64,000 nt of DNA from Micromonospora peucetia (GTDB lineage: Bacteria > Actinomycetota > Actinomycetes > Mycobacteriales > Micromonosporaceae), in contig NZ_FMIC01000002.1 of assembly GCF_900091625.1 (NCBI RefSeq), forward strand, positions 7,192,001-7,256,000. Reading direction: 5' to 3'. The notes beneath the pieces are model-generated. The model saw nothing but the letters and a program-made list of their open reading frames with translations, was not told the origin of the DNA and did no database searches. Below are positions 1-64,000 of this stretch, one piece after another; the stretch's first letter is position 1; every line of letters starts with the position of its first letter. The position numbers and the translations under genes are program-made.

Positions 1-2
1 GG

Positions 3-941
3 CACGGCCGGACCTTCCTGCACCGGTTCGTCGTCACCGAGGAGTTGCTCGCGGTCGGCGCCCCCGTCGCCGCGCACTGGGTCGCCGACCGGCAGATCGC
101 GCCCACGCTGCTGAGGTTCGGCACCGAGGCGCAGAAGCGGCGGTTCCTGCCGGCGATCGTCCGGGGCGAGTGCTACTTCGGCATCGGGATGAGCGAGCCG
201 GACTCCGGCTCGGACCTGGCCAGCGTCCGTACTCGGGCGGTGCGGGTGGACGGCGGCTGGCGGCTCACCGGCACGAAGGTGTGGACCTCCGGGGCACACC
301 GGGCGCACGCGTTCTTCGCGCTGGCCCGGTCCGCGCCGCTGGACACCGCCGACCGGCATGCCGGGCTGAGCCAGTTCATCGTCGACCTGCGCGGCCCCGG
401 GGTCACCATCCGCCCGATCACCTCGATGAACGGCGCCCACCACTTCAACGAGGTCTTCCTCGACGACGTCTTCGTTCCGGACGACATGGTCCTCGGCGAG
501 ATCGGCGCCGGCTGGCGGCAGGTCAACTCGGAGCTGGGCTACGAACGCAGCGGGCCCGAGCGGTTCCTCTCCACGGTGCCGCTGCTCGCCGAGACGGTGG
601 CGGCGATGCGCCAGGGCCTCCTGCCCCGGCACACCGACACCGGGCGGTACGTGGCCCGGCTCACCGGGCTGCACCAGATGTCGCTGGCGGTCTCCGGCGC
701 CCTGGAACGCGGCGAGCCGGCCGACACCGCCGCCGCACTGGTCAAGCTGCTGGGCACGGCAACCGAGGGCGACATCGCCGAGTACGCCGACCAGCTCTCC
801 GACGACCGGGCGGAGCTGTCGGAGCGGTTCACCGACCTGCTCACCGCCGGCCTGCTCCAGCGTCCCGGATTCACGCTCCGGGGCGGCACCAACGAGATCC
901 TGCGCGGCGTGATCGCGCGGGGGCTGGGGATGCGACGATGA
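3..941 (+). CDS. acyl-CoA dehydrogenase, large subunit type (5' end outside window)
   Basis: Catalyses FAD-dependent alpha,beta-dehydrogenation of an acyl-CoA. The reading frame is open to the first bases of the window, so the N-terminus is missing; the TTG at 45 is only an internal codon. Visible family marks are the flavin/substrate motif GIGMSEPDSGSDLAS (nt 178-222), the LTGTKVWTSGAH strand after it, and the C-terminal GGTNEILRGVIARGLG segment typical of the family. The stop overlaps the start of the next gene by 4 nt (ATGA), and that gene encodes a second, more divergent dehydrogenase. Such pairs in actinobacteria often form heterotetramers acting on sterol side chains or branched acyl-CoAs; substrate cannot be told here. 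Confidence 0.9.
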   Translation, partial: HGRTFLHRFVVTEELLAVGAPVAAHWVADRQIAPTLLRFGTEAQKRRFLPAIVRGECYFGIGMSEPDSGSDLASVRTRAVRVDGGWRLTGTKVWTSGAHRAHAFFALARSAPLDTADRHAGLSQFIVDLRGPGVTIRPITSMNGAHHFNEVFLDDVFVPDDMVLGEIGAGWRQVNSELGYERSGPERFLSTVPLLAETVAAMRQGLLPRHTDTGRYVARLTGLHQMSLAVSGALERGEPADTAAALVKLLGTATEGDIAEYADQLSDDRAELSERFTDLLTAGLLQRPGFTLRGGTNEILRGVIARGLGMRR

Positions 942-1975
942 CCGGGCCGGAGCGGGTCGACCCCGCCCTCGTCGACATGCTGGACTCGGTGTTCGCGGCG
1001 CACCGCCCGGCGCGGACCGAGGTCGCCGCGACGCTGGACGTCGAGCTCTGGAAGCTGCTGGAGTCGCTGGGCCTGACCCGGCTCACCGGCGCCGAACCGT
1101 ACGGTGCGGGCGCCGGCTGGCCGGAGGCGGCGGCGTTGCTGGCGGCGGCTGCCCGGCACGCGGTGCCGCTGCCGCTGGCCGAGCACGACCTGCTCGCCGG
1201 GTGGCTGCTGGAGCGGGCGGGGCTGCCGGCCGACGGGGCCCTGCGTACCGCCTGCGTGCTGGACGCGGACGGGCGGGCCCGGGCGGTGCCGTGGGCGCAC
1301 GCCGCCGCCCGGATCGTGCTGCTCTTCCCCGCCGCCGACGGCTGGCGGGTCGCCGACGTGCCGGCCGCGGCGGTCGCGGTGACCGAAGCGGACAACGTCG
1401 CGGGTGAGCCCCGCGACGCGGTCGCGGTCGACCTCGCCGGGCTCGACGGGACGCCGGTCGACGCGGATCTCGCCGAGCGGCTGCTGCTGCGCGGTGCGCT
1501 CGCCCGGGCGGTGCAGATGTGCGGCGCGATGGACCGGGTCCTGGAGCTCTGTGTCGCGCACACCACCGCCCGGACGCAGTTCGGGCGTCCGCTGGCGGCC
1601 TTCCAGGCGGTGCAGGGCCTGGTGGCGGACATCGCCGCCGAGTCGTCCCTGGCCCGCGTCGCCACCGACGCGGCGGTGCTCCGCGCGGCGGAGGGTGACG
1701 ACGACGGCCTGGCCTTCGCGGTCGCGGTGGCCCGGTCCTGTGCCGGTCACGCGGCGTCGGTGGTGGTCCGCAACGCCCATCAGGTGCACGGCGCGATCGG
1801 CACCACCCTCGAACACGAGCTACACGGGCTCACCCGGCCGGTGCTCGCCTGGCGCTCCGAGTTCGGCTCCCTCCAGCACTGGGACGAGCTGCTGACCCGG
1901 GCCGCCCTCGATGCCGGCGGCGACGGGGTCTGGGCGCTGATCAGCCAGGGCACCCTGCCGACACCGCGCCGCTGA
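938..1975 (+). CDS. acyl-CoA dehydrogenase, small/partner subunit type
   Basis: 345 aa. The ATG at 938 overlaps the upstream TGA (ATGA), so the pair is translationally coupled; the open frame reaches back to 170 but that is shadow. The N-terminal half is divergent with no clear SEPDSGSD motif, while the C-terminal half has dehydrogenase features (ARTQFGRPLAAFQAVQ, then the NAHQVHGAIGTTLEHELH helix). This asymmetric conservation is what is seen in the non-FAD-binding or half-active partner of heteromeric acyl-CoA dehydrogenases. Function as a partner of the upstream subunit is an inference from order and overlap. Confidence 0.85.
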   Translation: MTGPERVDPALVDMLDSVFAAHRPARTEVAATLDVELWKLLESLGLTRLTGAEPYGAGAGWPEAAALLAAAARHAVPLPLAEHDLLAGWLLERAGLPADGALRTACVLDADGRARAVPWAHAAARIVLLFPAADGWRVADVPAAAVAVTEADNVAGEPRDAVAVDLAGLDGTPVDADLAERLLLRGALARAVQMCGAMDRVLELCVAHTTARTQFGRPLAAFQAVQGLVADIAAESSLARVATDAAVLRAAEGDDDGLAFAVAVARSCAGHAASVVVRNAHQVHGAIGTTLEHELHGLTRPVLAWRSEFGSLQHWDELLTRAALDAGGDGVWALISQGTLPTPRR

Positions 1976-2001
1976 CGCCGGTCGCCCACCTCGGCCCCGG
2001 T

Positions 2002-2052
2002 AAGGAAGGGTCCCTTCCTATCGCCTATTGCATAGGAAAGGGACCCTTCCTT
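2002..2052. repeat. AAGGAAGGG palindromic repeat, possible bidirectional terminator
   Basis: Left arm AAGGAAGGGTCCCTTCCTAT (2002-2021) is matched by a right arm at 2032-2052 that is its reverse complement except for one extra base; each arm is itself nearly palindromic. It lies between convergent genes (938-1975 plus, 2090-3184 minus). Repeats of this form are, to my recollection, scattered in Micromonospora and Salinispora intergenic regions, so it may be a REP-like element as well as a terminator. Only one copy is in this window. Confidence 0.7.
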
Positions 2053-2089
2053 CAGGCCAGTGCGCGTCGCGCTGGGCGCGGGCCGGCGG

Positions 2090-3184
2090 TCAACGCTGGA
2101 CACGCGCGCCGGCGCCCCGCACGAGCGCCTCGACCTCCCGGAGGCTGGCCATCGAGGTGTCGCCGGGCGTGGTCATCGCCAGCGCGCCGTGGGCCGCGCC
2201 GTACTCGACGGCCATGGCCAGGTCACCCTTCTCCAGCAGTCCGTAGATCAGGCCGGAGGCGAAGCTGTCGCCGCCGCCGACCCGGTCCATGATCTCCAGG
2301 CCGGGACGGTGGGTCGCCTCGACGAACCGGCCGTCGGCCCAGGCGATCGCGCCCCAGTCGTTGACGGTGGCGGTGTGCACCGTACGCAGGGTGGTGGCGA
2401 CGACCTTGAAGTTGTCGTACTCCCCGGTGGCGGCCTCGATCATCCGCTGGAAGTTGGCCACCTCCAGGTGGGACAGCGCGGCGTCGGTGCCGGGCACCTC
2501 GAAGCCCAGCGAGGCGGTGAAGTCCTCCTCGTTGCCGATCATCACGTCCACGTAGCGGGCCAGTCGACGGTTGACCTCCCGCGCGCGGTCCTGCCCGCCG
2601 ACCGCCTTCCAGAGGCTGGGCCGGTAGTTGAGGTCGTACGAGACAACGGTGCCGTGCCGGGCGGCGGCGGCCATCGCCGCCTCCATCGTCTCCGGGGTGG
2701 TCTCGGACAGGGCCGCGTAGATGCCGCCGGTGTGCAGCCACCGCACCCCCAGCGTGCCGAACAGGTGGTCCCAGTCCACCTGGTCGGGCCGCAGTTGACT
2801 GGCGGCGCTGTGGCCCCGGTCGGAGGTGCCGACGGCGCCCCGGACGCCGAAGCCGCGCTCGGTGAAGTTGAGGCCGTTGCGGACGGCGCGGCCGACCCCG
2901 TCGTAGGGCAGCCAGGTCACCAGCGAGGTGTCCACCCCGCCCTGGAGCACGAGGTCCTCCAGCAGCCGGCCCACCTCGTTGTCGGCGAACGCGGTGACCA
3001 CGGCGGTCCGCAGCCCGAAGCAGCGGCGCAGGCCACGTGCCACGTTGTACTCGCCACCGCCCTCCCAGGCCCGGAAGGTGCGGGCCGTACGCACCCGGCC
3101 CTCGCCCGGGTCGAGCCGCAGCATGATCTCGCCCAGCGAGACCAGGTCGTACCGGCACTCGCCGGCCGGACGGATCGACAGCAT
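2090..3184 (-). CDS. kdgK: PfkB-family 2-keto-3-deoxygluconate kinase
   Basis: 364 aa, cytosolic. Phosphorylates 2-keto-3-deoxygluconate to KDPG with ATP. PfkB marks: the GGGEYNVARGLRR segment near residue 45 (sugar-binding glycines) and DRVGGGDSFASG near residue 310, where the GGD aspartate is the catalytic base. It lies 3 nt downstream of the KDPG aldolase gene on the same strand, so the two form an operon converting KDG to pyruvate and glyceraldehyde 3-phosphate. The pair suggests use of uronic acids or gluconate. The divergent IclR gene at 3908 is the likely regulator. Specificity is inferred from the aldolase partner; other PfkB sugars are possible but less likely. Confidence 0.9.
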   Translation of the reverse strand: MLSIRPAGECRYDLVSLGEIMLRLDPGEGRVRTARTFRAWEGGGEYNVARGLRRCFGLRTAVVTAFADNEVGRLLEDLVLQGGVDTSLVTWLPYDGVGRAVRNGLNFTERGFGVRGAVGTSDRGHSAASQLRPDQVDWDHLFGTLGVRWLHTGGIYAALSETTPETMEAAMAAAARHGTVVSYDLNYRPSLWKAVGGQDRAREVNRRLARYVDVMIGNEEDFTASLGFEVPGTDAALSHLEVANFQRMIEAATGEYDNFKVVATTLRTVHTATVNDWGAIAWADGRFVEATHRPGLEIMDRVGGGDSFASGLIYGLLEKGDLAMAVEYGAAHGALAMTTPGDTSMASLREVEALVRGAGARVQR

Positions 3185-3187
3185 GGC

Positions 3188-3853
3188 TCAGGCCTCCCCG
3201 GTGGGTCGGGCGGCCTCGACGGCCGCGGCGGTGCGGGCGGCGACCTCGTCCCAACGCCCGGCGGCGATCAGGTCGGGGGCGACCATCCAGGTGCCACCGA
3301 CCGCCAGCACGGCGGGCAGGGCCAGGTAGTCGGAGAGGTTGCCGGTGTTGACCCCGCCGGTCGGGATGAACCGCACCGAGCGGTACGGCGCGGCCAGCGC
3401 CTTGATCGTCCCGACGCCGCCGAGCTGCTCGGCGGGGAAGAACTTGACCGTGTCGAGCCCGGCGTCGAGGGCCATCTGGATCTCGGTGCCGGTGGCGACG
3501 CCGGGGAAGACGGGCACGCCCAGCTCCTGGCAGCGCCGGACGACCGCCGGGGAGAACCCGGGGGTGACGACGAACCGGGCACCGGCCTCGACCGCCTGGT
3601 CGACCTGGGCCGGGCTCAGCACGGTGCCGGCGCCGACGAGCAGGTCGGGTCGCTCGGACATGACGCGGATCGACTCGGCGGCGGCGTCGGTGCGGAAGGT
3701 CACCTCGGCGCAGCGCAGCCCGCCCCGCAGGAGCGCGTCGGCCAGCGGAGCGGCGTCGCGGGCGGCGTCGAGCACGACGACCGGCAGGATCCGGGCCGCA
3801 CCGACGGCCGCAACGGCCGCATGTCTCTGTTCATCATCTTGTACGCCAGTCAC
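3188..3853 (-). CDS. eda: KDPG/KHG aldolase
   Basis: 221 aa, close to the usual 205-220. Cleaves 2-keto-3-deoxy-6-phosphogluconate to pyruvate and glyceraldehyde 3-phosphate. Visible active-site elements are EVTFRT, GAGTVL and the Schiff-base lysine in VKFFPAEQLGG. An upstream in-frame ATG at 3865 sits inside the likely -10 box (TATGGT, 3866-3861), so I chose the GTG at 3853, which begins 7 nt after that box and would give a leaderless mRNA. First gene of the operon with the KDG kinase. A palindrome at 3850-3861 covers the transcription start and points to repression. Confidence 0.9.
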   Translation of the reverse strand: MTGVQDDEQRHAAVAAVGAARILPVVVLDAARDAAPLADALLRGGLRCAEVTFRTDAAAESIRVMSERPDLLVGAGTVLSPAQVDQAVEAGARFVVTPGFSPAVVRRCQELGVPVFPGVATGTEIQMALDAGLDTVKFFPAEQLGGVGTIKALAAPYRSVRFIPTGGVNTGNLSDYLALPAVLAVGGTWMVAPDLIAAGRWDEVAARTAAAVEAARPTGEA

Positions 3854-3861
3854 ATATGTGA
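3850..3861. promoter_or_regulatory. palindromic operator between eda and iclR-type gene
   Basis: TCACATATGTGA is a perfect 12-bp palindrome lying over the presumed transcription start of the minus-strand eda-kdgK operon, 47 nt from the start of the divergent IclR gene. Position and symmetry fit the operator of that regulator; binding is inferred. Confidence 0.6.
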
Positions 3862-3888
3862 CCATAGCCGGGTCAGCCTGGCTGTCAA
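3861..3888 (-). promoter_or_regulatory. eda-kdgK promoter
   Basis: On the minus strand: TTGACA (3888-3883), 16-nt spacer, TATGGT (3866-3861), then 7 nt to the GTG at 3853. The -35 is a perfect consensus. It predicts a leaderless transcript. Confidence 0.65.
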
Positions 3889-3894
3889 CCCCGC

Positions 3895-3900
3895 TAGAGT
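3895..3900 (+). promoter_or_regulatory. -10 box of the IclR gene
   Basis: TAGAGT ends 7 nt before the ATG at 3908, the usual spacing of actinobacterial leaderless genes. No good -35 is visible (GGTCAG, 18 nt upstream). Confidence 0.5.
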
Positions 3901-3907
3901 GGCGGCC

Positions 3908-4684
3908 ATGACGCTGCCCGGCGGGTTCCAACCCGTGAAGTCCTCCACCCGGACGCTGGAGGTGCTCGAGGCGCTGGCCGCCTCGCCGCAGCGGCGTTCC
4001 CTGGTCGACCTGGCCCGCGCGCTGGACATCCCGAAGAGCAGCCTGCACGGCATCCTGCGCACCATGGCCCAGCGCGGCTGGGTGGAGAGCGATCCCACCG
4101 GCACCCGGTTCGGGCTGGGGGTGCGCGCGCTCCAGGTCGGCGCCGCGTACCTCACCAGCGACGACACCGTGGGCCTGCTGGGCGGGGTGCTCGACGACCT
4201 GTCCCGGCAGTTCGGCGAGACCGTCCACCTCGGCCGCCTGGACGGCGCACACATCGTCTACCTCGCCAAGCGCGAGTCGGTGCACCCGCTGCGGCTCTAC
4301 AGCGCGATCGGACGGCAACTGCCGGCGCACGCCACCGCCCTGGGCAAGGCGCTGCTCGCCGAGCGCCCGGACGAGGCGCTCGACGGGGTGCTGACCTGGC
4401 CGCTGCCCGCGCTCACCCCGCACACCGTCACCGACCCGGACGCGCTGCGCGCCGAGCTCGCCGCCGTCCGGGAGCGCGGGTACGCGGTCGACCGCGAGGA
4501 GAACACCGAGGGCATCGTCTGCTTCGCCACGGCCGTACCCCTGGCGCTGCCGGCGACCGACGCGATCAGCCTGTCGGTGCCGGTGGCCCGGCTGGATGCC
4601 GCCGGCGAGGACCGGATCGTGATGGCCCTCCGTCGGGCCGTCGACCAGGTACGAGCAGCGCGCGGCCTGCTCTCCACCGCCTGA
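3908..4684 (+). CDS. IclR-family regulator of the KDG operon
   Basis: 258 aa. N-terminal winged helix-turn-helix (about residues 8-65, with VKSSTRTLEVLEALAASPQ and IPKSSLHGILRTMAQRGWV) followed by the IclR effector domain (residues 80-255; ETVHLGRLDGAHIVYLAK, HATALGKALLA, EENTEGIVCFA). The ATG at 3908 is preceded by TAGAGT 7 nt upstream, so translation is probably leaderless; the much longer open frame from 2060 is shadow. It is divergent from eda-kdgK across a 54-nt gap holding a palindrome, so KDG or KDPG response is a reasonable inference, by analogy with KdgR-type IclR proteins. Confidence 0.9.
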   Translation: MTLPGGFQPVKSSTRTLEVLEALAASPQRRSLVDLARALDIPKSSLHGILRTMAQRGWVESDPTGTRFGLGVRALQVGAAYLTSDDTVGLLGGVLDDLSRQFGETVHLGRLDGAHIVYLAKRESVHPLRLYSAIGRQLPAHATALGKALLAERPDEALDGVLTWPLPALTPHTVTDPDALRAELAAVRERGYAVDREENTEGIVCFATAVPLALPATDAISLSVPVARLDAAGEDRIVMALRRAVDQVRAARGLLSTA

Positions 4685-4712
4685 CGCCGGGAAGCAGCAA
4701 CCGACAACTTTC

Positions 4713-4760
4713 TTGACAGAAACCTGACACATCGACAGACTTCAGCGTGAGAGCGCTCTC
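4713..4760 (+). promoter_or_regulatory. promoter and LacI/CebR-like operator of the protease gene
   Basis: TTGACA at 4713-4718, a weak -10 (CAGACT, 4736-4741), then the perfect palindrome GAGAGCGCTCTC at 4749-4760, which would cover the transcript start. GAGCGCTC-centred palindromes are the operators of CebR/LacI-type sugar repressors in actinobacteria, suggesting control of this gene by glycan breakdown products. No LacI gene is in the window. Confidence 0.6.
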
Positions 4761-4800
4761 TTGAATGCGCTGCCGCCCTCGCCGCACCGGGAGGAACCTC

Positions 4801-6348
4801 TTGTCTCGAAGACTGCGCGTGCTCGTCCCCGCCGCCGCCCTTCTGCTCGTCGGCCTGACGCCGTCGGCGGGCCAAGCGAGCGACAGAGCCCCCGACGCCC
4901 CGGCCCCCGGCCCGGCGGCCACCACCGGCCCCGCCCCCGCCCTGGTCGAGGCGATGCGCCGCGACCTCGGCCTCACCGCCGCACAGGTCGACGAACGCCT
5001 GCGCACCGAGGCGACGGCACCGGTGGTCGAGAGGCGCCTGCACGCGAAGCTCGGCCCCGCGTTCGCCGGCGCGTGGATCCCGCCCGGCGCGCAACGCCTC
5101 ACCGTCGCCGTCACGGATGCCGCGCTCGCCCCGGCCGTCCGCGCCGAGGGCGCCGACGTCGCGGTCGTCGCCCGCAGCCAGCGCACCCTCGACGCGGTCA
5201 AGCACGCCCTCGACCGGCGCACCGCCGCCGCCGATCCCCGCGACGTCCACGGCTGGCACGTCGACGTCGCCCGCAACAGCGTGGTCGTGACGGCCCGGCC
5301 GGACGCCGCCGCCGAGGCGGTCGCGTACGCGAAGGCCAGCGGCGTCCCCACGGACGCCATCCGGGTGGTCACCTCCCCCGACGCGCCCCGCCCGCTCTAC
5401 GACATCCGTGGCGGCGACCAGTACGTCATCAACGGCAACACCCTGTGCTCGGTCGGCTTCGCGGTCGTCGGCGGTTTCGTCACCGCCGGCCACTGCGGAG
5501 GCGTCGGCAGCCCGACCCTCGGCTTCAACAACGTCTCACAGGGCACGTTCGCCGGGTCGTCGTTCCCCGGCAACGACTACGGATGGGTGCGCACCAACGG
5601 CTCCTGGACGCCGCAGCCGTGGGTGAACAACCACGCCGGTGGGAACGTGACGGTGGCCGGCTCGCAGGACGCGGCGATCGGCAGCTCGGTCTGCCGCTCC
5701 GGGCGCACCACCGGCTGGCGCTGCGGAACCATCCTCGGCCGCAACGAGACCGTCAACTACCCACAGGGTGCGGTGTCGGGCCTGACCCGCAGCAACGCCT
5801 GCGCCGAAGGAGGCGACTCCGGCGGGGCCTGGATCTCCGGCAACCAGGCCCAGGGCGTCACGTCCGGCGGTTCCGGCAACTGCTCCACGGGCGGCACGAC
5901 CTGGTTCCAGCCGGTCAACGAGATCCTCGGCGTCTACGGGTTGTCCCTGGTCACCACCGGCGGCGGCGGGAGCCGGCTGATCAGCAACTGGAACAACCGG
6001 TGCATCGACGTGCCGAACTCCAACTTCTCCGACGGGATCCCCCTGCAGACCTGGACCTGCAACGGCACCAACGCGCAGGCCTGGAGTTTCACCGGCGGCA
6101 CCCTGCGTACCCAGAACAACATGTGCGTGGACGTGGCCTGGGGCTCCACCGCCAACGGCGCGACGATCCAGATCGCCACCTGTAGCGGCAACCCGGCGCA
6201 GCAGTTCGTCCTCTCCGCAGCCGGCGACCTGGTCAACCCCCAGGCGAACAAATGCGTCGACATCAGGGACTGGAACAACTCCGACGGCGCCCGCCTACAG
6301 CTGTGGGACTGCGCCGGCACCGCCAACCAGAAGTGGCGTCGCGGCTGA
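4801..6348 (+). CDS. secreted S1-family (streptogrisin-like) protease with C-terminal ricin-type lectin domain
   Basis: 515 aa. The TTG at 4801 is chosen because GGGAGG (4789-4794) sits 6 nt upstream; an ATG at 4765 has no such site. The start is followed by a signal peptide (SRRLRVLVPAAALLLVGL, cleavage near QASD). An alpha-lytic-type propeptide covers about residues 45-200. The mature chymotrypsin-like domain has the full triad: His231 in TAGHCG, Asp259 in GNDYG, Ser340 in GDSGGAW. The last 125 residues form an R-type lectin (CBM13) with repeated QxW-like motifs and Cys pairs (CIDV, CVDVAW, CVDIRD ... NQKW). The lectin probably anchors the protease to polysaccharide; a sugar-type operator upstream agrees. 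Confidence 0.92.
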   Translation: MSRRLRVLVPAAALLLVGLTPSAGQASDRAPDAPAPGPAATTGPAPALVEAMRRDLGLTAAQVDERLRTEATAPVVERRLHAKLGPAFAGAWIPPGAQRLTVAVTDAALAPAVRAEGADVAVVARSQRTLDAVKHALDRRTAAADPRDVHGWHVDVARNSVVVTARPDAAAEAVAYAKASGVPTDAIRVVTSPDAPRPLYDIRGGDQYVINGNTLCSVGFAVVGGFVTAGHCGGVGSPTLGFNNVSQGTFAGSSFPGNDYGWVRTNGSWTPQPWVNNHAGGNVTVAGSQDAAIGSSVCRSGRTTGWRCGTILGRNETVNYPQGAVSGLTRSNACAEGGDSGGAWISGNQAQGVTSGGSGNCSTGGTTWFQPVNEILGVYGLSLVTTGGGGSRLISNWNNRCIDVPNSNFSDGIPLQTWTCNGTNAQAWSFTGGTLRTQNNMCVDVAWGSTANGATIQIATCSGNPAQQFVLSAAGDLVNPQANKCVDIRDWNNSDGARLQLWDCAGTANQKWRRG

Positions 6349-6443
6349 GCCGGCACCCGGCCGCGCCGCCCCGCCCCATGCCGATCGGCCGATCGTCCGC
6401 CGCGAGAGACCTCGCGCCGGCGCAGTTGCCAAGGAGGTCCCAC

Positions 6444-7705
6444 ATGTTCGGAGTACGTAACCGTCGCCGGCGACGGGCGCTCGCCCTCGCCGCGATCGCG
6501 ATCATCGGTGCCACGGTGGCCCTCGTCCTGCCGGTCCGGCCCGAGCCTGCCGAAGCCGCCATCGGGGGATCACCTGGCAGGACGAGTTCAACGCGCCGGC
6601 CGGCACGCCCGTCGACCAGAGCAAATGGCGCTTCGACATCGGCGGCGGCGGTTGGGGCAACAACGAACGGCAGTACTACACCAACAGCACGAGCAACGCG
6701 GTGCACGACGGCCAGGGCAACCTGGTGATCACCGCCCGCCGGGAGAACCCCGCCAACTACCAGTGCCACTACGGCCGGTGCGAGTACACCTCGGCCCGGC
6801 TGCTCACGGCGGCGACCTTCACCCAGGCGTACGGCCGCTTCGAGGCCCGCATCAAGATCCCGCGCGGGCAGGGCATCTGGCCGGCGTTCTGGATGCTCGG
6901 CAACGACATGGGCAGCGTGGGCTGGCCGAACGCGGGCGAGATCGACATCATGGAGAACATCGGCAGGGAGCCGAACACCGTCTACGGCACCATCCACGGC
7001 CCGGGCTACTCGGGCGGCGGCGGCATCACCGGCAGCCGCACGATCGGCCAGCCGCTCGCCGACGCCTTCCACACCTACCGGGTGGACTGGGAACCGAACT
7101 CCATCATCTGGTACCTCGACGGCGTCGAGTTCCACCGGGTCGACCCGGGCCGACTGGGCGGCAACCGCTGGGTGTTCGACCACCCCTTCTTCATGCTCCT
7201 CAACGTGGCGGTGGGTGGGAACTGGCCGGGCTACCCCGACGCCTCCACCCAGTTCCCCCAGCAGATGCTCGTGGACTACGTACGGGTGTCGGGCTACACC
7301 TCCGGCGGCAACCCGCCGACCGGCACCACCCGGCTGCGGGGCGCGCTGAGCGGTCGCTGCGTCGACATCCCCAGCGCCAACCCGGTCGACGGGGCCAAGC
7401 TGCAGATCTGGGACTGCAACACCACCGCCGCGCAGGCATGGACGTTCGCCTCCGACGGCACCGTCCGGGCGATGGGCAAGTGCATGGACCCGGCCTGGGC
7501 CGGCACGGCGAACGGCACCGAGGTCAACCTCGTCACCTGCAACGGCAACCCGGTGCAACGCTTCACCCTCAACGCCGCGGGCGACCTGGTCAACCTCAGC
7601 GCGAACCGCTGCGTCGACGTACGCGACCGCAACCCCGACAACGGAGGCAAGCTGCAACTGTGGGACTGCTCCGGCGACGCCAACCAGAAGTGGTCCCGCG
7701 CCTGA
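6444..7705 (+). pseudogene. secreted glycoside hydrolase family 16 beta-glucanase with ricin-type lectin domain, frameshifted
   Basis: Strong start: AAGGAGG (6431-6437) and ATG at 6444, then an Arg-rich signal peptide (MFGVRNRRRRRALALAAIAI, cleavage after AEAA). The signal peptide and the enzyme are in different frames. The frame breaks in the run of five G at 6564-6568; one more G, or a -1 ribosomal slip there, restores GGITWQDEFNAPAG and the rest of the enzyme. Downstream the frame is intact: GH16 catalytic motif GEIDIMENIG (Glu codons at 6938 and 6953, Asp at 6944), WYLDGVEFHR, then a C-terminal lectin like that of the upstream protease. It could be a sequencing error in a homopolymer, a true null allele, or programmed slippage; the lack of other damage favours the first or a recent event. 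Confidence 0.85.
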
Positions 7706-7790
7706 CCCGTCGGGGAACCACGCGGGCTTCGCCCACTGAAGTTCGTCCGACGAGGCCCGGCGTGAGGCGGGCTCGGGTCTGCCGCTGGCT

Positions 7791-7796
7791 TAGTCT
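7791..7796 (+). promoter_or_regulatory. -10 box of the CoaD-like gene
   Basis: TAGTCT followed 6 nt later by the GTG at 7803, giving a predicted leaderless transcript. No clear -35. Confidence 0.45.
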
Positions 7797-7802
7797 GGCT
7801 TG

Positions 7803-8240
7803 GTGACTCACGCGGCTGATGGCAGTCCCGGGTCGACCCGAGCGGTCTATCCAGGGACGTTCGATCCGTTCACGCCGGGTCATCTGGATGTTGTCGACCG
7901 CGCGCGCCGCATGTTCGATCAGGTCACAGTCCTCGTTGCCGTCAACGACGGCAAGCAGCCGTCTGGGACGACTGTTGCGCGGGCGAGGGAGATCCGGGGC
8001 CTGCTTCCGGCGGGCTGGGAGAACGTCACGGTGGCCGCGTGGCATGGGTTGACCGCCGACTATTGCCGGCGGAATGGGTGCGGGCTGATCATCCGCGGGG
8101 TCAGGAACTCGACCGATTTCTTGCGTGAGTACGAACTCGCCACGATGAATGAGGCGCTGGGCGTCACGACGTTGTTCATGCCTGCCCGGCCGGAGTTGGC
8201 GACGATGTCGTCCACTGCGGTGCGGGCTCTGCGAGCCTGA
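7803..8240 (+). CDS. phosphopantetheine adenylyltransferase-like nucleotidyltransferase (short)
   Basis: 145 aa. HIGH-superfamily nucleotidyltransferase: the CoaD signature YPGTFDPFTPGHLDVVDRA with the TPGH motif near the N-terminus, GLIIRGVRNSTDFLREYELA (substrate-binding RG-R-DF-E) and MSSTAVRALRA equivalent to the ISSS/T motif. True CoaD is about 160 aa and has a further helix pair after ISSS; here the protein stops 7 residues after it. It is therefore probably a CoaD paralogue or a C-terminally clipped copy rather than the essential enzyme. GTG at 7803 (alternative TTG 7800) follows a TAGTCT box. Confidence 0.8.
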   Translation: MTHAADGSPGSTRAVYPGTFDPFTPGHLDVVDRARRMFDQVTVLVAVNDGKQPSGTTVARAREIRGLLPAGWENVTVAAWHGLTADYCRRNGCGLIIRGVRNSTDFLREYELATMNEALGVTTLFMPARPELATMSSTAVRALRA

Positions 8241-8445
8241 GCTGCTCAGGACGGTCGTCGAGCCGGTCGACCCGGACCGGACCCGGCCGCCGCTGCGCCG
8301 CTGGCAGTGGGCCGGGTACGGGCAGAGCCGACCGTACGAGCTGGTGATCCCGCTCGCGGGCATGACGCCCGGCCGGGGCGTACTGCGCCGCGAGCTGGCC
8401 CGCCGGCTGCCCGGCCACGCCGCTGGCTCCCGATCCGTTGTGTGA
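8241..8445 (+). pseudogene. possible C-terminal gene remnant, unrecognised
   Basis: After the CoaD-like stop, another frame reads protein-like text (RPPLRRWQWAGYGQSRPYEL, then PLAGMTPGRGVLRREL) up to a stop at 8445, with no plausible start of its own. Composition and periodicity look coding, but I recognise no family. It may be the tail of a decayed gene. The rest of this gap, 8446-8481, holds nothing I can identify. Confidence 0.25.
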
Positions 8446-8481
8446 CCTGACCGCCCGGAGGATGTCGTGCCACAAAGCGGC

Positions 8482-8511
8482 TTGCCGGTGTACGCGAGCT
8501 TCGCTTACCCT
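8482..8511 (+). promoter_or_regulatory. promoter P1 of the Y RNA-like array
   Basis: TTGCCG (8482-8487), 18-nt spacer, TACCCT (8506-8511). The predicted start, about A8518, coincides with the first base of the outer stem of unit 1. Confidence 0.6.
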
Positions 8512-8517
8512 CGTCGG

Positions 8518-8675
8518 ACACCTCCCGGTGCGCAGGCAACGGCTACTTCCGCTTTCAACGGGGAGACGCGGGTGCAAATCCCGCCGCCGCCGAAAGGCGG
8601 TGTCGATCAGCAGCCCAGGTCACCTTGGCCCGCGAGGGCCGGTCTCCGTTGCCGTTCTGATCTCGGAAGGGGTGC
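8518..8675 (+). ncRNA. Y RNA-like unit 1 with tRNA T-arm mimic
   Basis: Outer stem CACCTC (8519-8524) with GGGGTG (8669-8674) plus CCG/CGG; internal loop; inner stem GGCAACGG (8535-8542) with CCGTTGCC (8646-8653), 8 of 8 paired. The 5' strand reads GGTGCGCAGGCAAC, close to the vertebrate Y RNA Ro60-binding sequence GGUCCGAAGGUAGU, and the 3' strand ends TGATCTCGG. The distal domain contains a T-arm mimic at 8568-8584 (GCGGG, loop TGCAAAT, CCCGC; tRNA consensus loop TTCAAAT) and a GAAA tetraloop hairpin at 8587-8600. This matches the known build of bacterial YrlA: a Ro60-binding stem plus tRNA-like module. Expected to bind the TROVE protein encoded at 9129. Confidence 0.75.
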
Positions 8676-8681
8676 CACGCC

Positions 8682-8779
8682 GCGTACCCCGGTGCGACGG
8701 AGACAGCTACTTCCTGGCTTGCAGCCTGGCCCGCGGTGGGAATCCGCGAAGCTGTGTCCGACCTTGATCTCGGGTACGT
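8682..8779 (+). ncRNA. Y RNA-like unit 2 with T-arm-like hairpin
   Basis: Outer stem CGTACCC (8683-8689) with GGGTACG (8772-8778), perfect; inner stem GGAGACAGCT (8699-8708) with AGCTGTGTCC (8750-8759), 9 of 10 paired. Ro60-like motif GGTGCGACGGAGAC on the 5' strand, TTGATCTCGG on the 3' strand. The distal part has a GGCT/AGCC hairpin and a 5-bp stem, 7-nt loop arm at 8732-8748 (CGCGG, TGGGAAT, CCGCG), i.e. T-arm geometry with a partly diverged loop. No promoter is visible between unit 1 and unit 2, so it is probably cut from or joined to the unit 1 transcript. Confidence 0.7.
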
Positions 8780-8792
8780 GGCGTCGCCCGTT

Positions 8793-8821
8793 TCCGGCCT
8801 CCGTGACCATGGGCCGGCAAA
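8793..8821 (+). terminator. possible terminator/processing hairpin after unit 2
   Basis: CCGGCC (8794-8799) pairs with GGCCGG (8812-8817), extended by TTT/AAA around one bulged base. No U-tract follows, so termination is uncertain. It lies just before promoter P2. Confidence 0.35.
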
Positions 8822-8826
8822 CTCCG

Positions 8827-8856
8827 TTGTCCGCCTGTCGCCGCCACCGCTACCGT
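8827..8856 (+). promoter_or_regulatory. promoter P2 of the Y RNA-like array
   Basis: TTGTCC (8827-8832), 18-nt spacer, TACCGT (8851-8856), predicted start about G8864, the first base of the unit 3 stem. Same hexamer type, same spacing and same distance to the RNA as P1. Confidence 0.6.
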
Positions 8857-8863
8857 CGTGCCC

Positions 8864-8957
8864 GCACCTCCCGGTGCGAAGGCGACGGTTACATCTTGGA
8901 GGGGCGCACGCCCCGTTGAAGAGCCCGTCCGTCGCCGGCTCAGATCTCGGGAGGCGC
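8864..8957 (+). ncRNA. Y RNA-like unit 3 (short form)
   Basis: Outer stem CCTCCCG (8867-8873) with CGGGAGG (8948-8954), extended by GC/GC; inner stem GGCGACGG (8881-8888) with CCGTCGCC (8929-8936), perfect. Ro60-like motif GGTGCGAAGGCGAC (the nearest of the four to the animal sequence), 3' strand CAGATCTCGG. The distal domain is short: one hairpin GGGGC-GCAC-GCCCC at 8901-8914 and no T-arm. Confidence 0.7.
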
Positions 8958-8960
8958 GAC

Positions 8961-9089
8961 CACACCGGTATCCGGTGCGCAGGCAACGGTTGCTTCAGTG
9001 ATCCCCCATGGGGGTCTCGGTCCGCCGGACACCCACGGGTGGACGGCAGCCACCTCCGTCGCCGACCTCGGTCTCGGATACCCGGTGCG
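8961..9089 (+). ncRNA. Y RNA-like unit 4 / leader of the Ro60 mRNA
   Basis: Outer stem CACC plus GGTATCCG (8963-8974) with CGGATACC plus GGTG (9075-9087), 12 bp with one bulge; inner stem GGCAACGG (8982-8989) with CCGTCGCC (9056-9063), one A.C mismatch. The Ro60-like motif is identical to unit 1. The distal domain holds the palindrome CCCCCATGGGGG (9003-9014) and small hairpins at 9020-9040. It ends 39 nt before the Ro60 start codon, so it may act both as RNA ligand and as an mRNA leader. Confidence 0.65.
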
Positions 9090-9128
9090 GTCGTGCCTCC
9101 TACCGCTCGACGGCATGTGGGGGACACG

Positions 9129-10655
9129 ATGGCCAAGTTCAACCTCAAGCGGGGCAACCAGCAGGACGTCGTCACCGCCGAGGGCGCGCCCGGTTTCACC
9201 CGCGAGCCGCGCACCGAACTGTTCCTGCTGGGTGTGTCGAACATGGTCGGTGAGGACACCTTCTACGAGGGCGTCGCCGACCGGGACGCCCGGTTCCGTG
9301 AGCTGGTCGCCGCCGTGGCTGTCGCCGACCCCGACTGGTTCGCGCGCTTCGTGCGTTGGCTGCGTACCGGCGCGATGCTGCGTTCGGCGTCCGTCGTGGC
9401 CGCCCTGGAGGGCGCCCGCGCCCAGGTCGCCGCCGGCATCCCGGGCTCCCGGGCCGTGGTCGACTCCGCGTTGCAGCGGGCCGACGAGCCGGGCGAGGCC
9501 ATCGCGTACTGGCTGGGCCGCCACGGGCGGGCGATGCCCAAGCCGGTCAAGCGGGGCATCGCCGACGCGGCGGTGCGGCTGTACCACGAGCGGAGCCTGC
9601 TCAAGTACGACGCCGACGGCAGCGCGGTACGGTTCGGCGACGTCATCGACCTGACCCACCCGACGGCGCGGGACGAGCGGCAGGGCGACCTCTTCCGACA
9701 CGCGTTGGACCGCCGGCACAAACGCGACAACCCGTTGCCGCAGTCCCTGACGGTGCTGGCGGCCCGGGCCGAGCTCATGGCGTTGCCGGTCGAGCGGCGC
9801 GCGGAGGTCACCGACCCGGCGGTGCTGGGCGCGGCCGGCATGACCTGGGAGGCCCTCGCGGGCTGGCGGCAGACCGCGATGGACGCCGCCGCGTGGGAGG
9901 CGGTCATCCCGAACATGGGCTACCTGGCGCTGCTGCGCAACCTGCGCAACTTCGACCGGGCCGGCGTCAGCGACGCCGTCGCCGAGGCGGTGGCGGCCAG
10001 GCTGGCCGATCCGGACGAGGTCGCCCGGTCACGCGTGCTGCCGATGCGGTACCTGTCGGCGTACAACGCGGCACCGAGCCTGCGGTGGGCGTACCCGTTG
10101 GAGAAGGCGTTGCGGCAGGCGCTGGCGAACGTGCCCGCCCTGGACGCGCGGACCCTGATCCTGATCGACACGTCGGGGTCGATGAACAGCGCGTTCAGCA
10201 GGGACGGCACGCTGCGCTGCTGGGACGCGGCCACCGTGTTCGGCCTCGCGCTGGACGCCCGAGCGCGGGAGGCCACGGTGGTGTCGTTCTCCAACGCCAG
10301 CGCGGTGTTCCCGGCCGTCGCCGGCGAGTCGGTGCTGGCGGCGGTGCGCCGGTTCAAGGAGGGCGGCTTCTTCTACGGCCGCGGGACCGAGACCGGGAAG
10401 GCGGTACGCGAGCACTACGACCGGCACGACCGGGTGGTCATCCTCACCGACGAGCAGGCGCACTGGCAGGGCGCACATGACGTCACGGCCGCCGTGCCCG
10501 CGCGGGTTCCGGTGTACACCTGGAACCTGGCCGGATACCGGGTCGGACACGCGCCGACGGCCGGCAACCGGCACACGTTCGGCGGCCTGTCCGACGCCGC
10601 GTTCGCCATGATCCCGCTCATCGAGGCGGGGTCGCGCGGCCACTGGCCCTTCTGA
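9129..10655 (+). CDS. rsr: Ro60-family TROVE-vWA RNA-binding protein
   Basis: 508 aa. Ring of TROVE HEAT-like repeats (about residues 10-335; opening MAKFNLKRGNQQDVVTAEGA, then ELFLLGVSNMVGEDTFYE) followed by a von Willebrand A domain with a complete MIDAS (D347-T-S349-G-S351) and a C-terminal WNLAGY region. Orthologues bind Y RNAs on the outer surface and pass 3' ends of damaged RNA through the ring; in bacteria the RNP can tether polynucleotide phosphorylase. ATG at 9129 follows GGGGGA (9118-9123); the frame is open upstream to 8736 but that part is the RNA array. The four RNA units directly upstream are its probable partners. No rtcB or rtcA gene is adjacent. Confidence 0.93.
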   Translation: MAKFNLKRGNQQDVVTAEGAPGFTREPRTELFLLGVSNMVGEDTFYEGVADRDARFRELVAAVAVADPDWFARFVRWLRTGAMLRSASVVAALEGARAQVAAGIPGSRAVVDSALQRADEPGEAIAYWLGRHGRAMPKPVKRGIADAAVRLYHERSLLKYDADGSAVRFGDVIDLTHPTARDERQGDLFRHALDRRHKRDNPLPQSLTVLAARAELMALPVERRAEVTDPAVLGAAGMTWEALAGWRQTAMDAAAWEAVIPNMGYLALLRNLRNFDRAGVSDAVAEAVAARLADPDEVARSRVLPMRYLSAYNAAPSLRWAYPLEKALRQALANVPALDARTLILIDTSGSMNSAFSRDGTLRCWDAATVFGLALDARAREATVVSFSNASAVFPAVAGESVLAAVRRFKEGGFFYGRGTETGKAVREHYDRHDRVVILTDEQAHWQGAHDVTAAVPARVPVYTWNLAGYRVGHAPTAGNRHTFGGLSDAAFAMIPLIEAGSRGHWPF

Positions 10656-10715
10656 CCGGCGTCGCGGCGTCGGGCCGGGGCCAGCGCCGTGGCACGGGCC
10701 GGTGGGCGGCGGCCA

Positions 10716-10744
10716 TTGACGACGATCCACGTACGTTGCAAGAT
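10716..10744 (+). promoter_or_regulatory. promoter upstream of the symporter gene
   Basis: TTGACG (10716-10721), 17-nt spacer, CAAGAT (10739-10744), about 60 nt before the GTG at 10810. Confidence 0.45.
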
Positions 10745-10809
10745 GCGAGCGCACCGTCGTGGTGTGAGGATCCGGTGATCCCTGGCGTACGCGATCAGGA
10801 GGCCCAGCC

Positions 10810-11709
10810 GTGAATACCGGTTTGTCGCTTGTGCTCTTCCCCGTCGCGTTGGGCATCGTCATGCTCGGACTCGGCCTCACCCTGACCCTGGCCGACTTCC
10901 GCCGCGTCGTCGCTTATCCCCGGGCCGTGATCGTCTCCCTGGTCTGCCAGATGCTGGTCCTGCCGGCCATCTGCCTGGGCCTGGTGCTCGCCGCCGACCT
11001 GCGTCCGGAGTTGGCCGTCGGGATGATGCTGCTCGCCGCCTCCCCCGGCGGCAGCACGGCCAGCCTCTACAGCCACCTGTTCAAGGGCAACGTCGCGCTC
11101 AACGTCACCCTGACCGCCATCAACTCGGTGCTCGCCCTGTTCACGCTGCCCCTGATCGTCAACCTGTCCGTCACCGCGTTCATGGGTTCGGACAGTTCAC
11201 TCGGCCTCCAGTTCGACAAGGTGCTCCAGGTCTTCGCCCTGGTGCTGATCCCGATCGTGGTCGGTATGATCGTCCGCCAGCGTCGTCCCGAGTTCGCCGC
11301 CCGTATGCAACGACCGGTGAAGATCCTCTCCATCGTGGTCCTCGTTGTCGTGATCATCGGCGCGGCGCTCGGCGTCAAGGACGAACTCGCCGCCACCATC
11401 GGCGCGGTCGGCCTCGTCGCTCTGCTGTTCAACCTGCTCAGCCTGGCCATCGGGTACGCGGCGCCGCGCCTGCTGCGCGTCGGGCACCGGGATTCGGTCG
11501 CGTCGTCGTTCGAGATCGGCGTCCACAACGCCACCCTGGCCATCACGATCGCGCTCAGCCCGGCCCTGCTCGACAACACCGACATCGCCATGCCGCCCGC
11601 GATCTACGGCATCCTGATGTTCTTCACCGCTGCCGCCTTCGGCTTCGTCGCCGCACGCCGTGGCAGCGCCTCGGCCGAGCCCACGCACCAGCCGACCAGG
11701 ACGGTGTGA
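10810..11709 (+). CDS. bile acid:sodium symporter family (SBF/BASS) membrane transporter
   Basis: 299 aa, roughly nine hydrophobic segments. The family core is visible in LLAASPGGSTASLYSHLFKGN (sodium-binding region after the fourth segment) and in SSFEIGVHNATLAITIALS near residue 240. GTG at 10810 has AGGAGG at 10797-10802. BASS proteins carry organic anions such as bile acids, pantoate or pyruvate with sodium; the substrate here is unknown. It stands alone between the Ro60 gene and the ABC exporter. Confidence 0.88.
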   Translation: MNTGLSLVLFPVALGIVMLGLGLTLTLADFRRVVAYPRAVIVSLVCQMLVLPAICLGLVLAADLRPELAVGMMLLAASPGGSTASLYSHLFKGNVALNVTLTAINSVLALFTLPLIVNLSVTAFMGSDSSLGLQFDKVLQVFALVLIPIVVGMIVRQRRPEFAARMQRPVKILSIVVLVVVIIGAALGVKDELAATIGAVGLVALLFNLLSLAIGYAAPRLLRVGHRDSVASSFEIGVHNATLAITIALSPALLDNTDIAMPPAIYGILMFFTAAAFGFVAARRGSASAEPTHQPTRTV

Positions 11710-11823
11710 GCGGCGCGGCCCGGGGCCGGCCCGGCGGCGACGCGAAGGAGGCGTACACCTTCCGGGCGCTCGGCTCCAGCCGGAATCCGCACCAACTTCC
11801 CTGCCTCGGGGGATGGACCGGCG

Positions 11824-11840
11824 GGTCACCGACGGTGACC
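11824..11840. promoter_or_regulatory. inverted repeat upstream of the ABC exporter
   Basis: GGTCACC-GAC-GGTGACC, 7-bp arms with a 3-nt centre, 122 nt before the ABC exporter start. Could be an operator or a short hairpin. The rest of 11710-11961 shows no gene. Confidence 0.4.
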
Positions 11841-11961
11841 ATTGGTAGTTGGTCGAACGCTGTGGGTTGATGGGGTGGCGGCGGGACGTTCCCGCCGCCC
11901 GCCTTCAACGACCTCGGTCGCGACCGGCAACCACGTCACCGCGCACCGAGGAGGCACGTCC

Positions 11962-13941
11962 GTGACCCGAGCCGAACGGGACACCACATCGGACCAGCCA
12001 GCCCCAGCCCCAGCACCGACGGAGTCGGTGCTCCCGGAGCTGCGGACCATGTTCTGGGAGACGGGAATGCAGGCGCGGGCGGAAGCCGGCCTGTTCACCG
12101 TGTTCGCCGAGTTGCCCAGGCTGGTCTGGGCGGCAGTCCGGATCAGCTGGCGGGCCGACCGGCTCCGGACCTCGGTGGTGGCCGCCGCGACGCTCGGCGG
12201 CGGGGCGATGGCCGCCTTCGGGCTGCTGGCCACCCAGCGGGTGCTGGTGGAGCTGTTCGCCGGTGGCCCCACCGCGGACAAGGTGGTCGCCGCACTGCCC
12301 GCGCTCGCCGTACTGGCGGCGGCGACCGCGCTGCGCGCCGGGATGGGCATCGCCACCGGGTACGCACAGAACGGACTCACCCCGCGGGTGAGCCGGGAGG
12401 TGGAGCGCGGCCTGTTCGAGGTGTCCACGGCGGTACGGCTGGAGGCGTTCGACGCCGATGCGTTCGCCGACGACATGGAACGGGCCTCCCGGGGCACCGA
12501 GTCGACAGTCTCACTGGTGGAGGCGTCGATGAACCTGCTCGCCGGGCTGGCCGGCCTGCTCGCCGTGGCGGTCGCCGTCGTCCTCATCCACCCGTTGCTG
12601 CTGCTGGCGCTGCTGGTGGCGACGTTGCCCAAGGCCTGGGCGTCGCTGCGGGCCGGGCACCTGCGGTACCGGACCTACACGGCGGGGTCGGTGCGACGGC
12701 GGCGGTTGTGGTTGCTGCACCGACTGATGGCCGAGCGGGACTCCGCGCCGGAGCTGCGCTCCTACGGGCTGCGCCGGTTCCTGCTGGACCAGTACGACCG
12801 GGTGATGGAGGTGGAGACCGACATCGAGCTCACCCTCGCCCGCCGGGTCACCACGACCACCACCGTCGGGGCGGTGATCGGCGGAATCGCCACCGGCGTG
12901 GTCTATCTCCTGCTCGGGCTGCTGCTCATCGACGGCCAGATTCCGCTCGCGGCGGCGGCGACCTGCGTGGTCGCGGTGCAGTCCGCGCAGCGCTCGCTGT
13001 CCGTCGCCACGTTCCAGGTCGACCGCGTCTACACCGAGGGCCAGCACTTCAGCGACTACACCGGGTTCATGCTCCGGGCCGCCGCCTACCTGCCCGATGC
13101 GGCCACGAGCGCCACGGACGCCGCACCCGGTCCGCTGCGCGAGCTGACCGTACGGGAGGTCAGCCTGCGCTACCCCGACCGGGACACGCCCGCCGTCGAC
13201 CGCGTGACGCTGACGATCGCGGCGGGGCAGACGGTGGCCTTCGTCGGCGAGAACGGCTCGGGCAAGACCACCCTCGCCGCGATGATCGCCACCCTCCGCG
13301 CCCCCACCGAGGGGGTCATCTGCTGGAACGGGCGGCCCCTGCCCGAGTGGAACCTCGCCGGGCTGCGGGCCCGCATCGCGGTGGTCACCCAGGAGTATCA
13401 CAAGTGGCCGTTCACCGCCGCGACGAACATCGCCGTCGGCGATGTCGAGAGCGAGGCCCGGCAGGACCGGATCGAGGCCGCCGCCGCCCGCGCCGTCGCG
13501 CACAACATGATCCAGGACCTGCCCCACGGGTACGAGACGCTGCTCGACCGGACCTTCGCCAAGGGTCAGGACCTCTCCGGCGGCCAGTGGCAGCGCATCA
13601 CCGCCGCCCGTGGCTTCCTCCGCGACGCCGACCTGCTGGTCATGGACGAGCCGTCCTCCGCCCTCGACCCGCGCGCCGAGGACGCACTGTTCCAGGCCAT
13701 CCGGGACCGGCAGGGTCGGGCGACCACCATCCTCATCACCCACCGGCTGGCCAACGTCCGCCACGCCGACCGGATCTTCGTCCTGCATGACGGCGCGCTG
13801 GTCGAGGCCGGCAGCCACGACGAACTCGTCGCCGCCAACGGCCGGTACGCCGAACTGTTCGCCCTCCAGGCCGCCGGCTACGACGACACGCACAGCGACC
13901 GCGGCCCCGCACCGCGGCAGCGCCCCCTCACCACGCCCTGA
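11962..13941 (+). CDS. ABC exporter, fused membrane and ATPase domains
   Basis: 659 aa. GTG at 11962 is preceded by GAGGAGG; a longer frame from 11842 lacks a site. A six-helix export domain (about residues 60-390) is followed by an ATPase domain: Walker A GENGSGKTT, Q-loop TQEYHKWPF, signature LSGGQW, Walker B LLVMDEPSSALD and switch His in ITHR. There is no N-terminal C39 peptidase. Homodimeric exporters of this kind often carry peptide or lipid products; being 7 kb from a lanthipeptide operon and close to its regulator it may serve self-resistance, but this is only positional inference. Confidence 0.88.
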   Translation: MTRAERDTTSDQPAPAPAPTESVLPELRTMFWETGMQARAEAGLFTVFAELPRLVWAAVRISWRADRLRTSVVAAATLGGGAMAAFGLLATQRVLVELFAGGPTADKVVAALPALAVLAAATALRAGMGIATGYAQNGLTPRVSREVERGLFEVSTAVRLEAFDADAFADDMERASRGTESTVSLVEASMNLLAGLAGLLAVAVAVVLIHPLLLLALLVATLPKAWASLRAGHLRYRTYTAGSVRRRRLWLLHRLMAERDSAPELRSYGLRRFLLDQYDRVMEVETDIELTLARRVTTTTTVGAVIGGIATGVVYLLLGLLLIDGQIPLAAAATCVVAVQSAQRSLSVATFQVDRVYTEGQHFSDYTGFMLRAAAYLPDAATSATDAAPGPLRELTVREVSLRYPDRDTPAVDRVTLTIAAGQTVAFVGENGSGKTTLAAMIATLRAPTEGVICWNGRPLPEWNLAGLRARIAVVTQEYHKWPFTAATNIAVGDVESEARQDRIEAAAARAVAHNMIQDLPHGYETLLDRTFAKGQDLSGGQWQRITAARGFLRDADLLVMDEPSSALDPRAEDALFQAIRDRQGRATTILITHRLANVRHADRIFVLHDGALVEAGSHDELVAANGRYAELFALQAAGYDDTHSDRGPAPRQRPLTTP

Positions 13942-14011
13942 CGGCCGGCACCGCTCGGCGGCACCGGTCCGCGGACGGTCGGCCCGCGCCGCGAGGTCCC
14001 ACCGGACGGTC

Positions 14012-14040
14012 GGGCCGCCGGGGTGGTGTCCCGGCGGCCC
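14012..14040. terminator. bidirectional terminator
   Basis: GGGCCGCCGGG (14012-14022) and CCCGGCGGCCC (14030-14040) form a perfect 11-bp stem with loop GTGGTGT, between convergent genes. Confidence 0.7.
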
Positions 14041-14050
14041 GAGCGGTACG

Positions 14051-15634
14051 TCAGTGGATGATGACGGGAGCCTTGGCCTGCCCCGCCTGCTGGTCGTCGA
14101 GCAGGTGTGACGGCTCGCGCCGCCGGGGCAGGAACGCCGCCGGGATGAACGTGACCAGCACCAGCGCGAACGCGACCCAGAACGTGGTGGCGAACGAACT
14201 GGCGGCGTAGTCGAGGCCACGGGAGATGAGCGACGGCTCGACCGGGAACTGCTGGGCCAACTCCGGCTGCTGCTGGACGGCGATGGCGAGGCCGGCCTCG
14301 GTGATCGGCTCACCGCTCGGATCGGTCGCCCCGGGGATCGGCCGGGATCCGTTCAGCTCGTTGGTGAGGATCACCGACATGATCGCGGCACCGACCGACC
14401 CGCCGATCTGCTGGATGATGTTGACCAGCGTGGAGCCGCGGGCCACCTCGTGGGCCGTCAGGGTCTTCAGCGCCGAGGTCATGATCGGCATCATGGTGCC
14501 GCCCATGCCCAGGCCCATGACGAACAGCGACCCGCAGAGCAGCACGTACGACGTCTCCGGGTCGACCTGGGTGAAGGTGAAGAACCCGAGGGCGATGAGT
14601 CCCAGCGCGAACGGCACGGTACGGCCGACGGGCATCTTGTCGGCCAGCATCCCGGCCACCGGCATGGTCACCATCGCGCCGAGACCCTGCGGCGCCATCA
14701 GCAGGCCGGCGGTCAGCGTCGACTCGCCGCGGACCTGCAGGAAGTAGCTCGGGAACAGCAGGCCGGCGCCCATGAACGCGATGATGAACACGAACATGGT
14801 CACGGTCGCGATGGTGAGGTTGCGGTTGGCGAAGAGCCGCAGGTCCAGCAGGGGGTGCCGGGGCCGGAAGGAGTAGAGGACGAAGGCGACGAGGAGCGCG
14901 CCGCCGACCAGCATGGGCGCCCACACCTTGGTGTCGGCGAACGTCCCGGTCTCGGGCAGCGAGGAGATGCCGTAGAGGAAGAGGGCGAGCCCCGGCGAGA
15001 GCATCAGCATGCCGATGAAGTCGAACGACTCGGACGGCTCGGGGTTGTCCTTCGGCAGTGCCAGGGCGGCGTAGACGAGCGCCACGGCGCCGATCGGCAG
15101 GTTGATCAGGAAGATCCAGTGCCAGCTCGCGACGTCGATCAACCAGCCACCGAGGATCGGGCCCCCGATGGGCCCGAGCAGCATCGGGATGCCGAGGACG
15201 GCCATCAGCCGGCCGATCCGGTGCGGCCCGGCCGCCCGGGTCATGATCGTCATGCCCAACGGCATGAGCATGCCGCCGCCGAGACCCTGGAGCACGCGGT
15301 AGCCGATCAACTGCCCGATCGTGTCGGCGTTGGCGCACAGCCCCGACCCGATCGTGAACAGGGCCAGCGCGATCATGTAGAGCCGCTTGGTGCCGAACCG
15401 GTCGGCGGCCCAGCCGCTGAGCGGGATGACCGTGGCCAGCGACAGGGTGTAGGCGGTCATCGTCCAGGCGACCTCGGCGTAGGACGCGTCGAACTCGCGC
15501 TGGAAGGTCGGCAGGGCGACGCTGACGACCGTCACGTCGAGGATCGACATGATCGCGCCGATGACGACGACCCCGGCGATCTTGAGGACCGAGCCGTCGA
15601 GCCTGTCCGAGGCCGCAGTGGATTGCTGTGTCAC
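14051..15634 (-). CDS. MFS drug:H+ antiporter, DHA2 (EmrB/QacA) family
   Basis: 527 aa, 14 predicted transmembrane segments. Family marks are VTVVSVALPTFQREF at the first helix, WAADRFGTKRLYMIAL (motif A region), RVLQGLGGGMLMPLG (motif C-like) and GPILGGWLID. GTG at 15634 with AGGAGA 8 nt upstream. It probably exports a toxic compound or antibiotic across the cytoplasmic membrane. The gene lies between an ABC exporter and the LuxR-type regulator of the lanthipeptide region and is on the regulator's strand, 182 nt after its end. Confidence 0.9.
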   Translation of the reverse strand: MTQQSTAASDRLDGSVLKIAGVVVIGAIMSILDVTVVSVALPTFQREFDASYAEVAWTMTAYTLSLATVIPLSGWAADRFGTKRLYMIALALFTIGSGLCANADTIGQLIGYRVLQGLGGGMLMPLGMTIMTRAAGPHRIGRLMAVLGIPMLLGPIGGPILGGWLIDVASWHWIFLINLPIGAVALVYAALALPKDNPEPSESFDFIGMLMLSPGLALFLYGISSLPETGTFADTKVWAPMLVGGALLVAFVLYSFRPRHPLLDLRLFANRNLTIATVTMFVFIIAFMGAGLLFPSYFLQVRGESTLTAGLLMAPQGLGAMVTMPVAGMLADKMPVGRTVPFALGLIALGFFTFTQVDPETSYVLLCGSLFVMGLGMGGTMMPIMTSALKTLTAHEVARGSTLVNIIQQIGGSVGAAIMSVILTNELNGSRPIPGATDPSGEPITEAGLAIAVQQQPELAQQFPVEPSLISRGLDYAASSFATTFWVAFALVLVTFIPAAFLPRRREPSHLLDDQQAGQAKAPVIIH

Positions 15635-15816
15635 GAAGTCTCCTGAAATCCCCGTTGTGGCCGGCGGGTGCCGCGCCTGGACTCGTCACGTACCGAGCAG
15701 TGTCCGCAGGCAGACTAACGACCGGCACCGACGATCCGCGTCAGGTTTTCCGACCGGCAGAATGTGGGATACGCCATGATGCCGTGCGCCGATCGGGGTG
15801 GGGTCGGGATCCCCAG

Positions 15817-18414
15817 TCATCCGGTGAACGAGCCGGCGAGTTCGAGCCGGCTGCGTACGCCGAGCTTGTGGTAAGAGCGCTGTAGGTGGTTCTCCACGGT
15901 TCGTACCGACAGACGCAGCCGGTGGGCGATCGCGGTGTTGTCCAGCCCGGTGGCGGCCAGTTCGCAGATCTCGCGTTCCCGGCCGGTCAGCGGGCTCGGC
16001 GCGGACTCGACCTGCCCGCACCACGCCGGCCAGTACGCGTCGCAGCGCCGCCGCAGCTTCTCGGCGCGCGCGGCGTGCGCATTGGCGGCGCGGTGCTCGC
16101 CGCGCCCGCGCCGGGCCGTCCCGGCGGCGACGGTCGTCTCCAGCACCAGGGTGGTGTATCCCCCTTCGTCGAACGTTGCGGCCAGCCGCTCCAGCGCGTC
16201 GGGGTCCGGCCGGGCGAGCGCGGCGGCCAGGTCGGCGTGCAGACGGAAGAGCGGGCTGTCGCAGGCGTCGGCGACCTGTCGCAGCTCCGAGGCGGCCGAC
16301 GCGGACGGCGACACCCGGGAGAGCAGGTGCAGGGCCTGCGCGGCGATGGTGAGCACGCCGTTCTCGCGGGCCCGCGCGGCCAGCGCGACGAGCTGCCCGG
16401 CCGCGACGGCGAGCCGCCCCTCGGAGACGTGGGTCCAGGCCTCGGCGAGGCCCCAGAAGTCGGCGGGCCCGCTGTGCGTGGGAAACCGCCCACCCAGCTC
16501 GTCGCGTACCTCCCTGACGTCGCGCGCCTCACCGGCCTGCGCGGCGAACCACGCGCCCACCGACAGGACGTAGCCGCGGATGGGAAACAGCGTCCGCCCG
16601 TCGACGAGGGCGCGGGCCTCGCGCAGCCAGCGCAGCGCGTCCCGCAGCCGCCCCCGGTGGTAGCGGCAGTTGCCGACCATCAGGGCGAGCAGGGCGACGC
16701 CGTCGGACGAGCCCCGGTCGACCGCGTCCAGGTAGTAGGCCTCCGCCGACTCCGTCGCCTGGGTCAGGTTTCCGGACATCACCAGCGCCTGCACGTGCAG
16801 GGCCTGGGTGGCGGCGCGCATGGTGGGCCAGGCCTGCGGGAAGGTGACCTCGGCTCCGTCGAACATCGCCGCGGCGCGGGCCGGCTCGCCGGAGAAGACC
16901 AGCAGGTAGGGCAGGAGCGGGGTGCCGGCCATGCCCAGCAGCGGGTCGCGCGGCGGATGCTGGCCGAGGCGGGTGACGGCGTCGCGCCCCTCGGCTGTCC
17001 GGCCGTCGAAGACGGCCATCGCGGCGACCGCGGTCAGCAGCCCGTCGTGCACGGCGGCGGGCAGTGCCGCCGCCGCGTCGGCGAGCACAGCACCGGCGGC
17101 CCCGGGGCGGCGCAGCCCCCAGAACAGGTTCACCGCCCGCAGCGCCGCCGTCTCGGCTCGGTCGCGCGGGTCGTCCAGCGTCTCGTACGCCCTGCGCAGG
17201 TGCTCGTCGGCCTCCTCGCCGCGACCCTGCGCGACCAGGGCACGGCCGAGCTGGCGGGCGCCCCGGGGCGAGGCGACCCGACGGGCGAGCCGTTCGGCGA
17301 GGCGGGCCCCGCGCCGCAGCAGCGCCGACTCGGAGGCGGCCAGCAGGTCCGCCTCGTCGACCGCGAGGTCGGCCTCGCACCGCCACGACACCACGCGCAG
17401 GTGGTCCTCGTGCCGCGCCGTGGAGGTGGCTTCCAGGGCGTCCGCCAGTTCGCGCAGGATGCGGCGGGTGCGCAGCGCACCGGTGCTCGCGCGGGCCGCC
17501 TCGGCGTAGAGCGGATGCGTCACCCGGACCAGGCCGCGCTGCTCGCCGGTGGTCAGTTCGATGAGTCCCCGCTCCTCCAGCCGCTCGGCGACCTGTGCCG
17601 GGACGAGTCGCTCGATGACGGGCAGCGGCGCGGGCTCGCCGTGCGCGACGTACTGCAACGCTTCGATCTCGTCGGGGCCGAGCAGGCTGAGCGTCTCGGC
17701 GATGAGATCGTTCAGGTGCGGATGCTCCAGCGGGGTTCCACGCCAGGTCCACACGCCGCGTCGCCGGGCGAGGGCGCCGGTCTGTTGCCCGCCGCGCAGC
17801 ATCTCCCGCAGGAACAGGGGGTTGCCGCGTACGGCCTGCCAGATGGTGGCGAGGGTCAGGCCGTCGGTGGGCCCGCCGAGCATCGCCTGGACGAGTTCGG
17901 CTGTCTCCTCCTGGCTCATCGCCGCCAGTTGCACGCGCTCGACGGGGCCCTGGCGACGCAGGGCGGTGACGGCCGGGCTGGCGACCGCCTCGCTGCGGGC
18001 GCTGGCGAGAACCCGTACCGCCTCGCCGGCCACCAGCCGCTCGAGCAGCGCCGACGAGGCGTCGTCGAGCCAGTTCACGTCGTCGACGACGACGAGGACC
18101 GGCCGGTGCCCGGCGATGGCGCGCAGCCTGGTGGCGATGTCACGGAAGGCCTCGGCGACCGAAGGGCCCACCGGCTGGGCGACGAGCTGGGCGAGCACCC
18201 CGAAGGGCACACTCTGCCAGCCCGGCGTCGCCGTCACGCGCAGCGCCAGGAAGCCCCGCCGTTCCGCCTCGCCCAGGACCTCCGTGGCCAGGCGGCTCTT
18301 GCCGATCCCGGCCTCCCCGGTGACGAGCGTGCACCGGGTCACGCCGCCGGTCAGGCTGTCGGTCAGCCGGTCCAGCTCCCGCCGCCGCCCGACGAGTGGC
18401 CATGATGTGGACAA
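15817..18414 (-). CDS. large LuxR-family ATPase regulator (LAL/MalT-like)
   Basis: 865 aa. TTG at 18414 is preferred because GGGAGG lies 5 nt upstream; the frame can be read from a GTG at 18432. An N-terminal AAA/NB-ARC-like ATPase carries Walker A VTGEAGIGKSRL and Walker B VLVVVDDVNWLDD; a long helical, TPR-like middle follows; the C-terminal LuxR helix-turn-helix is LTGREREICELAATGLDNTA continuing into SVRTVENHLQRSYHKLGV. LAL proteins are pathway activators in actinobacterial antibiotic clusters. It is divergent from the lanthipeptide precursor gene across a 364-nt gap, so it is the leading candidate for its activator. Confidence 0.9.
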   Translation of the reverse strand: MSTSWPLVGRRRELDRLTDSLTGGVTRCTLVTGEAGIGKSRLATEVLGEAERRGFLALRVTATPGWQSVPFGVLAQLVAQPVGPSVAEAFRDIATRLRAIAGHRPVLVVVDDVNWLDDASSALLERLVAGEAVRVLASARSEAVASPAVTALRRQGPVERVQLAAMSQEETAELVQAMLGGPTDGLTLATIWQAVRGNPLFLREMLRGGQQTGALARRRGVWTWRGTPLEHPHLNDLIAETLSLLGPDEIEALQYVAHGEPAPLPVIERLVPAQVAERLEERGLIELTTGEQRGLVRVTHPLYAEAARASTGALRTRRILRELADALEATSTARHEDHLRVVSWRCEADLAVDEADLLAASESALLRRGARLAERLARRVASPRGARQLGRALVAQGRGEEADEHLRRAYETLDDPRDRAETAALRAVNLFWGLRRPGAAGAVLADAAAALPAAVHDGLLTAVAAMAVFDGRTAEGRDAVTRLGQHPPRDPLLGMAGTPLLPYLLVFSGEPARAAAMFDGAEVTFPQAWPTMRAATQALHVQALVMSGNLTQATESAEAYYLDAVDRGSSDGVALLALMVGNCRYHRGRLRDALRWLREARALVDGRTLFPIRGYVLSVGAWFAAQAGEARDVREVRDELGGRFPTHSGPADFWGLAEAWTHVSEGRLAVAAGQLVALAARARENGVLTIAAQALHLLSRVSPSASAASELRQVADACDSPLFRLHADLAAALARPDPDALERLAATFDEGGYTTLVLETTVAAGTARRGRGEHRAANAHAARAEKLRRRCDAYWPAWCGQVESAPSPLTGREREICELAATGLDNTAIAHRLRLSVRTVENHLQRSYHKLGVRSRLELAGSFTG

Positions 18415-18778
18415 CGGTTCCCTCCCCCACAAGACGGTCTGCCGTGACAGACGCTGTCAGCGGCGCGCGAGGTTGTCGGCGGGGATGACGGTAGGGCAAC
18501 CGCGATCGTTGAGTACCGGGTTCTTCCGGCCCTGAGTAGCCCCGCCGACCACCACGTACGCATGCCGACCTGCGCATGTAGCTAATTTTCAGGGAAGGCG
18601 CCATCTCGCGGCGTCAGGTTTCAGACACCGTCGCCCGGGTCGCGTCGCGAACCCGGCGGTGACTGTTTCGCGACTGCGATGGAGTACCGGCTACTCACGC
18701 CCCGCCCCCTGCGCTCGGCGAGTCTCAGATGGACGGACCGCGGCACCCGGCCGCCGGTCGCCACCGAGGAGGAACCAG
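18415..18778. other. divergent control region between regulator and lanthipeptide precursor
   Basis: 364 nt without a convincing gene. It must hold promoters for both the regulator (minus) and precursor (plus). I see no consensus -35/-10 pair; a TAGCTA near 18577 is the only TA-rich spot. Ribosome site GAGGAGG lies at the right end, 18767-18773. Confidence 0.5.
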
Positions 18779-18958
18779 ATGTCGATCACCGATGTCGTCC
18801 GCGCCTGGAAGGACGAGTACTACCGGGGCGAGGCGTCGCCCGACCACCCCGCCGGGCTGGTCGAGCTGAGCCGCGAGGAACTGGAGACGGTCGCCGGCGG
18901 CATGGCGCCGATCGACGGGCACACCGAGAAGTGCTGCCACTGCATGTCGCCCTGCTGA
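18779..18958 (+). CDS. lanA: class II lanthipeptide precursor peptide
   Basis: 59 aa, ATG at 18779 with GAGGAGG 5-6 nt upstream. The leader (residues 1-41) is acidic and ends LSREELETVAGG, the double-glycine leader of mersacidin-type LanM substrates. Predicted core after GG: MAPIDGHTEKCCHCMSPC (18 residues) with one Thr, one Ser and four Cys. Only two residues can be dehydrated, so at most two thioether bridges can form and two Cys stay free or make a disulfide. The C-terminal residue is Cys, as required by the LanD-type decarboxylase encoded in the operon. LanM follows after a 78-nt gap containing a strong hairpin. Confidence 0.9.
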   Translation: MSITDVVRAWKDEYYRGEASPDHPAGLVELSREELETVAGGMAPIDGHTEKCCHCMSPC

Positions 18959-18976
18959 CCTGTCCATCACGGCGAC

Positions 18977-19013
18977 TGCGCCGGAGCCCGGCCACCGGCC
19001 GGGCTCCGGCGCA
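18977..19013 (+). terminator. 17-bp hairpin between lanA and lanM (attenuator)
   Basis: Perfect inverted repeat: arms 18977-18993 and 18997-19013, 17 bp, loop ACC, no U-tract. It starts 18 nt after the lanA stop. Expected to stabilise or partly terminate the short precursor mRNA so that more precursor than LanM is made. Confidence 0.75.
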
Positions 19014-19036
19014 CCGCCCTCACCCGAGGATCGGCG

Positions 19037-22000
19037 ATGACTGTTGGGTTCCTACCCGCCCTCTCGCTCACCGAGCGCGTCCCGGTCGACGGGGCCGGCT
19101 CGTACCCCGTCTCCGACCGCGCGCGCTGGCGGCTCTCCCGGTGGCGCGGCTCGCAGGCCTTCGCCACCGCCGGAGCCTGGCAACGCCGCCTGGCCGCCGA
19201 CGCGTGCGACGAGGACGCCCTGCTGCGCCTGCTCGACGAGCCCGCCGCGCGGATCGCGGAGCGGCTCGCACACCCCCCGGACTGGTCACGACGGTTGCAG
19301 CGCCTGTACTCCGGGCCGGCCGCGGACGACTGGCGCCCCGAGCGGCTGCCGGGACGGCCGCTCGACGACGCCCTGATCATCGCCGCCCCGATCCTCGCCG
19401 ACGCCCGCCGCCGGGTCCGCGAGGCGGCGGCGGAACTGGCCGGCCCCGCCACCCCCGTCGATCCGCGGACCGCTGACACGCTCGGCATCGCCGACCTGCT
19501 CGACGAGCTGGTCCGGCTGCTCAGCCGCGCGAGCGTGCTGGAGCTGAACGTCGCCCGCGTGCGCGGCGAGCTGACCGGGCAGACGCCGGCGCAGCGGTTC
19601 GCCGCCTTCTTCGCCGGGATGGCGCAACCCTCGGCCGCCTCGGAATTCCTCGCCGAGTACCCCGTGCTGGCCCGCCAACTCCTGGCCGTCGTCGACGCCT
19701 GGGCATCGTCCACCATCGAGTTCCTGCGGCGGCTGCACGCCGACTGGGCCGCGATCGCGCCGGCTCTCGACATGGATCCGCGCGTGCGGCTCACCGGGCT
19801 CACACCCGCCGGTGACGCCCACCGGGGTGGTCGCCGGGTGTGCCTCGCCAGCTTCGACGACGGTTCACGGGTGGTCTACAAGCCCCGCGACCTCGGCGTG
19901 GACGCCCGTTTCCAACTGCTGTTGGGCTGGCTCAACCGGCGGGACCCCGACCTGGGCCTGCGCACCATCGCGGTGCTGACGCGCGACGGCTACGGCTGGG
20001 CCGAGTTCGTCGCCGCCACCGAACCGACGGCCGTCTCCCGCTACGCCCGCCGCTACGGGAGCCTGCTCGCCCTGCTGCACACGCTGGGCGCCAGCGACTG
20101 CCACCCCCGCAACGTGGTGGGTGCCGGCGACACGCCGGTGCTCGTCGACCTGGAGACCCTGTTCACCCCGGCGCTGACGCGCGGTTCCCGTGACGCCGCC
20201 GCCGGCGAGGCCGTCGCCGCCTCCGTGCTCGCCGTCGGCCTGTTGCCCGCCGCCGAGCAACCGGCGGGCGAGGCCGCGGCGTGCAACTGCGCCGAATGGC
20301 TCGGCGCCGGCACCGACGAGATGCAGCTGCACGTCCCGGGCGTACACATCGGGCACGGGACACCGGCCGCTCCCGAGGGCGTCCGACCCGCCGACCTGCG
20401 CGCGCACGAGGCCGACGTCGTCGCCGGCTTCCGCCACGCGTACGACCTGCTGCACCGCCACGCCGGGGTGCTGGCCGACCGGGTACGCGCCTTCGCCGGT
20501 GACGAGATCCGAGTGGTCCTGCGCCCGACGCGCACCTACGCCCGGCTCCAGGAGGCGCTGCTGCACACCGACCACCTGCGCGACGCGCTCGACCGGGACC
20601 GGCTGCTGGACTGGCTCTGGGTCGGCGTGGAGGAGCTGCCGGTCCTCGCCACCACGATCGCCGCCGAGCGCGCCGACCTGGCCGCCGGGGACACGCCGCT
20701 GTTCACGTCCAGGGTCGGCTCCCGCGGGCTGTGGACCGGCGACGCCCAGCAGTTGCCCGGCGCGCTGGCCCGCTCGGCGTTGGACGAGACACTGCGCCGC
20801 ATCGCCGGCCTGGGCGAGGCAGACCAGGAACGCCAGGTCTGGCTCATCCGTGCCGCGTTCGCGTCGCTGGCCGAGCTGCCCGACGCCCCGCACGCCGAGG
20901 TGCGCTGGCGTCCCGGGCCGGTGCCGGTCGAGCCGTCCGCGTTCCGGCCGTTGCTGGCGCATGCCGCCGAGGTCGGCGAGCGGGTCGCGGCGATGGCCCA
21001 CGGCGGGACCTGGTTCACGTTCGGCCCCACCGTGGGGGCCCGCTGGGCGCCGGTCCCGATGGGCGCCGGCCTCTACGACGGCCTGTCGGGCCTGGCCCTC
21101 TTCTACGGTTACCTGGGAGAGACGACCGGGCACGAGGACTTCACCGACCTGGCCGCCGGGATCGCGCGAAGGCTCGGCGACCGGCTGCGCGCCGACGGGC
21201 TCCCCACGACCGCCGTCGGCGCGTTCAACGGCTGGGGCGGCCTGTGCTACGCGTACGGTCACCTGGCCACCCTGTGGGACGACGACCCGGGCATCCGCTC
21301 CGGCCTGGACCTGGCGCTCAGCCGGTTGGAGGCCCTCGCCGACGACGCCGACGACGCCGACGTGGTCAACGGGCTGGCCGGCGCGGTGCTCGCCGTGCTG
21401 GCGTGCGGCGCGGACCCGCAGCGCACGGTCGACCTGGCACGCCGCCTCGGTGACCGCCTCCTCGCGACGGGCCCGGCGCTCCGGCTGGGCGGCCTGTCCC
21501 ACGGCGCCGCCGGGGTGGCGGCGGCGCTGTTCGAGTTGTGGAGCGTCACCGGTGAGGACCGCTACGCCGAGGCGGGACGGTCCGCGCTGGAGTTCGACCG
21601 CTCGCTGTTCGACCCGGCCTCGGGCAACTGGGCGGATCTGCGCCGGCCAGGCCTGCTCAGCAACGCCTGGTGCCACGGCGCGCCCGGGATCGGGCTGTCG
21701 CGGGTGCGGATCCGGCAGGCGCTGACCCGCCGCCCGCTGCCGCTGCTCGACGGCCTCGACGCCGAGATCGCGGTGGCGCTGGGTACGACGTTCACGCACG
21801 GCTTCGGGCGCAACCACTCCCTGTGCCACGGCGATCTCGGCAACCTCGACCTGCCGCTGCTCGCCGGGTCCGACCCGGCGGCGGTCGGCGCGGTCGTCGA
21901 CGGCGTGCTGCGCGACGTGGCCGCCCACGGGTGGCGCTGCGCCAATCCGGCCGGGCTCGACTCGCCGGAGCTGATGACCGGGCTGGCCGGGATCGGGTAC

Positions 22001-22066
22001 CAGTTGATGCGGCTGGCGGAGCCGGAACGCGTGCCGTCGCTGCTGACCCTGGCGGGCACCCCGTGA
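19037..22066 (+). CDS. lanM: class II lanthipeptide synthetase LanM
   Basis: 1009 aa, normal LanM length, cytosolic. The N-terminal DUF4135 dehydratase domain phosphorylates and eliminates Ser/Thr; its kinase-like core is seen in SFDDGSRVVYKPRDLGVDA, SDCHPRNVVG and VDLETLF. The C-terminal LanC-like cyclase (about residues 660-1005) has the GLYDGLSGLALFYGYL repeat and zinc ligands C879 in NAWCHG and C930-H931 in LCHGD. ATG at 19037 with GAGGA upstream. The stop overlaps the next gene by 4 nt (GTGA). Confidence 0.93.
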   Translation: MTVGFLPALSLTERVPVDGAGSYPVSDRARWRLSRWRGSQAFATAGAWQRRLAADACDEDALLRLLDEPAARIAERLAHPPDWSRRLQRLYSGPAADDWRPERLPGRPLDDALIIAAPILADARRRVREAAAELAGPATPVDPRTADTLGIADLLDELVRLLSRASVLELNVARVRGELTGQTPAQRFAAFFAGMAQPSAASEFLAEYPVLARQLLAVVDAWASSTIEFLRRLHADWAAIAPALDMDPRVRLTGLTPAGDAHRGGRRVCLASFDDGSRVVYKPRDLGVDARFQLLLGWLNRRDPDLGLRTIAVLTRDGYGWAEFVAATEPTAVSRYARRYGSLLALLHTLGASDCHPRNVVGAGDTPVLVDLETLFTPALTRGSRDAAAGEAVAASVLAVGLLPAAEQPAGEAAACNCAEWLGAGTDEMQLHVPGVHIGHGTPAAPEGVRPADLRAHEADVVAGFRHAYDLLHRHAGVLADRVRAFAGDEIRVVLRPTRTYARLQEALLHTDHLRDALDRDRLLDWLWVGVEELPVLATTIAAERADLAAGDTPLFTSRVGSRGLWTGDAQQLPGALARSALDETLRRIAGLGEADQERQVWLIRAAFASLAELPDAPHAEVRWRPGPVPVEPSAFRPLLAHAAEVGERVAAMAHGGTWFTFGPTVGARWAPVPMGAGLYDGLSGLALFYGYLGETTGHEDFTDLAAGIARRLGDRLRADGLPTTAVGAFNGWGGLCYAYGHLATLWDDDPGIRSGLDLALSRLEALADDADDADVVNGLAGAVLAVLACGADPQRTVDLARRLGDRLLATGPALRLGGLSHGAAGVAAALFELWSVTGEDRYAEAGRSALEFDRSLFDPASGNWADLRRPGLLSNAWCHGAPGIGLSRVRIRQALTRRPLPLLDGLDAEIAVALGTTFTHGFGRNHSLCHGDLGNLDLPLLAGSDPAAVGAVVDGVLRDVAAHGWRCANPAGLDSPELMTGLAGIGYQLMRLAEPERVPSLLTLAGTP

Positions 22067-24297
22067 GGCGGCGCCGCCGGGTGCCCGTCGTCCTGCAGAT
22101 GACCGACGCCGACTGCGGTGCCGCCTGCCTCGCGATGGTCCTGCGCCATGCCGGCGTCCGCGCCTCGCTCGCCGGGTGCCGCGAGCACCTCGGCGTGGGC
22201 CGCGACGGGGTCAGTGCGCTGGCCCTGCTGGACGCGGCAGAGGAGATGGGACTGCGCGCGAGCGCCTACCGGGCGGCCCCGGAGGATCTCGTGTCGCTGC
22301 CGATGCCGCTGATCGCACACTGGGAGGGCTCGCACTTCGTCGTGGTGGAGCACCTCACCCGGCACGGGTTCTCGATGGTGGACCCCGCCCTGGGCCGCAG
22401 GACCGTCCCGTTCGCCGAGGCGGCCGAGTTCCTCACCGGCACCGTGCTGGTCTTCACCGGTCGTACGACGACAGCCGGCCCGGCCAGGCTCGCCGCGGGC
22501 CCCCGTACGCCGTGGCTGCGCCGCGGCTACCGGATGGCGCGCGCGTTCCTGCCGGCGCTGGGGACGGTCCTGTCCGTCTCCGTGGTCCTGCAACTGCTCG
22601 GGCTCGCCCTGCCGCTGGCCATGTCGACCGCCCTCGACGCGATCCTGCCCGCACGGGAGACCGGGCTGCTGCCCTATCTCGGCCTGGCCGTGCTGGCGCT
22701 GGCCCTGACCCAGTTCGGCCTGGCGCACCTGCGTTCGATGCTGCTGGTGAACCTCCAGTCCCGGGTGGACCGGGAGCTGATGACCCGGCTGTTCGCCCAC
22801 CTGATGAGCCTGCCGTTCCGCTTCTTCCAGCAGCGCTCCAGCGGGGACCTGATGCAGCGGCTGGCGAGCAGCGTGCTGCTGCGGGAGATCGTGACGACGC
22901 AGGTGCTGACCGCCGTGATCGACGGCGCGCTGGTGGTCGGGTACTTCGCGGTGCTGTTCGTCGCCGACACCGGGTTCGCCACGGTGGCGTTGGGGATCGG
23001 TCTGGTCCAGGTGTGTGCGGTCGCGGCGGTCAACCGCCGTCTGCTGCACCTCAACCACCGCCAGCTCACCGTGCAGGCGGAGGCGGAGAGCGTGCTCATC
23101 GAGGCGCTGTCGGGTATCGCCACCATCAAGTCGATGGGCGCCGAGAAACACGTGTACGACCACTGGCTGGGCCGTTACTCGGCGGCGCTCGCGGTGGATC
23201 GCGCGCGCAGCCGGCTGTCGTCGACCGTCGACAACGTGGCGGCGACCGTACGGCTCGTGGGGCCGCTGGCCCTGCTGTGGCTGGGCATGTACCGGATCTT
23301 CGCCGACGGCATGAGCCTGGGTGACGCGATGGGCCTGCAGATGCTGGCGCTGGCCGCGATCGCCCCGCTGGGTTCGCTGGTCGCCAGCGCACAGGTGCTC
23401 CAGTCGGTCGCCTCGACCGTGCAGCGGCTGCGTGACGTGTTCTCCGCCCGGCCCGAGATCGAGGACACGTCGCAACTGCTGTCACCGACGCTGCGCGGAA
23501 GGGTCGAGGTACGTGGGCTCAGTTTCCGGTACGACGGCACCGGCCCGTACGTGCTGCGGGACGTCTCGTTCACCGTCGAGCCGGGCCGGACGGTGGCGGT
23601 CGTCGGCGCCTCGGGCAGTGGCAAGAGCACCCTGGCGATGCTGCTGACCGGGCTCTACCGGCCCACCGGCGGCCGGATCCACTTCGACGGGGTGCCGCTG
23701 GAACGCATCGGCCCGGACGCCCTGCGCCGCCAGTTCGGCGTGGTGTTCCAGGAGAGCTACCTGTTCCGGGACTCGATCCGGCGCAACATCGCCCTCGCCC
23801 GGCCGGACCTGCCCCTGGCGGACGTGCGGCGGGTCGCCCGGCTGGCCGCCATCGACGCCGACATCGAGGCGATGCCGATGCGCTACGACACCCGGGTCGC
23901 CGAGCGCGGCCAGGCACTCTCGGGCGGGCAGCGACAACGGCTGTCCATCGCCCGGGCGCTCGCCGGTGAGCCGGCGATCCTGCTGCTGGACGAGGCGACG
24001 AGCCACCTGGACGTGGCCACGGAACGACGGGTGAGCCGGGCCGTCGCGGGGCTGCGCTGCACCCAGATCATCATCGCGCACCGGCTGAGCACGGTGCGGC
24101 ACGCCGACGAGATCCTCGTGCTCGACGGCGGCACGGTCGCCGAGCGCGGCGGCCACGACGAGTTGCTGGCGCTCGGCGGCAGGTACGCCGACCTGGTCCA
24201 CGCACAGCTCGACACCCAGGCCGACCCACAGACAGACGCACAGGCCGACGGGCCGCCGGAGCATGAGCCGGCCGTCGCCGGAGGGAGTCACCGATGA
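22063..24297 (+). CDS. lanT: lanthipeptide transporter with C39 peptidase (LanT)
   Basis: 744 aa. GTG at 22063 overlaps the lanM stop. N-terminal peptidase C39 domain: catalytic Cys18 in TDADCGAACLAMVL, His91 in GSHFVVVEH, then MVDPALGRR; it removes the leader after the Gly-Gly. Six-helix membrane domain about residues 150-440. ATPase: GASGSGKST, signature [21 protein letters not shown] and IAHR. It couples cleavage of the modified precursor at VAGG to export. Confidence 0.93.
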   Translation: MRRRRRVPVVLQMTDADCGAACLAMVLRHAGVRASLAGCREHLGVGRDGVSALALLDAAEEMGLRASAYRAAPEDLVSLPMPLIAHWEGSHFVVVEHLTRHGFSMVDPALGRRTVPFAEAAEFLTGTVLVFTGRTTTAGPARLAAGPRTPWLRRGYRMARAFLPALGTVLSVSVVLQLLGLALPLAMSTALDAILPARETGLLPYLGLAVLALALTQFGLAHLRSMLLVNLQSRVDRELMTRLFAHLMSLPFRFFQQRSSGDLMQRLASSVLLREIVTTQVLTAVIDGALVVGYFAVLFVADTGFATVALGIGLVQVCAVAAVNRRLLHLNHRQLTVQAEAESVLIEALSGIATIKSMGAEKHVYDHWLGRYSAALAVDRARSRLSSTVDNVAATVRLVGPLALLWLGMYRIFADGMSLGDAMGLQMLALAAIAPLGSLVASAQVLQSVASTVQRLRDVFSARPEIEDTSQLLSPTLRGRVEVRGLSFRYDGTGPYVLRDVSFTVEPGRTVAVVGASGSGKSTLAMLLTGLYRPTGGRIHFDGVPLERIGPDALRRQFGVVFQESYLFRDSIRRNIALARPDLPLADVRRVARLAAIDADIEAMPMRYDTRVAERGQALSGGQRQRLSIARALAGEPAILLLDEATSHLDVATERRVSRAVAGLRCTQIIIAHRLSTVRHADEILVLDGGTVAERGGHDELLALGGRYADLVHAQLDTQADPQTDAQADGPPEHEPAVAGGSHR

Positions 24298-24890
24298 GCG
24301 TCACGTTGCCGTTCGAGCGGGTCCTCGTCGCCGCCTGCGGATCAAGCGGCGCCATGTCGCTGCCGCAGTCGCTGCTGGCGATGAGGCACGCGCTCGGTCT
24401 CGAGGTGCGGGTGGTGATGACCGAGGCCGCCTCGACGTTCGTGACCCCCACGGCCCTCGCGGCGATCACCGGCCACCCGGTGACCGTCGAGGAGGCCCAT
24501 GGGCAGCCCGGGGTTCCCCACCTGGACCTGACCGAGTGGGCACAGCTGGTGCTCGTGCTGCCCGCCACCGCCAACACCCTGGCCAAGGCGGCGCTGGGCA
24601 TGGCCGACAACCTGGTCACGGCGTGCGTGCTGGCCTCGGCGGCGCCCGTGGTGTTCGTACCCGCGATGAACGTGCGGATGTGGGAGAAGCCCGCCGTCCA
24701 GCGCAATGTCGCGCAGTTGCGCGCGGACGGGTACGGCGTCGTGCCCCCCTCGCGGGTGATCGCGCTCAGCTCCGGCACGGCCACCGGCATCGGCGTGCCC
24801 GGCATCGAGACGGTGCTGGAGTGGACGGTGGGCCACCTGACGTCGACCGGGTCCGGTGCGGGCGTGGACGGGGCGGCCTCCGATGGCTGA
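24294..24890 (+). CDS. lanD: LanD-like flavoprotein cysteine decarboxylase (HFCD family)
   Basis: 198 aa, FMN-dependent. Overlaps lanT by 4 nt (ATGA). HFCD marks: GSSGAMSLPQSL at the FMN-binding N-terminus, catalytic His76 in PHLDLTEWA, PATANTLAKAALGMADNL and the substrate motif PAMNVRMW (from residue 123). LanD enzymes oxidatively decarboxylate a C-terminal Cys to an enethiol, which closes an AviCys or AviMeCys ring. The precursor does end in Cys. The related enzyme PPCDC/CoaBC has the same fold, but the operon position and missing CoaB domain argue for LanD. Confidence 0.88.
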   Translation: MSVTLPFERVLVAACGSSGAMSLPQSLLAMRHALGLEVRVVMTEAASTFVTPTALAAITGHPVTVEEAHGQPGVPHLDLTEWAQLVLVLPATANTLAKAALGMADNLVTACVLASAAPVVFVPAMNVRMWEKPAVQRNVAQLRADGYGVVPPSRVIALSSGTATGIGVPGIETVLEWTVGHLTSTGSGAGVDGAASDG

Positions 24891-25521
24891 CCCCCTCGGG
24901 CGCGAGGCGCGGGCGACACGGTGGGTGGCGGGGCTGATGGCGCTGCTGGGCGTCGGCCTGCTCGGCTGGGTGGCGGTGCCGGTCGCACGGCAGCGGCTGG
25001 CGCCGCCCGCGCCGATCGCGTCGTTCGGGGTGGCCGGGACGGCGGCCGGCTGCGATCCGGAGCTGACCGACCCGGTGTCGGGCAAGGGGGTACACGTCGG
25101 GCGTGGGGCGCGCGTCGCCTACCTGACGGTGCCGCCGTCGTCCGGGCCGCACTACGAGCTGCCCGCGCCGATGCGCCGGTTCTATCTCAGCGGTGACCGG
25201 CCCCCGGTGGAGGTGCTGGTGCACAACCTGGAGCACGGCTACACGGTGGTCTGGTACTCGGACGACCTGCCGGCGCCCCAGGTGGAGGCCCTGCGCGGCC
25301 TGGCCGCGAGGCTCGGCGCCGACGAGCGGACCGCCAAGTTCGTCGCCGCGCCGTGGGACGAGGCCTACGGCCGGTTCCCGCCGGGGCGCCGCGTCGGCAT
25401 CAGCCGCTGGGGCGCCACCGCCGGCTACCGCCTGCTGTGCGAATCGGTCAGCGGCGCCGTCATCGAACGTTTCCTCGCCGCCCACCCGCCGACCGACTCG
25501 CCCGAACCGGAGGGGGCGTGA
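24883..25521 (+). CDS. membrane-anchored DUF3105 protein
   Basis: 212 aa; the ATG at 24883 overlaps the lanD end by 8 nt, so it belongs to the operon. One N-terminal transmembrane segment (about residues 16-33, VAGLMALLGVGLLGWVAV) followed by an extracytoplasmic DUF3105 domain with its conserved PPSSGPHY and VHNLEHGYTVVWY motifs, rich in His. Its function is unknown. As the last gene of a lanthipeptide operon with no LanFEG or LanI homologue it is a candidate for immunity or a late step outside the membrane; this is inference. Confidence 0.8.
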   Translation: MADPLGREARATRWVAGLMALLGVGLLGWVAVPVARQRLAPPAPIASFGVAGTAAGCDPELTDPVSGKGVHVGRGARVAYLTVPPSSGPHYELPAPMRRFYLSGDRPPVEVLVHNLEHGYTVVWYSDDLPAPQVEALRGLAARLGADERTAKFVAAPWDEAYGRFPPGRRVGISRWGATAGYRLLCESVSGAVIERFLAAHPPTDSPEPEGA

Positions 25522-25572
25522 CACCACGGCGTCCCACGCGCGAGCCCGGCCCGGTGCGCCCTCCGCCTCCGG

Positions 25573-27201
25573 TCAGCCCACCTTGGGTACGGCCCGGGAG
25601 ATGATCGCGGTGAAATCGACACCGCGGGGCAGCGTGCCGTACGCCTGGCCGTGGTCGCCGCCGAGCCGGGAGACGCAGAAGGCGTCGGCGACGGCGGGGT
25701 GGCCGTGCCGCACCAGCAGCGAGCCCTGAAGAACCAGGGCGAGCCGTTCGACGACGCGGCGGGCCCGCAGTTCGAGGTCGTCCTGGTCGGACAGGTCGGC
25801 CCGCACCTGGCGTACGGCGGCGTCGAGTCGCGCGTCGGTGCCGGCGGCGGCGGTCACCTCGGCCTGGAACGCCGCCATGACCTCGGGTTCCCGGGTGAGG
25901 GCGCGCAACACGTCCAGCGCGGCGACGTTGCCGGAACCCTCCCAGATCGAGTTCAGCGGGGACTCGCGGAACAGCCTCGGCAGGCCCGACTCCTCGACGT
26001 AGCCGTTGCCGCCCAGGCATTCGAGGGCCTCGGCGGCGTGTCCCGGCCAGCGCTTGCAGACCCAGTACTTGCCGACGGCGAGGGCGAGCCGCTTGAACGC
26101 GGTCTCGCCGGCGTCGCCGCGCGCGGACCGGTCGGTGGCTCCGGCGAGCCGCATCATGAGCACGGTGGCGGCCTCGGACTCGACCGCAAGGTCGGCGAGC
26201 ACGTTGCGCATCAGGGGCTGGTCGACGAGGTACCGGCCGAATGCCTGCCGGTGGGCGGCGTGGTGGGCAGCGGTGATCACGCCCTGGCGCATCCCGGCCG
26301 CCGCGCCGATGACGCAGTCCAGGCGGGTGAGGTTGACCATGTCGATGATGGTGCGCACGCCACGCCCCTCGTCCCCGACCCGCCAGGCGACCGCGTGCTC
26401 GTACTCGACCTCGGCCGAGGCGTTGGACCGGTTGCCGAGCTTGTCCTTGAGGCGCATCAGCCGCATCGGGTTGCGCGTGCCGTCCGGCAGGACGCGCGGG
26501 ACGAGGAAGCAGGTGAGCCCGCCCGGCGCCTGGGCGAGGGTGAGGAAGACGTCGCACATCGGCGCCGACGTGAACCACTTGTGCCCGAGGAGCCGGTAGG
26601 TGCCGTCCGGCTCGGGGTGGGCGGTGGTGGTGTTGGCGCGTACGTCCGAGCCGCCCTGCTTCTCCGTCATCGACATGCCGGCCAGCAGTCCCCGCTTGGC
26701 CAACGGCGGGCGCAGCCCGAAGTCGTACGTGGTGGCGGTGAGCAGCGGCTCGTACGTCGCGGCCAACTCCGGGGCGTGCCGCAGCGCCGGCACGGCGGCG
26801 TAGGTCATCGAGATCGGGCAGCCGTGACCGGCGTCCGGACGCCAGGTGTAGAACTTGGCCGCCCGCGCGACGTGGGCGCCCGGCCGGTCGTCCGCCCACG
26901 GCGCGGCGTGCAGGCCGTGGGTGACCGCGACCCGCATCAGCTCGTGCCAGGCGGGGTGGAACTCCACCTCGTCGATGCGGCGGCCGTGCCGGTCGTGGGT
27001 GCGCAGGACCGGCGGGTGTTCGTTGGCCAGCCGCCCGTGGTCGATCGCCGGCTCGGCGCCGCCGAGCCGGCCGAGCTCGTGCAACTCGGCGGCGGCCCAG
27101 CCGGCGCCCTCGCGTTCGAGCCCGTCGAGCAGTGCCGGGTCGTCCGCCGCGTCGTAGCCGGCCAGCGGGGGAACCTGGTTGAAGACCTCGTGCGTCGTCA
27201 C
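25573..27201 (-). CDS. aidB: AidB-like acyl-CoA dehydrogenase family protein
   Basis: 542 aa, the length of E. coli AidB (about 541) rather than of ordinary acyl-CoA dehydrogenases. AidB features: GMSMTEKQGGSDVRANTT, GHKWFTSAPMCDVFLTLAQA, LGGNGYVEESGLPRLFRESP followed by LNSIWEGSGNV. AidB protects DNA from some alkylating agents and binds DNA and FAD. GTG at 27201 overlaps the TetR gene stop by 4 nt, so the two form an operon under the palindromic operator at 27799-27826. Confidence 0.9.
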   Translation of the reverse strand: MTTHEVFNQVPPLAGYDAADDPALLDGLEREGAGWAAAELHELGRLGGAEPAIDHGRLANEHPPVLRTHDRHGRRIDEVEFHPAWHELMRVAVTHGLHAAPWADDRPGAHVARAAKFYTWRPDAGHGCPISMTYAAVPALRHAPELAATYEPLLTATTYDFGLRPPLAKRGLLAGMSMTEKQGGSDVRANTTTAHPEPDGTYRLLGHKWFTSAPMCDVFLTLAQAPGGLTCFLVPRVLPDGTRNPMRLMRLKDKLGNRSNASAEVEYEHAVAWRVGDEGRGVRTIIDMVNLTRLDCVIGAAAGMRQGVITAAHHAAHRQAFGRYLVDQPLMRNVLADLAVESEAATVLMMRLAGATDRSARGDAGETAFKRLALAVGKYWVCKRWPGHAAEALECLGGNGYVEESGLPRLFRESPLNSIWEGSGNVAALDVLRALTREPEVMAAFQAEVTAAAGTDARLDAAVRQVRADLSDQDDLELRARRVVERLALVLQGSLLVRHGHPAVADAFCVSRLGGDHGQAYGTLPRGVDFTAIISRAVPKVG

Positions 27202-27797
27202 GGCGACACTCCCAACGCGCGGTGGAGAAACGTGATCAGGTGGGCGTTGGTGTCCGGGCCGGCGACCCCGGCGGCCAGGGGGCCGACCATGGCCTCGGCC
27301 AGGGCGCCGACCAACGCGGTGGCGGTCAGCTCGGGATCCTGCGGGGGAAGCTCGCCGCTCGCCACCCCCTCCGCGACGTGACCGGCGATCAGCTCGGCGT
27401 ACGCCCGGCGGAAGACGAGCCGCTCGGCGTCGACCGCCGGATCGGCCGGCTCGGCGAGCAGCGCGTACGCCAGTCGTGGGGACCGCAGCGCCCGGCCGGA
27501 GAACGTCTCGACGATGGTGGACACCCGTTCGGCGACGGTGGTCTCCAGCGCCGCCGCACGGGCGACCGCGTCCACCTCGCGCTGCGAGGCCGTGCGGAAC
27601 ACCTCGGCGACCAGGTCTGCCTTGGTGGGGAAATGCCGGTAGACGCTGCCGGTCGCCAGCCTGGCCCGCTCGGCGACGGCGACGACGGAGCAGCCGGCGT
27701 ACCCGTGCTCGGCCATGAGCTCCAGCGCGGCGGCGATGATCCGCTCCCGGGAGGCGCTCAGCCGGGCCTTCACGCGATCGGTGCTCCGGTAGACCAC
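27198..27797 (-). CDS. TetR-family regulator (autoregulated, with aidB)
   Basis: 199 aa. N-terminal helix-turn-helix (RIIAAALELMAEHGYAGCSV then ARLATGSVYRHFPTKADLV), C-terminal ligand domain. GTG start at 27797 lies 1 nt from a perfect inverted repeat, the probable binding site, so it is likely to repress its own operon, which includes the AidB-like gene. No other target is evident nearby. Confidence 0.9.
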   Translation of the reverse strand: MVYRSTDRVKARLSASRERIIAAALELMAEHGYAGCSVVAVAERARLATGSVYRHFPTKADLVAEVFRTASQREVDAVARAAALETTVAERVSTIVETFSGRALRSPRLAYALLAEPADPAVDAERLVFRRAYAELIAGHVAEGVASGELPPQDPELTATALVGALAEAMVGPLAAGVAGPDTNAHLITFLHRALGVSP

Positions 27798-27798
27798 G

Positions 27799-27826
27799 CA
27801 AGGATTGAACCATCATTCAATCCTTG
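27799..27826. promoter_or_regulatory. TetR operator, perfect inverted repeat
   Basis: Arms CAAGGATTGAA (27799-27809) and TTCAATCCTTG (27816-27826), 11 of 11 matching, 6-nt spacer, directly before the TetR start codon. Confidence 0.8.
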
Positions 27827-27983
27827 CCGGCAAGACATCGTCGTACGAGCCGTCAGGGCTTGGCGCCGCTTCGGTTACTCAGCCGGCGCCTGTCCCGGGT
27901 GCTCCGCCATGCCGCCGGGTGATCCGCGCCCGGTGGGGCGGTGGTGCTCGCCGGGCCGGCCGGCGGGCGAAAGCGTCTCGTAC

Positions 27984-28080
27984 GACGCTGTCGAGCTGAG
28001 TCGTCTGCGACATCAGGCGGTCTGGGCCGCTGTGGCACCAGACGGCGGTGAATCGTCTGCGACATCAGCTCGACAGCGTC
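27984..28080. repeat. composite inverted/direct repeat
   Basis: GACGCTGTCGAGCTGA (27984-27999) is perfectly complementary to TCAGCTCGACAGCGTC (28065-28080). Between them TCGTCTGCGACATCAG occurs twice in direct orientation (28001-28016, 28053-28068), and GTCTGG/CCAGAC pair in the centre. It may be a remnant of a small mobile element or a recombination product. The remainder of 27827-28117 has no gene I can support. Confidence 0.6.
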
Positions 28081-28117
28081 CCGCGTGCGGATCCCCCACC
28101 GGCCGACACCGAGCAGA

Positions 28118-28149
28118 AAGGCCACCTCCCGGTCTCGGAAGGTGGCCTT
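28118..28149 (-). terminator. Rho-independent-type terminator
   Basis: AAGGCCACCT (28118-28127) and AGGTGGCCTT (28140-28149), perfect 10-bp stem with a 12-nt loop; on the minus strand it is followed by TTTCTG. It lies 52 nt after the stop of the secreted protein gene. Confidence 0.75.
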
Positions 28150-28201
28150 CGAACTGCGTTGGCGACACGTGGATCCGCAGGCGGACCAGGATGGTAGTGG
28201 G

Positions 28202-28642
28202 TCAGCAGCCCTGGCGTCGGCTGAAGATCTGGTGGCGCTGGCCGGCCCAACCGATGTAGCCGACCGCCTCGACGCAGTAGTTCGCCGTGCCGGTGACGCC
28301 GACCGGGCCGGCGTGGTAGCTGAAGTCACCCGAATCGGTGTCCGCGGCACCCGAGCGCGTGCAGTGCGCGCCCTCACCGGAACGCTCCGCGCAGCGGTAG
28401 ATCTGCACGAAGGTGGGCGCCGACTTTCCGTAGGCCGCGCCGCGGTGGTAGAAGCACGCGCTGTTGGTGCCCCCGTTACTGCTGTTGTAGTAGATCACCA
28501 GTTCGCCGAAACCTGACGACTGCACCTGGCTGTAGATGATCGTGCCCGAGCAGGAGCCGGCCGCCTGAGCGGCAGGCGCGCCGACCGTCATGACCGTCGC
28601 GGCGGTCACCAGCGCCATCAGCATCGAGAACACTCTTCTCAT
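28202..28642 (-). CDS. small secreted cysteine-rich protein, possibly SapA-like
   Basis: 146 aa from ATG at 28642. Signal peptide MRRVFSMLMALVTAATVM with cleavage after AQAA. The mature part (about 115 aa) has even Cys spacing (SCSG, ACFYH, IYRC, HCTR, NYCVE, QGC), probably disulfide-paired, and aromatic beta-strand text such as GELVIYYNSSNGG. The layout (tyrosine-rich strand with YNSSNG, then YAGPV-like HAGPVGVTG, then CVEAVGYIGW) resembles streptomycete spore-associated protein A, but the resemblance is weak and from memory. Its own terminator follows. Confidence 0.65.
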   Translation of the reverse strand: MRRVFSMLMALVTAATVMTVGAPAAQAAGSCSGTIIYSQVQSSGFGELVIYYNSSNGGTNSACFYHRGAAYGKSAPTFVQIYRCAERSGEGAHCTRSGAADTDSGDFSYHAGPVGVTGTANYCVEAVGYIGWAGQRHQIFSRRQGC

Positions 28643-28787
28643 GGTCACAAGATCCAATCCACACTCGACTGTCGTACGTTGTGGATCATGATCGCACGAC
28701 GTGGACCCTCACGCTCCCGCGCCCCGAGTTGGGCAGGCTGAGCTGCCACGGGACGTACACCCGACTCCCGCACGTCACGCGGCGGTC

Positions 28788-28816
28788 TTGACCGCCCGGC
28801 GGGCGGCGGGTCTACT
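28788..28816 (+). promoter_or_regulatory. promoter of the SLATT gene
   Basis: TTGACC (28788-28793), 17-nt spacer, TCTACT (28811-28816), then 7 nt to the GTG at 28824, implying a leaderless mRNA. Confidence 0.45.
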
Positions 28817-28823
28817 GGTGGCT

Positions 28824-29357
28824 GTGTTGGATCGCGGCTCAGGCCGAAAGCCGGAGGACACGACCGGGGGAAAGCCCCATCCCGGGTTCTCGGCAGAGGA
28901 ATACCTCGCCGAACGGCTCGCCCAGTACCAGTCCTGGTACGACAAGAAGGCAGTCAGGGCAAAGGCCACACACCTGCGGACGCGCACCGCTGCCGTCGTC
29001 GGCGGCTCGCTGGTCCCGGTGCTCGTCAACCTTGACTTTCCCTACGCGCAGGCAGTGACCACCGTGGTGAGTCTCGTCGTGGCCGGGGCCGTGTCGCTGG
29101 AGAGCGTGTTCCGCTATCGGGAGCAGTGGAAGAACTACCGGTCGACGGAGCAGACCCTCGGGCACGAACGGGTCTACTTCCTCACCCGGACCGGGATCTA
29201 TACCGGCATGGATGAAACAACGGCGTTCTCCACCCTGGTCGAGCGGGTGGAGGCGACGATCGCGAACGAGAACGCCGCGACCCTGAGCGTGATGACGCAG
29301 GTCGGCTTCGCCGGCGACGACGGGCAGGCAGCGGTCGAACACCGAGGCAACAGGTAG
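28824..29357 (+). CDS. SLATT-domain (DUF4231) two-helix membrane protein
   Basis: 177 aa from GTG at 28824, chosen from a -10 box 7 nt upstream. An amphipathic region (EEYLAERLAQYQSWYDKKAV) precedes two adjacent transmembrane helices (AAVVGGSLVPVLVNL and TTVVSLVVAGAVSLES), then a charged cytosolic helix REQWKNYRSTEQTLGHERV. This is the SLATT layout, a family proposed to act as pore-forming effectors in nucleotide-sensing defence systems. Here it is alone: no cyclase, SLOG or reverse transcriptase gene is next to it, so a defence role is only a family-level suggestion. Confidence 0.75.
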   Translation: MLDRGSGRKPEDTTGGKPHPGFSAEEYLAERLAQYQSWYDKKAVRAKATHLRTRTAAVVGGSLVPVLVNLDFPYAQAVTTVVSLVVAGAVSLESVFRYREQWKNYRSTEQTLGHERVYFLTRTGIYTGMDETTAFSTLVERVEATIANENAATLSVMTQVGFAGDDGQAAVEHRGNR

Positions 29358-29398
29358 CAGAACGCCCGTGCCCAGGCGTCCGACCGGTACGGGAGCCG

Positions 29399-30409
29399 TC
29401 AGGCGATGACCGGAAGACGCCGCGCTGCCGGGGGAACCTCGTTGATGCACGCCACCGGATGCCCGGCAGCGCGCCGGACCAGGGCGGGTTGCTCCTCGGC
29501 GCAGGCGTCGATGGCCTGCCAGCAGCGGGTCCGGAACCGGCAGCCGCTGGGCGGGTTCACCGGACTGGGTGGGTCGCCCCGGAGCAGGATCTGCTCACGC
29601 TCGTGGTGCGGGTCCGGCACCGGCGCGGCGGACAGCAACGCCTTGGTGTACGGATGTGCCGGGCGGTCGAATATCTCCGCCACGGTGCCGGTCTCCACCA
29701 CCTTGCCGAGGTACATGACGGCGACCCGGTGCGAGATGTGCCGCACGACGGACAGATCGTGGGCGATGAACACGTACGCCAGACCGAGGTCCCGTTGCAA
29801 CCGCCGGAGCAGGTTGATCACCTGCGCCTGGACCGACACGTCGAGCGCCGACACCGGCTCGTCACAGACCACCACCTCGGGCTGCAACGCCAGGGCACGG
29901 GCGATGCCGATCCGCTGCCGCTGGCCGCCGGAGAACTGGTGCGGGTAGCGGTTGACGTTCTCGGGGTTGAGTCCGACGGTCTCCAGCAGCTCCTGGACCC
30001 GCCGCCGGCGCCGGTCGGCGGTGCCCAGCTCGCCGTGCACGGCGAACGGCTCGGCGATGATCTGGCCGATCGTCATCCTCGGGTCGAGCGACGAGTACGG
30101 GTCCTGGAAGACGATCTGGATACGCCGTCGCAGGTCACGCAACTCCCTACCGCGCAGCCCGGCGATGTCGGTCCCCCGGTAGTGGATCTGCCCGCCGGTC
30201 GGCTGGTCCAGCCGGGTCAGCAGCTTGGCGAGGGTGGACTTGCCGCAGCCGGACTCACCGACGATGCCCAGCGTCTCACCGGCCCGGAGCTGGAACGAGA
30301 CGCCGTCGACGGCCTTGACCACACCCGCCGCCCGTTTGACCAGGTTCCCCCGCCGGAGGGGGAAGTGCCTGGTCAGCCCGTCGACATCGAGCAGCACATC
30401 GGGGGTCAT
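29399..30409 (-). CDS. oppF: oligopeptide/dipeptide ABC transporter ATPase (OppF type)
   Basis: 336 aa from ATG at 30409 (the longer frame is shadow of the next gene). Walker [10 protein letters not shown], signature FSGGQRQR, Walker [13 protein letters not shown], His loop FIAHDLS; C-terminal oligopeptide-transporter extension with four cysteines ([14 protein letters not shown] ... VACIN) that in this family can bind an iron-sulfur cluster. Its start overlaps the end of the aspartoacylase-like gene by 4 nt. It pairs with the ATPase half of the fused protein encoded at 31406-33364. Confidence 0.92.
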
Positions 30410-31401
30410 GCCGCGCTCCCCCGGGGGCGGCCGATGACGAACCCGAAGTTGTACGGATGCACCGGATGGCTGCGCGGAACCGACAGCAGGATCCCGTCGC
30501 CGGGCGACCGGTACTCCTCGATGACGGTGAGGTCGACCGGGGAGATCAGCCGGCCGAGCAGCTCTCCCCCGGTGGTGGCGGTCAGCAGCCGGTCCTCGGT
30601 GATCTCGGGTACCAACATGCCGCCGTGCCCGGGCCGCAGGTCCCAGGCGACCTCGACGTCGGTGACCGGCCGGGGCGGTGCCGGCTCGTCGAGCATGCCC
30701 AGATGGGCCATCACCCGGCGGACGCCGTCGACGTTCCGGGCGATCCAGTCGTTCTCGCTGCGCGAGCCGAAGCCGAGGCCGCCGACCTCGATGCCGATGG
30801 CGGACACCCCGGCGGCACTGGCCGCGTCGAACACCGAGTTCGGGAACGCGACCGCGGCGTCCTCGCCCTGGATGTACGGCATACCGAAGGCGACGGCCAG
30901 CTCCCGGCTGGCGGCCGACAGCGGGCCGGTCGCGTCGTAGAGCACGACGCCCCAGGTGGTGCCCCACGGGCCGGGGTGGAAGTCCAGCAGGTGGGTGGAG
31001 CGGTCGACGATCTGTTCGACGAGCACCTGGCCGGTCCGTCCGGTGATCGACTCGGTGTCGCGCAGGATCGCCTTGTTCATGTTGACGAAGCCGACCTGCT
31101 GGATGTCGTTGGAGTAGCGGGTGACGGTCCGCAGGGCGTACGGGTTGGCGGCCGGCACGACCACCAGGGTGCCGCGCAGCGTCGCCGGGTCGGTGCCGGC
31201 CAGCACCGCGCGCAGCACCGCGTGCGAGAACCACTCGTTGCCGTGCACCCCGGAGATCAGGGTGAGCGTCGGCCCGTCGGCGGTGCCCGTCAGCACGTGG
31301 GCGTGGATGGCCAGTTCCGAGCCGTCCAGATCGGTCAGTACGGGGAACCGGAGGATCTGGCGTTCCCCGGCACGGGTTCGCAGCGGTACACGGGAGGTCA
31401 T
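30406..31401 (-). CDS. succinylglutamate desuccinylase/aspartoacylase (M14-like) family enzyme
   Basis: 331 aa from ATG at 31401. Zinc-hydrolase features: [20 protein letters not shown] (His and Glu ligands) and DFHPGPWG with the third His. These enzymes remove acyl groups from acyl-amino acids or cleave amides. Placement inside a peptide-transporter operon, overlapping oppF, suggests it acts on the imported compound, perhaps an N-acyl or amide-linked amino-acid derivative. The substrate is unknown. Confidence 0.85.
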
Positions 31402-31405
31402 GTCG

Positions 31406-33364
31406 TCACGGCCTTTCGGGGATGGACGAGGTGGTGGTCTCCGGCAGGGCATCGCCGGGTGGGGGCAGGAGCAGGCACGCCGCCAGGTGGCCGACGGTCA
31501 CCGGGACGAGGTTCGGCACGGCGGTCGAGCAGTCGGGCGTACGGAGCCCGCAGCGGGGGGCGAACGCGCATCCGGCCGGCAGTGCGGTCATGCTCGGCGG
31601 TGAGCCGGGGATCGCCCACAGCTCCTCGTCGGCGGGCCGGTCGAGGCGGGGCACGGAGCCCAGCAGACCCTGGGTGTAGGGCATCGAGGGGTTGTCGAAC
31701 ACGTCGGCGGCGGTGCCGACCTCGACGAGGCGGCCGGCGTACATCACCGCGATCCGGTCGGCGATCTCGGCCACGATCCCGAGGTCGTGGGTGATCATCA
31801 GGATCGCCGCGCCGGTACGCTCCCGGACGGCCCGCAGCGCGGCGAGCACCTGGGCCTGGACGGTGACGTCCAGGGCGGTCGTGGGCTCGTCGGCGATGAT
31901 CAGATCCGGGTCGTTGGCGATGGCCATCGCGATCACCACCCGCTGGCGCATGCCGCCGGAGAACTGGTGCGGGTAGTCGCCGAGCCGGTTGCGGGCGTCC
32001 GGGATCCCGACGGTGTCCAGCAGCTCCACGGCACGGGCCCGGGCGGCGGCCCGGGAGCAGCCCTGGTGTACGCGGACGGCCTCGGCGACCTGGTCACCGA
32101 TGGTGTGCACCGGGCTCAGCGAGGACATCGGGTCCTGGAACACCATGGCGATCCGGCTGCCTCGCAGCCGCCGGAACTGCGGCTCGGCCAGTCCGACGAG
32201 TTCCTGGCCGGCGAAGTGGACCGAGCCGCTGACGGTGGCGGTGGGCGGCAGCAACCCCATCAGCGCCGCGGCGCTGACGGACTTGCCCGAGCCGGACTCG
32301 CCGACCAGGCCGACGACTTCGCCACGGCGCAGGTCCAGGTCGAGGTGGCGGACCGCGGGCACGTCGCCGCCGTCGGCGGCGAACACCACCCGCAGGTCGC
32401 GGACCGACAGCAGCACGTCGTCGGGTACCGCGTCGGTACGGGCCGCCGGCTGGGCCAGGTACCGGCGGCGGCGCGGGCCCCTGGTCTGGGTCGGGTCGAG
32501 GGCGTCGCGCAGCCCGTCTCCGACGAAGTTGATGGACAGGGCGATGAGCAGGATGACCAGGCCCGGGAAGTAGAACAGCCAGGGCCGGGTGGCGACGGCG
32601 GACTGCGCGTTGGCCACCAGCAGGCCGAGGGAGGTGTCCGGCGGCTGGACACCGAAGCCGATGAACGACAGCGCGGTCTCGGCGAGGATCGCGGTGGCGA
32701 CCAGGATGGTCACCGACACGATGATCGGGGCGGCCACGTTGGGCAGGACGTGCCGCAGCATGATCCGGACATCGGACGAGCCCAGCGCCCGGGCGGCGGA
32801 GATGAACTCGCGTTCCCGCAGGCCGAGTACGACACCACGGACGACCCGGGCGACGCTGGTCCACATCAGCGCGGCGAGTACGGCCGCGATGAGCATCCAT
32901 CCGCCGCCGCTGCCGGCGAAGTTGTGCCCGAGTACGGCGGCGACCGCAATCGTCGGCACAGTGAGGAAAAGGTCCACCAGCCGCATCAGCAGTGCGTCGG
33001 TGCGACCACGGTAGTAGCCGGCCACGATGCCGATCACGGTGCCGACCACCGCCGCGCCGAACGCCACGGTGAGCGCGATAAGCAGTGACTGCTGGGTACC
33101 GCGCATCACCTGGGCGAGCAGGTCGTGGCCGAGCGAGTCGGTGCCCAGCGGGTGGGCTCCCGACGGCGGCTGCGAGTTGTCGGGTGTGATGTCGTCGTGA
33201 CCGTAGCGCCACAGCAACGGGCCGACGAACGCGAACAACGCGACGAGCACGAGGACCACCAGCGCGGCCGCGGCGAGCCGGTGCCGGCGGAACCGGGCGA
33301 GGACACCGCGCCATGGACCGGGCGCGGCGACGGGTGCGGACACCGGTGGCGATTCAACGGACAC
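31406..33364 (-). CDS. oppCD: fused ABC permease (OppC) and ATPase (OppD)
   Basis: 652 aa, two proteins in one chain. Residues 1-290: OppC-type permease with N-terminal cytosolic tail, GAHPLGTDSLGHDLLAQVMRG, six membrane helices and the EAA loop ARALGSSDVRIMLRHVLPN. Residues 310-650: OppD-type ATPase with Walker A GESGSGKS, signature FSGGMRQRV, Walker B LIIADEPTTALD and ITHDLG. Such fusions occur in some actinobacteria and fix the 1:1 ratio. ATG at 33364 lies inside the end of the oppB gene (11-nt overlap). Confidence 0.92.
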   Translation of the reverse strand: MSVESPPVSAPVAAPGPWRGVLARFRRHRLAAAALVVLVLVALFAFVGPLLWRYGHDDITPDNSQPPSGAHPLGTDSLGHDLLAQVMRGTQQSLLIALTVAFGAAVVGTVIGIVAGYYRGRTDALLMRLVDLFLTVPTIAVAAVLGHNFAGSGGGWMLIAAVLAALMWTSVARVVRGVVLGLREREFISAARALGSSDVRIMLRHVLPNVAAPIIVSVTILVATAILAETALSFIGFGVQPPDTSLGLLVANAQSAVATRPWLFYFPGLVILLIALSINFVGDGLRDALDPTQTRGPRRRRYLAQPAARTDAVPDDVLLSVRDLRVVFAADGGDVPAVRHLDLDLRRGEVVGLVGESGSGKSVSAAALMGLLPPTATVSGSVHFAGQELVGLAEPQFRRLRGSRIAMVFQDPMSSLSPVHTIGDQVAEAVRVHQGCSRAAARARAVELLDTVGIPDARNRLGDYPHQFSGGMRQRVVIAMAIANDPDLIIADEPTTALDVTVQAQVLAALRAVRERTGAAILMITHDLGIVAEIADRIAVMYAGRLVEVGTAADVFDNPSMPYTQGLLGSVPRLDRPADEELWAIPGSPPSMTALPAGCAFAPRCGLRTPDCSTAVPNLVPVTVGHLAACLLLPPPGDALPETTTSSIPERP

Positions 33365-34343
33365 GACGGATCCTCGGATCGAGAGCGGCGTACAGGATGT
33401 CGGCGAGCAGGTTGAACAGGACCACCGCGACCGCCGCCACGAGCAGCCACGCCATCACAGCGTTGACGTCCCGTCCGTTGATGGACTCCAGCAGGTAGTC
33501 GCCCATGCCCCGCCACTGGAAGACGGTCTCGGTGACCACCGCCCCGGCGAAGACGGCGGTGAAGTCCAATGCGATGACCGTCACCAGTGGGGTGAGCGCC
33601 GTACGCAGGGCGTACTTGCGTAGTACCGTGCGCCGTCGCAGGCCCTTGGCGGTGGCCAGCTTGACGTAGTCGCTGCCGAGCACGTCCAGCATCGAGGAGC
33701 GCTGGAACCGGCTCCACGCGGCGAAGTTGATCAGCACCAGCGTGATGGTCGGCAGCACCAGGTGGCCGGCGAAGTCGGCGATCCGGCCGCCCAGGGTGGG
33801 CGGCGGGATCACCGAACTGTCGCCGACTGTGTAGATCAGGGTGCGGCCGGCGAGGGTGTTCAGTTCGATGCCGCCCTGCTTGAGCAGTACGGCCAGCCAG
33901 AAGGAGGGCATCGCCAGGAACAGGAAGCCGGTCGAGGTGAACAGGTAGTCCAGCCAGGAGTACTGCCGGACCGCGCTGACGACCCCGACCAGGATCGCCA
34001 GCACGGCCGCGATCAGCATCGCGATGAGGACGAACCGCATCGTGATGCCCAGGCGCGAGCCGATCTCCATGCCGATGTCGGCGTTGCGGTCGACCGACGG
34101 ACCCAGGTCGCCCTGGAGGACCCCGGTCAGCCAGTTCCAGTACCGCTGTAGCACGGGCTGGTCCAGCCCGAGCCGTGCCTCCTCGGCGGCGATCGTGTGT
34201 GGCGGCACCGGTGGTTGTCGCTCCCGGAGTTCGGCCAGCGGATCACCCGACTTGGCCACGGCCAGGAATATCAGGAACGTCGACACGAACAGCACCGGAA
34301 TGGCGACGAGCAGCCGCCGCAGGGCGAAGCCCACGATCTCCAT
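33354..34343 (-). CDS. oppB: oligopeptide ABC transporter permease (OppB type)
   Basis: 329 aa. N-terminal helix MEIVGFALRRLLVAIPVLFV, a long extracytoplasmic loop with DPLAELRERQPP, then five helices and the EAA motif KGLRRRTVLRKYALRTALTP. It forms the channel with the permease half of the fused OppCD. ATG at 34343 lies 27 nt downstream of the preceding binding-protein gene. Confidence 0.92.
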   Translation of the reverse strand: MEIVGFALRRLLVAIPVLFVSTFLIFLAVAKSGDPLAELRERQPPVPPHTIAAEEARLGLDQPVLQRYWNWLTGVLQGDLGPSVDRNADIGMEIGSRLGITMRFVLIAMLIAAVLAILVGVVSAVRQYSWLDYLFTSTGFLFLAMPSFWLAVLLKQGGIELNTLAGRTLIYTVGDSSVIPPPTLGGRIADFAGHLVLPTITLVLINFAAWSRFQRSSMLDVLGSDYVKLATAKGLRRRTVLRKYALRTALTPLVTVIALDFTAVFAGAVVTETVFQWRGMGDYLLESINGRDVNAVMAWLLVAAVAVVLFNLLADILYAALDPRIRRVR

Positions 34344-34370
34344 GAGGAACCTTCCCGCGCCCGCTGCCGG

Positions 34371-35861
34371 CTAGCCTTCGCCGCCGGTGATCTTCCGGAG
34401 GCGACCCCAGTGCCAGAACGGGATCCGGAAGTCGACCTGGTCGGCCCAGCCGAAGAACTGGTCGCTGCGCAGCAGGTAGATGCAGTACCAGAACAGTGGC
34501 ACCACGCTCGCGTCGCGGGCCCACACCTCCTGGAGCTGCCGGTAGTGCGCGATCCGCTCGGCCATGTCGGTGGTGGACCGGGCGGCGACGTAGCAGGCGT
34601 CCGCGTCGGGATTGGCGAGCGCGAGGTGGTTGCGCTGCCCGCCGCCCGCCAGCCGGCTGGCGGTGATGTCCGGGTCGGGCATCATGTTCCCGCCGCTGAT
34701 GGTCAGGTCGAAGTCGCCGTCCCGGCCGATCTGCCGCGACCACGTCTCCGAGTCCAGCCCGGCGTACTCGACGTGCACGCCGATCGCCGCGAGGTCCTCG
34801 GTGACGCTGCGCGCCAGCCCGCCGTGGCCGTCGAAGGTGGCCATGTAGTACATCCGCAGCGACAGCCGACGACCGTCCGCGCCGCGCGGGTATCCGGCCT
34901 CGTCGAGCAACTTCTCGGCCGTGGCCGCGTCGTGGCCGACCGCCGTGACGTCACGGGCCACGCCGAAGCTGTTGCCGGGGAAGAAGTTGGCCCACGGCTC
35001 CGACCAGCCCGGCTCGGCGAAGCGTTCGAGGCGGCTGCGGTCCACGGCGTGCGCGAGCGCCATCCGCAGCCGGCGGTCGGCCCACCGCTCCTGCCGGTAG
35101 TTGAAGCTCAGCAACGCGACGCCGGGACCACGCTCGCGGTACACGCTGGCGTGCTCCGACCCCTCGGCCAGCGGCAGCCGCTTCATGGTGAGCACGTCCT
35201 GCGGCGCGTAGTGTGCCCTGCCGTCGGCGATCATGCGTACGCACTCGTCGAGGTCCGGTTCGACGACGATGGTCACCTGGTCCACGCCGGCCGGCGGTCC
35301 CCAGTACCCGTCCCAGGCCTCCAGCACGATCCGCCCGTTGGGCACCATCTCGACGAACCGGAACGGGCCGGAGCCGACCGGCTGCTGGTTGTACGGGTTG
35401 GTCGCCCAGTCGGTGCCCTCGTACAGGTGCTTGGGCAGGATGTGGGTGGCCGCGAAGTTTCCGAGCTGGGTGAGGAACGCGGCGTTGGGCTGCTCCAGGT
35501 GGTATTCGACCAGGTGGTCGTCGAGCACCTTGATGTCGGCGATGCCGTGCAGGAACGACGCGGCGTGGTACCCGTTCGCCAGGGCGGTCAGGTGGGTGTA
35601 GGCGACGTCGTGGGCGGTGACCGGCCGGCCGTCGTGCCAGCGGGCGTGCCGGTTGAGGGTGAACCGCCAGCGCCGGGCGCCGTCCAGGCATTCCCAGTGC
35701 TCGGCCAGGTCCGGGTAGGACGCGGCGCCACCGACCTCGGTGACGACGAGCCGGCTGAAGATGTTGTTGGCGACGAAGTAGCCGGCGCCCCCGACGAAGT
35801 TGCGGTACGACTCGTTGATCTCGGTCGTACCGTTGGGTACGACGACGATGTACTCGTCCAA
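34371..35861 (-). CDS. family-5 solute-binding protein lacking an export signal (copy 1)
   Basis: 496 aa. TTG start at 35861 with GAGGAGAGG upstream. The product begins at once with the mature fold (MDEYIVVVPNGTTEINESYR): no signal peptide, Tat motif or lipobox, unlike the third binding protein of this operon. The SBP_bac_5 fold is otherwise complete (SRLVVTEVGG, LAEHWECLDGARRWRFTLN, HARWHDGRPVTAHDVAYTH, NPYNQQPVGSGPFRFVE). It is clearly paralogous to the next gene. It could work in the cytosol as a sensor or chaperone for the ligand, or be exported by another path; it does not look like a normal lipoprotein receptor. Confidence 0.88.
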   Translation of the reverse strand: MDEYIVVVPNGTTEINESYRNFVGGAGYFVANNIFSRLVVTEVGGAASYPDLAEHWECLDGARRWRFTLNRHARWHDGRPVTAHDVAYTHLTALANGYHAASFLHGIADIKVLDDHLVEYHLEQPNAAFLTQLGNFAATHILPKHLYEGTDWATNPYNQQPVGSGPFRFVEMVPNGRIVLEAWDGYWGPPAGVDQVTIVVEPDLDECVRMIADGRAHYAPQDVLTMKRLPLAEGSEHASVYRERGPGVALLSFNYRQERWADRRLRMALAHAVDRSRLERFAEPGWSEPWANFFPGNSFGVARDVTAVGHDAATAEKLLDEAGYPRGADGRRLSLRMYYMATFDGHGGLARSVTEDLAAIGVHVEYAGLDSETWSRQIGRDGDFDLTISGGNMMPDPDITASRLAGGGQRNHLALANPDADACYVAARSTTDMAERIAHYRQLQEVWARDASVVPLFWYCIYLLRSDQFFGWADQVDFRIPFWHWGRLRKITGGEG

Positions 35862-35921
35862 GACCTCTCCTCGGTGATCAGGGCGGGGATTGCCCAGGTG
35901 TCCTACGGATGGATGGAAGGG

Positions 35922-37421
35922 TCAGCGCACGGGCCGGATCCGGCCCCAGTGCCAGAACGGCACCCGGAAGCCGACCTGGTCCGGCCAGCCGAAGAAGCTG
36001 TCGCTGCGCAGGTAGTAGGCCGCGTACCAGAACAGCGGCACCCAGTCGACGTTGCGGGCCCAGACCCGCTGCAGTTCCCGGTAGTGCTCGCCGCGCTGGT
36101 CCCGGTCGGTGGTGGCCCGGGCAGCCGCGTAGCAGGCGTCGGCCTCCGGGTCGGAGAGCCGGGCGTGGTTGCGTCCGCCGCCGGTCTCGAACCGGCTCGC
36201 GGTGATCTCCGGGTCGGGGACCATGTTGCCGCCGCTGATCGTGAGGTCGAACGCGGCGTCGCCGGCCACCTGGCGGGCCCAGGTCGGCGAGTCGAGCCCG
36301 GCGACCTCGACGTCCAGCCCGACGGCACGCAGGTCCTCGGCGACCGCCGCGGCGATACCCGCGTGGCCGGTGAAGTTCTTCATGTACGCCAGCCGCAGCG
36401 TCGGCCGGTCGGCGCCGGCCGACGTGATCCCGGCCGCGTCGAGCAGCCGGACCGCCTCCGCCGGGTCGAAGGCCGGTGCGGTCGCGTCATCGGCGTACGC
36501 CCAGTCCACGCTGCGCGGCAGGTAGTGGGCGTACGGCTCGGACCAGCCCGGATCGGACAGCGGGGCCAGCCGGCGGCGGTCGACCGCGTGCGCGACGGCG
36601 GCGCGGGCCCGTCGGTCGCCCCACCGTTCCTGGGTGTGGTTGAAGCCGAGCACGGCGATCCCCGGGCCGCGTTTGCGCCACACCGACGCGACCTCGCTCC
36701 CCTCGGCCAGGTGCAGCCGGGGGAAGGTGAGCACGTCCTGGACCATGTAGTGGGCCCGCCCGTCGGCGACCTTGCGGACGGCCTCGTCGAGGTCGGGCTC
36801 GATGTCGAGGATGACCCGGTCGACCTGGGGGCGGGGCCCCCAGTAGCCGTCCCACGCCTCCAGCACCACCCGCTCGCCGGGTACGTGCTCGACGAACCGG
36901 AACGGGCCGGAGCCGACCGGCTGCTGGTTGTACGGGTTGGTCGCCCAGTCGGTGCCCTCGTACAGGTGCCTGGGCAGGATGTGGGCGAACACCAGGTTGC
37001 CGAGTTGGGCGAGGAATCCGGCGTTGGGCCGACGGAGCACGTACCGCAGCTCGTGCGGGCCGAGCACCTCGATGTCCTGCACGTCGTGCAGGAACGACGC
37101 GGCGTGGTATCCGTTGGCCAGGGCGGTCAGGTGGGTGTACGCGACGTCCTCGGCGGTCACCGGCTCACCGTCGTGCCAGCGGGCCTGCCGGTTGAACTGG
37201 AACCGCAGCGTACGGGCGTCGGGCGCCATCTCCCAGTGTTCGGCGAGGTCCGGGTATGCCGCCGGGGATCCGGTGTCGAACACGACGAGGCGGCTGTAGA
37301 TGTTGTTCGCCACGAAGTAGCCGGCCGAGCCGACGAAGTTGCGGTAGACCTCGTTGAATTCCACGGCCGGGGACGGGACCTCGACGATGAAGTCCCGGCC
37401 GGGCCGGTGCTCACCCGTCAT
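35922..37421 (-). CDS. family-5 solute-binding protein lacking an export signal (copy 2)
   Basis: 499 aa from ATG at 37421, which overlaps the stop of the lipoprotein gene (ATGA). It starts MTGEHRPGRDFIVEVPSPAV with no signal peptide. Many segments match copy 1 (YRNFVG.AGYFVANNI, LTALANGYHAASFLH, HLYEGTDWATNPYNQQPVGS, NLTISGGNM-like DLTISGGNMVPDP), so the two arose by duplication. Same reasoning on location as for copy 1. Confidence 0.88.
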   Translation of the reverse strand: MTGEHRPGRDFIVEVPSPAVEFNEVYRNFVGSAGYFVANNIYSRLVVFDTGSPAAYPDLAEHWEMAPDARTLRFQFNRQARWHDGEPVTAEDVAYTHLTALANGYHAASFLHDVQDIEVLGPHELRYVLRRPNAGFLAQLGNLVFAHILPRHLYEGTDWATNPYNQQPVGSGPFRFVEHVPGERVVLEAWDGYWGPRPQVDRVILDIEPDLDEAVRKVADGRAHYMVQDVLTFPRLHLAEGSEVASVWRKRGPGIAVLGFNHTQERWGDRRARAAVAHAVDRRRLAPLSDPGWSEPYAHYLPRSVDWAYADDATAPAFDPAEAVRLLDAAGITSAGADRPTLRLAYMKNFTGHAGIAAAVAEDLRAVGLDVEVAGLDSPTWARQVAGDAAFDLTISGGNMVPDPEITASRFETGGGRNHARLSDPEADACYAAARATTDRDQRGEHYRELQRVWARNVDWVPLFWYAAYYLRSDSFFGWPDQVGFRVPFWHWGRIRPVR

Positions 37422-39127
37422 TCCTTGACCCCCCACTCCTGGGTGTTGTAGCTGGTGCCGAAGCGGGTCGGGTTGACCCGGATGTTGCCGAGGTCGCTGC
37501 GGTACGCGACCAGGGTCGGGGTCTGGTAGATCGGCAGCGTCACGGCCTGCTCGCTGATCCGGGTGTCCACCTTGTTCAGCAGGTCGACGACCTGCTTCGG
37601 GTCCAGGGTGCGGGCGGCGTCGGTGAGCCAGCCGTCGATCTCCTGGTCCTTGTAGCCGGTGTGGGTGCCCTTCGAGCCGAACACGGACTGCGCGGTGGCG
37701 GTGGGGATGACGTCGAGGTTGGTGCCGAAGACGATCAGGTCGAAGTCGCCGGTGTTGACCGTGGTGCCGAGGCTGTCGGTCTCCTGGAGCTGGAGCGTGA
37801 CGCCGAGCTGCTTGAGCTGGTTCTGGACGAGCACCGAGGTGTCCAGCCGGACCTGGTTGCCCTTGCTGTAGCGCATCCGCAGCGGCGGTACCGGCTTGCC
37901 CTTCGGGTCGGTGAGCTGGCCGTTTCCGAGCACGTAGCCGGCGTCGGTGAGGATCTTCTTCGCGGCCTCGATGTTGCCGTCGCCGAGCCCCGCCGAGGTC
38001 ACGTTGTCGGTGTAGGCGTCGACCCCTTCGAGCTTCTGGCCGGGCATGAAGTTGCGGTTGCCGAGCGGCTTGGTGCCGGCCGCGAACTGGCCGATGGTCT
38101 TGTCGATGATCGCCTGCCGGTCGACCGCGGCGAAGATCGCCCGGCGCAGGGCGACGTCGGCCAGGGCCGGGTGGGCGGTGTTGATGTCCAGGTGCTCGTA
38201 GACCAGGCCGGAGGCCAGCGACGTGGTGACGTTGCTGATGCCCTTGAGCTGCTGGACGAGGTCGAGGGTGGGGCGGGGTACGACGACCTGGATCTCGTTG
38301 TTGGCCATCGCGGTGACGGCCTGCCGCTCGTCGGTGAGGATCCGGAAGACGAGCTGGTCCAGGTGTGGGCCGTCGCCGTACCACTTGGGGTTCTTCTTCA
38401 TGGTGACCGACTGGTTCGGCACGTACTCGGAGATCACGTACGGCCCGCCCGACCAGGTCGGCACCGTGCTGCTGAAGTGGTCGTTGAACGAGGTGGCCAG
38501 GTCGCCGTGCTGGGCGGCGATGTGCGCCGGCAGCAGGTGCGGGAACATCAGCCGCCACGGCTGGTAGGTGTTCTTGAACTCGACGGTGACGGTCTTGCCG
38601 TTGTCGCTGCCGTTCACCGAGGCCACCTGGTCGTACCCGGCCTGGGTGGCCGGCTCGCAGGTGGGGCACTGCTGCGGGTCCTGGACCTGCCAGGTGTACT
38701 TGAAGTCGTCGGCGGTGATCGGCGTCCCGTCCGACCAGGCGGCTTCCGGCCGGATGCGGTACTCGACGGTCTGTGGCGAGTCCTTGACGACCTTGACCTC
38801 GGTGACCAGCGCGTCGTTCTTGGCCATCGTGAAGTCGGGCTGGGAGATCATCGCGTGTGGCAGCACCGGGTTGAGGATCTGCCGGTAGCCGAAGACGTCG
38901 CCGGTGGCGTGCAGGATGTTCCAGTTCTTGACGTCGACCTCGATCGAGTAGGCGAGCGTTCCGCCGTCCTTGACCTTGGCCTGGTTGGCATCGACCTGGC
39001 CGGCCTTGATGCCGTCGCCGACGTTCTCGTCGCCCCCGCCGGTGCTACAGGCGGCGAGCAGTAGGGGCAGCAGGGCGAACCCGGCTGTCGCAGCCCGCAG
39101 GCGGCGGTGTGGTTTGCGGTGAGACAC
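37418..39127 (-). CDS. oppA: oligopeptide ABC transporter lipoprotein binding protein
   Basis: 569 aa. GTG at 39127 with GGGAGG 6 nt upstream; the longer frame to 39622 is shadow. Lipoprotein signal: basic MSHRKPHRRLRAATAGF, hydrophobic core LLPLLL and lipobox LAAC. The mature SBP_bac_5 domain includes RIRPEAAWSDGTPITADDFK and NAHPALADVALRRAIF-like DINTAHPALADVALRRAIFA. First gene of the minus-strand operon running to 29399, under the promoter at 39292-39319; probable receptor of the transporter. Confidence 0.92.
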   Translation of the reverse strand: MSHRKPHRRLRAATAGFALLPLLLAACSTGGGDENVGDGIKAGQVDANQAKVKDGGTLAYSIEVDVKNWNILHATGDVFGYRQILNPVLPHAMISQPDFTMAKNDALVTEVKVVKDSPQTVEYRIRPEAAWSDGTPITADDFKYTWQVQDPQQCPTCEPATQAGYDQVASVNGSDNGKTVTVEFKNTYQPWRLMFPHLLPAHIAAQHGDLATSFNDHFSSTVPTWSGGPYVISEYVPNQSVTMKKNPKWYGDGPHLDQLVFRILTDERQAVTAMANNEIQVVVPRPTLDLVQQLKGISNVTTSLASGLVYEHLDINTAHPALADVALRRAIFAAVDRQAIIDKTIGQFAAGTKPLGNRNFMPGQKLEGVDAYTDNVTSAGLGDGNIEAAKKILTDAGYVLGNGQLTDPKGKPVPPLRMRYSKGNQVRLDTSVLVQNQLKQLGVTLQLQETDSLGTTVNTGDFDLIVFGTNLDVIPTATAQSVFGSKGTHTGYKDQEIDGWLTDAARTLDPKQVVDLLNKVDTRISEQAVTLPIYQTPTLVAYRSDLGNIRVNPTRFGTSYNTQEWGVKE

Positions 39128-39289
39128 GGATGACCTCCCGGTATGTGGACGTTCGTCGTGCTGCGCGGGGTCAGGGGGTTCAGACCGCGATGCGCTGGTA
39201 CCGGGGGCCAGGCTGGCCAGCCGGCGTGGCCCCGACATGCGCACCAGGACCAGGTGGCGTGCATCGACCGGAGCTTCTTTCCACAGAGT

Positions 39290-39319
39290 GGATAGTAGTA
39301 TCCGCATCGCGCACGTCAA
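39290..39319 (-). promoter_or_regulatory. opp operon promoter with palindrome over the -10
   Basis: On the minus strand TTGACG (39319-39314), 16-nt spacer, TACTAT (39297-39292). GGATA and TATCC arms (39290-39294, 39299-39303) around GTAG overlap the -10 and could be the operator of the divergent IclR regulator. The rest of the 39128-39475 gap has no gene. Confidence 0.55.
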
Positions 39320-39475
39320 GTGTTCGTTCGGAGGATCTGATCTGACCGGGCGGATACGCCGCCACCGGCACCGAACGGCAGGCGGGTGGCTACAGCGCCG
39401 ACACCGCCGCACGGCATACGATGTGCGCCGCGCTGGCATCAGCGGAGGATCACGGCAGCACGGGAACGAGGGGGC

Positions 39476-40273
39476 ATGGGGCGCGAAGGCGACAGCGGAG
39501 GAGGCGGCGTCCAGTCCGTCATGCGGGCATTGCAAATCATGAATGTCATTGCCGACACCGGGGCGCCGTGCGGGCTGTCCGAGCTGGCGACCGCCACCGG
39601 CCTGCCGATCGCCACCATCCACCGGCTACTTCGGACGCTGATCAACGCGGGCATGCTGCGGCAGGAGCCGGACCGCCGATACGCCCTGGGCAGCGCCCTC
39701 ATCCACCTCGGCGACCAGGCCCTGACCATGATCGCCCCACTGATCCGGCCGCACCTGGCCACGCTGGTCGAGGCCCTCGGGGAGACCGCCAACGCGGCAC
39801 GGCTGGAGGGGACCCACATCGTCTACCTTGCCCAGGTCTCCTCCCGTCACCAGATGCGGATGTTCATCGAGGTCGGCCGGCGGGTGGAGGCGTACCGGAC
39901 CGCTGTCGGCAAGGCGATGCTCGCCCAACTCGACGACCGGGTCATCGCCGACGTGTATGCCAACACCGAGTTCGTCGCGGCCACGCCGACCAGCATCACC
40001 AGCCTGGACGACCTGCTGCGGGAGTTGCGGGCGGTGCGGACGAACGGCTTCGCCACCGACGACGGCGAACAGGAGATCGGGGTGCGATGTGTCGCGGTGG
40101 CCGTTCCCGGTCCACCCGGCACCCTGGCCCTGTCCGTGTCGGGGCCGACCGCCCGGATCAACGACAGCCTGGTCGCCCAGGCCGTACCGCTGCTGCAACA
40201 GTCGTCGTCCATGATCGCCGCGGCGACCCGCGCCGCCCACACCGGACTGCCGGCCCCTCGGGCACACCGTTAG
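39476..40273 (+). CDS. IclR-family regulator of the opp operon
   Basis: 265 aa from ATG at 39476. Winged helix (GVQSVMRALQIMNVIADTGA, LPIATIHRLLRTLINAGML) and IclR effector domain (GETANAARLEGTHIVYLAQV, YRTAVGKAMLAQL, DDGEQEIGVRCVAVAVPG). Divergent from the peptide transporter operon, so it probably controls it. It shares the [14 protein letters not shown] motif and overall sequence with the IclR protein at 42069, suggesting related ligands. Confidence 0.9.
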   Translation: MGREGDSGGGGVQSVMRALQIMNVIADTGAPCGLSELATATGLPIATIHRLLRTLINAGMLRQEPDRRYALGSALIHLGDQALTMIAPLIRPHLATLVEALGETANAARLEGTHIVYLAQVSSRHQMRMFIEVGRRVEAYRTAVGKAMLAQLDDRVIADVYANTEFVAATPTSITSLDDLLRELRAVRTNGFATDDGEQEIGVRCVAVAVPGPPGTLALSVSGPTARINDSLVAQAVPLLQQSSSMIAAATRAAHTGLPAPRAHR

Positions 40274-40295
40274 ACCGGTTCCCCGGCACCTGCCC

Positions 40296-40324
40296 GGACC
40301 GCCGGGCATTACGCCCGACGGTCC
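40296..40324. terminator. bidirectional terminator
   Basis: GGACCG-C-CGGGC (40296-40307) pairs with GCCCG-A-CGGTCC (40313-40324), 11 bp with one mismatch, loop ATTAC, between convergent genes. Confidence 0.65.
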
Positions 40325-40344
40325 ACGCTCGCCGGCCGGGCAGC

Positions 40345-41949
<1,605 letters not shown>

Positions 41950-41964
41950 ACCCCAACCCCTGTC

Positions 41965-42000
41965 TTTCGCATTGTGAATAATGATTTCCGCATTGCGGAA
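41965..42000. promoter_or_regulatory. tandem IclR-type operators upstream of aceB
   Basis: TTCCGCA-T-TGCGGAA (41986-42000) is a perfect palindrome around one base. An imperfect copy, TTTCGCATTGTGAA (41965-41978), lies with its centre 21 bp away, two helical turns. Confidence 0.7.
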
Positions 42001-42068
42001 GTCGGTGGGTACCATATCATCGGTGCGGGCCATCCGGTACCGCGACCAACACCACGAGGGGAGCCTGG

Positions 42069-42836
42069 GTGCCGCAGGAAGCGCCGACCGGCCGGTCCGG
42101 CGTGCAGTCCCTTCAGCGCGCCTTCGACCTGCTCGAACACCTCGCCGACGCGGGTGGCGAGATGGGGCTCTCCCAACTCGCCGCCGTCGCCGGTCTCCCC
42201 CAGCCCACGATCCACCGGCTGATCAGGACCCTCGTCGAGCTGGGTTACGTGCACCAACAGCCGTCCCGCCGTTACGCACTGGGCGCCCGACTCATCCGAC
42301 TCGGCGACACCGCCAACCGGCACTTCGGCCAACGGGCCCGCCCGATACTCGCCGACCTCGTCGCGGCGACCGGCGAGACGGCCAACCTGGCGACCCTGGA
42401 CGGCGACCGGGTGGTGTACCTGGCGCAGGTGCCGTCACCGCACGCCATGCGGATGTTCACCGAGGTGGGCCGAAGGGTGCTGCCGCACTGCACCGGAGTG
42501 GGCAAGGCGCTGCTGGCCCAGCTACCGGCGACGGAGGCGCACCGGATACTCGCCCGCACCGGGCTGCCGGCGATGACCGCGCACACCATCACCGACCTGG
42601 CGGAGTTCGACCGCGAACTCGACCGGGTCCGCACGTCCGGATACGCGATCGACGAGGGCGAGCAGGAGGTGGGCGTCCGATGCGTCGCCGCACCGGTCGT
42701 CGGGGCGCCCACGATGACCGCGCTCTCCGTCTCCGGCCCGGAAGGACGGCTGACCCGGCAGGCGGCCGAACGGATCGCACCGTTGCTGCGTTCGGCCGCG
42801 CAACGGCTCGCCGCCGACATCGCAGCCGGCAGCTGA
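42069..42836 (+). CDS. allR: IclR-family regulator, AllR-like
   Basis: 255 aa. GTG at 42069 with GAGGGGAG upstream. Helix-turn-helix [20 protein letters not shown] and [19 protein letters not shown]; effector domain [54 protein letters not shown], matching the AllR glyoxylate-responsive subgroup. It is divergent from malate synthase. The AllR assignment rests on this neighbour and the motif set, so moderate certainty for the name and high for the family. Confidence 0.85.
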
Positions 42837-42950
42837 CGGCCTGCCCGGGGCTCCGGGGCGAGGCCCGATCCCCTGCTCGCGCCGCCAGGGCCAGCGGCCC
42901 CGTGTTGCTCCCTCCCGAAGTTCCCGATCCGGTGAACTAGCGTGGGCGGG

Positions 42951-43889
42951 GTGCTGTTCGAGGAACGTCTGGAAGCGCACCGGGTAGAGCTGACCGGCTA
43001 CTGCTACCGCATGCTCGCCTGCGGCGCCGAGGCCGAGGACGCGGTGCAGGAGACCCTGTTCCGTGCCTGGAAGAACGCTGATCGGTTCGACGAGGGCAGG
43101 GCGGCTCTGCGCACCTGGCTGTACCGGATCGCCACCAACGTCTGCCTCGACATGACTCGCAGTGTCCAGCGGCGCGCGCTCGCGATGGATCTCGGCCCGT
43201 CCTCACCCGTCGGGGGTCTCCTCGGTGCGCCGGTGGGTGCCGCCGCCTTCGTGCAACCGGTCCCCGACCGGCTCGTGCTGCCCCTGGAGGGCGACCCGGC
43301 CGAGCTCGTCGTCGCGCGTGACACCATCCGGCTGGCGTTCGTCGCGGCCCTGCAACACCTGCCACCACGCCAGCGGGCCGTGTTGATCCTGCGTGAGGTG
43401 CTCTGCTGCTCGGCGGAGGAGGTGGCCGGGCTGCTGGGCAGCAGCCCGGCCGCGGTCAACAGCGCCCTGCAACGTGCGCGGGCCACCCTGTCCGCGTGCC
43501 GCTCACCGGGCACGGGCGGCGAGGTCGACGAGGACCTCCTCGACCGGTACGTCGAGGCGTTCGCCGCCGACGACGTCGACGGCCTGGTGGCGCTGCTCCA
43601 GGAGGACGCCACGATGTCGATGCCACCGTTCGCCTGGTGGCTCGACGGCCGGGCAGCGATCCGGGACGCCCTGCTCGGCGCGGCCGGTGTGTGTGCCGAC
43701 GACCGGCTGGTCCGCACCGCGGCCAACGGCTCACCGGCGTTCGCGCAGTACCGCGACGGGAGGGCGTTCGGCCTGGTCGTCCTGGATGTCCGGGACGGGC
43801 GGATCGCGAGCACGACGACGTACCTCGACCCGTCGCTGTTCGTGTCGTTCGGTCTGCCGATGAATCTGGAGCGGGCATCCCGTATGTAG
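42951..43889 (+). CDS. ECF sigma factor with C-terminal SnoaL-like domain
   Basis: 312 aa. Region 2 (ELTGYCYRMLACGAEAEDAV then ETLFRAWKNADRFDEGRAAL and TWLYRIATNVCLD) and region 4 (LPPRQRAVLILREVLCCSAE, SPAAVNSALQRARATL) are followed by an NTF2/SnoaL-like tail (DRYVEAFAADDVDGLVALLQ to the end). Tailed ECF factors of this sort usually lack a membrane anti-sigma factor, and the tail itself tunes activity. The GTG at 42951 is chosen because TAGCGT (42938-42943) ends 7 nt before it, indicating a leaderless mRNA; the frame also has a GTG at 42942. It is 3 nt upstream of the hydrolase gene. Confidence 0.88.
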   Translation: MLFEERLEAHRVELTGYCYRMLACGAEAEDAVQETLFRAWKNADRFDEGRAALRTWLYRIATNVCLDMTRSVQRRALAMDLGPSSPVGGLLGAPVGAAAFVQPVPDRLVLPLEGDPAELVVARDTIRLAFVAALQHLPPRQRAVLILREVLCCSAEEVAGLLGSSPAAVNSALQRARATLSACRSPGTGGEVDEDLLDRYVEAFAADDVDGLVALLQEDATMSMPPFAWWLDGRAAIRDALLGAAGVCADDRLVRTAANGSPAFAQYRDGRAFGLVVLDVRDGRIASTTTYLDPSLFVSFGLPMNLERASRM

Positions 43890-43892
43890 TGC

Positions 43893-44657
43893 ATGACCGA
43901 CATCGTTGATATGTGGTACGACGAACGCGGGGCTGGTGATCCCGTGGTGCTGCTGCACGGCGGGCTGACCGACAGCCGCTGTTTCACCGGCAATCTCGAC
44001 GGGCTCGCCGACACGTTCCGGCTCTACCTGCCTGACCGACGCGGGCACGGCCACACGCCTGACGCGCCCGGCCCGATCACCATCGAACTGATGGCGCAGG
44101 ACACGATCGCGTTCCTGGAGAGGACGGTCGGTGGTCCGGCCCGGTTGGTGGGCTACAGCGCCGGCGGCACGGTAGCCCTGTGGGTGGCGATGCACCGCCC
44201 CGATCTCGTCGAGCGTCTCGTCCTGATCAGCGCGGTCTACGACGTCGACGGACTGGTCTTCAAGCCGCAGGCGGGTGGCGAGATGCCCGCCGCGATGGTC
44301 GACGACTACGCCGAGGTGTCGCCCGACGGCCGGGACCACTTTCCGGTCGTCATCGGCAAGATCGCCGAGGCCGCCGCAACCGAGCCGAGCCCGGACCCGG
44401 CCGACCTGCGCGCGGTGACGGCCCGGACCCTTGTCCTGGCCGGCGACGACGACCTGGTCACGCTCGACCACACGGTGCGGCTCTTCCGGGCGCTGCCCAC
44501 CGCCGAGTTGACCGTGCTGCCCAACGCCAGCCACCTGCTGCTGATGGAGCACGCCGAGACGGTGCGTGCCATGATCCAGAAGTTCCTGACCACGGAGGCC
44601 GCCCCGACGTACCTGCCCATCGCACGTGCCCGTCGAGGAACCCCGGAGGCGGGATGA
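43893..44657 (+). CDS. alpha/beta-fold hydrolase
   Basis: 254 aa, cytosolic. Oxyanion segment [19 protein letters not shown], nucleophile elbow GYSAGG, acid in LAGDDDLV and His in [10 protein letters not shown]: a complete Ser-Asp-His set. ATG at 43893 directly follows the sigma factor stop, so they share a transcript. Substrate unknown; could be an esterase, lactonase or epoxide-type hydrolase. Confidence 0.85.
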
Positions 44658-44732
44658 CGACCGGACGCTGCGGCGCGGAATCCGGCGTCCCTGCTCGTCG
44701 GTGCCGGACCGGACGCTGAGTCGACGTACGCC

Positions 44733-44738
44733 TAGGGT
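44733..44738 (+). promoter_or_regulatory. -10 box of the aminotransferase gene
   Basis: TAGGGT, 7 nt before the ATG at 44746: predicted leaderless start. Confidence 0.45.
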
Positions 44739-44745
44739 GGGCGCT

Positions 44746-45978
44746 ATGGCGAGCCCTGACCCCTCCTCGGCCCAGAACCCGCTCACCCTGCTCACGCTGG
44801 ACGAGCTCCGGCAGCGCAGCAGCGTGAAGTGGCGCCTGCACGCGCCCGACGTGCTCCCGCTCTGGGTCGCGGAGATGGACGTGCCCCTCGCTCCCCCCGT
44901 GGCCGAGGCGCTCCGCCGCGCGATCGACCTCGGCGACACCGGTTACCCGTACGGAACGGCGTACGCCGAGGCGCTCGGCGACTTCGCCGCCCGGCGCTGG
45001 GGCTGGCACGACTTCCGCGTCGAGCACACCACTGTCGTACCCGACGTGATGATGGGCGTCGTCGAGGTGCTCCGGCTGGTGACCGACCCCGGGGACGCGG
45101 TCGTGGTCTGCTCCCCCGTCTACCCGCCCTTCTACGCCTTCGTCAGCCATGCCGGCCGGCAGGTGATCGAGGCCCCGCTCGGGCCCGACCTGCGGATGGA
45201 CCCCGCCGCGCTCGAAGAGGCCTTCCGACGGGCCAGGACCCACGGCCGCCGGCCGGCGTTCCTGTTGTGCAACCCGCACAACCCGACCGGGGTCGTCCAC
45301 CGACGCGACGAGCTCGAGACCGTGGCCGAACTGGCCGGCCGGCACGGCGTACGGGTGATCTCCGACGAGATCCACGCCCCCCTGGTGCTGCCCGGGACGC
45401 ACTTCACGCCGTACCTCACGGTGGCCGGCGCCGAGGACGCGTTCGCCCTGGTCTCCGCCTCGAAGGCGTGGAACCTCGCCGGCCTCAAGGCGGCGCTCGC
45501 GGTCGCCGGGCCGCGGGCCGCCGCCGACCTCGACCGGATGCCGGAAGAGGTCAGCCACGGGCCTAGCCACCTGGGCATCATCGCGCACACCGCCGCGTTC
45601 CACGCTGGTGAATCGTGGCTCGACCTCCTGCTCGACGGCCTCGACAGCAACCGCGCGCTGCTGGCGACGCTGCTGGCGGAGCACCTTCCGTCCGTCACGT
45701 GCCACCGCCCCGAGGGCACCTACCTCGCCTGGCTGGACTGCACCGGGCTGGGCATCGCCACGGAGCATCCGGTCGGCGGAACCGGCGTGGTCAGCGACGT
45801 CGCCGGGCCCGCGAAGGTGTTCCTCGACCACGCGCGGGTGGCCGTCAGCTCCGGGCACGTCTTCGGCACCGGTGGGGCGGGCTTCGTACGGCTCAACTTC
45901 GCCACCTCACCCGCGATCCTCACCGACGCCGTCGCGCGGATGGGCCGGGCAGCCGACGCGCACCTGTCGGCGAGCTGA
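44746..45978 (+). CDS. MalY/PatB-type PLP aminotransferase or cystathionine beta-lyase
   Basis: 410 aa, fold type I PLP enzyme. [20 protein letters not shown] (MalY/PatB N-terminal signature), [40 protein letters not shown] and the Schiff-base lysine in [15 protein letters not shown]. MalY/PatB proteins cleave cystathionine or other cysteine-S-conjugates and some act as regulators. The gene stands alone before a strong terminator. Confidence 0.88.
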
Positions 45979-46000
45979 GCTGCCACAACTGAGCCCGTGA

Positions 46001-46024
46001 GCAGGGGCCCGCTCAGGCCCCTGC
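46001..46024. terminator. bidirectional terminator overlapping a stop codon
   Basis: GCAGGGGCC (46001-46009) and GGCCCCTGC (46016-46024), perfect 9-bp stem with loop CGCTCA. The loop contains the stop of the minus-strand gene ending at 46013. Confidence 0.7.
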
Positions 46025-46693
46025 GTCGGGTGATCCGGACAGCGGCAGCGGCAGTTCGACGGCGGCCACCGCATCGACCCGCACGGCGGAGTGCTCCGGC
46101 GGTAGCCGGTCGGCTCGCGGCGAGCGGCTGTGCACCCGGCCCTGGCCGGTCGGGTCCGGCCGCCTGCTCACCTCACAGGTCACCATCCGGATCGGCGGCG
46201 GCGGCGCGGTGAACCGGCCGGTACCCCAGCGCAGCCAGAGCACGATCCGCCCCGCGTCGGCTTCGGCGACCAGCTTCTCCCAGGTGCGGCGGCGCGTACC
46301 GTGATCGACCTCGACGACGACCGGCGGCCCGTCCGGGCGGGCACACGCCACGTCGAGCACCGACTGCTGTGCGGACATCGGCGGGGGCAGCGGCAGCACG
46401 CTGGCCGCCCGCCGGTAGACCCGCCAGCCCCGCTCTCCCGCCCAGTCGACCACCGCGTCGATCAGCCGGGCAGTGACCTGTTCCGTGGTCAGGTCGGCAA
46501 AAGTGACCGCGTCGAGCCGGTCGGTCAGCGACGCCGCCAACCGCTCCCCGTCCTCACCGACCACCACCGCCGCAGGGTAACCGCGCAACCGGCCGTCCTC
46601 GCCAGCGGGGCAGCGCGGAAGCAGGCGCGGCGACGGCTGACGCTGCCCGGAAATCCGTCCGGCGGGCACAGTTCGCCCTACCGCTCCCGTCAC
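46013..46693 (-). CDS. hypothetical protein, possible PD-(D/E)xK nuclease-like core
   Basis: 226 aa. GTG at 46693 overlaps the amidohydrolase stop by 4 nt. I do not recognise the family. The middle reads like a nuclease core: SVLDVACARPDGPPVVVEVD (Asp, then E-x-D on a hydrophobic strand), followed by the helix RRTWEKLVAEADAG and the strand RIVLWLRWG. Pro/Arg-rich tail with no signal peptide or membrane segment. The nuclease idea rests on motif spacing only. Confidence 0.55.
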   Translation of the reverse strand: MTGAVGRTVPAGRISGQRQPSPRLLPRCPAGEDGRLRGYPAAVVVGEDGERLAASLTDRLDAVTFADLTTEQVTARLIDAVVDWAGERGWRVYRRAASVLPLPPPMSAQQSVLDVACARPDGPPVVVEVDHGTRRRTWEKLVAEADAGRIVLWLRWGTGRFTAPPPPIRMVTCEVSRRPDPTGQGRVHSRSPRADRLPPEHSAVRVDAVAAVELPLPLSGSPDAGA

Positions 46694-47646
46694 CGACCGC
46701 CAGGCGCCCGACCCAGAGCCCGCGCCGCGTTGTCGGTGGCCACCTGCCGGGCGTAGTCGGCGCCCCGGTGCGCCACCGTGGCGGACGGAGCGTCGGTGCC
46801 CATCGGGAACGGCCAGTCGCTGCCGAGCACCAGCCGGTCCGCGCCGAAGACCGACACCGCCAGGTCGACCACCTTCGGGTCGTGGGCCAGATTGTCGACG
46901 TAGAGGGCGCGCACCGCCTCGGCCGGGGTGGGCGACAGCACCGGTACGCCCGGCCGGGTGGTGGTGTGACCGCGCTCCCAGCGCCCGACCACCGCCGGCA
47001 CGCAACCGCCACAGTGGACCAGCACGAACCGGATCCCCGGGTGCCCGCCGAGCACCCCGCCGAAGACGAGCTGGGCCACTGCCACAGTCGTCTCGACCGG
47101 GTTGCCCAGCAGGTTGGCCAGGTAGTAGGGCTCCAGACGGGGGTCCGCCGAGTGCGCCGGGTGCAGTTGCACGGTGCGCCGGTCCACGTCGAGACGCTGC
47201 CACAGGGGATGCAGCGCCGGGCCGTCGAGCGGTCCGGCGTCTCCACCGGCGGCGCCCACCACCCCGGCCCAGCGGTCGGCGGCGGCGATCCGGTCGTACT
47301 CGGCGAGGGCCACTTCGGGATGTTCGAACGGCAGGTACGCCAGCGGGGTGAGCCGGGGCCGGTCGGCGACCACGGCGAGCAGGCCGTCGTTGACCGCACG
47401 GACCCACGCCGCCGACTCCGGGGCGGACAGCCCCTGACGGTAGAAGGGCGGCGGAACGCTGACGATCGCCTCGTCCAGCCCCGCCTGGTCCAGGTGGTTC
47501 TCGAGCCGGTCCGGGTGGTACAGGTCGGGCGGGCCGACCCGTCTGCCGCCGAGAACGGCGACACCGTCACCGTCGACCGCGACCCCTGACAGATCGGCCG
47601 AGCGCAGGTCGGGGGCGAGGTGGGCGTGCATGTCGATGCCAGGCAA
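46690..47646 (-). CDS. ACMSD-like amidohydrolase 2 family protein
   Basis: 318 aa. Metal-dependent TIM barrel: HxH in GIDMHAHLAPDL, His in VQLHPAHS, HCGG, and the C-terminal Asp in LGSDWPFPMG. This subgroup includes 2-amino-3-carboxymuconate semialdehyde decarboxylase and other aromatic-acid decarboxylases. It follows the GntR regulator (162-nt gap) of the large catabolic block and is translationally coupled to the hypothetical gene after it. A decarboxylase role in that pathway is plausible but unproven. Confidence 0.82.
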   Translation of the reverse strand: MPGIDMHAHLAPDLRSADLSGVAVDGDGVAVLGGRRVGPPDLYHPDRLENHLDQAGLDEAIVSVPPPFYRQGLSAPESAAWVRAVNDGLLAVVADRPRLTPLAYLPFEHPEVALAEYDRIAAADRWAGVVGAAGGDAGPLDGPALHPLWQRLDVDRRTVQLHPAHSADPRLEPYYLANLLGNPVETTVAVAQLVFGGVLGGHPGIRFVLVHCGGCVPAVVGRWERGHTTTRPGVPVLSPTPAEAVRALYVDNLAHDPKVVDLAVSVFGADRLVLGSDWPFPMGTDAPSATVAHRGADYARQVATDNAARALGRAPGGR

Positions 47647-47808
47647 CGGGGGCTTCCTAACGGTTGGCCCGACCGGCGGTCACGACAGGACGCGCCGACG
47701 GTACGGGGTGGTGGCTGGCGTGGCCGCTCACCCGACGGCGGACAGTCCGTCGGGGCAGAGGTGCCCCGACGGTTGGAGGACGGCGCCCCCACGCGGTGAC
47801 GCCGGCGG

Positions 47809-48573
47809 TCAGCAGCCGGTAGGCGCGGGCCCCGGTGCCCGGGCGGCAGGCACCGCAGCGGCGTCGGTGTTCATCTTGCCGATCACCCGGTCGGCCGCGT
47901 GCTGGATGTGGACCTGCACGGCGGCCACCGCCGCCGCCACGTCCCCCGCCACGCACGCGTCGAGGATGGCCCGGTGCTCACGGAACCGCTCCTCGTGCTG
48001 CCCCGTCGGGGTGACCGTCGCGAACCGGTACCGCTCGCTGTTCTCCCAGACCGGTTCCAGACCGCGCAGCAGCCAACGCGATCCGGCCGCCCGGTAGATG
48101 GTGAAGTGGAACTCGGTGTGTGCCCGGCGGGCAGCCGTGGCGTCGCCACGCGCGGACGCGGCGACGTGCTCGTCGAGTGCCGCCTCGGCACGCCTGGCGT
48201 CCCGGGCGGTGAACCGGGTCGCCGCCCGTTCGATCAGGGCCGTCTCCATGGCGATCCGGGTCTCATGGGTGTCGACCGCGTCCTCGACGGTCAGCGGCAT
48301 GACCCAGGCGCCCTTGTGCTGGACCACCTCGACCAGGCCCAGCGCGGCCAACCGGCGGATCGACTCGCGGACCGGGCTCATGCTCATGCCGAGCAGGTCG
48401 GCCATCTCGTTGAGCCGCAGCGGGGTGCCGGCCGGCAACCGACCGGTGAGGATCGCCTCGTGCAGGACCGCGGTCGCCGAGTCGGCGAGGGTGCGGTGCT
48501 GTCCGTCGGCTCCACCGGCCCGGCCGTCGTCGTTGGCGTCGCTCAGGACGGATCGACGATGCGTTGTTACCAC
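47809..48573 (-). CDS. GntR-family regulator, FadR/FCD subgroup
   Basis: 254 aa. GTG at 48573 with GGAGG 7 nt upstream. Winged helix: VLHEAILTGRLPAGTPLRLN, LGMSMSPVRESIRRLAALGL. All-helical FCD domain with metal-ligand residues (THETRIAMETALIERAA, HTEFHFTIY, HRAILDACVAGD). Lies directly downstream of the FAH gene on the same strand; a palindrome TGGTACCA at 48690 is a likely site for it. Probable controller of the catabolic block. Confidence 0.9.
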   Translation of the reverse strand: MVTTHRRSVLSDANDDGRAGGADGQHRTLADSATAVLHEAILTGRLPAGTPLRLNEMADLLGMSMSPVRESIRRLAALGLVEVVQHKGAWVMPLTVEDAVDTHETRIAMETALIERAATRFTARDARRAEAALDEHVAASARGDATAARRAHTEFHFTIYRAAGSRWLLRGLEPVWENSERYRFATVTPTGQHEERFREHRAILDACVAGDVAAAVAAVQVHIQHAADRVIGKMNTDAAAVPAARAPGPAPTGC

Positions 48574-48689
48574 GGTTTGCCTCCGGATAGAGCCGCTGGT
48601 GGATGCCGTGCTCGTCCCGTTCCCACGGGACATGATCCATGGTTCATGGGTGCTCGGGTGATCCCACAAACGCATCAGGGCCCTGGAAA

Positions 48690-48697
48690 TGGTACCA
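48690..48697. promoter_or_regulatory. GntR/FCD-type operator
   Basis: TGGTACCA palindrome, matching the GT-AC half-site pattern of FCD regulators, 117 nt before the GntR start. A second near-palindrome (48632-48647, arms ATGA..CC / GG..TCAT) lies closer to the gene. Confidence 0.5.
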
Positions 48698-48761
48698 ATT
48701 TCGTCGCTGTGGAATGGTGCGGGCCGGCGCCGCGCCGCGCCGCCCCGCACCCGTCGCGGGG

Positions 48762-49643
48762 TCAGTGCAACTTCGTGAGTCGCACCCGGTTGCGCAGCTC
48801 ACCAAGCGCTTCCACCCGGGTCACCACCAGATCCCCGTCCTTCAGGAACACCTGTGGATCACGGGCGTTTCCGATGCCACTCGGCGTACCGGTGAGCACC
48901 ACGTCGCCGGCCCGCAGGGTCATCCCCCAACTCAGTTCCGCGATGATGCGGGCGAATGGGAAGGCCATCTGCCCGGTCGACGCGTCCTGGAGCAGCACGC
49001 CGTTCACCTCGCACTGGATGCGCAGGTTCGCCGGGTCCGGCACCTCGTCCACGGTGGTCAGCCACGGCCCGAGCGGCATGGTGGCGTCGATGCTCTTGCC
49101 CTTGAGCCACTGACCGCCGTGCGCGCGTTGCAGGTCGCGCTGCGACACGTCGTTGGCCACACAGAACGCCGCCACGTACGACAGCGCGTCCGCCTCGCTC
49201 ACCGAACGGCAGTCGGCACCGATGACCAGTGCCACCTCCGCCTCGTAGTCCCACTTGGCGGAGATCTGCGGGTCGTACGCGATGTCGTCGTACGGGCCGA
49301 CGACCGTGTCCGGGCCCTTGGTGAAGAAGGTCGGGTGCTTGGGCGGTTCCGCGGGGTCCTGCCCTTCCCGCTTGCCGCGCGACTCCTCGAAGTGGTCCCA
49401 GTAGTTCCAACCGGTGCAGAGGATGTCCCGGTTGAACCGGCGCAGCGGCGCGTCGAGCCGGACCTCGGCCAACGGCACCGCCACGACCTGCCGCGCGGCG
49501 GCGCGGACGGCCTCCAACGCGTCCGCGCCACCTCGGATCGCCTCGTCGAGCTCGCCCAGCTCGGCGGGGAGCACGGCGATGGTGTCACCGTCCACCACGC
49601 CGATCCGCCGGCCGGTTCCGGTGCGAACGCTGGCGAGCTTCAT
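48762..49643 (-). CDS. fumarylacetoacetate hydrolase family protein
   Basis: 293 aa. FAH C-terminal domain: NYWDHFEESRG, WDYEAEVALVIG (Glu metal ligands), ANDVSQRDLQ, GKSIDATMPLGPWL, GDVVLTGTPSGIG. Members hydrolyse or hydrate ring-cleavage products such as fumarylpyruvate, acylpyruvates or 2-hydroxypentadienoate. The ATG shares one base with the Rid gene stop, so it is the last gene of the coupled run starting at 57083. Confidence 0.9.
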   Translation of the reverse strand: MKLASVRTGTGRRIGVVDGDTIAVLPAELGELDEAIRGGADALEAVRAAARQVVAVPLAEVRLDAPLRRFNRDILCTGWNYWDHFEESRGKREGQDPAEPPKHPTFFTKGPDTVVGPYDDIAYDPQISAKWDYEAEVALVIGADCRSVSEADALSYVAAFCVANDVSQRDLQRAHGGQWLKGKSIDATMPLGPWLTTVDEVPDPANLRIQCEVNGVLLQDASTGQMAFPFARIIAELSWGMTLRAGDVVLTGTPSGIGNARDPQVFLKDGDLVVTRVEALGELRNRVRLTKLH

Positions 49644-50059
49644 CAGGCGTCCTGCTCGTCGTCGATCACGCCAATCGCGTTGATCTCGATGAGATAGTCC
49701 TTGTTCACGAACTTGGAGACCTCCACCATCGTCGAGGCCGGCGGCTCACCGGTGAAGTACTGCCGGCGCACCTCGTGGATGGCCTGGAAGTCCTCCATGT
49801 TGCGGACGTAGACGTCCACCCGCACGATGTCCTCCAGCGACCCGCCGGCAGCCGTCATCGCGGCGCGCAGGTTCTGGCAGACCTGGTGCGTCTGGGCGGC
49901 GACGTCACCGACGCCGGTGACCCCGCCCTCGCGGTTGCGGGCGGTCATGCCGGACACGAACACCATCCGGCCCCGCGCCCTGATCTGGGTGGCCTGGGCG
50001 AAGTGGCCGTTCGGGACGGCCAGCTCTGGGGAAACAATCTGCTGCTTGGGCATCGTCAT
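49643..50059 (-). CDS. Rid (YjgF/UK114) family protein
   Basis: 138 aa. Rid fold with GRMVFVSGMTARNREGGVTG, VCQNLRAAMTAAGGSLEDIV and VEVSKFVNKDYLIEINAIGV. The EINA(I) end matches the Rid C-terminal motif, but the usual catalytic Arg (in the C-R-A-R-type motif) is not obvious. Relatives deaminate enamines or imines, and 2-aminomuconate deaminase belongs to this superfamily, which suits a nitrogen-containing aromatic substrate. ATG at 50059 (or 50053). Confidence 0.85.
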   Translation of the reverse strand: MTMPKQQIVSPELAVPNGHFAQATQIRARGRMVFVSGMTARNREGGVTGVGDVAAQTHQVCQNLRAAMTAAGGSLEDIVRVDVYVRNMEDFQAIHEVRRQYFTGEPPASTMVEVSKFVNKDYLIEINAIGVIDDEQDA

Positions 50060-50080
50060 CTTCTCTTCTTCGAGGTGGAG

Positions 50081-50614
50081 CTAGTGGGCGTCCGCCGGGT
50101 CGGTGTACCAGTCCGGCTGGGTCGGGTAGTGCGGCCCGTCGTAGATCTCCAGCAGGACGCTCTCCTCTTCGGCGAGCGTGGGCCCGTGCAGGCTGCCCTT
50201 CGGGTTCCAGTAGAAGGAGCCCGGCGTGAGGGTGAGCCCGGTGGGCACGTAGGTGTACCGGCCGCTGAGGCAGAACATGAACTGGTTGGACGCGTGCGAG
50301 TGGCGCAGCGGGATGCCGGCGCCCTTGCGGAACCGGATCAGCGAGATGGACGCCTCGGTCTCCTCGTTGCGCCACAACGCCTTGTGGGAGAGGCCCGCCA
50401 ACGTCTTGTCCGCCCAGTCCAGCTCGTCGGTCTGGAGCAGGATCTCGCGGAAGCGGGCCAACACCGCGCCGTCCGGGCCGGGCACCAGTTCCTCCCGCGA
50501 GCGGTCGGCCGCCTCGCCGCCGTAGTTCGACGGCTCGGAGAGGTTGTTGGCCCACTCCTGGCCGTCGACGCCGGTCGGCACCGGCGGGGTCGGTACGAGC
50601 GGCTGCTCGCTCAC
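50081..50614 (-). CDS. cupin-domain protein (177 aa)
   Basis: GTG at 50614 overlaps the stop of the upstream cupin gene (GTGA). Single cupin barrel in the C-terminal half: IPLRHSHASNQFMFCLSGRY (motif 1, two His) and TPGSFYWNPKGSLHGPTLAE (motif 2, one His), with a roughly 75-residue N-terminal extension. Cupins in such operons are ring-cleaving or acetylacetone-type dioxygenases, isomerases or regulators; which is not clear. Cytosolic. Confidence 0.82.
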   Translation of the reverse strand: MSEQPLVPTPPVPTGVDGQEWANNLSEPSNYGGEAADRSREELVPGPDGAVLARFREILLQTDELDWADKTLAGLSHKALWRNEETEASISLIRFRKGAGIPLRHSHASNQFMFCLSGRYTYVPTGLTLTPGSFYWNPKGSLHGPTLAEEESVLLEIYDGPHYPTQPDWYTDPADAH

Positions 50615-50982
50615 CGCTCGCCCTGACCGGACACGAGGTTCTCCCCCAGGCACTTCAGCTCGACGAGGCGGCTGCGGTACCGGGTGGTGCCGTTGTTGGT
50701 GAGCATGTGGACCTCACCCGGCTCGCGGTAGACCACCCCGCCGATGGCCTCGTGCACCAGACGGGGGTCGCCACCGGCGAGCGCGTCGATCCGGTTGTCG
50801 GCGGCTTCCAGCGCGATCACCATGTACGGGTTGAGGTGGTGGTGCCAGGGCTGCTGCTCGCCGGGCGCCAGGTTGATCTCCCAGACCCGCACCTGGTCGT
50901 TCTCGAAGACCACCTGCTGGCCGACGGCACCGAGCTCGACCTGGGTTCCGTCCGGGGCGGTCGCGTGACCATAGTTACTCAT
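50611..50982 (-). CDS. small cupin protein (123 aa)
   Basis: Second ATG, 50982, chosen because AAAGGG lies about 7 nt upstream; an ATG at 50988 is also possible. The start is inside the end of the monooxygenase gene. Cupin motif 1 PGEQQPWHHHLNPYMVIALE (three adjacent His) and motif 2 REPGEVHMLTNNG. Minimal barrel with likely metal-binding His. Confidence 0.82.
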   Translation of the reverse strand: MSNYGHATAPDGTQVELGAVGQQVVFENDQVRVWEINLAPGEQQPWHHHLNPYMVIALEAADNRIDALAGGDPRLVHEAIGGVVYREPGEVHMLTNNGTTRYRSRLVELKCLGENLVSGQGER

Positions 50983-52615
50983 TGTCATCCCTTTCGCAGA
51001 CGAGGGTGTTGTCGGACCGGGTCACGGGCGGTGGACAGCCGGTGACCCGGGCGTATAGCTGGGCGGCCGTGTCGATGCCGGAGACGGGGTCGAACGGGAC
51101 GATCGCCGCCACGTGCCCGTCCGGGCGGACCAGCACCAGGGTGTCGTTGTCGACTCCGAAGCGGCGCCGTACCCGGTCTCCCGGGTCGAACAGTGCCCGG
51201 TCCCGCAGCCCGGAGTCGTGCGGCGCGTCCCACCGGCTCACCACGTAGTGCCGCAGCGCGGGCGACTCCTGTGGCGGCAGCGCCGGGCCCCGGCGCGGGT
51301 CGGTGAAGTAGAGCGCCACGAAGGCGTCGGCGACCAGGTCGTGCAGGTGCACCGTGCCGGTCTGACCGAACAGCGGCAGGTCGGGGCTGCGCGCCCCGGC
51401 CAGCACCGGCAGCGGCTCGTCGCCGGCGGCGACCATCGACCAGTCGCCCGTGCCGCCCACGTCTAGGCGTACGCCGAGCATGGCGCGGGTGAACGCGTTG
51501 CCCCAGTTGCCGGCGGTCATCACCCCCGGGTCGTCGGCGCGCCGGGCCATGTAGGCCCGCGCCGCCGCGGCCATCGCCGCGGAGCCCTTGGTGGCGACCG
51601 GCTCCTGCTCGACCTGGTAACCGTCGAGCAGGCTCGGCTCGGCCCAGCCGCGCAGCACCCAGGCCATCCGCCAGGGCAGGTTGGAGGCGTCCAGGACCCC
51701 GGTGTTCAGGCCCAGCGCCCACATCGGGGTGATCAGGTGGGCGGCGTCGCCGAGCAGGAAGACCCGCCCGTCCTGCCAACGGTCGGCCACCCGCTGGTGC
51801 ACGTTGTAGATGTTGGTGCCGACGATCTCCAGGGTCTTGGTGTCGCCGATGAACCGGCGTGCCTTGTCGACCAGCTCATCCCGGCCCGGCTCGGCCTGCC
51901 CGGCCGGCAGCGGATAGAGGAAGCGCCAGCAGTGCGGCTGGCGGACCAGGATCATCCACTCCTGGGGGTCGCCGAAGTAGGCCAGGTACGGGTAGTCGCG
52001 CGGGTTCTCCACGTCCAGGTCGACCTTCAGGTCGACCAGCATGTAACGCTCCTGGTACGTCTCGCCCTCGACCCGCGCGCCGATCTGGTCCCGGACGGCG
52101 GACCGACCACCGTCGCAGCCCAGCAGGTACCGCACCGGAACGGTCCGCTCCCCCTCGGCGGTACGCAGCCGCACGTCCACCCGGTCGGGGTGCTGGACGA
52201 AGTCGAGCAGCCGGTGTCCCATGTGCAGCGCGCCGGGGGCGGTGGCGTCGAGCCGCTGCTGCAGGATGGGCTCCAGCTCGTGCTGCGGGATGTTGATGAC
52301 GAACGGGAAGCGGGTGTCCTCGGTGAGGTCCCCGGTCCGGACGCTGAGGGTCTGGGTGTTCGTGGCCCGGTCCAGCTCACCGATCTCGTCGATGCGCAGC
52401 GACCCGGCCAGCACGTCGTCCAGGGCGCCGTACCGGTGCAGCACCTCCAGGGTGCGGGTGAGGACGGTGCCCGCCTTGGTGTCCAGCGACAGCCGCTCGT
52501 CCTCCTCGAAGATGACCACCGGCACGCCGTAGTGGGCCAGGCCCAGCGCGGTGACCAGGCCGACGGGCCCGGCGCCCACGATACCCACCGGCAACTGCTC
52601 TGTCGGGCTGCTCAT
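50975..52615 (-). CDS. FAD-dependent aromatic monooxygenase (PHBH/MhpA type)
   Basis: 546 aa. Rossmann GxGxxG in GIVGAGPVGLVTALGLAHYG, the GD/DG motif YLLGCDGGRSAVR, and the ribityl motif FLLGDAAHLITPMWALGLN. A C-terminal thioredoxin-like domain (after about residue 400) is typical of MhpA-like hydroxylases. Hydroxylates an aromatic ring using NAD(P)H and oxygen. ATG at 52615 overlaps the SDR stop by 4 nt. Confidence 0.9.
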   Translation of the reverse strand: MSSPTEQLPVGIVGAGPVGLVTALGLAHYGVPVVIFEEDERLSLDTKAGTVLTRTLEVLHRYGALDDVLAGSLRIDEIGELDRATNTQTLSVRTGDLTEDTRFPFVINIPQHELEPILQQRLDATAPGALHMGHRLLDFVQHPDRVDVRLRTAEGERTVPVRYLLGCDGGRSAVRDQIGARVEGETYQERYMLVDLKVDLDVENPRDYPYLAYFGDPQEWMILVRQPHCWRFLYPLPAGQAEPGRDELVDKARRFIGDTKTLEIVGTNIYNVHQRVADRWQDGRVFLLGDAAHLITPMWALGLNTGVLDASNLPWRMAWVLRGWAEPSLLDGYQVEQEPVATKGSAAMAAAARAYMARRADDPGVMTAGNWGNAFTRAMLGVRLDVGGTGDWSMVAAGDEPLPVLAGARSPDLPLFGQTGTVHLHDLVADAFVALYFTDPRRGPALPPQESPALRHYVVSRWDAPHDSGLRDRALFDPGDRVRRRFGVDNDTLVLVRPDGHVAAIVPFDPVSGIDTAAQLYARVTGCPPPVTRSDNTLVCERDDNE

Positions 52616-53346
52616 CGCTCTTCGCTCCTCGGGTACGCCCGGTCACGGGTGAGAGTGGATCCGGTCATGGTCGCGGCGGGCGAGAGCAGGAACATCAGCG
52701 GACCGACCACGTCGGCCGGCATGCCGATGCCGGTGGCCCGCGCCCAGTGCTCCCGTTCGCCACCGGTCGGGTTGGCCTGCTGGAACTGCGGGGTGTCCAC
52801 CACACCGGGGAAGACGGTGTTCACCCGGATCCGGTGCTCGGCGACCTCGGCGGCGAGCGACTTGGCGAAGGCGATCAACGCCCCCTTGCTCGCCGCGTAG
52901 GCCGACGCCTGCGCCCGGCCGGCGGTGGCCAGGCCCGAGGCGAAGACCAGGATCGCGCCCGACCGACGGGCGATCATGTCCGGCAGGACCGCCTGCGCGC
53001 ACCAGACCACCCCGTCGAGGTTCACCGCCAGCGTGCGGCGCCACTGCTCGGGGTCCATGTCGACCACGTCGCACCGCGGCTGCACCGCCGCTCCGGCCAC
53101 CAGAGCGTCGATCCGTCCGTGCTCGGCGAGCACCCGGGCGACCGCGGTGTGCACCGCGTCCCGGTCGGACACGTCCACCCGGTGCTCGTGCACCCGCCCG
53201 CTGGGGTGCGGCTGGCCCGAGGTCACGTCGAACACGACGGCCGTGCCCCCCGCGTCCGCGTACGCGTGGGCGAGGGCGGCGCCGATCCCGTTGGCGCCCC
53301 CGGTGACCACGAGCACCTCGCCGGTGGCGTCGAAACTGGCCTGCAT
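52612..53346 (-). CDS. short-chain dehydrogenase/reductase
   Basis: 244 aa from ATG at 53346, with AGGAGG further upstream. NAD(P) motif VTGGANGIGAAL, VAGAAVQPR in place of NNAG, Ser in FASGLATAG and YAASKGAL catalytic Tyr/Lys. Oxidises or reduces an alcohol/ketone, or rearomatises a dihydrodiol, in the catabolic block. Tightly coupled to the monooxygenase gene. Confidence 0.9.
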   Translation of the reverse strand: MQASFDATGEVLVVTGGANGIGAALAHAYADAGGTAVVFDVTSGQPHPSGRVHEHRVDVSDRDAVHTAVARVLAEHGRIDALVAGAAVQPRCDVVDMDPEQWRRTLAVNLDGVVWCAQAVLPDMIARRSGAILVFASGLATAGRAQASAYAASKGALIAFAKSLAAEVAEHRIRVNTVFPGVVDTPQFQQANPTGGEREHWARATGIGMPADVVGPLMFLLSPAATMTGSTLTRDRAYPRSEER

Positions 53347-53380
53347 GTCTTCCTTCCTCCTTCGTCGGACTCGACCGGGG

Positions 53381-54460
53381 TCAGCCGACGCTGGCCGGTG
53401 ACTGGAGCGGCACGCCCAGCCCGGCGGCGACCTCCACCAGTCCGGCGAAGACCGACGGCTGGAGCGCGACACCGTCGCGCGCCGCCCGGTCGTACCGGCC
53501 GGCTTCGATGTCACCGGGCAGGTGGACCCGCTCCGTGCCGGGTGCCAGCGCGGAGCCGAGCACCTGGTCGGCCAGGTCGTCGACCCGACGGGCGAGCTCC
53601 TCCGCGTCCTCGGCGAACGCCTCGGCGTCCAGGGCGAGGAAGAAGTGCGCGCAGTCGTTGGGCACCGACACGTCGGCGTAGAGGCCCTGGACCCCCTGGC
53701 CGTACGCCCCGCCGGACAGCACCCCGGTCAGTACGTCGATCATGAGCGCGAGACCGTATCCCTTGTGGGCGCCGGAGGGCAGCAACAGTCCCTTGAGCGC
53801 GGCGGCCGGATCGGTGGTGGGCCGCCCCTGCGCGTCGGTCGCCCAGCTCGCGGGGATCTCACGGCCCTCACCGGCAGCCAGCCGGACCTTGCCGAGCGCT
53901 GCCTCGGAGAGCGCCACGTCGAGGATCACCGGCTTGCCGCCCGCGCGGGGTACGCCCACCGCGAGCGGATTGTTGCCGACCACCGCCGAGGCGCCACCCG
54001 GGGCGGGCATCAGCGGGCGGGTGTTGGCCGCCGCGATGCCGACGCATCCGCTGTTCGCGGCGAGGTCCACGTAGCGGAACGCCCCACCGAAGTGGAACGC
54101 CCGGCGGACGGTGACCACGCCGACGCCGTACGTCTGCGCCTTCGCCACCGCCAGCCGCATCGCCTGGTCACCGGTGAGCTGACCCAGCGCGTGGCCGGCG
54201 TCGAGCACCGCGATGGCGCCCTTGTCCCGGACCGCCTCGGCCCGCTCGGCCCGGCTGACCGAGCCGGCCCTGATCCGGTCCACGTACATCGGCAGCAGCA
54301 TCACCCCGTGCGAGGAGATTCCTCGCATGTCGGCGTCCACCAGGGAGCCGGCGACCAGACCGGCCGCCTGCTCGGAGTAGCCCAGTGCGCCGAAGACCGA
54401 GGCGACAGCGTCGGTGAGCCACCGGACCGGGACCGTCGGCGGGAAGTCCGGCGCGCTCAT
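53381..54460 (-). CDS. malate/lactate/ureidoglycolate dehydrogenase family (Ldh_2)
   Basis: 359 aa. ATG at 54460 overlaps the permease stop (ATGA). Family motifs: GISSHGVMLLPMYVDRIRAG, the catalytic-His segment RRAFHFGGAFRYVD, NTRPLMPAPGG, NNPLAVGVPR and PSGAHKGYGLALMIDVLTG. NAD(P)-dependent 2-hydroxyacid/2-oxoacid oxidoreductase; the family also contains delta1-piperideine-2-carboxylate reductase. Its actual substrate is unknown. Confidence 0.9.
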   Translation of the reverse strand: MSAPDFPPTVPVRWLTDAVASVFGALGYSEQAAGLVAGSLVDADMRGISSHGVMLLPMYVDRIRAGSVSRAERAEAVRDKGAIAVLDAGHALGQLTGDQAMRLAVAKAQTYGVGVVTVRRAFHFGGAFRYVDLAANSGCVGIAAANTRPLMPAPGGASAVVGNNPLAVGVPRAGGKPVILDVALSEAALGKVRLAAGEGREIPASWATDAQGRPTTDPAAALKGLLLPSGAHKGYGLALMIDVLTGVLSGGAYGQGVQGLYADVSVPNDCAHFFLALDAEAFAEDAEELARRVDDLADQVLGSALAPGTERVHLPGDIEAGRYDRAARDGVALQPSVFAGLVEVAAGLGVPLQSPASVG

Positions 54461-55257
54461 GACCGGTCCGCCCACGGTACGAAGAACCGCTCGATCGCGG
54501 CGAGCAGGTAGAACAGCACGACACTCATCACCCCGAGCAGGATCATCGCGGCGAAGGCCAAGGCGGTGTCGGCGCTGGCGCCGGAGGCGACGATCGCATA
54601 GCCCAGCCCTTCGGTGGCACCGACGAACTCGGCGATCACCGCGCCGATGACGGCGAGGGTGATGGCGAGCTTGAGACCGACGAAGAGCTGCGGGATGGCG
54701 GCCGGCATCCGGATCATGCGGAACGTCTGCCACCAGTTGGTCTTCAGCGACCGGCCCAGCTCCACCAGGTCGGCCGGGGTGGAGCTGAGGCCGGCGGCGG
54801 TGGAGATGACGATCGGGAAGAAGCAGACCAGGAAGACCAGGAAGACCTTGGGGAACTGACCGAAGCCCATCCACACCACCAGCAGCGGCGCGACGGCCAC
54901 CTTCGGTACGGCGTTGAGCATCAGCAGCAGCGGGTAGACGGTCCGCTCCAGCATCCGCGAGGCGGTGACGATCAGCGCCAGCGGCACCCCGACCGCGATG
55001 GCCAGCAGGAAGCCCAGCAGCGTCTCGGTGAGGGTGACCAGGGTGTTGTCCCACAGGTAACCGGCCTGCTCGACCATGCTCTGCGCCACCTGCACCGGGG
55101 ACGGCAGGATGAAGCTCTCCACCTCGAAGACGACCGTGATCGCCCACCACAGGGCGGTGGCGGCCACGACGCCGAGCACGGGCGGGAGTTGCTGGACCAG
55201 GCGGCTCCCGGCGCGTGGCTTGTCGCGGCCGGTACGACGGGTTTCGGTGACCGTCAC
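54457..55257 (-). CDS. ABC transporter permease, SsuC/TauC type
   Basis: 266 aa. GTG at 55257 overlaps the ATPase stop by 4 nt. Six transmembrane helices and the EAA-like loop VELGRSLKTNWWQTFRMIRM. Single-permease importers of this subgroup take up sulfonates, aromatic acids or pyrimidine-like compounds. Confidence 0.9.
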   Translation of the reverse strand: MTVTETRRTGRDKPRAGSRLVQQLPPVLGVVAATALWWAITVVFEVESFILPSPVQVAQSMVEQAGYLWDNTLVTLTETLLGFLLAIAVGVPLALIVTASRMLERTVYPLLLMLNAVPKVAVAPLLVVWMGFGQFPKVFLVFLVCFFPIVISTAAGLSSTPADLVELGRSLKTNWWQTFRMIRMPAAIPQLFVGLKLAITLAVIGAVIAEFVGATEGLGYAIVASGASADTALAFAAMILLGVMSVVLFYLLAAIERFFVPWADRS

Positions 55258-56021
55258 CGTGCCACCTCCTCGGGGGTCATGAGCAGATCGTGCAGTTGGG
55301 CGCGCAGCACGCCGAGTTCGGCCGAGTGGCCGTCGCGTCCCAGCGAACGCGGACGAGCGATGTCGATGTCCACGATCTGCCGCAGCCGGCCCGGTCGCGG
55401 GCTGAGTACGACGACCCGGTCGGCGAGCAGCACGGCCTCGTCGACCGAGTGCGTCACGAAGAGCACCGTCGAGGCGTGCTTCATCTGCAGGCGCTGGAGT
55501 TCGACCGTGAGGTCGGCGCGGGTGAGCGCGTCGAGTGCGGAGAACGGCTCGTCCATCAGCAGCACCCGCGGCTGCTGGATGAGGGCCCGGCACAGCGAGA
55601 CCCGCTGCTGCATCCCGCCGGAGAGTTCGTGCGGCAGGCGCTTCTCGAAGCCGTTCAGCCCGACCAGGTCGAGCAGTTCGTGCGCGCGGTTACGGGCGTC
55701 CCGTCGGTCCTGCCTGAACACCTCGGTCGGCAGCAGCACGTTGTCGATGACCGACCGCCACGGCAGCAACGCCGGGCGCTGGAACATGAAGCCGATGTCC
55801 CGCCGTGGCCCCCGGATGGGGGTGCCGGCGACGGTTATCTCGCCCGAGGTGGCCTCCTGGAGGCCCGCCACCAGCCGCAGCAGGCTGGACTTACCGCACC
55901 CGGAGCGCCCGACGATCGCCACGAACTCGCCGTCGGCGACCTCCAGCGACACATCACGCAGGGCCTCCACGTCACCGGCCCGGGTGCGGTAGATCTGCGA
56001 AACGTTACGAATTCCGATCAT
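55254..56021 (-). CDS. ABC transporter ATPase, SsuB/TauB type
   Basis: 255 aa. Walker A GRSGCGKSS, Q-loop FMFQRPALLPW, signature LSGGMQQRV, Walker B VLLMDEPFSALD and His in VTHSVDEA. The QRPALLPW Q-loop is typical of nitrate/sulfonate/taurine-type importers. It follows the binding-protein gene after 60 nt. Confidence 0.92.
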   Translation of the reverse strand: MIGIRNVSQIYRTRAGDVEALRDVSLEVADGEFVAIVGRSGCGKSSLLRLVAGLQEATSGEITVAGTPIRGPRRDIGFMFQRPALLPWRSVIDNVLLPTEVFRQDRRDARNRAHELLDLVGLNGFEKRLPHELSGGMQQRVSLCRALIQQPRVLLMDEPFSALDALTRADLTVELQRLQMKHASTVLFVTHSVDEAVLLADRVVVLSPRPGRLRQIVDIDIARPRSLGRDGHSAELGVLRAQLHDLLMTPEEVAR

Positions 56022-56081
56022 GGTTTCGCCCCTCGCGGTGCACGCGGCAACCAGCCGCGCGCACCGCCGTCGAAGAGGAAG

Positions 56082-57083
56082 TTATGGCTTTGCGATGTCG
56101 TAGACGCCGAGGTCATCGGCGCTCGGCGTCGACTTGAGGGTGCCGGTGCCGGCGAGCAGCTTGATCATCGCCTCCACCCGCGCCCGGTCGAGCTTCCCGG
56201 CGGTCCCGCCGTCGACCAGGACGTACGGCCGCATCTCGGTGAGTTCGGCGGCGGCGACCTTCTCGTCGGCCGTCCGGTCGTGCTTCTTGAGCAGCTGGGC
56301 GGCTTCCTCGGGGTGCTCCACCGCATAGATCAGGCCCTTGACCAGCGCCGCCGTGAACTTCTCGACCTCTGCGCGGTCGCTGTCCAGCTTCGTGGCGGAG
56401 ACCAGCAGGCCGTTGCCGTACAGGTCGGGCAGCTTGTCCGCGTACGGCAGCATGGTGACGGTCTTGCCACCGGCCGCCTTCTCCAGCAGCGGCTTGCCGG
56501 CGGCGAACTGGCCGATCGCGTCCACCGAGCCGGCGGCGAGCAGCTGCGGCAGCGACTGCGGCGAGGACGGGACGAACTTCACCGACTTCGGGTCGATGCC
56601 GGCCGCCTTGGCGTACGCCGGGAAAATGATCATGTTGGTGGAGCCGGAGCTGTCCGCGATGCTGGCGCCGGGCAGCTTCTCCGGCGAGTCGATCGCCTTG
56701 TCCAGCGAGGCGATGCCGGCCATCGACCGCTGGTGGATGGCGGCCACCGCGCGCACCGGCATCTTCTCGTTGGCCATCGTGGTGATGACCCCGGAGAGGT
56801 CGCCGGTGCCGTAGTCGGCCTGCCCCGACCCGATCAGCTTCATGACGTCGACAGTGCCGGTGCCGGGCTTGATGGTGACGTTGAGCCCGGCCTCCTTGAA
56901 GTAGCCCTTCTCCAGGGCGACGTAGGCGTACGAGTCCCGACCGAACGTCCCGAAGGAGGTCAGGTAGGTGACGGAGGCGGCATCGGGGGAAGAATCGGCC
57001 TCCTCCGAACCACCACAGCCGGCGACGGTGAGGGCGAGAGCCGCTGTGGCAACGGCCGCGACGAGACGGGTACGAGCTGACAT
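56082..57083 (-). CDS. ABC transporter substrate-binding lipoprotein, NMT1/SsuA type
   Basis: 333 aa from ATG at 57083, AGGAGG just upstream. Lipoprotein signal MSARTRLVAAVATAALALTV with lipobox VAGC. NMT1-like fold: FGRDSYAYVALEKGYFKEAG, GTGTVDVMKLIGSGQADYG, SSGSTNMIIFPAYAKAAG. First gene of the minus-strand run ending at 48762. Ligand not predictable, but THI5/NMT1-like receptors commonly bind aromatic or heterocyclic compounds. Confidence 0.9.
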   Translation of the reverse strand: MSARTRLVAAVATAALALTVAGCGGSEEADSSPDAASVTYLTSFGTFGRDSYAYVALEKGYFKEAGLNVTIKPGTGTVDVMKLIGSGQADYGTGDLSGVITTMANEKMPVRAVAAIHQRSMAGIASLDKAIDSPEKLPGASIADSSGSTNMIIFPAYAKAAGIDPKSVKFVPSSPQSLPQLLAAGSVDAIGQFAAGKPLLEKAAGGKTVTMLPYADKLPDLYGNGLLVSATKLDSDRAEVEKFTAALVKGLIYAVEHPEEAAQLLKKHDRTADEKVAAAELTEMRPYVLVDGGTAGKLDRARVEAMIKLLAGTGTLKSTPSADDLGVYDIAKP

Positions 57084-57433
57084 GAGACCTCCTGCATCGG
57101 CGGGATTTATCAAATGTCAAACTTCCCGACTCGTCAAGACCTTGTTTTGGAAACACCGCCCCACCCCGGCGGCCCCAGCCCGGCGACCTCACCCCCACCA
57201 GGCCCACTGACCTGGCCGTACGCAACCCCGCCCTGGCGGCAACCACCTTCCCGGTTGGATCAAGTCACGCTCCCACCGGCGATCCCGTCGTCGCACGACT
57301 CGGCACCGACCCGGTGGTTTCAAGCTGTGCTCGGACGGCCGGTTGCATCGGAAACCGTTCGACAGAGGACTTGTACAGACTTACAATTTGTATCCATGTA
57401 CAGATTTGACCGAGAGATGACATCGTGCGGGCC
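57084..57433. other. divergent intergenic region
   Basis: 350 nt. No gene seen. The right end carries the promoter described at 57358-57404. The left end should hold the promoter of the catabolic operon on the minus strand; an AT-rich patch (57106-57125) is the only candidate I see. Confidence 0.5.
57358..57404 (+). promoter_or_regulatory. promoter with palindrome and direct repeats before the FBP gene
   Basis: TTCGAC (57358-57363), 18-nt spacer, TACAAT (57382-57387). The -10 lies within TACAA-T-TTGTA (57382-57392), and TGTACAGA is repeated at 57372-57379 and 57397-57404. The operator may serve the TetR protein encoded second in this operon. Confidence 0.55.
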
Positions 57434-57946
57434 ATGAGTCGGGACGAGGTGCGGGGTGCGATCGCGAACCTGGACGTGGTCGAGAGCAAGGTGCGTCTGC
57501 CGGCCTGGTTCGACGAGATCGCGTGGGGCAAGCTCGACTACCTCGGGTGGCGGGATCCCCGAGCGCCAATGCGCGCCTACCTGGTCACCGACATCGACGG
57601 TACGGCGTCGGGCGCAATGCTCCGCCAGAGTCCGAGCCGGGCTGAGCTCGGCGGGCGAGCGGTCATGTGCTCGCTGTGCCACTTCATGCGCCGCTTCAAC
57701 GAGGTCGCCCTCTTCGCCGCACCGCGCCCCTCTGCGGACAAGCGCCAGCGGCTGAGCACGCTCGGCATCCTCGTGTGCACCGACCTCGACTGCGTCACGA
57801 AGGTGCACAGCGCGCCCGTCCTCGGGCCGCTCGACCCACCGGTCGACGAGATGATTCAGGCGCGCAGGGAGGGGCTGCGGGTGCGTACCGTCTCGTTCCT
57901 ACGCTCGGTGTCGAGCACTCCGCGAACCGTACGAGGGAGGGGATGA
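57434..57946 (+). CDS. FBP-family zinc-finger protein (EF-G-binding type)
   Basis: 170 aa from ATG at 57434 (GTG at 57425 is possible). C-terminal treble-clef zinc finger as in FusB/FBP_C proteins: CSLCHFMRR ... LVCTDLDC. Such proteins bind elongation factor G; FusB gives fusidic acid resistance, but actinobacterial members are uncharacterised. The stop overlaps the TetR start (ATGATG). Confidence 0.8.
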   Translation: MSRDEVRGAIANLDVVESKVRLPAWFDEIAWGKLDYLGWRDPRAPMRAYLVTDIDGTASGAMLRQSPSRAELGGRAVMCSLCHFMRRFNEVALFAAPRPSADKRQRLSTLGILVCTDLDCVTKVHSAPVLGPLDPPVDEMIQARREGLRVRTVSFLRSVSSTPRTVRGRG

Positions 57947-58506
57947 TGGCGTACCTGGCGCGTGCAGAACGGCGACGCTCGATCGTGGAGGCGGCGGCCA
58001 CCGTCGTCGAGCGCGATGGCTTGAGTGCGGTGACGGCCAGAGTCGTGGCGGACGAGCTTGGTGGGTCGCAGGGCCAGATCCACCACCACTTCGCGTCGAC
58101 CGACGAGCTCGCCGGGGAGGCCTGGCGACACTACGCCGCGCAGCAGATCGATGAATACGAGCACGAAATCGACGGCCTCGATGCGTACGACGCGCTCGTG
58201 CTCTTCTTCGCCGACCTCGTCAGTACCGACGGGGACGGGCACGCACTCGCGCGGTGGGCCGAGGCGAACGCACACGCGCAGCAGCGTCCCCTCGTCGCGA
58301 AGAGCTACGTCGAGACGCTCACCCGGCTGACCGACGTCCTCGCCTCCGTCTTGGCCGGGGACTCCGACGCCGCGCGTGCGCGAACGGCCGCCTGGCGGAT
58401 CCTCATGCTTGGGGTCGGGCTCGCCGGGCTCACCCGCATCACCGAGGACTCACCCGTGCCGGCCCGTGACGTCATGCTGTCGGCGATCCGAGCAGAGACG
58501 GATTGA
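57943..58506 (+). CDS. TetR-family regulator
   Basis: 187 aa. AGGGAGGGG precedes ATG ATG (57943, 57946). Helix-turn-helix: RRRSIVEAAATVVERDGLSA, GGSQGQIHHHFASTDELAGE. Co-transcribed with the FBP gene, so probably autoregulatory through the palindrome at 57382-57392. Confidence 0.9.
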   Translation: MMAYLARAERRRSIVEAAATVVERDGLSAVTARVVADELGGSQGQIHHHFASTDELAGEAWRHYAAQQIDEYEHEIDGLDAYDALVLFFADLVSTDGDGHALARWAEANAHAQQRPLVAKSYVETLTRLTDVLASVLAGDSDAARARTAAWRILMLGVGLAGLTRITEDSPVPARDVMLSAIRAETD

Positions 58507-58557
58507 CGTCTCGCCTGCGGCGGGAGTTGCAGTGCCGATCAGCGGTACGGTTCGGGC

Positions 58558-58900
58558 GTGCTTGCCGTCGGCACGCGTCCGCCGATCTTTGTCGACATCG
58601 ATGGTGTGCTCCTTCCGTTCCGGATCCGTCCGACTGGCGCGGATCGCCGTTCGAGCGTTGGCGCGAGCGCCGCTCCCGACCACTCCGGCAACCCGCTCCT
58701 GGAACGACTCGACCCCGGTGACGGGAAGCGTCTGCTCGGCCTGCCCGGCGACCTGGTCTGGGCGAGTACCTGGATGGCCGAGGCGAACGAGGTCGTCGCG
58801 CCCAGGCTCGGACTTCCCGCTCTGCCGGTCGTCGATTGGCCCGATGCGCGTACGGCACCAAGACCGGCATTCGGGCGGTCGCCGGGTCCGCCCGGCACGA
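58558..58900 (+). pseudogene. HAD-like domain gene, truncated/decayed
   Basis: GTG at 58558 follows TACGGT by 6 nt. About 100 residues fit an actinobacterial HAD-domain protein: PIFVDIDGVLLPF (nucleophile Asp), GNPLLERLDPGD, LPGDLVWASTWMAEANEVVA, LPALPVVDW. After about 58850 the expected continuation is found only as scraps in another frame (GTKTGIRAVAG), and the open frame runs on into antisense of the methyltransferase gene to 59313. The conserved later motifs (K-T ... VDDE) are missing, so it is probably inactive. Confidence 0.55.
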
Positions 58901-59031
58901 TCACGGCGAGGACGACGTCCGCCCGCGCTCGTGTGGTGTCCGGCTGCGGCGCCTGTCCGCAAACGGGCGCCGCGGGGCAGGTAGCGCGATGGTGGCGGAT
59001 AGCCGCCGGGCGACCGCCTGCGATCAGTGCG

Positions 59032-59856
59032 CTACCGCCGGGCGGTGGCGGCCCGCTGGCGTGCCGATTCGTACAGCACGACAGTCGCGGCGGTCGCCGC
59101 GTTCAGGGAGCTGGCGGACCCGAACATGGGGATCCGGACGAGTTGGTCGCATGCCTCGCGCCACCCGGAGCTGAGGCCGGTGGTCTCGTTGCCGATCAAC
59201 GTCAGGGTGGGTTGTGTGAAGTCGTACTCGGCGGCGTCCAGGATGCCGTACTCATCTGTTCCCATGATGCTCATGCCGATGCCGTCGGCGCGGACGTCAG
59301 CGACCCAGGATAGAACGGCCTGGTGGGAGGGCACCCGGACCACGGGCAAGGCGAACAGCGAGCCGGTGCTCGCCCGGACCGCCTTCGGGTCGTACACGTC
59401 GGCGGCGTGGCCGGTGACGATGACGCCGCCGGCGCCGAAGGCGTCCGCCGACCGAACGAGGGTCCCGATATTGCCGGGGCTGGTGGGCCGATCGAACACG
59501 ACGGTGAGCATGGTCGGACCGACCGGGATACGGCGCAGGTTGTCCTCCCGCAGCGCGACCACGGCCAGCAGCTCTGGAACCGTGTCTGCCTTACCTCCCA
59601 GTTCGTGCATCAGTTCACGCGAGACGGCGAACTTCTCGGCCCGGACTGTGTCCAGGGCCTCGCGTGCCCAGCTGGACAGCTGCGCGCTGGTGTCGTAGAG
59701 CAGCTCCCGGATCTGCCAGCCGTGTTCGACGGCCATGGTGATCGGACGCACGCCCTGCACGAGGAACTCGCCGCGTCGCTGCCGCTTGGTCCGATTGCCG
59801 AGGAGAGCTTTCCACTGCTGGAACCGCGCATTGCGGCCACTCACTCGCAGAACCAC
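59032..59856 (-). CDS. SpoU/TrmH-family RNA 2'-O-methyltransferase
   Basis: 274 aa from GTG at 59856. N-terminal RNA-binding part (RRGEFLVQGVRPITMAVEHG) and knotted SPOUT domain with the three motifs: VVFDRPTSPGNIGTLVRSAD, TLIGNETTGLS and VRIPMFGSASSLNAATAATV. Transfers methyl from SAM to a ribose 2'-OH in rRNA or tRNA; target unknown. Could also give resistance to an rRNA-binding antibiotic, as some members do. Confidence 0.88.
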   Translation of the reverse strand: MVLRVSGRNARFQQWKALLGNRTKRQRRGEFLVQGVRPITMAVEHGWQIRELLYDTSAQLSSWAREALDTVRAEKFAVSRELMHELGGKADTVPELLAVVALREDNLRRIPVGPTMLTVVFDRPTSPGNIGTLVRSADAFGAGGVIVTGHAADVYDPKAVRASTGSLFALPVVRVPSHQAVLSWVADVRADGIGMSIMGTDEYGILDAAEYDFTQPTLTLIGNETTGLSSGWREACDQLVRIPMFGSASSLNAATAATVVLYESARQRAATARR

Positions 59857-59959
59857 TGCCAACCCGCCTCCGTCGCACGTAGCCCGCCCATGCCCTGCCT
59901 GCCACACTTCACCGGCCTCTGGCTCCCCGAGGTTTCCGACAAGGCCTTCGGCCAGGCGC

Positions 59960-60793
59960 TCAGGAACGGACGGGGCTTGTCGCCCCGGCGCCGCGGTCGG
60001 TGCCGTCTCCGTCCGGACCGAGGGCGTCCTGTCCGAGACCCTGACGGATCGCGATCTCTACGGGTGAGTATGCCCCGTCGGCCCGCTCCAGTTCGTACGG
60101 TGCGGCTGGCATCAGCGGCGGTTGGGCCATAAAGCGAGGCCGCGTTCCGTGGTGCGGTTGCGCCGCGTGCACCAGGAATGGGTGGCACAGGAAGACGTCG
60201 CCCGGAGATCCGGTGGCGAGGGCGAGCGGCCGGTGTTCGGACGCCGCCACCAGGTCGGGCGCAAGGGCCAGTCCGCTCGCTCCGTCCTCCCCGTACTTCT
60301 CCAGCACCTTCGGCACGTCGAGGTGTGAGCCGACCCTGATCCGGGTCGGGGCGTCCTTCTCACCGACCTCACTGAACAGGAACAGCATCAGCAGTGCCCG
60401 GCCCCGGGAGCGCACATTGGTGAAGTACCAGCTCTCGCCCTCCGGCAGATAGCTGCCCTCGATGTGCCAGCCCGCGTCGTTCGGCTCCTCTTCGTGCGGG
60501 AAGCGCAGCGGGAATGTGCCCAGCGAGTAGCGCGGCTCCCAGCGGCCCGCGCCGACGAGCAGGTCGTACGCGTGATGGAGGAACGGGGAGTTGGGAGCGG
60601 CGACGAACGGCCCCTGCGCCATGCCGGGCACCCAGTGCACGGGCTGCGTCCACGTCGCTGGATCGTCCGGGTCGCAGCCCGTCTCCCGCCACAGCAGCCG
60701 CGCGCAGTCCGCTGCCACGCGCGGCGCGACGGCGCCCTCCAGCTTCACGAAGCCGTCGCGAAGAAAGCGGGATACCAAGGTCGTGTCATCCAT
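59960..60793 (-). CDS. phytanoyl-CoA dioxygenase (PhyH) family protein
   Basis: 277 aa, Fe(II)/2-oxoglutarate oxygenase fold. Metal site: H-x-E in GWHIEGSYLP (instead of the commoner HxD) and distal His in LCHPFLVHAAQPHHG, followed by Arg of the 2-oxoglutarate site in GTRPRFMAQPP. ATG at 60793. Stands alone, divergent from the GyrI-like gene. Substrate unknown. Confidence 0.85.
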   Translation of the reverse strand: MDDTTLVSRFLRDGFVKLEGAVAPRVAADCARLLWRETGCDPDDPATWTQPVHWVPGMAQGPFVAAPNSPFLHHAYDLLVGAGRWEPRYSLGTFPLRFPHEEEPNDAGWHIEGSYLPEGESWYFTNVRSRGRALLMLFLFSEVGEKDAPTRIRVGSHLDVPKVLEKYGEDGASGLALAPDLVAASEHRPLALATGSPGDVFLCHPFLVHAAQPHHGTRPRFMAQPPLMPAAPYELERADGAYSPVEIAIRQGLGQDALGPDGDGTDRGAGATSPVRS

Positions 60794-60943
60794 GCCCCCA
60801 TCGTGCGGCGGCGCCGGTCTCGATCACCCGACATTTTCCGCGCCGCTTTTGTCGGGCGCTGCCCGGTGCGCTGCGACCAAGGTTGACGTCGGACAGAGGC
60901 TTGATGATCTCGACTCCGTCTGACCGTCGAAGGGAGCGAACAC

Positions 60944-61438
60944 GTGGACGCCCGCATCGTCGACCATCCCGAGTTCCGGCTCGTGGGGCACGCGGCCCGC
61001 GTCCGGCTGGTCCATCAAGGCATCAACCCGCACATCCAGCGGCACATCACCGCACTGCCGACCGAGGAGCACCTGCGCTTGAAGGCTCTCGGCAACACTG
61101 AGCCGAGCGGCCTGCTCGCGGTCAGCGACGACCTTGACCCCGACTACGCCGAGGGCAGCGAGCTGACCTACCTTCACGGGGTCGCCGTATCCCCGGGTAC
61201 GCCGGTCCCCGACGGCCTCGACATCATCGAAGTTCCGGCCGGCAGATGGTTGATCATCCGGACCACGGGCCCGCATCCGCAGACCCTGCAGAAGGCCTGG
61301 GCCACGGCCGCAGCCGCGTGGTTCCCGTCCAACCCGTGGCGTCTGCGGCCAGGTCCGGAGATCGTCGCGGCGCTTGAGCCTACGAACGACTTCAGCACCG
61401 CGACCTGTGAACTCTGGCTGCCCGTCGAACCGGCGTAA
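60944..61438 (+). CDS. GyrI-like/AraC effector-binding domain protein
   Basis: 164 aa. GTG at 60944 with AGGGAG upstream. Stand-alone GyrI-like ligand-binding fold: PEFRLVGHAARVRLVHQGIN, LLAVSDDLDPDYAEGSELTY, GLDIIEVPAGRWLIIRTTGP and CELWLPVEPA with the conserved ELW(L/I)P end. No DNA-binding domain. Such proteins bind or hydrolyse small hydrophobic molecules. Confidence 0.8.
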   Translation: MDARIVDHPEFRLVGHAARVRLVHQGINPHIQRHITALPTEEHLRLKALGNTEPSGLLAVSDDLDPDYAEGSELTYLHGVAVSPGTPVPDGLDIIEVPAGRWLIIRTTGPHPQTLQKAWATAAAAWFPSNPWRLRPGPEIVAALEPTNDFSTATCELWLPVEPA

Positions 61439-61662
61439 CGATCTGGCGAGCATCCAGACAGCATCAGGGGTCCGGCCCGGCGGCCAACAGGATGGCCCAG
61501 CCGCGGCAACCGAGCGCGAATATCCGGATCTGCCGCCGTCCGTGCGCGCACACTGATCGCGGTTGTGGTCACGCTCAGTAGCTGATCTTGAGCCGAGCAG
61601 GCATCCTGATCTACCGAGTTGAGTGCGTTGGTTTTCCGGACGATGTAGGGTTTTCTGTCGGT

Positions 61663-62616
61663 TTAACGGAAGGCGATCACCGTTCCGATCGCGGCGGTGG
61701 CTGGTACGAAAAGCTCTCCGGATGCTGCTCGACAGAGCGGAACCTTATTGGTTTGGAGGAGGTCCTTCGTCGCGGCTAGGTCGCGGACTTCGACCGTGTA
61801 GGCAACGAGGGCGGGCAGTGCCGGTGGTTGCTGTCCGGGCAGAGCCTCGGCGAGGCGGGATGCCTGCACCAGGGTCAGTGTTGCCGCGCCTAGATCGAAC
61901 ACATACCCACGCCCGTTGGCCCTGGGTGTGCGGTCAAGGTAAGCCTCGTAGCGTGTCCGGACAGCGTCCAACCCAGAGTCGGCGATGCCGAGCGTAGCGT
62001 CGACGAGACCGAAGGCGCCGTTGGGATGGTCGGCCGCGCGGGAGCTCTGGATTCCGGGATCCAGATCCGCGGCGACGCCGATCCTGCCTTCTGCCTCCAC
62101 GCCAGGTTGGACGCCGTCGATCTCCAGATATCGGACTGTTTCGACTCGGGGGCCTACTGGGCGTCGCACGGTGTTGACCCCGCCGTGCTTTATCCCGGAG
62201 TTCGTTAGACGAGCTGCCGTCGCCTCGATATCGGACGAGGACAGCATCAGGATGTGCAGGCCCTCGTACCGGTCCAGGCAGTCGGACAGGTTCGCGCTGG
62301 TGGCGTTGATCCGCTCCATCAGCGATGGCAGCACGCTGGGCGGGGCGTTCAGCGGGACCAGTCGCGCGTCGGCAGGCACTCGACTACCTACGCCGTCGAC
62401 GTTGACGACGGTCACCAGTTCGACGAAGTCCTGAGGAAAGTCGGCGTGGGTGTTGGCTGCGCCGAACGGCTCGAGTGTGCCTCCGTCCTGCGGCACGATC
62501 GCGGGATAACTCGGCGTGGGCAGCGCGAACCCTAGCCGTCGATACAGCTTGAGCGCGGCGGTCATATCGCGGACCACGTGACCGATGTGGTGCAGGCGGG
62601 TGATCTCAGGAGTCAT
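61663..62616 (-). CDS. VOC-superfamily (glyoxalase/bleomycin-resistance-like) protein
   Basis: 317 aa from ATG at 62616, long enough for two paired beta-alpha-beta-beta-beta modules. First module starts ITRLHHIGHVVRDMTAALKL; a second begins near GLHILMLSSSDIEATAARLT. Metal-binding His is visible in the first module (HHIGHV). TAGCGT (62629-62624) ends 7 nt before the start and TTGACC (62653-62648) is 18 nt upstream of it. Divergent from the TetR gene with a long palindrome between, so probably the TetR target. Confidence 0.82.
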   Translation of the reverse strand: MTPEITRLHHIGHVVRDMTAALKLYRRLGFALPTPSYPAIVPQDGGTLEPFGAANTHADFPQDFVELVTVVNVDGVGSRVPADARLVPLNAPPSVLPSLMERINATSANLSDCLDRYEGLHILMLSSSDIEATAARLTNSGIKHGGVNTVRRPVGPRVETVRYLEIDGVQPGVEAEGRIGVAADLDPGIQSSRAADHPNGAFGLVDATLGIADSGLDAVRTRYEAYLDRTPRANGRGYVFDLGAATLTLVQASRLAEALPGQQPPALPALVAYTVEVRDLAATKDLLQTNKVPLCRAASGELFVPATAAIGTVIAFR

Positions 62617-62623
62617 GTCGACC

Positions 62624-62653
62624 ACGCTAGAAGTAGCCTGACCGTATGGTCAA
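62624..62653 (-). promoter_or_regulatory. VOC gene promoter
   Basis: TTGACC (62653-62648), 18-nt spacer, TAGCGT (62629-62624), 7 nt to the ATG: leaderless. The -35 lies in the TetR palindrome. Confidence 0.6.
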
Positions 62654-62660
62654 GCTACTT
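62631..62660. promoter_or_regulatory. TetR operator between VOC and tetR genes
   Basis: 30-bp inverted repeat: left half AAGTAGC-C-TGACC (62631-62643), centre GTAT, right half GGTCA-A-GCTACTT (62648-62660); 12 of 13 arm positions are complementary. Confidence 0.75.
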
Positions 62661-62683
62661 TGGGGGTGGGTACCCTGAGACGA

Positions 62684-63307
62684 ATGAGCGCGCAGCACGT
62701 AGACGGCAGGCGTCTGCGTTACCAGCACCGGCGGCCCGAACTGCTCGATGCCGTGGTCAACTACGTTCTCGCGCATGGGTTAGCGAATCTGGCGATGCGG
62801 CCGTTGGCCGAGGCAGTAGGGGTCAGCCACGGGGCTCTGCTGCACCACTTCGGCACAAAGGAGGCCCTCCTCATCGAGGTGACCGATGTGCTTCGCCAGC
62901 GGTTGGCCGACGCGGCCGGCCTGGCCGACTCATCCGGCAGCCTGGCCGACCTCGGCTCGTGGTGGCGGCGGTCGATGACCGCAGACCGCCTGCCGGTCTA
63001 TCGCTTGTTGTTCGAGGTCTACGCTCAGGCCACACGAGAGCCGGAGCGCTACGAGCGTTTCCTTCAGCAAGCAATGCACGACGCGCTTGGGCTCGTACAG
63101 CGGCTAGTCTTGGCAGAAGGATGCCCCGGCGAGCAAGCGCCCATGGTCGCATCGATGATCGTGGCCCAGGCACGCGGCCTGCAACTCGATCTCCTGGCTA
63201 CCAACGACCGCGAACGCGTCGACCACGCCTTCTCTGTCTTCATCGGCCTGATCGACCGCCTGAGGCAAAGCTGGACCGGCGAGCAACCACCAACGCAGCC
63301 GCGCTGA
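62684..63307 (+). CDS. TetR-family regulator
   Basis: 207 aa from ATG at 62684; TACCCT (62671-62676) ends 7 nt before it, so leaderless. Helix-turn-helix: RRPELLDAVVNYVLAHGLAN, VGVSHGALLHHFGTKEALLI. Divergent from the VOC gene across a 67-nt gap with a 30-bp palindrome; likely represses both. Confidence 0.9.
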   Translation: MSAQHVDGRRLRYQHRRPELLDAVVNYVLAHGLANLAMRPLAEAVGVSHGALLHHFGTKEALLIEVTDVLRQRLADAAGLADSSGSLADLGSWWRRSMTADRLPVYRLLFEVYAQATREPERYERFLQQAMHDALGLVQRLVLAEGCPGEQAPMVASMIVAQARGLQLDLLATNDRERVDHAFSVFIGLIDRLRQSWTGEQPPTQPR

Positions 63308-63401
63308 CGAGGACCGCGAACTCCCACCCCCTCCTCCGAGATCGCTTCGCAGTGCACGCTCATGGCCGCGGGGTGCGCGTTGGACCGCTCGCCGATGTCC
63401 G

Positions 63402-64000
63402 CTAATCCTCGAAGTCGAACGCGAAGGTGCCCGCCTCGATGCGGTCGATGAGTTCGCCGACATCATCGGCTTGTCGGATGGCGTTGTCCCATCCGCTGCT
63501 GGTGATGTCGACCAGCAGTACCGGTGCGGGGTCGCTGCGCAGGTCGAGCACGAGCTGTTCACGGGATCCGTCACCGCCGATGATCGCGATGCCGGGGTGC
63601 GCGTCGGTGCTCTCGTCCCATGCGTGGTGCAGCTCAAGCATCTCGCGTGGCGTGTTGAGCCAAACATAGGCTCCGCCTGTCATCCACCCTCGCCGGAACC
63701 ACGACGCACCTTGCAGGTAGGCCCGCCACGCGGCCGGTAGCGCTCTGCCCAGCGCGTGGTGGGCGTCGGTGAACTCCTGGTCGCCCACGGGACCGCGGTA
63801 GTCGGCTTCCTCGATGATCGCGCCGACGATGTGGGCGTTGAGGTCGGCAAGCTCCTCTGCGGGGATCCAGTACTCCAGCACGTCGCGGCCACCGACCTGA
63901 TGAACCTCGTAACGGTCCAGGTACGCACGCTGGACCTCGAACCGGGTCACGTAGCCGACGCCACCGGCAGGAACGTTCCACTCGCGGGCGATCTTTGTGG
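63402..64000 (-). CDS. crystallin-J1-like segment joined to SUKH (SMI1/KNR4) domain, 5' end outside window
   Basis: The frame is open to the window edge (the GTG at 63950 is probably internal, since KIAREWNVPAGGVGY upstream of it continues the same domain). Residues up to about HIVGAIIEEADY resemble the C-terminal part of small actinobacterial proteins annotated ADP-ribosylation/crystallin J1 (REWNVPA, VTRFEVQRAYLDRYEVHQVG, YWIPAEELADLNAHIVG). The rest (ALPAAWRAYLQGASWFRRGW, LHHAWDESTD, IAIIGGDGSREQLVLDLR) is SUKH-like. SUKH proteins are often immunity proteins to nuclease toxins. No toxin is visible within the window. Confidence 0.65.
   Translation of the reverse strand, partial: TKIAREWNVPAGGVGYVTRFEVQRAYLDRYEVHQVGGRDVLEYWIPAEELADLNAHIVGAIIEEADYRGPVGDQEFTDAHHALGRALPAAWRAYLQGASWFRRGWMTGGAYVWLNTPREMLELHHAWDESTDAHPGIAIIGGDGSREQLVLDLRSDPAPVLLVDITSSGWDNAIRQADDVGELIDRIEAGTFAFDFED

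Follow-up and report, generated by a model that had tools for sequence, protein, structure and literature searches.

Candidate Y RNA arrays with one Ro60-type stem and several kinds of head upstream of an actinobacterial Ro60 gene

Introduction

Bacterial Y RNAs encoded beside Ro60 are an already known kind of RNA. Work by Chen from 2014 is said to have found likely Y RNAs near Ro60 in more than 250 bacterial and phage species, and reportedly at least one tRNA-like Y RNA in each species. YrlA and other bacterial Y RNAs, such as those of Salmonella (yrlBA) and Mycobacterium smegmatis, adjoin the Ro60 gene and close on themselves through a basal stem, and the head of YrlA carries the permuted order of T-arm, acceptor-like hairpin and D-arm. 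According to passages of PMC4726728 and PMC8394870, the Y RNA of Deinococcus radiodurans also has a basal stem and a Ro60-type protein partner; it tethers this protein, Rsr (Ro60), to PNPase and gates its substrates, with the basal stem binding Rsr and the tRNA-like head of YrlA contacting PNPase. A passage of PMC8394870 further reports that TruB acts on YrlA. The parts of PMC7790460 cited here describe a Salmonella operon, rsr-yrlBA-rtcBA, that responds to tRNA damage, and state that by 2020 functional studies of bacterial Ro60 and Y RNAs were confined to Deinococcus. Animal Y RNAs, as portrayed in sections of PMC4726728 and PMC4030889, combine a bulged stem that binds Ro60 with a variable head, a layout like that of the units described below.

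The locus analyzed here shares with these systems the adjoining Ro60 gene and the basal stem, and its relatives have heads in the YrlA order. It differs in number, as the excerpts of PMC7790460 give Salmonella two Y RNAs vs one to six units upstream of Ro60 here, and in kind: unlike YrlA, the arrays mix several types of head and are missed by the Rfam cut-off, and the units of the window have no canonical T-loop.

Results

The window, a stretch of 64 kb (contig C2:7192001-7256000 of a 7.37 Mb genome), contains four tandem units on the plus strand: A at 8514..8676, B at 8677..8783, C at 8860..8960 and D at 8961..9087. The first-pass annotation had described four tandem Y RNA-like blocks upstream of a Ro60 gene; they are present, and the model coordinates lie close to where it had placed them. 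The motif CCGGTGCGNNGGNNACNG has four mismatch-free copies in the 64 kb, all on the plus strand (at 8525, 8689, 8871 and 8972) and all within 615 bases upstream of ro60, while the next-best match in the window has one mismatch; a repeat search of the window returned the same four-copy family, 31 nt long. Two covariance models, R1 and R2, were built from units of other species, and their E-values are rough. R1 gave 80.1 bits to unit A (E 2.1e-17), 40.6 bits to B (E 3.9e-8), 49.2 bits to C and 56.7 bits to D (E 6.6e-12, the score coming from the Ro-type stem), and R2 gave 62.8 bits to C; orthologues of A, B and C are assembled in alignments A3, A4 and A5, respectively. Below E 0.1, both models match only the four units in the window, with E-values from 2e-17 to 4e-8 for R1 (next match 0.31) and from 3.5e-10 to 1.9e-6 for R2 (next match 0.16). 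When 150 candidates were scored across the whole genome, the four units ranked top with R1 and were its sole model-spanning matches below E 0.01, weaker full-span matches starting at E 0.013. R2, likewise with 150 candidates, matched the four units only, unit A weakly (21.7 bits, E 3.5, partial, vs 54.8 bits in the window search). A scanner for motif plus pairing, whose acceptance of units depends in part on pairing and which may overlook units or report extra ones, recovered all four in the first 12 kb together with a lower-scoring place at 3229-3427; the remaining 52 kb gave one place on each strand.

The gene downstream (9129..10655, plus strand) encodes a Ro60 (TROVE) protein of 508 aa and starts 41 bases after the end of unit D, so that the units are encoded beside Ro60 as are bacterial Y RNAs in the broad sense. 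PF05731 matches residues 239-315 (E 5e-15, 56 bits against a cut-off of 23), identifying a TROVE protein, and residues 14-504 align with chains 9l5y and 9kop (TROVE domain-containing protein, E 6e-31). This is the sole TROVE match in the genome, and the protein is 91-92% identical to those of the two nearest relatives, L003 (91%) and L004 (92%). An RtcB gene is present in the genome, far from the array.

All four stem pairs quoted on first pass were found in the window, GGCAACGG/CCGTTGCC in unit 1 (A), CGTACCC/GGGTACG in unit 2 (B), GGCGACGG/CCGTCGCC in unit 3 (C) and GGTATCCG/CGGATACC in unit 4 (D), but two helices proved to be mismatched: the inner helix of D sets GGCAACGG against CCGTCGCC with one A-C mismatch, and the outer helix of A has CGGAAGG where most relatives have CGGGAGG. 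Compared with dinucleotide shuffles, units B and C fold to far lower energies (z -4.73 and -4.11) and units A and D to no better ones (z -1.6 and -0.8), and the case for the units therefore rests on comparison, not on energy. In the class D alignment, the base of the unit begins with an outer helix of ten pairs, a single bulged U on the 3' strand and one further G-C pair. Above these lie a UG/AU internal loop and two pairs, then an asymmetric loop, and an inner helix of seven to eight pairs leads to the head. Constancy is greatest in the loop strands CGGTGCG and TCTCGG; the outer helix and the acceptor-like hairpin are the most variable and best covarying.

That stem bases change in a compensatory manner, as the first-pass annotation had concluded from the window, was borne out in related loci. 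In class D (alignment A2, 29 of 30 units, the window's own D unit left out), 11 of 40 pairs are changed on both sides, giving 56 both-side-changed cells against 15.9 in shuffles, a value that none of 500 shuffles reached; sliding the register lowers pairing from 98.6% to 36-49%. In class B (A4, 17 of 20 listed units, three short ones omitted), both sides are changed in 7 of 34 pairs, again unmatched in 500 shuffles, and among 44 actinobacterial tRNA-type units in 22 of 33. A measure of further pair types is unremarkable in class B (102/500 shuffles as high), and its class D value is reached by 10/500. The structures behind these counts were predicted from the same alignments; members of A2-A5 were chosen by 5' motif and position, and scanner units were kept out of the covariation counts. 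Alignment A6 comprises 40 motif matches and four genus units, chosen by sequence motifs that include T-loop and D-arm, and the conservation of these two elements in A6 is thus due to selection; A7, the basis of R2, holds 39 of 42 scanner units. Covariation keeps the basal stem with its conserved internal loop, as expected of bacterial Y RNAs in the broad sense, and the window units match both models.

Above the stem, the units diverge. Among the clusters listed, a few classes recur across the genus in much the same order. Class A (about 156 nt) has a T-arm and an unusual second part, class B (about 105 nt) a hairpin and a T-arm, class C (about 95 nt) a plain hairpin and class D (about 140 nt) a complete tRNA mimic in the permuted YrlA order, composed of T-arm, acceptor-like hairpin, D-arm and a UCCGC/GCGGA helix resembling an anticodon stem; some genus arrays also include another D-like unit or a short one of about 75 nt. 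Over 315 units in 117 distinct arrays, 114 have T-loop and D-arm, 106 a T-loop only and 95 neither. The canonical T-loop pattern is found in 220 of the 315, and 108 of the 117 arrays keep at least one unit with it.

In the window, none of the four units has this pattern, and among the nine arrays without it the window's is the sole one with more than two units. The T-arm-like hairpin of unit A (GCGGG-TGCAAAT-CCCGC, 8568..8584, plus strand) still pairs in its stem, with TGCAAAT replacing TTC[GA]AAT in the loop; TTC occupies this position in 22 of 24 aligned class A units, whereas L002, the window's locus, and L003 have TGC, which also occurs in L004. That of unit B (CGCGG-TGGGAAT-CCGCG, 8732..8748, plus strand) pairs likewise around the loop TGGGAAT, and here TTC is present in 16 of 17 aligned class B units (15 by pattern, L032 by eye), the exception being TGG in the window. 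With their T-stems still pairing, the loops of A and B possibly reflect erosion rather than full loss. We take the changed base to be U55 in standard tRNA numbering, the site at which TruB makes pseudouridine. The head of unit C is a plain hairpin without T- or D-arm motif. Unit D has kept the Ro-type stem, with its T- and D-arms replaced by two other hairpins; GGTTCGA is present in all 29 aligned class D relatives, and L003 (91% Ro60 identity) retains canonical D-type units. The candidates scored with R1 and R2 in the window's genome included no other tRNA-type Y RNA. As judged from these comparisons, the window's strain appears to have largely lost the tRNA look-alike heads that are usual in the arrays of its relatives.

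By the scanner, at least one unit lies upstream of Ro60 in 138 of 141 related loci (window and duplicate places included), four loci with Ro60 identity below 45% and L008, at a contig edge, having been dropped beforehand and L001, the same place as L002, being excluded from counts. The exceptions are L004, with an array cut short, and Dactylosporangium vinaceum (L055 and L126, the same place), in which Ro60 is present and the scanner found no unit. Made distinct by last-unit sequence and Ro60 start, the 138 loci yield the 117 arrays, with one (17 arrays), two (45), three (20), four (30), five (2) or six (3) units. The four-member array had been thought larger than known systems, an impression not sustained by the 30 of 117 arrays and 18 of the 30 genus loci L002-L031 that have four units; by this sample, four is ordinary for the genus. 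Across 92 loci, 232 scanner matches lay upstream in 394 kb vs 17 downstream in 398 kb, with 25 on the minus strand over the full loci; in 54 loci, 161 units were found vs one minus-strand match in 78.6 kb.

Ro60 is patchily distributed, with matches in 36 of 151 genus genomes. R2, applied with stricter filters and 31 candidates scored per genome, matched in 27 of these 36 and in none of the 115 Ro60-negative genomes (Fisher p 2e-22), four of the 27 having contributed to the training of R2. The nine Ro60-positive genomes without an R2 match comprise four with two units each by the scanner (G001, G006, G007, G150), the genome of the cut-short array L004 (G025) and four with partial or weak Ro60 matches (G088, G099, G100, G124). 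In G069, units and Ro60 are on different contigs, and the contig with Ro60 has 202 bases ahead of the gene. Beyond the genus, units lie upstream of Ro60 in Streptomyces, Nocardia, Amycolatopsis, Actinomadura, Catellatospora and others, in an uneven sample of genera in which one scan covered the best 80 of at least 491 related places. The proposal of a four-member Y RNA-like array serving one Ro60 is supported by the genus sample, in which such arrays are conserved, covarying and tied to Ro60.

Some genomes have two Ro60 genes (L081 with L078 and L082 with L084, both Catellatospora; L066 with L060), and in these one copy is accompanied by a single short unit without a tRNA-like head.

A sigma-70-like pattern (TTGNNN, 16-19 nt, TANNNT; consensus matches only) is found ahead of unit A (TTGCCG-18-TACCCT, 8482..8511, plus strand), at the same distance in many relatives, and ahead of unit C (TTGTCC-18-TACCGT, 8827..8856, plus strand). 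Such sites precede 48 of 117 first units and, among units set off by 40 nt or more from the one before, 37 of 59 (together 85 of 176, the other 91 having no pattern site); as controls, stretches within and downstream of ro60 gave 3 of 3510 and shuffled upstream sequences 45 of 6300. The sites were found before none of 139 abutting units, most often 7 nt apart by scanner unit ends, and in none of the 117 arrays between the last unit and Ro60. In 84 of 88 cases the distance from the end of the site to the unit is 4-9 nt, so the predicted start falls at about the first base of the outer stem. From this distribution, the arrays are predicted to give precursors of one to several units, with readthrough into ro60, that are then cut.

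None of the window units, and nothing in 10 related loci, matched Rfam at gathering score. Tested as YrlA (RF02553), unit A reached 18.9 bits against a gathering score of 69, and the canonical T-loop is absent in all four units; with these two defining features of YrlA missing, the units are classed among bacterial Y RNAs in the broad sense rather than as YrlA. The tRNA-type units of three related loci score 34.2-48.6 bits against YrlA (E 4e-4 to 3e-8). Under lenient settings unit A also scored 20.1 bits as tRNA, below gathering score, and 23.6 bits as twister-sister ribozyme (RF02681; gathering score 34), a candidate that was rejected and whose match overlaps the T-arm region; unit B as Deinococcus Y RNA (RF01053) was likewise rejected at 19.4 bits against a gathering score of 80. 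The kinship of the 5' motif with an animal Y RNA sequence, suggested on first pass, found no support, as no Rfam animal Y RNA matched in 7700-9300 at E up to 10. What the units share with animal Y RNAs is their layout, with no detectable likeness in sequence.

The arrays extend to actinobacteriophages, whose Ro-like proteins are 42-49% identical to Ro60; five of 51 phage records with a match were examined, with units beside the phage Ro60 genes (L148, L149, L150, L151, L152). As in bacteria, phages VanLee, Neville, BRock and GiJojo have strong full-length R1 matches upstream of the Ro60 gene, whereas phage Atuin has a weak unit upstream (E 0.001-0.01) and a strong one downstream. Gordonia phage VanLee (L150 1822-2362) has two tRNA-type units (E 9e-23 and 3e-17) and two short units that are weak alone (E 0.055 and 0.14). 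The phage loci sit among phage tRNA genes, and in VanLee and GiJojo genes annotated as tRNA-Arg overlap with tRNA-type Y units, a possible misannotation.

Comparison of 30 genus loci showed that the flanks of the cassette are common to small groups of relatives and differ in most other pairs; the window, L003 and L004 share the downstream flank. An earlier picture of a freely moving cassette, based on nine loci with one shared stretch of 306 bases in one pair, was corrected by this comparison, in which near relatives share flanks. The patchy presence of Ro60 and flanks that differ between most groups fit a cassette that moves now and then. A mycobacterial survey names yrlA among candidates for horizontal transfer (in a passage of PMC9569102). 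Directly upstream of the array, the window has a CoaD-like (cytidylyltransferase-like) gene of 146 aa (7800-8240, plus strand), of which no homologue was found in the flanks of the other loci compared. L004 shares the upstream flank as far as 7707 and then runs straight into unit A, so the stretch with this gene was apparently gained in the window or lost in L004. In L004 the segment from mid unit A to about Ro60 codon 14 is absent (L004 1360-1510), either by deletion or as an assembly artefact.

Discussion

The units, their conservation and covariation, their linkage to Ro60 and the promoter-like sites were computed directly. We propose that the block in the window constitutes four Y RNA genes whose products would be RNA partners of the adjoining Ro60, with a common Ro60-type basal part (outer helix, CGGUGCG / UCUCGG internal loop, inner helix) and a head that differs per RNA. 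Transcription from two sigma-70-like promoters, at A and C, would begin with the first base of the outer stem, B being co-transcribed with A and D with C; as ro60 has no promoter-like site of its own, the C-D transcript would probably continue into ro60. A nuclease would then cut the precursor, giving RNAs roughly 100-160 nt long. On the model of Deinococcus and Salmonella, the basal stem may hold Ro60 and the head may recruit or gate another factor (PNPase or tRNA-acting enzymes), so that with several heads one Ro60 could form several different particles. Expression, processing, Ro60 binding and the role of the heads are what we infer for these loci; the likeliest arrangement is one Ro60 with several adaptor RNAs. 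That the loci encode Y RNAs with one Ro60-type stem, different heads, few promoters and readthrough into ro60 is, in our assessment, highly probable.

The units might alternatively form a cis-acting leader of the ro60 mRNA, through which Ro60 would bind its own transcript and tune its own expression, free Y RNAs being minor. The short distance of 41 bases between unit D and the start codon speaks for this, as does the lack of an intervening promoter-like site in any of the 117 arrays, by which units C and D are probably part of the ro60 transcript. A pure leader, however, would have no need of diverse conserved heads, many of them tRNA mimics, and the promoter-like sites predict starts at unit ends, also before upstream units. 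In Salmonella, moreover, passages of PMC7790460 name the Y RNA genes after rsr in the operon rsr-yrlBA-rtcBA. We consider a leader that largely replaces free Y RNAs very improbable, and the two roles may coexist. That the repeats are a chance or coding feature, with the overlapping open frames at 8467-8919 (plus strand) and 8555-9259 (minus strand) encoding protein, can practically be dismissed: frames of 150 and 234 aa are present, but such frames are common in G+C-rich DNA, neither has a Pfam match, indels between orthologous units do not come in threes and paired changes track RNA helices.

Somewhat less remote, yet still unlikely, is that the array is decaying in the window's strain. The altered T-loops of A and B, the replaced head and the mismatch of D and the truncated array of a relative all fit such a process: the nine arrays without a canonical T-loop include only this one with more than two units, TGC in the T-loop of unit A recurs in L003 and L004, and L004 is without the part from mid unit A into Ro60. 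Against decay, Ro60 is intact over its 508 aa and 91-92% identical to its two nearest relatives, all four copies of the 5' motif are perfect and the promoter-like sites are kept. The T-stems of A and B still pair, and the outer helix of D is fully paired over GGTATCCG/CGGATACC despite a sequence unlike that of its relatives.

If the favored reading of several Y RNAs serving one Ro60 is true, these loci offer a natural set of Y RNAs that combine a constant handle with different heads next to a single Ro60, in which head function (PNPase tethering, recruitment of tRNA enzymes or gating) could be tested by swaps, and the window's strain would be a natural test of the need for tRNA mimicry. R1 and R2 find units below the Rfam cut-off, and by their matches some phage Y RNAs seem to be listed as tRNAs. 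A broader interpretation, tentative and in our judgement somewhat short of an even chance, would see actinobacterial Ro60 with a polycistronic adaptor set of up to six Y RNAs, sharing a handle and carrying exchangeable heads (permuted-tRNA mimic, T-arm only or plain hairpin), as one cassette at chromosomal places that differ by subgroup, and in phages; the window's strain would then be independent of tRNA mimicry, against the reported rule of at least one tRNA-like Y RNA per species. In the literature searched we found nothing on actinobacterial Y RNA arrays; the data of Chen from 2014 may include multi-member arrays, which makes priority uncertain. The same literature yielded no account of an array organization with few promoters, of several head classes per array or of a strain without canonical T-loops.

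Elsewhere in the genome, R1 gave a partial match at C1:45345-45431 (39.5 bits, E 8e-6, model positions 36-119) on a contig of 96 kb. This stretch (L157 1501-1587) was rejected as a Y RNA with a Ro stem and reads as a permuted tRNA without one: it has the layout of a YrlA head, with a tRNA 3' half, a short linker and a 5' half, followed by a G+C-rich hairpin, and ARAGORN did not find it. Of the next five R1 matches in the genome, those in L159, L160 and L162 have tRNA genes in their loci, whereas L158 and L161 have none; L158 contains a T-arm-like stretch. The permuted stretch occurs in 3 of 151 genus genomes, the window's included, and has relatives in five plasmid records, NZ_CP054924.1 and NC_006363.1 among them (one of Verrucosispora and four of Nocardia farcinica), in which no annotated feature is listed under the match. 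Across three aligned copies, its acceptor-stem pairs are changed on both sides.
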